18,683 nucleotides of DNA from an uncultured bacterium (GTDB lineage: Bacteria; Planctomycetota; UBA1135; GCA-002686595): NCBI GenBank assembly GCA_902826945.1, contig CADEGS010000009.1, positions 1 to 18,683 on the forward strand, read 5' to 3'. Below the pieces are notes generated by a model. It did not search any database, was not told the DNA's origin, and saw nothing but the letters and a program-made list of their open reading frames with translations. The position numbers were made by a program, and so were the translations under genes. Position 1 is the first letter of the stretch. Each line of letters begins with the position of its first letter. Below are positions 1 through 18,683 of this stretch, piece by piece.

Positions 1-1830
1 CGCCTGCTCGTCTTGCTCGCGCTCCTGCACGGGATCCTGACCGTGGTGGGTCCGCGCGCGTCGGCCGCGCGCTCCGACGCCGCGGCCGCAGGGAGCGTCG
101 CGGGCCGGCTCGTCGGCGACGGCGGCGCGCTGCGCGCGAACGTGGCGTTCGTCTGGCGCGAGGGCGGGGAGCTCGCGAGCGAGGTGACCTCCAGCCGCGC
201 CGACGGCTCGTTCCGGATCGCCGCCCCGCGCGACCGGGTCGGGGCGCTGTACGCGTGGCGCGCCGCCTGGGGCTCCAGCCGCGGCGCGAGCACGCTGGCG
301 CAGCCGGTGCGCGCGGACGGGAGCGAGCGCACGCTGGTCCTCGGCCTGCCGCGCCGCGTGCGGCTCGTGGTGACCGATCCCCTCGGCACGCCGGTGCCCG
401 TGTTCGGCGCGCACGTGGACCTCGCGCTGCTCGAGGGCTGGTGGCCGCTGCCCGGCATGGATCTCGGCGCGTCGCAGGGGCGCGCGGGCACGCTCGACGT
501 GCCGCAGGTGCCCTTCCGGCTGCGCGTGTGGGCGCGCGGGTACGAGGACCGCACGTTCGCCTTCGACGAGCCGACGGCGATCGGCGCCGAGCTGGCGCTC
601 GCGCTCGAGCCGGTGCGGCGCGTCGAGGGCGTCGTGTGGCACGGGGCGCGCGCGGTCGCCGGAGCGACGGTGCGCCTCCAGGAGGAAGGCGAGCCGTGCG
701 ACGGCGAGCAGCGGCTGGACGGCATGCGCTGCTCGCGTCCGTCCTTCCTCGGGGCGACGACGGACGAGGAGGGCCGCTTCTCGATCCCCGTCCCGAGCGC
801 CGGGCGCTACGCGCTGCGCGCGTTCCACGCACCGGAGGGACAGGCAGCGCTCGGGCCGCTCGTGCTCGACGAGCGCACGCCGCGCACCGGGCTCTCGGTC
901 GCGCTCGACCGGCCGCTCGGGGCGATCGAGGGCCGCGTCCTCCTGCCCGAGGGCCGCACGGTGGCGGAGGCTCGCCTGCGGCTCGTCGGGCCGGGCACGC
1001 TCCTCGTCGACCTCGCCGACGACGGACGCTTCGCCGTCCTGGGGCTGGCGGAGGGCACGTGGTCGCTCGGCGTCGCCGCGCGGAACGAGGAGAGCTCGCT
1101 CGACCCCGGCACCCTGTGCCCGCCCGGCTGGCACGACGCCGACGTCCCGCCGGAGTGGGTCGCGTGCGACGTCTCCGCGATCGTGCGCCTGGCGCCCGGC
1201 GCGCGCGAGAGCGTGACGCTCGACCTGCGCGAGCCGCCGACGAGCCGCATCGAAGGCCTGGTCCGCGTCACGGGTCCGGACGGAGAGCCGCTGGTCCTGC
1301 ACGCGAAGGCCCCCTGGGGCCACGAGAGGAACTTCGGCTGGAGCCCGTACTGCCACGCGCTGCTCGAGCCGTGGGAGGATCTCGGCCTCGCCGAGCGCAC
1401 GTGGCTGGCGCGCGCGCCTCTGGTGGACGGCGGCTTCGCGATCGGCGTGGACCGCTCGTCCTCGTGCCTGCTGCGCGTCGTGCTGCAGCTCCCGGGGAGG
1501 ATCGAGTGGGAGGTGCTGGAGCGCGTCGAGGCCGCGACGGGCGTGCAGCCCTGGTCGTTCACGGCGGCGAGCGGCGCGCTCGTCGTGCGCGGGGCGGACG
1601 AGGCGAATCGTGCCCTTTCCTCCCGGCTGCGCTGGCGCTGGCGCGGCGCGGACGGGCGCAGCGTGTGGGTGACGTCCTTCGCTCCGAAGGCCGAGCCGGG
1701 CGGCTCCATCCGCTTCGCCTGCGTGCCCGCGGGCCTGGGCGAGCTCGTGGCGGACGGCGCGGAGCGCCGCGTGCTCCTGCGCGCGAACGTCGCCCCGCTC
1801 GGCGAGACGACGGTCGAGCTGCCGCGCTGA
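1..1830 (+). CDS. Secreted carboxypeptidase-regulatory-like multidomain protein (5' end outside window)
   Basis: The frame is open from base 1, and its first codons encode a hydrophobic run (RLLVLLALLHGILTVV) followed by an Ala-rich ASA-A site. This reads as the end of a Sec signal peptide whose start codon lies left of the window; a TTG at 13 is possible but less likely. The remaining ~600 residues hold about five beta-sandwich modules of the carboxypeptidase-regulatory-like (CarboxypepD_reg) type. The clearest begin near GRLVGDGG, VEGVVWHG, IEGRVLLPEG and IEGLVRVTG, each followed by a DGxF or EEGRFS turn. Cys occurs in small clusters (GEPCDG..MRCSRP and LCPPGW..WVACDV) that could form disulfides outside the cytoplasm. 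No catalytic motif is visible, so a structural or adhesive surface role is inferred. Such large modular proteins are frequent in Planctomycetota and Myxococcota. The specific function is unknown. Confidence 0.75.
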   Translation, partial: RLLVLLALLHGILTVVGPRASAARSDAAAAGSVAGRLVGDGGALRANVAFVWREGGELASEVTSSRADGSFRIAAPRDRVGALYAWRAAWGSSRGASTLAQPVRADGSERTLVLGLPRRVRLVVTDPLGTPVPVFGAHVDLALLEGWWPLPGMDLGASQGRAGTLDVPQVPFRLRVWARGYEDRTFAFDEPTAIGAELALALEPVRRVEGVVWHGARAVAGATVRLQEEGEPCDGEQRLDGMRCSRPSFLGATTDEEGRFSIPVPSAGRYALRAFHAPEGQAALGPLVLDERTPRTGLSVALDRPLGAIEGRVLLPEGRTVAEARLRLVGPGTLLVDLADDGRFAVLGLAEGTWSLGVAARNEESSLDPGTLCPPGWHDADVPPEWVACDVSAIVRLAPGARESVTLDLREPPTSRIEGLVRVTGPDGEPLVLHAKAPWGHERNFGWSPYCHALLEPWEDLGLAERTWLARAPLVDGGFAIGVDRSSSCLLRVVLQLPGRIEWEVLERVEAATGVQPWSFTAASGALVVRGADEANRALSSRLRWRWRGADGRSVWVTSFAPKAEPGGSIRFACVPAGLGELVADGAERRVLLRANVAPLGETTVELPR

Positions 1831-1872
1831 CGCGGCGCCTCGCTCCGCAGCAGCCAGAGCGGCGGGCAGCGT

Positions 1873-1893
1873 GACCTCGAGCAGCTCGAGGTC
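1873..1893. terminator. Perfect hairpin between convergent genes
   Basis: A perfect inverted repeat with 9-bp arms (GACCTCGAG and CTCGAGGTC) flanks a CAG loop. It lies between the convergent stops at 1830 and 1912. There is no U-tract on either strand, so a factor-independent terminator is not certain. Position and symmetry fit a bidirectional terminator or transcript-end stabiliser. Confidence 0.45.
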
Positions 1894-1911
1894 GGCGGCG
1901 CTCCGGTCGCG

Positions 1912-2730
1912 TCAGAAGAGCCACGAGATGCCGAACGCGGCGACGACGTCCGCGGCGTCGTCGTCGAGCCCGAAGTCCGCCGAGAGGTCGAGCTGCAGGC
2001 GGTCGAGCGGCTGCCACACGAGGCCCGCGCCGAGGTAGGCCTGGCCGGCGACGTGGCGCAGGCCGGGGAAGAGCGTGCCCTCGGCGTAAGCGCTCCAGCG
2101 CGCGGCGAGCGGGTGCGAGACGAGCGCGGCCAGCGTGGCGGCGGTCGCGTCGGGGGCGTCGTCCGCGGGCAGGTGCGAGACGCCGGCCAGCGTCTGCAGC
2201 CAGAACGCCGAGCCCAGATCGCGCCCGTGCGCGAGGAAGGCCGAGAGGCCGGGGTCGCCGGACGTGAAGCCGTCCTCGCCGCTGGGCAGCCGCAGCGAGC
2301 CGAGCAGCGCCAACGGTCCGCCCGCGAGCGGCTCGAGCGCCAGCTTCGCGCCGAGCTCGACGTCGCCGAAGCCCTCGTCCTGCGCGACGCCCGGGCCGCG
2401 CTCGTCGCGCACGTCGGTCCAGGTCGGTAGGGTCGCGCGCAGCTCGACGCGCTCGCTCAGCCCGTAGCGCACGGCGACGGGCAGGCTCCAGGCGCGCAGC
2501 TCGTCGCCCGCGTCGCGCGTCACGCTCAGCGCCGGCAGGCCGGCCTCGACCTGCAGGTGCTCGGGCGGGACGAGCGTGGGAGCGAAGAGGAAGCCCGGAC
2601 GGTCGGTCGAGATCGGCGGGACATCGCCGCCGCCGGGCGCCGTGCAACCGGATGCCGCAGCGCACAGGAGCGCCGGCGCGAAGGGTCCGAGAGGATTGCG
2701 GGGAACCTTTCCGCGGCGAGAGGTGCTCAT
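1912..2730 (-). CDS. Outer membrane beta-barrel protein, TDRP-motif transporter family (MetA-pathway-like)
   Basis: This 272-residue protein starts with a basic, then hydrophobic leader (FAPALLCAAASGC). The leader could be cut by signal peptidase I or, at ASGC, by the lipoprotein peptidase. The mature part opens with STDRPGFLFAPTLVPP, matching the TDRP...VPPG signature of the transporter/MetA-pathway-of-phenol-degradation family (PF13557-like). Alternating amphipathic strands follow (RYGLSERVELRATLP, GFGDVELGAKLAL, QAYLGAGLVW, LQLDLSADFGL). The last residue is Phe, the usual C-terminal signature of Gram-negative outer membrane barrels. The family is poorly characterised; members are often annotated as putative outer membrane transporters without a known substrate. 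The gene is divergent from the kdp operon across about 200 bp. Its start is the only in-frame ATG that places the leader correctly. I see no strong Shine-Dalgarno site ahead of it. Confidence 0.7.
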   Translation of the reverse strand: MSTSRRGKVPRNPLGPFAPALLCAAASGCTAPGGGDVPPISTDRPGFLFAPTLVPPEHLQVEAGLPALSVTRDAGDELRAWSLPVAVRYGLSERVELRATLPTWTDVRDERGPGVAQDEGFGDVELGAKLALEPLAGGPLALLGSLRLPSGEDGFTSGDPGLSAFLAHGRDLGSAFWLQTLAGVSHLPADDAPDATAATLAALVSHPLAARWSAYAEGTLFPGLRHVAGQAYLGAGLVWQPLDRLQLDLSADFGLDDDAADVVAAFGISWLF

Positions 2731-2779
2731 GCCGGCATCGTCGTCACTCGACTAGGAGGGCGACAGGCGTGCAGGGCGC

Positions 2780-2801
2780 ATTTAGCGCATTCTCAGCGCG
2801 T
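2780..2801 (+). promoter_or_regulatory. Distal 11-bp tandem repeat pair, candidate KdpE operator
   Basis: Two adjacent 11-mers, ATTTAGCGCAT and TCTCAGCGCGT, share the TNAGCGC core (T-T or T-C before AGCGC) with exactly 11 bp between the two AGCGC positions (2784 and 2795). Tandem half-sites at 11-bp pitch are the known binding mode of OmpR/PhoB-family regulators, to which KdpE belongs. Assignment to KdpE is inferred from position ahead of kdpF. Confidence 0.45.
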
Positions 2802-2832
2802 GCCGGGGTCGCGCTGCGCGGGTGGCGAGCCT

Positions 2833-2854
2833 TCTTAGCGCGTCCTTAGCGGGT
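2833..2854 (+). promoter_or_regulatory. Proximal 11-bp tandem repeat pair, candidate KdpE operator
   Basis: TCTTAGCGCGT is followed directly by CCTTAGCGGGT, again with 11 bp between the AGCG cores (2837 and 2848). The first copy differs from the second copy of the distal pair by one base. The two pairs are 42 bp apart, core to core (2795 to 2837), about four helical turns. They would therefore sit on the same DNA face. The pair ends 77 bp before the kdpF start. Confidence 0.5.
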
Positions 2855-2860
2855 AGCGGG

Positions 2861-2880
2861 CGTACGTTCCCGTCGTACGT
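2861..2880. repeat. CGTACGT direct repeat in the kdp leader
   Basis: CGTACGT occurs at 2861-2867 and 2874-2880 with a 6-bp spacer. Because CGTACG is self-complementary, the pair can also be read as an inverted repeat. It lies just downstream of the proximal 11-bp repeats, where the kdp promoter or 5' leader should be. I cannot assign a role. Confidence 0.3.
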
Positions 2881-2931
2881 GCTGCCTGCGCTGCAGGCCG
2901 TGCCGACCGCAACGGCTCGTCGAGTTCTCGA

Positions 2932-3021
2932 ATGACTGCTGTCCACTGGCTGGGCCTCGCCCTCACGCTCCTGCTCCTCCTCTACCTCCTCGTGGCGCTC
3001 GTGTGGCCGGAGAGGTTCTGA
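2932..3021 (+). CDS. kdpF: KdpF, small subunit of the K+-transporting ATPase
   Basis: This 29-residue ORF encodes one transmembrane helix ([17 protein letters not shown]) ending in VWPERF. That matches the KdpF pattern of a single helix with a YLVxAL core and an (A/P)E(R/A)F tail. KdpF is known to stabilise the KdpABC complex in the membrane. The stop TGA (3019-3021) lies 1 nt before the kdpB GTG start, and the last codons carry the kdpB ribosome-binding site, so the two are translationally linked. No strong Shine-Dalgarno site precedes the ATG. Its identity is supported by length, tail and neighbours. Confidence 0.9.
3009..3015 (+). promoter_or_regulatory. kdpB ribosome-binding site inside kdpF
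   Basis: GGAGAGG lies 7 nt ahead of a GTG codon at 3023 and inside the last codons of kdpF. It supports GTG 3023 as the kdpB start. Confidence 0.6.
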
Positions 3022-3022
3022 C

Positions 3023-5107
<2,085 letters not shown>

Positions 5108-5122
5108 GGCACGAGGCCTGCG

Positions 5123-5215
5123 ATGACGAACCTCCTCTACCTGCTCCTGGGCCTGGCGACCTTCGTCCTGCTCGTGATCCTGGCGCTCGTGCTCGAGCGG
5201 CCGCAGGAGGACTGA
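5123..5215 (+). CDS. KdpF-sized single-helix membrane micro-protein between kdpB and kdpA
   Basis: This ORF of 30 residues has an ATG start preceded by ACGAGG at 6-nt spacing. It encodes one hydrophobic helix (LLYLLLGLATFVLLVILALV) followed by an acidic tail, LERPQED. It begins 15 nt after the kdpB stop and ends 3 nt before the kdpA start. Its final codons contain the kdpA ribosome-binding site. Length and topology match KdpF, but the tail is not the usual ER/EAF, and a genuine kdpF already sits ahead of kdpB. It may be a second KdpF-like subunit, a separate small regulator of the pump, or partly a translational-coupling leader for kdpA. Its place in the operon, start signal and composition argue that it is expressed; the function is inference. 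Confidence 0.75.
   Translation: MTNLLYLLLGLATFVLLVILALVLERPQED
5205..5211 (+). promoter_or_regulatory. Strong kdpA ribosome-binding site within the preceding micro-ORF
   Basis: AGGAGGA, a near-perfect Shine-Dalgarno sequence, overlaps the Gln-Glu-Asp codons of the micro-ORF and lies 7 nt before the kdpA ATG. It fixes the kdpA start and couples its translation to the micro-ORF. Confidence 0.75.
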
Positions 5216-5218
5216 ACC

Positions 5219-6907
5219 ATGGAAACCCTCTGGCTCGTGATCGCGATCGTCGGCGGCAGCGCGCTCCTCTCCTGGCCGCTGGGCCGCTACCTGCGCTGGG
5301 CCATGGACCCGGACGCGAGCTGCGGAGCGCGGCGGGCGCGGCTGGAGGCGCTGATGGAGCGCGTCTCCGGGCCCTTCGGCGCGGCGCAGCAGGGCTGGAA
5401 GGCCTACGCGCTCTCCCTATTGGCGTTCAACGCCGTGCTCTTCGCCGTCAGCTTCGCCTTCCTGGCGCTCCAGCAGCACCTGCCGCTGAACCCCGACGGC
5501 AAGGGCGCGCTCGAGGGCAGCCTGCTCTTCAACACCGCGGCCTCGTTCACCACGAACACGAACCTGCAGCACTACTCGGGCGAGGTCTCGCTGAGCGCCT
5601 TCTCGCAGCTCTTCGCCCTGATGTGGCTGCAGTTCGTGTCGGCCGCGACCGGCCTTGCGGCGCTGGCGGCGCTGGCGCGCGCCCTGGCGGGCCGGCGCGA
5701 GATGGGGAACTTCTTCATCGACCTGCAGCGCGCCGCGTTCCTGGTGCTCTTGCCGCTGGCGCTCATCGTGGCGGTGATCCTGGTGCTGCTCGGGGTGCCG
5801 ATGACGCTGTCGGGTGCGGCGCACGCCACCACGCTCGAGGGCGTGGCGCAGACGATCGCGCGCGGCCCGGTGGCGGCTTTCCTCGCCATCAAGCAGCTCG
5901 GCACGAACGGCGGCGGCTTCTTCGGCCCCAACAGCACCCACCCGTTCGAGAACCCGAGCTTCTGGACGAACGCGATGTCGATGGCCGCGATCCTCCTGGT
6001 CCCGATGGCGAGCGTGTGGATGTTCGGCCGCATCGTGGGCCGGCCGCGGCACGCCGCGACGATCTTCGCCGTGATGCTCGCGCTCCTGTGCGCGAAGATC
6101 GGCGGCGCGGTGTGGTTCGAGTCCGCGCCGACCCGGGCCTTCGCCGGCCTGGAGGCGATCGAGCAGACCGGCGGCAACCTGGAGGGGAAGGAGCTGCGCT
6201 TCGGCGCTGCCGAGGGCAGCGGGCCCTTGTGGGGCGTGCTCACGACCTCGACCAGCAACGGCTCCGTCGGCGCCATGCACGACAGCCTGAACCCCATGAC
6301 CGGGCTGATGCCGCTCCTCGGCATGTGGCTCAACGCCACCTTCGGCGGGGTGGGCGTCGGCATGATCAACATGTTCGTCTACATCGTGCTGGCCGTGTTC
6401 CTGGCCGGCATGATGGTGGGGCGCACGCCGGAGTACCTGAACCGCCGCATCGAGGCGCGCGAGATGAAGCTCGCCATCCTGACCGTGTTCGTGCACGGCC
6501 TGCTCATCCTGGTGCCCACGGCGCTCTTCGCGGTCACCTCCTGGGGCCGCGACACGCTCGCCAACCACGGCCCGCACGGCTTCAGCGAGATCCTCTACGA
6601 GTTCAGCTCGGCGAGCGCGAACAACGGCTCGGGCTTCGAGGGCCTGGGCGACAACACCGTCCCCTGGAACGTCGCCACGGGGCTCGTGATGCTCCTGAAC
6701 CGCTACGTCCCGATCCTCCTGCCGCTGGCCATCGCCGGCTCGCTGGCCGCCAAGCGCCGCACGGCCCAGACGGCCGGCACGCTGAGCGTGCAGGACGCGA
6801 CCTTCGGCGTGATGCTCGTGGGCACGATCCTGCTGATCGGCGCGCTGACGTTCTTCCCGGCGGCGGCCCTGGGGCCGATCGCCGAGCACTTCCTCTTCCT
6901 CTCCTGA
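5219..6907 (+). CDS. kdpA: KdpA, K+-binding and translocating subunit
   Basis: KdpA forms the K+ selectivity path of the Kdp pump and is related to KtrB/TrkH-type channel proteins. The 562-residue product (E. coli: 557) contains all four pore-loop signatures. They are SFTTNTNLQHY near residue 110, GTNGGGFFGPNSTHPFENP near 227, TSTSNGSVGAMHDSLNPMTG near 342 and ASANNGSGFEGLGDN near 465. About ten hydrophobic segments surround them. The ATG is chosen because of the AGGAGGA site 7 nt upstream. The gene follows the micro-ORF with a 3-nt gap and precedes kdpC. No key residue appears to be lost. Confidence 0.97.
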   Translation: METLWLVIAIVGGSALLSWPLGRYLRWAMDPDASCGARRARLEALMERVSGPFGAAQQGWKAYALSLLAFNAVLFAVSFAFLALQQHLPLNPDGKGALEGSLLFNTAASFTTNTNLQHYSGEVSLSAFSQLFALMWLQFVSAATGLAALAALARALAGRREMGNFFIDLQRAAFLVLLPLALIVAVILVLLGVPMTLSGAAHATTLEGVAQTIARGPVAAFLAIKQLGTNGGGFFGPNSTHPFENPSFWTNAMSMAAILLVPMASVWMFGRIVGRPRHAATIFAVMLALLCAKIGGAVWFESAPTRAFAGLEAIEQTGGNLEGKELRFGAAEGSGPLWGVLTTSTSNGSVGAMHDSLNPMTGLMPLLGMWLNATFGGVGVGMINMFVYIVLAVFLAGMMVGRTPEYLNRRIEAREMKLAILTVFVHGLLILVPTALFAVTSWGRDTLANHGPHGFSEILYEFSSASANNGSGFEGLGDNTVPWNVATGLVMLLNRYVPILLPLAIAGSLAAKRRTAQTAGTLSVQDATFGVMLVGTILLIGALTFFPAAALGPIAEHFLFLS

Positions 6908-6926
6908 TGCCCCCCGAGGTCGATCC

Positions 6927-7499
6927 ATGAGAGCCCTCCTCGCGAGCTTGCGCGTCGTGGCCGCGACGCTCGCCGTGTGCGTCGTGGGGTACACGTCCCT
7001 GATCCTGGCCGTCGCCCAGGTCTTCGTGCCGGCGAGCGCGAGCGGCTCGCTGGTCACCGGCCCGGACGGCGCGATCGTCGGCAGCGCCCTGATCGCGCAG
7101 GCCTTCACGCGTCCGGAGTACGTCTGGCCGCGCCCCTCCGCCGTCGACTACGACGCAGCCGGAGCGGGCGGCAGCAACAAGTCGCCCACCAGCCCGGAGC
7201 TGACGGAGCGTGCCATCGCGCTGATCGAGCGCTACGGCGCGACGCCCGCGCGCCCGTTGCCGCCGGAGCTCGTCACCGCGTCGGGCGGAGGCCTGGACCC
7301 GCACCTCAGCGCGCGCGCGGCGCGCTGGCAGGCGCAGCGCGTGGCCGCGGCGCGCGGCCTGCCGCTCGGGCGGGTGGAGGCCCTGATCGAGGAGCACGCC
7401 TTCGCGCCCGGCGGGGACCTGACGCCCCAGCGGCTGGTGAACGTGCTGGAGCTGAACCTGGCGCTGGACCGGGAGTCGAGCGCGCCGTCCGCGCGCTAG
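6927..7499 (+). CDS. kdpC: KdpC, accessory subunit of the K+ pump
   Basis: This 190-residue protein has the length of E. coli KdpC. One N-terminal membrane helix (residues ~8-33) is followed by a periplasmic domain with the family blocks GSALIAQAFTRPEYVWPRPS, AGGSNKSPTSPEL and ASGGGLDPHLS. KdpC is needed for assembly and affinity of the KdpFABC complex. A GAGG ribosome-binding site lies 7 nt before the ATG, and the gene begins 19 nt after kdpA. It completes the structural part of the operon. Confidence 0.96.
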   Translation: MRALLASLRVVAATLAVCVVGYTSLILAVAQVFVPASASGSLVTGPDGAIVGSALIAQAFTRPEYVWPRPSAVDYDAAGAGGSNKSPTSPELTERAIALIERYGATPARPLPPELVTASGGGLDPHLSARAARWQAQRVAAARGLPLGRVEALIEEHAFAPGGDLTPQRLVNVLELNLALDRESSAPSAR

Positions 7500-7527
7500 G
7501 GACTCCCCTTCCCGCGGCGGCCCCGCC

Positions 7528-10211
7528 ATGGCAGAAGAGCCCCGACCGAGCCCCGAGGCGATGCTCGCGCGCGCCACGGCCGAGGAGCAGACGCGGCAGC
7601 GCGGCAAGCTGACGATCTTCTTCGGCATGGCACCCGGGGTCGGCAAGACCTACGCGCTGCTCGAGAGCGCCCAGGAGCAGAAGCGCGCCGGCACGGACGT
7701 CGTCCTGGGCTGGGTCGAGACGCACGGTCGGCGCGAGACCGAGGCGCTCACGCGCGGGCTCGAGCGCCTGCCGCCGCGCGCGGTCGACTACCGCGGGCTG
7801 CGCCTGCTCGAGTTCGACCTGGACGCGGCGCTGCGGCGCAAGCCGGCGCTGATCCTGCTCGACGAGCTGGCGCACACGAACGCCGCCGGCCTGCGCCACG
7901 CGCGCCGCTGGCAGGACGCCGAGGAGCTGCTGGCGGCCGGCATCGACGTCTACACGACGCTCAACGTGCAGCACGTCGAGAGCCTCAACGACGTCGTGGC
8001 CCAGATCACCGGCGTCCTCGTGCGCGAGACCGTGCCCGACTCGATCGTGGACCAGGCGCACGAGATCGAGCTCGTCGACCTGCCGCCCGACGACCTGCTG
8101 CGTCGCCTCGAGGAGGGCAAGGTCTACGTGCCGGCGCAGGCGCGCCAGGCCATGCAGGGCTTCTTCAAGAAGGGCAACCTGCTGGCGCTGCGCGAGCTGG
8201 CGCTGCGGCGCACGGCCGAGCGCGTCGACGCGCAGGGCGCCGAGTGGCGCCGGGCGCAGGGCGTGGCGGAGCCCTGGAGCGCGCGCGAGCGCGTGCTCGT
8301 CGCCGTCGGGCCCGCGCCGAGCTCGGCCGACGTGATCCGCGCGGCCTACCGGCTGGCCGCGCGCCTGCGCGCGCCCTGGATCGCCGTCTCGGTCGAGACG
8401 CCGGCCTTCGACCAGCTCGCCGCGAGCGAGCGCGAGCGCGTCGGCGCCAACCTGACCCTGGCGCAGCGCCTGGGGGCCGAGACCGTGGTCGTGCGCGGCG
8501 AGCGCGCCGGCGAGGAGCTCCTCGCGCTGGCGCGCGAGCGCGGCGCGACCAAGATCCTGGTCGGCAAGCCCGGCGCGGCGCCCCGCTTCTGGCGCCGCTC
8601 GCGCGGTCTGGTGCCCGAGCTCGTGCGCGGCTCGGGCGCGATCGACGTGCTCGTGACCTCCGGCGAGCAGGGCCTCGGGGAGGACGAGCGCCGGCCCGCC
8701 GTGCGCCGCCCCGCGCAGCCGCGCAGCTACGCCTGGGCGACGCTCTCGGTGCTGCTGTGCTCGGCCGTGTGCTTCGCCGCCAGGCCGTTCCTCTCGCTGG
8801 CCGACCAGGCCATGGTCTACCTGCTCGGCGTGCTGGTCGTCGCCAGCCGCCTGCCGCGGCGGCCGGCGCTCGTCTCGGCCATCCTGAGCGTGCTGGCGCT
8901 CGACTTCCTCTTCGTCGCCCCGGCCTACACCCTGGCGGTCGACGAGCTGCGCTACCTCGTCACGTTCCTCGTGATGCTCGTCGTGGCGCTGCTCGTCAGC
9001 ACGTTCACCGTGCGCCTGCGCGAGCAGGCCGAGGAGGCGCGCGCGCGCGAGCGGCGCACCGCGTCGCTCTACGCCATGAGCCGGCAGTTCGTGATCGAGA
9101 CGGCCGTGGCCGAGATCGCGAGCACCGCCACGCGCCACGTCAGCGAGCTCCTGGGCGTCGAGACGGTGGTGCTGCTCGCCGACGCCTCCGGCCGCCTGGC
9201 GCCCTGCGGCGGCGCGAGCTCGCGCCTGGCGCGCTCGGAGAGCGAGCTCGCCGTCGCGCGCTGGGCCTTCGAGAACGGGCGCCTGGCCGGCCACGGCACC
9301 GACACGCTGCCCGGCGCGGAGGCGCTGTTCATCCCGCTGGTCGGCAGCGGCGGCCATCTGGGCGCGTTCGGCGTGGCGCTGGCGCGCCGCGACGTGCCGC
9401 CGACGCCCTCGGAGTGGCAGATCGTCGAGACGTTCGTGGCGCAGACGGCGCTGGCGCTCGAGCGCGCGCTGCTCGTCGAGCGCGCCGCGGCCGCGCGCGT
9501 CGCGATGGAGACCGAGCGCACGCGCAGCGCGCTGCTCTCGGCCGTCTCGCACGACGTGCGCACGCCGCTGGCCTCGATCACCGGCGCGGCCAGCACGCTG
9601 GCGGCCGAGCCCGAGCCCGCGCCGGCGGCGCGGCGCGAGCTGGTCGAGACGATCGGCGAGGAGGCGCAGCGCCTGACGCGCCTGATCTCCGACCTCCTGG
9701 ACCTGACGCGGCTCGAGTCGGGCGACCTCGAGGTGAGGAAGGAGCCCTGCCCGCTGGAGGAGATCGTCGACTCCGCCGTGCAGCGCCTGGCGAGCGAGCT
9801 CGCCGGGCGGCCGCTCGAGCGCTCGCGCCCCGAGGACGTGCTCGTGGCACCGGTCGATCCGGTGCTGCTGGAGCAGGTGCTGATCCACCTGCTCGAGAAC
9901 GCGGCCAAGTACAGCCCGGCGGGGAGCCCGATCGAGATCCGCCTGTCCGCCCAGGGGGACGAGGCGCTGATCGACGTGCTCGACCGCGGCCCGGGGCTGC
10001 CGCCCGGCGAGGAGAGCCGCGTCTTCGAGCGCTTCTACCGCGCGGCCGACGGTCACCGCGCGCTGGGCACGGGCCTGGGGCTCACGATCGCCGAGGCGAT
10101 CGTGCGCGCGCACCGCGGCAGGATCGAGGCCACGAACCGCGAGGGCGGCGGCGCGCATCTGCGCGTCGTGCTGCCGCTCGGCGAGGCGCCGCGCGCGCCG
10201 GGGGCGGCGGC

Positions 10212-10215
<4 letters not shown>
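7528..10215 (+). CDS. kdpD: KdpD, K+/turgor-responsive sensor histidine kinase
   Basis: This is a full-length 895-residue KdpD (E. coli: 894). The N-terminal KdpD domain carries a Walker A GMAPGVGKT (33-41), a Walker B LILLDELAHTN near 108-118 and the conserved TTLNVQHVESLND block. A universal-stress-protein-like domain follows (~250-370), then a four-helix DUF4118 membrane region (~400-498) and a GAF-like segment (~510-650). The HisKA motif SHDVRTPLASITG has phospho-acceptor His675. The C-terminal ATPase domain shows LLENAAKYSP, DRGPGLP and GTGLGLTIAEAIV. KdpD phosphorylates KdpE when K+ is scarce. It starts 28 nt after kdpC, and its TGA overlaps the kdpE GTG (GTGA). The ribosome-binding site is weak, suggesting read-through coupling from kdpC. 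Confidence 0.96.
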
Positions 10216-10910
<695 letters not shown>

Positions 10911-10955
10911 GCGGGGCCGGAAGGGCTGCCGGAGGGAGCCGGGGGCCTTTCCCGC

Positions 10956-10981
10956 CCGCAGGAGGCTTTTTCCTGTCGCGC
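10956..10981 (+). terminator. Possible weak kdp operon terminator
   Basis: Downstream of kdpE, CAGGAG and TTCCTG can pair around a short T-rich loop (one G-U pair), at about 10959-10975. The stem is short and there is no run of Us after it, so termination here is doubtful. Confidence 0.2.
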
Positions 10982-11021
10982 GCCGTCCCGCCCGGCAGAT
11001 CGGTGAGGCAGAGACCCGTAA

Positions 11022-11037
11022 GCGAGCGGCAGCTCGC
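11022..11037. repeat. Intergenic hairpin 1 (GCGAGC-GGCA-GCTCGC)
   Basis: A perfect 6-bp inverted repeat with a GGCA loop lies in the 210-bp gap between kdpE and the OmpA-like gene. It is followed 6 nt later by a second hairpin with a four-base loop also ending in CA. Confidence 0.45.
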
Positions 11038-11043
11038 ATGCGA

Positions 11044-11063
11044 ACGCGCGCGCCAGCGCGCGT
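11044..11063. repeat. Intergenic hairpin 2 (8-bp stem, GCCA loop)
   Basis: A perfect inverted repeat of ACGCGCGC and GCGCGCGT flanks GCCA. With the hairpin just upstream it forms a tandem structured element 57 nt before the next gene's start. No U-tract follows. It could end or protect the kdp transcript, or shape the leader of the next gene. Confidence 0.45.
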
Positions 11064-11120
11064 CTGCACGCGTCGCGGCGCGCGGCCCCGACCGACGCTC
11101 GAAGCACCAGAGGCGATCCG

Positions 11121-12155
11121 ATGTCCGAGAAGCTCCAGCAGCAGTTCGAGAGGATGGCCCGCCAGTACGCCGACCTGAAGGCGTACTTCGCGGCCGAGGG
11201 GGGGAGCGCCGACGAGCTCGCCGTCCTCGAGAGCGTGGGCAAGAACCTCGTCGGCCTGCGCCAGAAGGTCGGACGGGGCTCGCCGGCGGACGGCTCGCAG
11301 GCCGAGGCGGGTCCGCTCGGCGGCGCGCGCGTGGAGGCCGGTCCCGAGCGCAAGCAGACGCGCCCGCGCACGGAGACGCCGGGCTACAAGGAGCCGAGCT
11401 GGGCGCGGCCATCGACGAGCGTGTCCGACAAGCCGGTCCAGGTCGCCAGCCTCTTCTTCAAGACGAAGGAGGCGGCGCTGGACGGGCGCGACGAGGCGCT
11501 CCTGGCGCAGCTGGCCAAGGCCTACGCGCCGTACGCGAAGCGGCCGGGCGCGACGCAGGGGCTGAAGGGCGAGGTCGTCGGCTACGCGGACCCGCGGCCC
11601 TCCTCGGGGCCGGACAACCCGAAGCTCTCGGCGGAGCGGGCGAAGGCGGTGGCGGAGCGGCTGACGCAGCTCCTCGCCGCGGAGAGCGGCCTCCCCGCGA
11701 GCAGCTTCGCCATCGCCGTCACCGCGGCCGGCGCCCTGCCGGCGCCGAAGATCGACGGGCCCGAGCTCGAGGCGAACTCGCTCGCCACGCTGCGGCGCGC
11801 CGACGTCTTCCTCGAGGGCGGCATCCTGCCCGAGCCGAAGGTCGTCCCGCCGCCCGCGCAGCCCGCGCCGGACCCGATGGTCCTGCTCGAGGTCATGAAC
11901 CTCGGCATGCAGGACGCCTTCCTCGGAGAGCCCTACCGCGGCAAGCAGTTCGAGAAGGCCAAGCCCTTCAAGGACAGCTACGACAAGGGCTGGAAGCGCG
12001 GCCTGCAGGCGCGCACCGAGAACCCGACCTCGATGCGCGGCATCAGCAAGGAAGAGCGCGAGGAGTACGACCGCCAGGAGCGCCGCCGCAAGCTCCGCAA
12101 GCAGAGCAGGGAATACCTCGAGACCTGGTGGAGCATCCGCCTCCCGGGCGACTGA
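11121..12155 (+). CDS. OmpA-like-domain protein without signal peptide
   Basis: The start ATG has AGAGG 8 nt upstream. The 344-residue product opens with a charged amphipathic helix ([22 protein letters not shown]) and a Gln/Pro/Arg-rich linker to ~105. It then has an OmpA-C-like domain (~105-235). In that domain [32 protein letters not shown] and [13 protein letters not shown] align with the family's GHTD...LSxxRAxxV...RRVEI pattern; Asp157 occupies the TD position, with Ala for Thr. After a proline-rich stretch ([12 protein letters not shown]), a highly charged C-terminal region (~260-344) is rich in Lys, Arg and Glu and ends in WSIRLPGD. No hydrophobic segment exists, and the upstream in-frame region to the TAA at 11019 encodes none. 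OmpA-type domains normally bind peptidoglycan outside the cytoplasm, so location and role are unclear. Confidence 0.7.
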
Positions 12156-12180
12156 TCCGTCCCGGTGCAGGTCGTCCGAG

Positions 12181-12197
12181 GGTGAGCGCGGAGTCGC

Positions 12198-12202
<5 letters not shown>
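12181..12202. terminator. Hairpin overlapping the stop codon of the leftward operon
   Basis: GGTGAGCG and CGCTCACC form a perfect 8-bp stem with a 6-nt loop in the 42-bp convergent gap. The stop codon of the response regulator (12198-12200) lies inside the stem. There is no U-tract. A bidirectional terminator or transcript-end structure shared by both converging transcripts is plausible. Confidence 0.4.
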
Positions 12203-13585
<1,383 letters not shown>

Positions 13586-13589
<4 letters not shown>

Positions 13590-15091
13590 GCGGCCCTCTC
13601 CGCGCGCGGCAGGCGCACGGTGAAGCGCGCGCCGCCGTGCGCGCCGGAACCGGCCTCGATCGCGCCGCCGTGGCGATCGACGATCGCCGCCACGAGCGAG
13701 AGGCCGAGCCCGGTGCCCGCCGCCGGCCCCTTGGTCGTGAAGAACGGGTCGAAGATGCGTTCGGCGTTGCTCGATGCGATGCCAGCGCCGTGGTCCTCGA
13801 CCTCCCACACCTGGCCCGCACCGTCCTGGCGCGCGCTGAGCCGGATGGGCTGGCCCGGCGGGCTCGCATCCTTCGCGTTCAGGATCAGGTTCAGGAGCAC
13901 CTGCAGCAGCTCGCCGGCGTTGCCCTCGAGCGGCGCCAGCTCGTCGGCGAGCGCGACCTCGAGCCGCAGGTCCTTCTCCGCCAGCACGTGCTTGGTCAGG
14001 AGTGCCGCCTGGGAGAAGAGCGAGCCGACGTCCACCCGCGCGACCTCGCTCGAGTCGGCGCGCGCCAGGTTCAGGAGGCGCGCGGTGATGCCGCGCGTGC
14101 GGTAGGCCTCGGAGACGATCGTCTCCAGGTACTCGCGCGCCTCGGCCGGATCCACGGCGCCCTTGTCCATGCGCCGCAGCAGCGCCTCGCCGCAGGAGGC
14201 GATCGACGCCAGCGGGTTGTTCACCTCGTGCGCCACGCCGGCCGCCAGCACCCCGACGTCCGCCAGCCGCGCGGCGCGCACGAGCTCGCGGGTGCGCGTC
14301 TCGACCTGGCCGGCCAGGTCGGCGTGCGAGCGCCCCAGCTCGTCGGCCATCGCGTTGAAGGCGCGCGCCAGGTCGCCGATCTCGTCGCGCCGCTCGAACG
14401 GGCTGCGATGCGCGAGCTCGCCTCGGCGCAGGCGCAGGGCGCTCTCGCGCAGCGCCTTGATCGGGGCCAGCACCGTGCGGAAGACGAGCAGGAGCCCGGA
14501 GGCGCCGACCAGCGCGATCACGCTCAGGGCCGCCGCCACGTAGCGGCGCGTGTTCCCCATGCGTCGCTCGATGTCCGAGTGCACCAGCGCGGACTCCTGG
14601 CGCGTCTCGTCCGCCAGCACCGCCGCGCGCCGTCGCGAGCGCTCGATCGCCTCCAGCACGTTCACCTGGGAGGCGGCGGGATCGTCGGCCAGCCAGGCCT
14701 CGATCGCGTCCAGGCCGCGGCCCACGTCGCTCATCAGGCTGCTCTCGGTGCGCTGGTGCTCCACGCGCGAGGGATCCCTGTCGTGCGGCGTGTCGTCCAG
14801 GCCGTCGAGCAGCTCGCGCGCCTCGAGGATCTGCCCGTCGGCGATCGTGTCCAGGCGCGAGCGCCCGGGCTCCTCGCGCGCGCCCTCGACCATCGCGGAC
14901 AGCGCCTCGATGCGGGTCAGGAGCTTGTTCGCCAGCGCCGACTCGCGCGTCTCCTCGAGCAGGCGGTCGGCGTCCAGGCGGATGCGGTGCACCTCGAACA
15001 GGACGCTCGCGCAAACGACCGTCGGCACGCCGATCAAGAGCCCCTGCAGGAGCACGAAGCGGCGTCCGAGCGAGTGGCTGGTGCGGAGCAT
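13586..15091 (-). CDS. Membrane sensor histidine kinase, NtrB/ZraS type, partner of the sigma-54 activator
   Basis: The 501-residue kinase has TM1 at ~11-33 and a ~150-residue, largely helical extracytoplasmic region (34-183). TM2 (~184-206), a HAMP linker (to ~257) and a coiled segment follow. The dimerisation motif [13 protein letters not shown] has phospho-acceptor His288, and the ATPase domain has [16 protein letters not shown] and GTGLGLSLV. The HEVNNPL form of the H-box is typical of kinases paired with NtrC-family regulators. The periplasmic part has a four-helix-bundle feel rather than a PAS fold. The ligand is unknown; an envelope or exported-compound signal is inferred from the neighbouring exporter. 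It starts 9 nt after the flavoprotein gene and overlaps the regulator gene by 4 nt. Confidence 0.93.
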
Positions 15092-15100
15092 GCGCAGAGT

Positions 15101-16411
15101 CTACGCCGGGCGTCCCTCGCCGACGCGCGCCCCGGCGCCCTCCCTCGGGCGCGGAAGCCGGACCGCGGACGGCGCCGGATCGCTCGGCGAGGCGAGCGGG
15201 GCGAGCGCCGCCAGCCAGGTGGCCGGGTCGAGCAGCGCGCGCGGGCGCACGCCGCAGCCGGTCATGCCGACCAGGAGGTCGGTCAGGCGCGGCCGCGCGC
15301 CGAGCAGCGCCAGCACGCCCGAGGCGAGCGCGGGATGGCGCAGGCCGCGCTGCAGGAGGAAGCCCAGCGCGCGGCGGTGCGCGAACTCGCGGCGGCGCCC
15401 GCGGGCGTACCCGTCGAGCGCGGCGCGGTCGGTGCGGCCCGCGCGCAGCGCGCCGTCGAGCGCGTCGGCCAGCAGGCTCGCCCCGCGCATCGCGAAGAAG
15501 GTGCCCTCGCCCGTCAGCGGGTCGACGTAGCCGCAGGCGTCGCCGAGCAACGCGGCGCCGTCGAAGGTCTGCGCGCTCGTCGTGCTCGCCAGCGGCCCGC
15601 AGGCGCGCACGGGCGCGCCGGGCACCAGCCGCACGCGCTCGCGCAGCTCGGGCGCCAGGGCCAACCGCTCCTCGAGCAGCGCGGCGAGCCGGGCGTGGCC
15701 GCGCGGCAGCGCGTCGCGCCCGACGACCAGGTTCATCGTCGCCAGCCGCGGCCCCACGGGCGCGATCGCGAGGTAGCCGCCCGGGACGAAGTGCACCTCG
15801 GCGTGGCGCTCGAGGTCGCTGGGCTCGACGCGCGTGGAGAGCGCGTAGCGCCGCAGCCAGGGCACGCGCCGCCACACGCCGAGGGCGCGCGCGACGCGGC
15901 TGCCGAGCCCGTCGGCGCCGACGGTGAAGCGCGCGCGCAACTCGAGCGTCTCGCCGGCCGGGTCGCGCACGCGCGCGCCGAGCACGCGGCCGTCGGGCGC
16001 GCGCAGGAGCTCGGACAGCGCGTGTCCCTCCAGCAGCCGCACGCCGTCGGCGCGCTCCGCCGCGCGCACCGCCAGCTCGTCCAGCACCTCGCGCGGCACG
16101 GCCAGCCCGTGCTCGTACGCCAGCGCGGCGCGCGCGACGCTCCCGTAGCGCCCGCTCGCGCGGCGGCCGTGGCCGAAGAGCCGCAGGCTCTCGATGCGCC
16201 GTGCGCCGCGCTCGAGGAGCGGCGCCACGAGGTCGAGCTCCTCCAGGAGCGGCAGGCATTCGGGCGCCAGGAACTCGCCGCAGGGCTTGGCGCGCGGGAA
16301 GCGCTGGCGGTCGACGAGCGCCACCGACCAGCCCGCGCGCGCCAGGCGCAGCGCGAGGTGCGCTCCGGCCGGGCCGGCACCCGCGATCAGGACGTCGAGC
16401 TCTCTGCGCAT
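15101..16411 (-). CDS. FAD-dependent oxidoreductase, geranylgeranyl-reductase-like
   Basis: This 436-residue flavoprotein of the PHBH/geranylgeranyl-reductase superfamily has a Rossmann GAGPAG (11-16) after a short N-terminus. The cofactor-contact block PRAKPCGEFLAPE (40-51) and VGADGLGSRVARALG (164-178) follow. The second FAD motif is GDACGYVDPLTGEGTFFAM (290-308), which closely matches the family's GDAAGxxxPLTGEGI. Relatives reduce isoprenoid double bonds or oxidise or hydroxylate polyketide- and phenol-type substrates; the substrate cannot be told from sequence. The ATG at 16411 lies 25 bases upstream of the exporter's stop, so the genes overlap and are probably co-translated. Co-transcription with an MMPL exporter suggests tailoring of a lipid or secondary metabolite that is then exported. 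Confidence 0.88.
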   Translation of the reverse strand: MRRELDVLIAGAGPAGAHLALRLARAGWSVALVDRQRFPRAKPCGEFLAPECLPLLEELDLVAPLLERGARRIESLRLFGHGRRASGRYGSVARAALAYEHGLAVPREVLDELAVRAAERADGVRLLEGHALSELLRAPDGRVLGARVRDPAGETLELRARFTVGADGLGSRVARALGVWRRVPWLRRYALSTRVEPSDLERHAEVHFVPGGYLAIAPVGPRLATMNLVVGRDALPRGHARLAALLEERLALAPELRERVRLVPGAPVRACGPLASTTSAQTFDGAALLGDACGYVDPLTGEGTFFAMRGASLLADALDGALRAGRTDRAALDGYARGRRREFAHRRALGFLLQRGLRHPALASGVLALLGARPRLTDLLVGMTGCGVRPRALLDPATWLAALAPLASPSDPAPSAVRLPRPREGAGARVGEGRPA

Positions 16412-18435
16412 GGCTCGATGTCGTCGCGGGCGACCGGGCGCGCGCGCGCGAGGTCGGGAAGGAGCAGCAGGGCGGGCAGGAGCACGAGGTCGCACAGGAG
16501 CGCCAGCACGATCGTCAGCGCGCACAGCGCCGCGAACTCGACGGTCGTCGTCAGGCGGCCGGCCAGGCCGGCGGCGAAGCCCAGCGTCAAGACGACGCTG
16601 GTGATCACGATCGCGCGGCCGCAGTGGGAGAGCGCGTCTTCGATCGCGGCGGCGGCCGCGAGGCCGCGCGCGCGCGCGCCGCGGTAGGCGTGCAGGAAGT
16701 GGATCGTGTCGTCGACGATCAGCCCCAGGAGCACGGTCGCGATCATCGCCGTCGCGACCGACAGCGGGCGGCCGGCGAGCGCGAGGCCTCCTTGCAGCGC
16801 GATGCAGGGCAGCGCGTTCGGGACCAGCCCGAGCAGCCCCAGCCGCCACGAGCCGAGCGCCGCGGCCATCGCCAGCCAGAGCAGCCCGAGGATCGCGAGG
16901 ACCCCGCGTCGCTGTCCGTGCACGAGCGCCTCGGAGTCCTGCGCGACCGCGACCGCGTTGCCGCAGGCCCGCGCGCCGGCGAAGCCCGCCCGCGCGGCGT
17001 CCTCCTCGACGCGCTCGAAGAGGCGCGCGCGCTGCGAGGTGCCGCCGGAACGCAGCAAGATCGTCGCCAGCATCCAGCCGTCCGGCGAGCGCCGCGGCGG
17101 CCCGGCGAGCGAGACGACCAGCGGCTCGGCCGCGACCGTGCGCGCCAGCTCGCGCGCGGCGAGCGGGGAGGTCGGCGTCTCCTGCGGCGGCAGCAACAGC
17201 TCGAACGTGTCCGTCGCGCCCAGGTGCGCCGCGATGCGTCCGGTCTCGACGCGGAACGGATGGCCGGCGGGCAGGATGCGGCTCGGGTCGGTGTCGACAC
17301 GGATCGAGAGCGCGCGCCAGCCGAGCAGCACGCCGGCCGCCGCGGCGCTCGCCGCCAGCCAGGGCACCGCGCCGCGCAGGAACGCGACGTGGCGCGCGGG
17401 CAGACGCCCGCGGCGTGCGCGCCGCTCGGGGGCGGCGGCCGGCGGCGGGAAGAGCCGCATCCAGCTCGGCACGATCGCGACCGTCCACGCGAGCGTCAGC
17501 ACGACGCCCAGCGCCGCCAGCCAGCCGAAGCGGCCGACGGCGGGGATCGCGCTCGGCACGAGCGCCAGGAAGCCCGCCACGGTGGTCAGCGTCGTGTAGA
17601 CCATGGGCCGCGCCAGCGCACGGATCGCGAGGCCCGGCGCGGCGTCGGGCGCGACGCCCTCGGCCACGAGCGCGCGGTGGCGCTCGACCAGGTGCAGCGC
17701 GCCGGCCACGCCCACGGTCAGCACGACCGGCGCGAGCAGCGAGGAGACGGGGTCGAGCGCGAGCCCGAGCGCGTGCTCGATGCCGCCCGTCCACAGCACG
17801 GCTCCCAGCCCGGGCAAGAGCGCGGCGACGACCGGCGCGAACGAGCGGTAGACGGCGAGGAGCAGGAGCGCGAAGGCGGCCAGGATCATGGGCACGATGC
17901 GCGCCTGCTCCGCCTCGAGCGCGCGCGCGATGGCGCGCTCGCCGACGCTCGCTCCCGAGAGCGAGAGCGCGAGGCCGTCGGGCGTCGTGCGCCGCAGCGC
18001 CGACTCGACCGCACCCGCGCGGTCGGCGCCGCGCTCGACGGTCAGGGCGACGAGCGTCGCCGCGGCGTCCGAGACCGGCAGCATCTCCGCCTCCTGCACG
18101 CCGGGGAGCGCGCGCGCGCGCTCGACCCAGGCGCCGACGGCGGGAGGCTCGAGACCGGCGGCGGGCGCGAGGTCCCGCTCCGCATCGCCGCGGTCGCTCG
18201 CGGCGGCCGACCCCCGCGTCCCGCCGCGCGGCTCGAGCAGGGCCAGCAGGGTCTGCGTCTCCCCGAAGAGGCTCTCGCGCGCCGCGCCCGCCGCGGCGGC
18301 CGCGCTGGTCGGGTCCTTCATCGCGGCGTTCTCGAGGTCGAGGCGCAGCGAGAAGTGCCCCACGGCGGCCACGGCGGTCAGGACCAGGGCCGCGCCGAGC
18401 AGCACCCGGTCGACCGTGCGCGAGGTTCCTAGCAT
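16387..18435 (-). CDS. MMPL/RND-family exporter
   Basis: The 682-residue protein has two six-helix halves. TM1 (~9-27) precedes an extracytoplasmic domain (28-178), then a helix cluster at ~180-330. TM7 (~353-372) is followed by a second outer domain (373-508) and a helix cluster (511-661). The second half carries the RND-type motif GLIVDDTIHFLHAYR with Asp575/Asp576. The matching place in the first half reads VGVAGALHLVERHR (241-254), without an acidic residue. MMPL proteins export lipids, hopanoids or other hydrophobic compounds by proton antiport. The start is ATG 18435, because the first helix begins nine residues later; longer in-frame extensions have a different, Pro/Arg-rich composition. 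No Shine-Dalgarno is visible; a small hairpin abuts the ATG. It is the first gene of the leftward operon. Confidence 0.88.
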   Translation of the reverse strand: MLGTSRTVDRVLLGAALVLTAVAAVGHFSLRLDLENAAMKDPTSAAAAAGAARESLFGETQTLLALLEPRGGTRGSAAASDRGDAERDLAPAAGLEPPAVGAWVERARALPGVQEAEMLPVSDAAATLVALTVERGADRAGAVESALRRTTPDGLALSLSGASVGERAIARALEAEQARIVPMILAAFALLLLAVYRSFAPVVAALLPGLGAVLWTGGIEHALGLALDPVSSLLAPVVLTVGVAGALHLVERHRALVAEGVAPDAAPGLAIRALARPMVYTTLTTVAGFLALVPSAIPAVGRFGWLAALGVVLTLAWTVAIVPSWMRLFPPPAAAPERRARRGRLPARHVAFLRGAVPWLAASAAAAGVLLGWRALSIRVDTDPSRILPAGHPFRVETGRIAAHLGATDTFELLLPPQETPTSPLAARELARTVAAEPLVVSLAGPPRRSPDGWMLATILLRSGGTSQRARLFERVEEDAARAGFAGARACGNAVAVAQDSEALVHGQRRGVLAILGLLWLAMAAALGSWRLGLLGLVPNALPCIALQGGLALAGRPLSVATAMIATVLLGLIVDDTIHFLHAYRGARARGLAAAAAIEDALSHCGRAIVITSVVLTLGFAAGLAGRLTTTVEFAALCALTIVLALLCDLVLLPALLLLPDLARARPVARDDIEPCAESSTS

Positions 18436-18436
18436 G

Positions 18437-18454
18437 CGATCGGGGCCGCGATCG
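18437..18454 (-). promoter_or_regulatory. Leader hairpin / CCGATCGC direct repeat abutting the exporter start
   Basis: On the leftward strand CCGATCGC occurs twice, 12 bp apart, the second copy touching the ATG. The self-complementary CGATCG cores can pair as a 6-bp stem with a 6-nt loop, ending one base before the start codon. No Shine-Dalgarno replaces it. It could tune translation initiation or be a protein site. Confidence 0.35.
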
Positions 18455-18474
18455 GCCGCTCGCTCGCAGGCTGG

Positions 18475-18490
18475 AGCAGGAAGCGTGCCA
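18475..18490 (-). promoter_or_regulatory. Sigma-54 (-24/-12) promoter for the exporter operon
   Basis: Read leftward, the sequence is TGGCACG-CTTC-CTGCT. The -24 block is a perfect TGGCACG. GG and GC are exactly 10 bp apart, and the -12 block matches TTGCW at four of five positions. Transcription would begin near 18464, giving a leader of about 29 nt ahead of the exporter gene. Confidence 0.65.
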
Positions 18491-18563
18491 GGCGCGAACA
18501 GGGCAGCGGCACCCCGCCGAGGCAGACGCAGGGCGCCGGCCGGGGACGGACCTTGCAACGGTC

Positions 18564-18577
18564 TGGCACGAATGCCA
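18564..18577. promoter_or_regulatory. TGGCA-CGAA-TGCCA dyad, candidate activator (enhancer) site
   Basis: A perfect inverted repeat with 5-bp arms lies between two divergent sigma-54 promoter candidates. Its centre is about 106 bp upstream of the predicted leftward start and about 86 bp upstream of the rightward one. These are typical distances for an NtrC-type activator site. Binding by the regulator encoded at 12198-13589 is inference. Confidence 0.4.
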
Positions 18578-18630
18578 ACGCACGGGCCGGGCGAGCGGCC
18601 GCCGGCGCGCCGCGCGCCCGCTCGGACACC

Positions 18631-18646
18631 TGGCATGGATCTTGCC
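18631..18646 (+). promoter_or_regulatory. Sigma-54 (-24/-12) promoter reading rightward out of the window
   Basis: TGGCATG-GATC-TTGCC fits the -24/-12 consensus with GG and GC separated by exactly 10 bp. It mismatches only at the last base of the -12 block and at one base of the -24 block. The start would be near 18657. No start codon follows before the window ends, so the controlled gene lies beyond 18683. Confidence 0.6.
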
Positions 18647-18683
18647 TCCGGGGCTGGCGCGCCCTTGCAGCGGGGCATCCGGC

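Follow-up and report, generated by a model that had tools for sequence, protein, structure and literature searches.

A putative bidirectional sigma-54 switch between an exporter-kinase-activator operon and a type III polyketide synthase cluster in Planctomycetota

The window analysed here is an 18,683 nt stretch of planctomycete DNA, near the right-hand end of which two promoters appear to face away from one another, raising the question of which pathway they serve and which protein controls them. From the sequence, the initial annotation proposed a pair of divergent sigma-54 promoters around a central dyad, reading leftward into an operon that encodes its own activator and rightward into one or more genes outside the window, the whole forming an autoregulated switch. 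The elements, read directly, are TGGCACG-CTTC-CTGCT at 18490..18475 on the reverse strand and TGGCATG-GATC-TTGCC at 18631-18646 on the forward strand, both having the GG-N10-GC spacing along with the -24/-12 consensus. The features at this end of the window are:

18475..18490, reverse strand: predicted sigma-54 promoter of the exporter operon (TGGCACGCTTCCTGCT), scoring 16.2 bits, the highest in the window; predicted start at about 18464
18631..18646, forward strand: predicted sigma-54 promoter of the rightward operon (TGGCATGGATCTTGCC), scoring 15.5 bits; predicted start at about 18657
18664..18683, forward strand: candidate TTG start codon for the rightward gene, located 17 nt beyond the promoter in a frame open up to the window end; tentative, from sequence only

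Scanning the entire 18.7 kb window with a sigma-54 matrix having assumed weights gave exactly these two matches of at least 11 bits, pointing away from each other; in 100 shuffled windows the mean numbers of matches were 1.30 at this threshold and 0.06 at 15 bits or more. The two divergent elements of the initial annotation are thereby confirmed, by direct reading and as the sole strong matches present, and its distances of 106 and 86 bp between dyad and starts hold if +1 lies 12 nt beyond the C of the -12 GC.

Domain matches and the sequence itself likewise bear out the leftward genes as originally described, namely an exporter, a flavoprotein, a kinase and an NtrC-type regulator with an intact GAFTGA loop, the last two being coupled through a GTGA overlap of the kinase stop and activator start:

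16387..18435, reverse strand: MMPL/RND exporter of 682 aa (PF03176; relatives L001-L016)
15101..16411, reverse strand: FAD-dependent oxidoreductase of 436 aa, geranylgeranyl reductase-like type (PF01494; TIGR02032 below cut-off, both matches obtained with a piece lacking 8 N-terminal residues)
13586..15091, reverse strand: membrane sensor histidine kinase with a periplasmic helical sensor (HAMP, HisKA, HATPase_c)
12198..13589, reverse strand: NtrC-type sigma-54 activator (PF00072, PF00158, PF02954), having a receiver, an AAA+ domain with GAFTGA and a Fis-type HTH

As NtrC proper the activator falls short, scoring 399.8 bits against an ntrC equivalog cut-off of 558.6. The first 200 aa of the kinase have no significant Pfam match, and the N-terminal part is all-helical in the predicted model (mean pLDDT of 84.5 and pTM of 0.49 for the whole kinase). 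Within the periplasmic part, a D/E-P-S-x(2,3)-H motif is found in 36 of 39 kinases, that of the window included, and E46, E47, E50, H112 and E116 are invariant across 31 aligned kinases. Nearly all of the best 50 matches in a fold search with the kinase model were fragments of cytoplasmic kinase, hence the search was uninformative on the sensor; as guesses, the signal may be a metal, the state of the envelope or the lipid itself. In some of the loci an extra small gene, YceI-like by eye, lies between the flavoprotein and kinase genes (for instance 7009-7677 in L079, as oriented, and 3313-3993 in L106).

Further to the left in the window, at 3023-10910 on the forward strand, lies a kdp operon for potassium uptake, its genes running kdpB-kdpA-kdpC-kdpD-kdpE; kdpA usually precedes kdpB, so these two are swapped. 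KdpB and KdpA scored above the cut-offs, the other three being best matches below theirs. The operon is flanked by a weak OmpA-like protein (11121-12155, forward strand), below cut-off, and a Phenol_MetA_deg-type protein (1912-2730, reverse strand).

The exporter-flavoprotein-kinase-NtrC operon is conserved in Planctomycetota. The closest named homologue of the exporter is from a Planctomycetota MAG, at 53% identity, and another homologue is 86% identical. One scan of genomes with an alignment of exporters recovered 17 loci. Across the class, 47 of the 154 genomes searched contain strong matches (E up to 1e-90); the exporters in a broad sample of 294 genomes from the phylum were mostly distant. 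There were no relatives among viral contigs, and plasmids gave only partial, distant matches, all below 80% query coverage. In a tree of 45 exporters (those of 48 entries with an exporter match of over 1500 bp lacking a stop), the window groups with locus L089 with support of 100/99. This sister locus encodes P0154 (compared from residue 6 on), a protein named for Planctomycetes bacterium Pla163, a strain whose present name we take to be Rohdeia mirabilis.

In the relatives, the gene order is type III polyketide synthase (PKS), membrane methyltransferase-like protein, SAM methyltransferase, lipoprotein and YceI on one side, then exporter, flavoprotein, kinase and NtrC on the other, with individual members absent here and there. 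In 43 of 46 relatives a YceI gene is oriented away from the exporter; the exceptions are L083 and L085, whose upstream sequence is too short, and L084, where none was found. Searching with tblastn the 26 loci having at least 5 kb on the YceI side located the PKS in 25 (L010 is the exception), the lipoprotein in 25, the membrane methyltransferase-like protein in 20 and the SAM methyltransferase in 18. In the examples tested, Pfam domains support YceI (PF04264), the SAM methyltransferase and the chalcone/stilbene synthase; the names of the other two proteins are readings of the sequence: neither of two lipoprotein examples had a Pfam match, and one of two examples of the membrane methyltransferase-like protein matched DUF1295 alone, below cut-off. 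Two Acidobacteria MAGs (L007 and L013) have an exporter and divergent YceI with no sigma-54 pair in the scanned stretch, hence either the gene pair exists without the switch or these bins are mixed.

This right-hand side resembles in its make-up a five-gene operon described in "Saltatorellus ferox" Poly30, encoding a lipid/isoprenoid-binding protein, a lipoprotein, two methyltransferases and a type III PKS, the last of which yielded alkylresorcinols and methyl-alkylresorcinols when expressed in C. glutamicum (Milke et al. 2024, PMC10896814). Given the conserved operon of the relatives, and the same five-gene composition in S. ferox, the YceI/type III PKS operon is the likely target of the right-hand promoter. 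In the window this promoter most likely drives such an operon, the first gene of which, lying beyond the window end, we infer to be YceI; the rightward control anticipated by the initial annotation is thus supported by conservation in the relatives. A split of the cluster in the window's lineage, leaving the promoter to drive something else, seems distinctly unlikely: the right-hand gene does lie beyond the window end, and L010 lacks a type III PKS within reach, but L089, the sister locus, retains YceI and the PKS there, and so do 25 of the 26 loci with sufficient sequence, while the exporter (P0003) and YceI (P0121) of the closest named relative are each found on a 70,291-bp contig. Two protein searches with YceI queries, one of them listing 120 of 265 matches, gave among those listed no protein from a contig of 52,544 bp, the length recorded for the window's own exporter.

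Conservation, which the initial annotation had suggested as a check on the promoters, also bears on whether they are simply chance matches in a GC-rich region, with the operons using a housekeeping promoter. The matrix weights being assumed, and degenerate sigma-54 patterns being common in the window, lend this some substance: a looser pattern allowing two mismatches occurs seven times, against 8.07 expected, and so is not enriched by itself, hence the case depends on the strong matches and on their conservation. However, at orthologous positions both divergent elements reach at least 11 bits in 32 of 45 loci, comprising the window and 44 relatives (L083 and L085 being lost through having too little upstream sequence), compared with none of 1613 control segments; the scanned stretches were 210-601 bp long, and the controls were 350 bp segments taken elsewhere in the loci, 2.2% of which had one element on a given strand. 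Considered separately, the exporter-side element attains this threshold in 37 of the 45 loci and the YceI-side element in 36, with 13 loci below it on one or both strands. Many exporter-side elements merely equal the 95th percentile of shuffles (for instance CGGCACG-N4-GTGCT, at 11.2 bits), which makes the spacing to the start codon important. On the YceI side, 30 of 39 loci have the first in-frame start 10-15 nt beyond the element; on the exporter side, this distance is 10-16 nt in 22 of 43. Start codons cluster at 11-13 nt. A crude scan of 18380-18683 detected no sigma-70-like site, none being expected by it in any case, and all 15 of the related genomes tested encode an rpoN above cut-off. 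With the elements retained on both strands and the clustered spacing, an origin by chance is highly improbable.

With +1 set 12 nt beyond the C of the -12 GC, a spacing of 10-13 nt would separate transcript start and start codon by about 3 nt at most, which suggests that the transcripts of the relatives may be near-leaderless. The exporter ATG in the window, 39 nt beyond its element, is outside this pattern.

Between the two promoters lie the candidate sites for a regulator:

18563..18579, no strand assigned: putative regulator (enhancer) site 1, containing the dyad TGGCACGAATGCCA; 6.7 bits, at the conserved offset (index 52)
18543..18559, no strand assigned: putative degenerate enhancer site 2, retaining a TTGCAA half; 20 bp from site 1, centre to centre

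Direct reading gives a perfect dyad, TGGCA-CGAA-TGCCA, at 18564-18577, confirming the initial annotation; the exact form is rare by chance, occurring once in the window against 0.01 expected and appearing in three of 200 shuffles. The dyad was considered as a promoter in itself and rejected, as there is no GC at the required spacing.

Upstream stretches scanned in 14 relatives do not contain the exact TGGCA-N4-TGCCA form. A motif trained on 36 relatives, without the window, is instead a dyad of 15-17 bp, roughly TTGYAAGAGTTRCAA, with a summed best score of 524.9 against a mean of 244.7 for 20 shuffled and retrained sets (standard deviation 23.5, maximum 290.3); eight loci without a credible promoter pair (L007, L013, L014, L055, L073, L075, L081 and L084) were excluded, which favours this result. 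A distance of 19-22 bp separates the two top-scoring sites in 29 of the 36 loci, the value being exactly 20 bp for 19 of them. Measured from the YceI promoter, a site starts at 51-54 nt in 19 of the 36, and the window dyad starts at 52. Hence site 1, having this offset and a score of 6.7 that was equalled or exceeded by 14 of 1000 shuffles, would qualify as a regulator site by position and form, its letters having drifted. Site 2 was placed by eye, in register with the site pairs of L059 and L020, and alone scores -3.2, measured one base off the proposed register. Both are weaker than those of most relatives; the corresponding scores in L049/L089, the nearest relative, are 5.6 and 0.6. Thus paired dyads recur across the relatives at conserved spacing, the window having one site in the conserved place and one degenerate. 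Of the conservation predicted for the dyad, position and form are kept and the exact letters are not; the window dyad is probably one member of a tandem pair with a degenerate partner.

Which protein would act at these sites is suggested by the position of the activator gene. In 26 relatives, as in the window, NtrC follows the kinase in the exporter operon. A separate search of ten genomes from another branch found six with an NtrC of 52-55% identity, located 4.2-4.4 kb upstream of the match to the exporter and on the same strand as it. In these six the NtrC gene lies tail-to-tail with that of the PKS; G414 is a seventh case, having the NtrC-PKS pair on a separate contig. In all seven, the tail-to-tail gene is outside both sigma-54 operons. 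Of the other three, G011 has its NtrC on another contig, with no PKS beside it in the available piece, G410 also has it on another contig, and G014 has none at the search threshold. The linkage of NtrC to the cluster survives rearrangement, which favours the link between regulator and sites.

The sigma-54 promoters might be real and yet the tandem dyads be bound by another regulator, with the adjacent NtrC acting elsewhere. The NtrC gene is indeed detached from the exporter operon in a sub-clade, and the dyad sequence differs among clades; moreover, exact consensus sites occur off the locus too (16 of 20 matches in 26 genomes, a reversed control pattern giving six), and at the cluster in four of these genomes (G282, G314, G003 and G005). 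Nevertheless, the gene is at one or other edge of the cluster in the 26 relatives and the seven further genomes, and clade-specific HTH types accompany clade-specific sites: among 25 rows, NQIDRH occurs with ATGGCAAGAGTTACA in three loci and NK-[IL]-[RK] types pair with CGG-core sites in four, a covariation by clade that is confounded with ancestry. We consider action by another regulator unlikely, and infer that the adjacent NtrC acts at the dyads. The autoregulation originally proposed is possible where NtrC follows the kinase, as in the window and 26 relatives, but not general, since seven genomes carry the gene beside the PKS instead; autoregulation thus appears lineage-specific, not universal.

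Starting from promoter elements, dyads and a gene order that are all observed and conserved, we regard it as very likely that this region provides bidirectional sigma-54 control of a type III PKS phenolic-lipid cluster, of alkylresorcinol type, driven by the activator through tandem dyads. The sensor kinase would phosphorylate the NtrC-type activator, which would bind the dyads midway between the divergent promoters and fire both. The right-hand operon would then make the lipid, through a YceI-like binding protein, a lipoprotein, methyltransferases and the type III PKS, and the leftward operon would export and modify it by means of the RND exporter and flavoprotein; where kinase and activator are encoded within the exporter operon, as in the window's lineage, positive autoregulation would result. 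Conservation in the relatives supports the two promoters, central regulator site and rightward control of the initial annotation; its dyad, however, is probably half of a tandem pair, its autoregulation could apply in some lineages only, and the lipid pathway is an addition to it. A more speculative proposal, which we hold to be rather doubtful, is that in a planctomycete lineage the phenolic-lipid coat is a dedicated sigma-54 regulon with both transcripts essentially leaderless, its helical D-P-S-x-x-[x]-H sensor reading the envelope or the lipid.

Such a dedicated bidirectional switch is a variant on known systems. With those of NtrC, AtoC and ZraR type it shares a receiver-AAA+-HTH activator, a linked kinase, predicted sigma-54 promoters and upstream dyads; it differs in that the activator is under all three equivalog cut-offs, the neighbouring genes are others and the sensor has no named domain. 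In Azotobacter vinelandii, the alkylresorcinol genes arsABCD likewise have a dedicated activator, but this is ArpR, the transcription of which is RpoS dependent, and the abstract mentions no sigma-54 promoter (PMC4314083). The parts covered of the S. ferox paper do not describe the divergent exporter-kinase-activator half or the promoters; its main text lacks the terms 'regulator', 'two-component', 'RND', 'YceI' and 'exporter', and has 'sigma' only in a supplier's name (PMC10896814). The literature searched, which included few subscription papers, gave no account of a cluster of this kind under sigma-54 control.

The function of alkylresorcinols in planctomycetes seems to be unlike that in other producers, and a synthase mutant of S. 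maiorica grew unchanged in the medium used (PMC10896814). The conserved sensor, activator and promoter pair would tell when cells want the lipid, and the exporter, flavoprotein, kinase and activator are four further likely genes of the pathway; a single reporter region would give a direct test of the switch. A role for sigma-54 in controlling the bacterial exterior has been proposed (Francke et al. 2011, PMC3162934), in a text that, as far as covered, has no 'planctomycet', 'Rhodopirellula', 'polyketide' or 'resorcinol'. A phenolic-lipid switch fits its theme of lipids, lipoproteins and transport, and the pathway would thus join those through which sigma-54 is proposed to control the cell surface.
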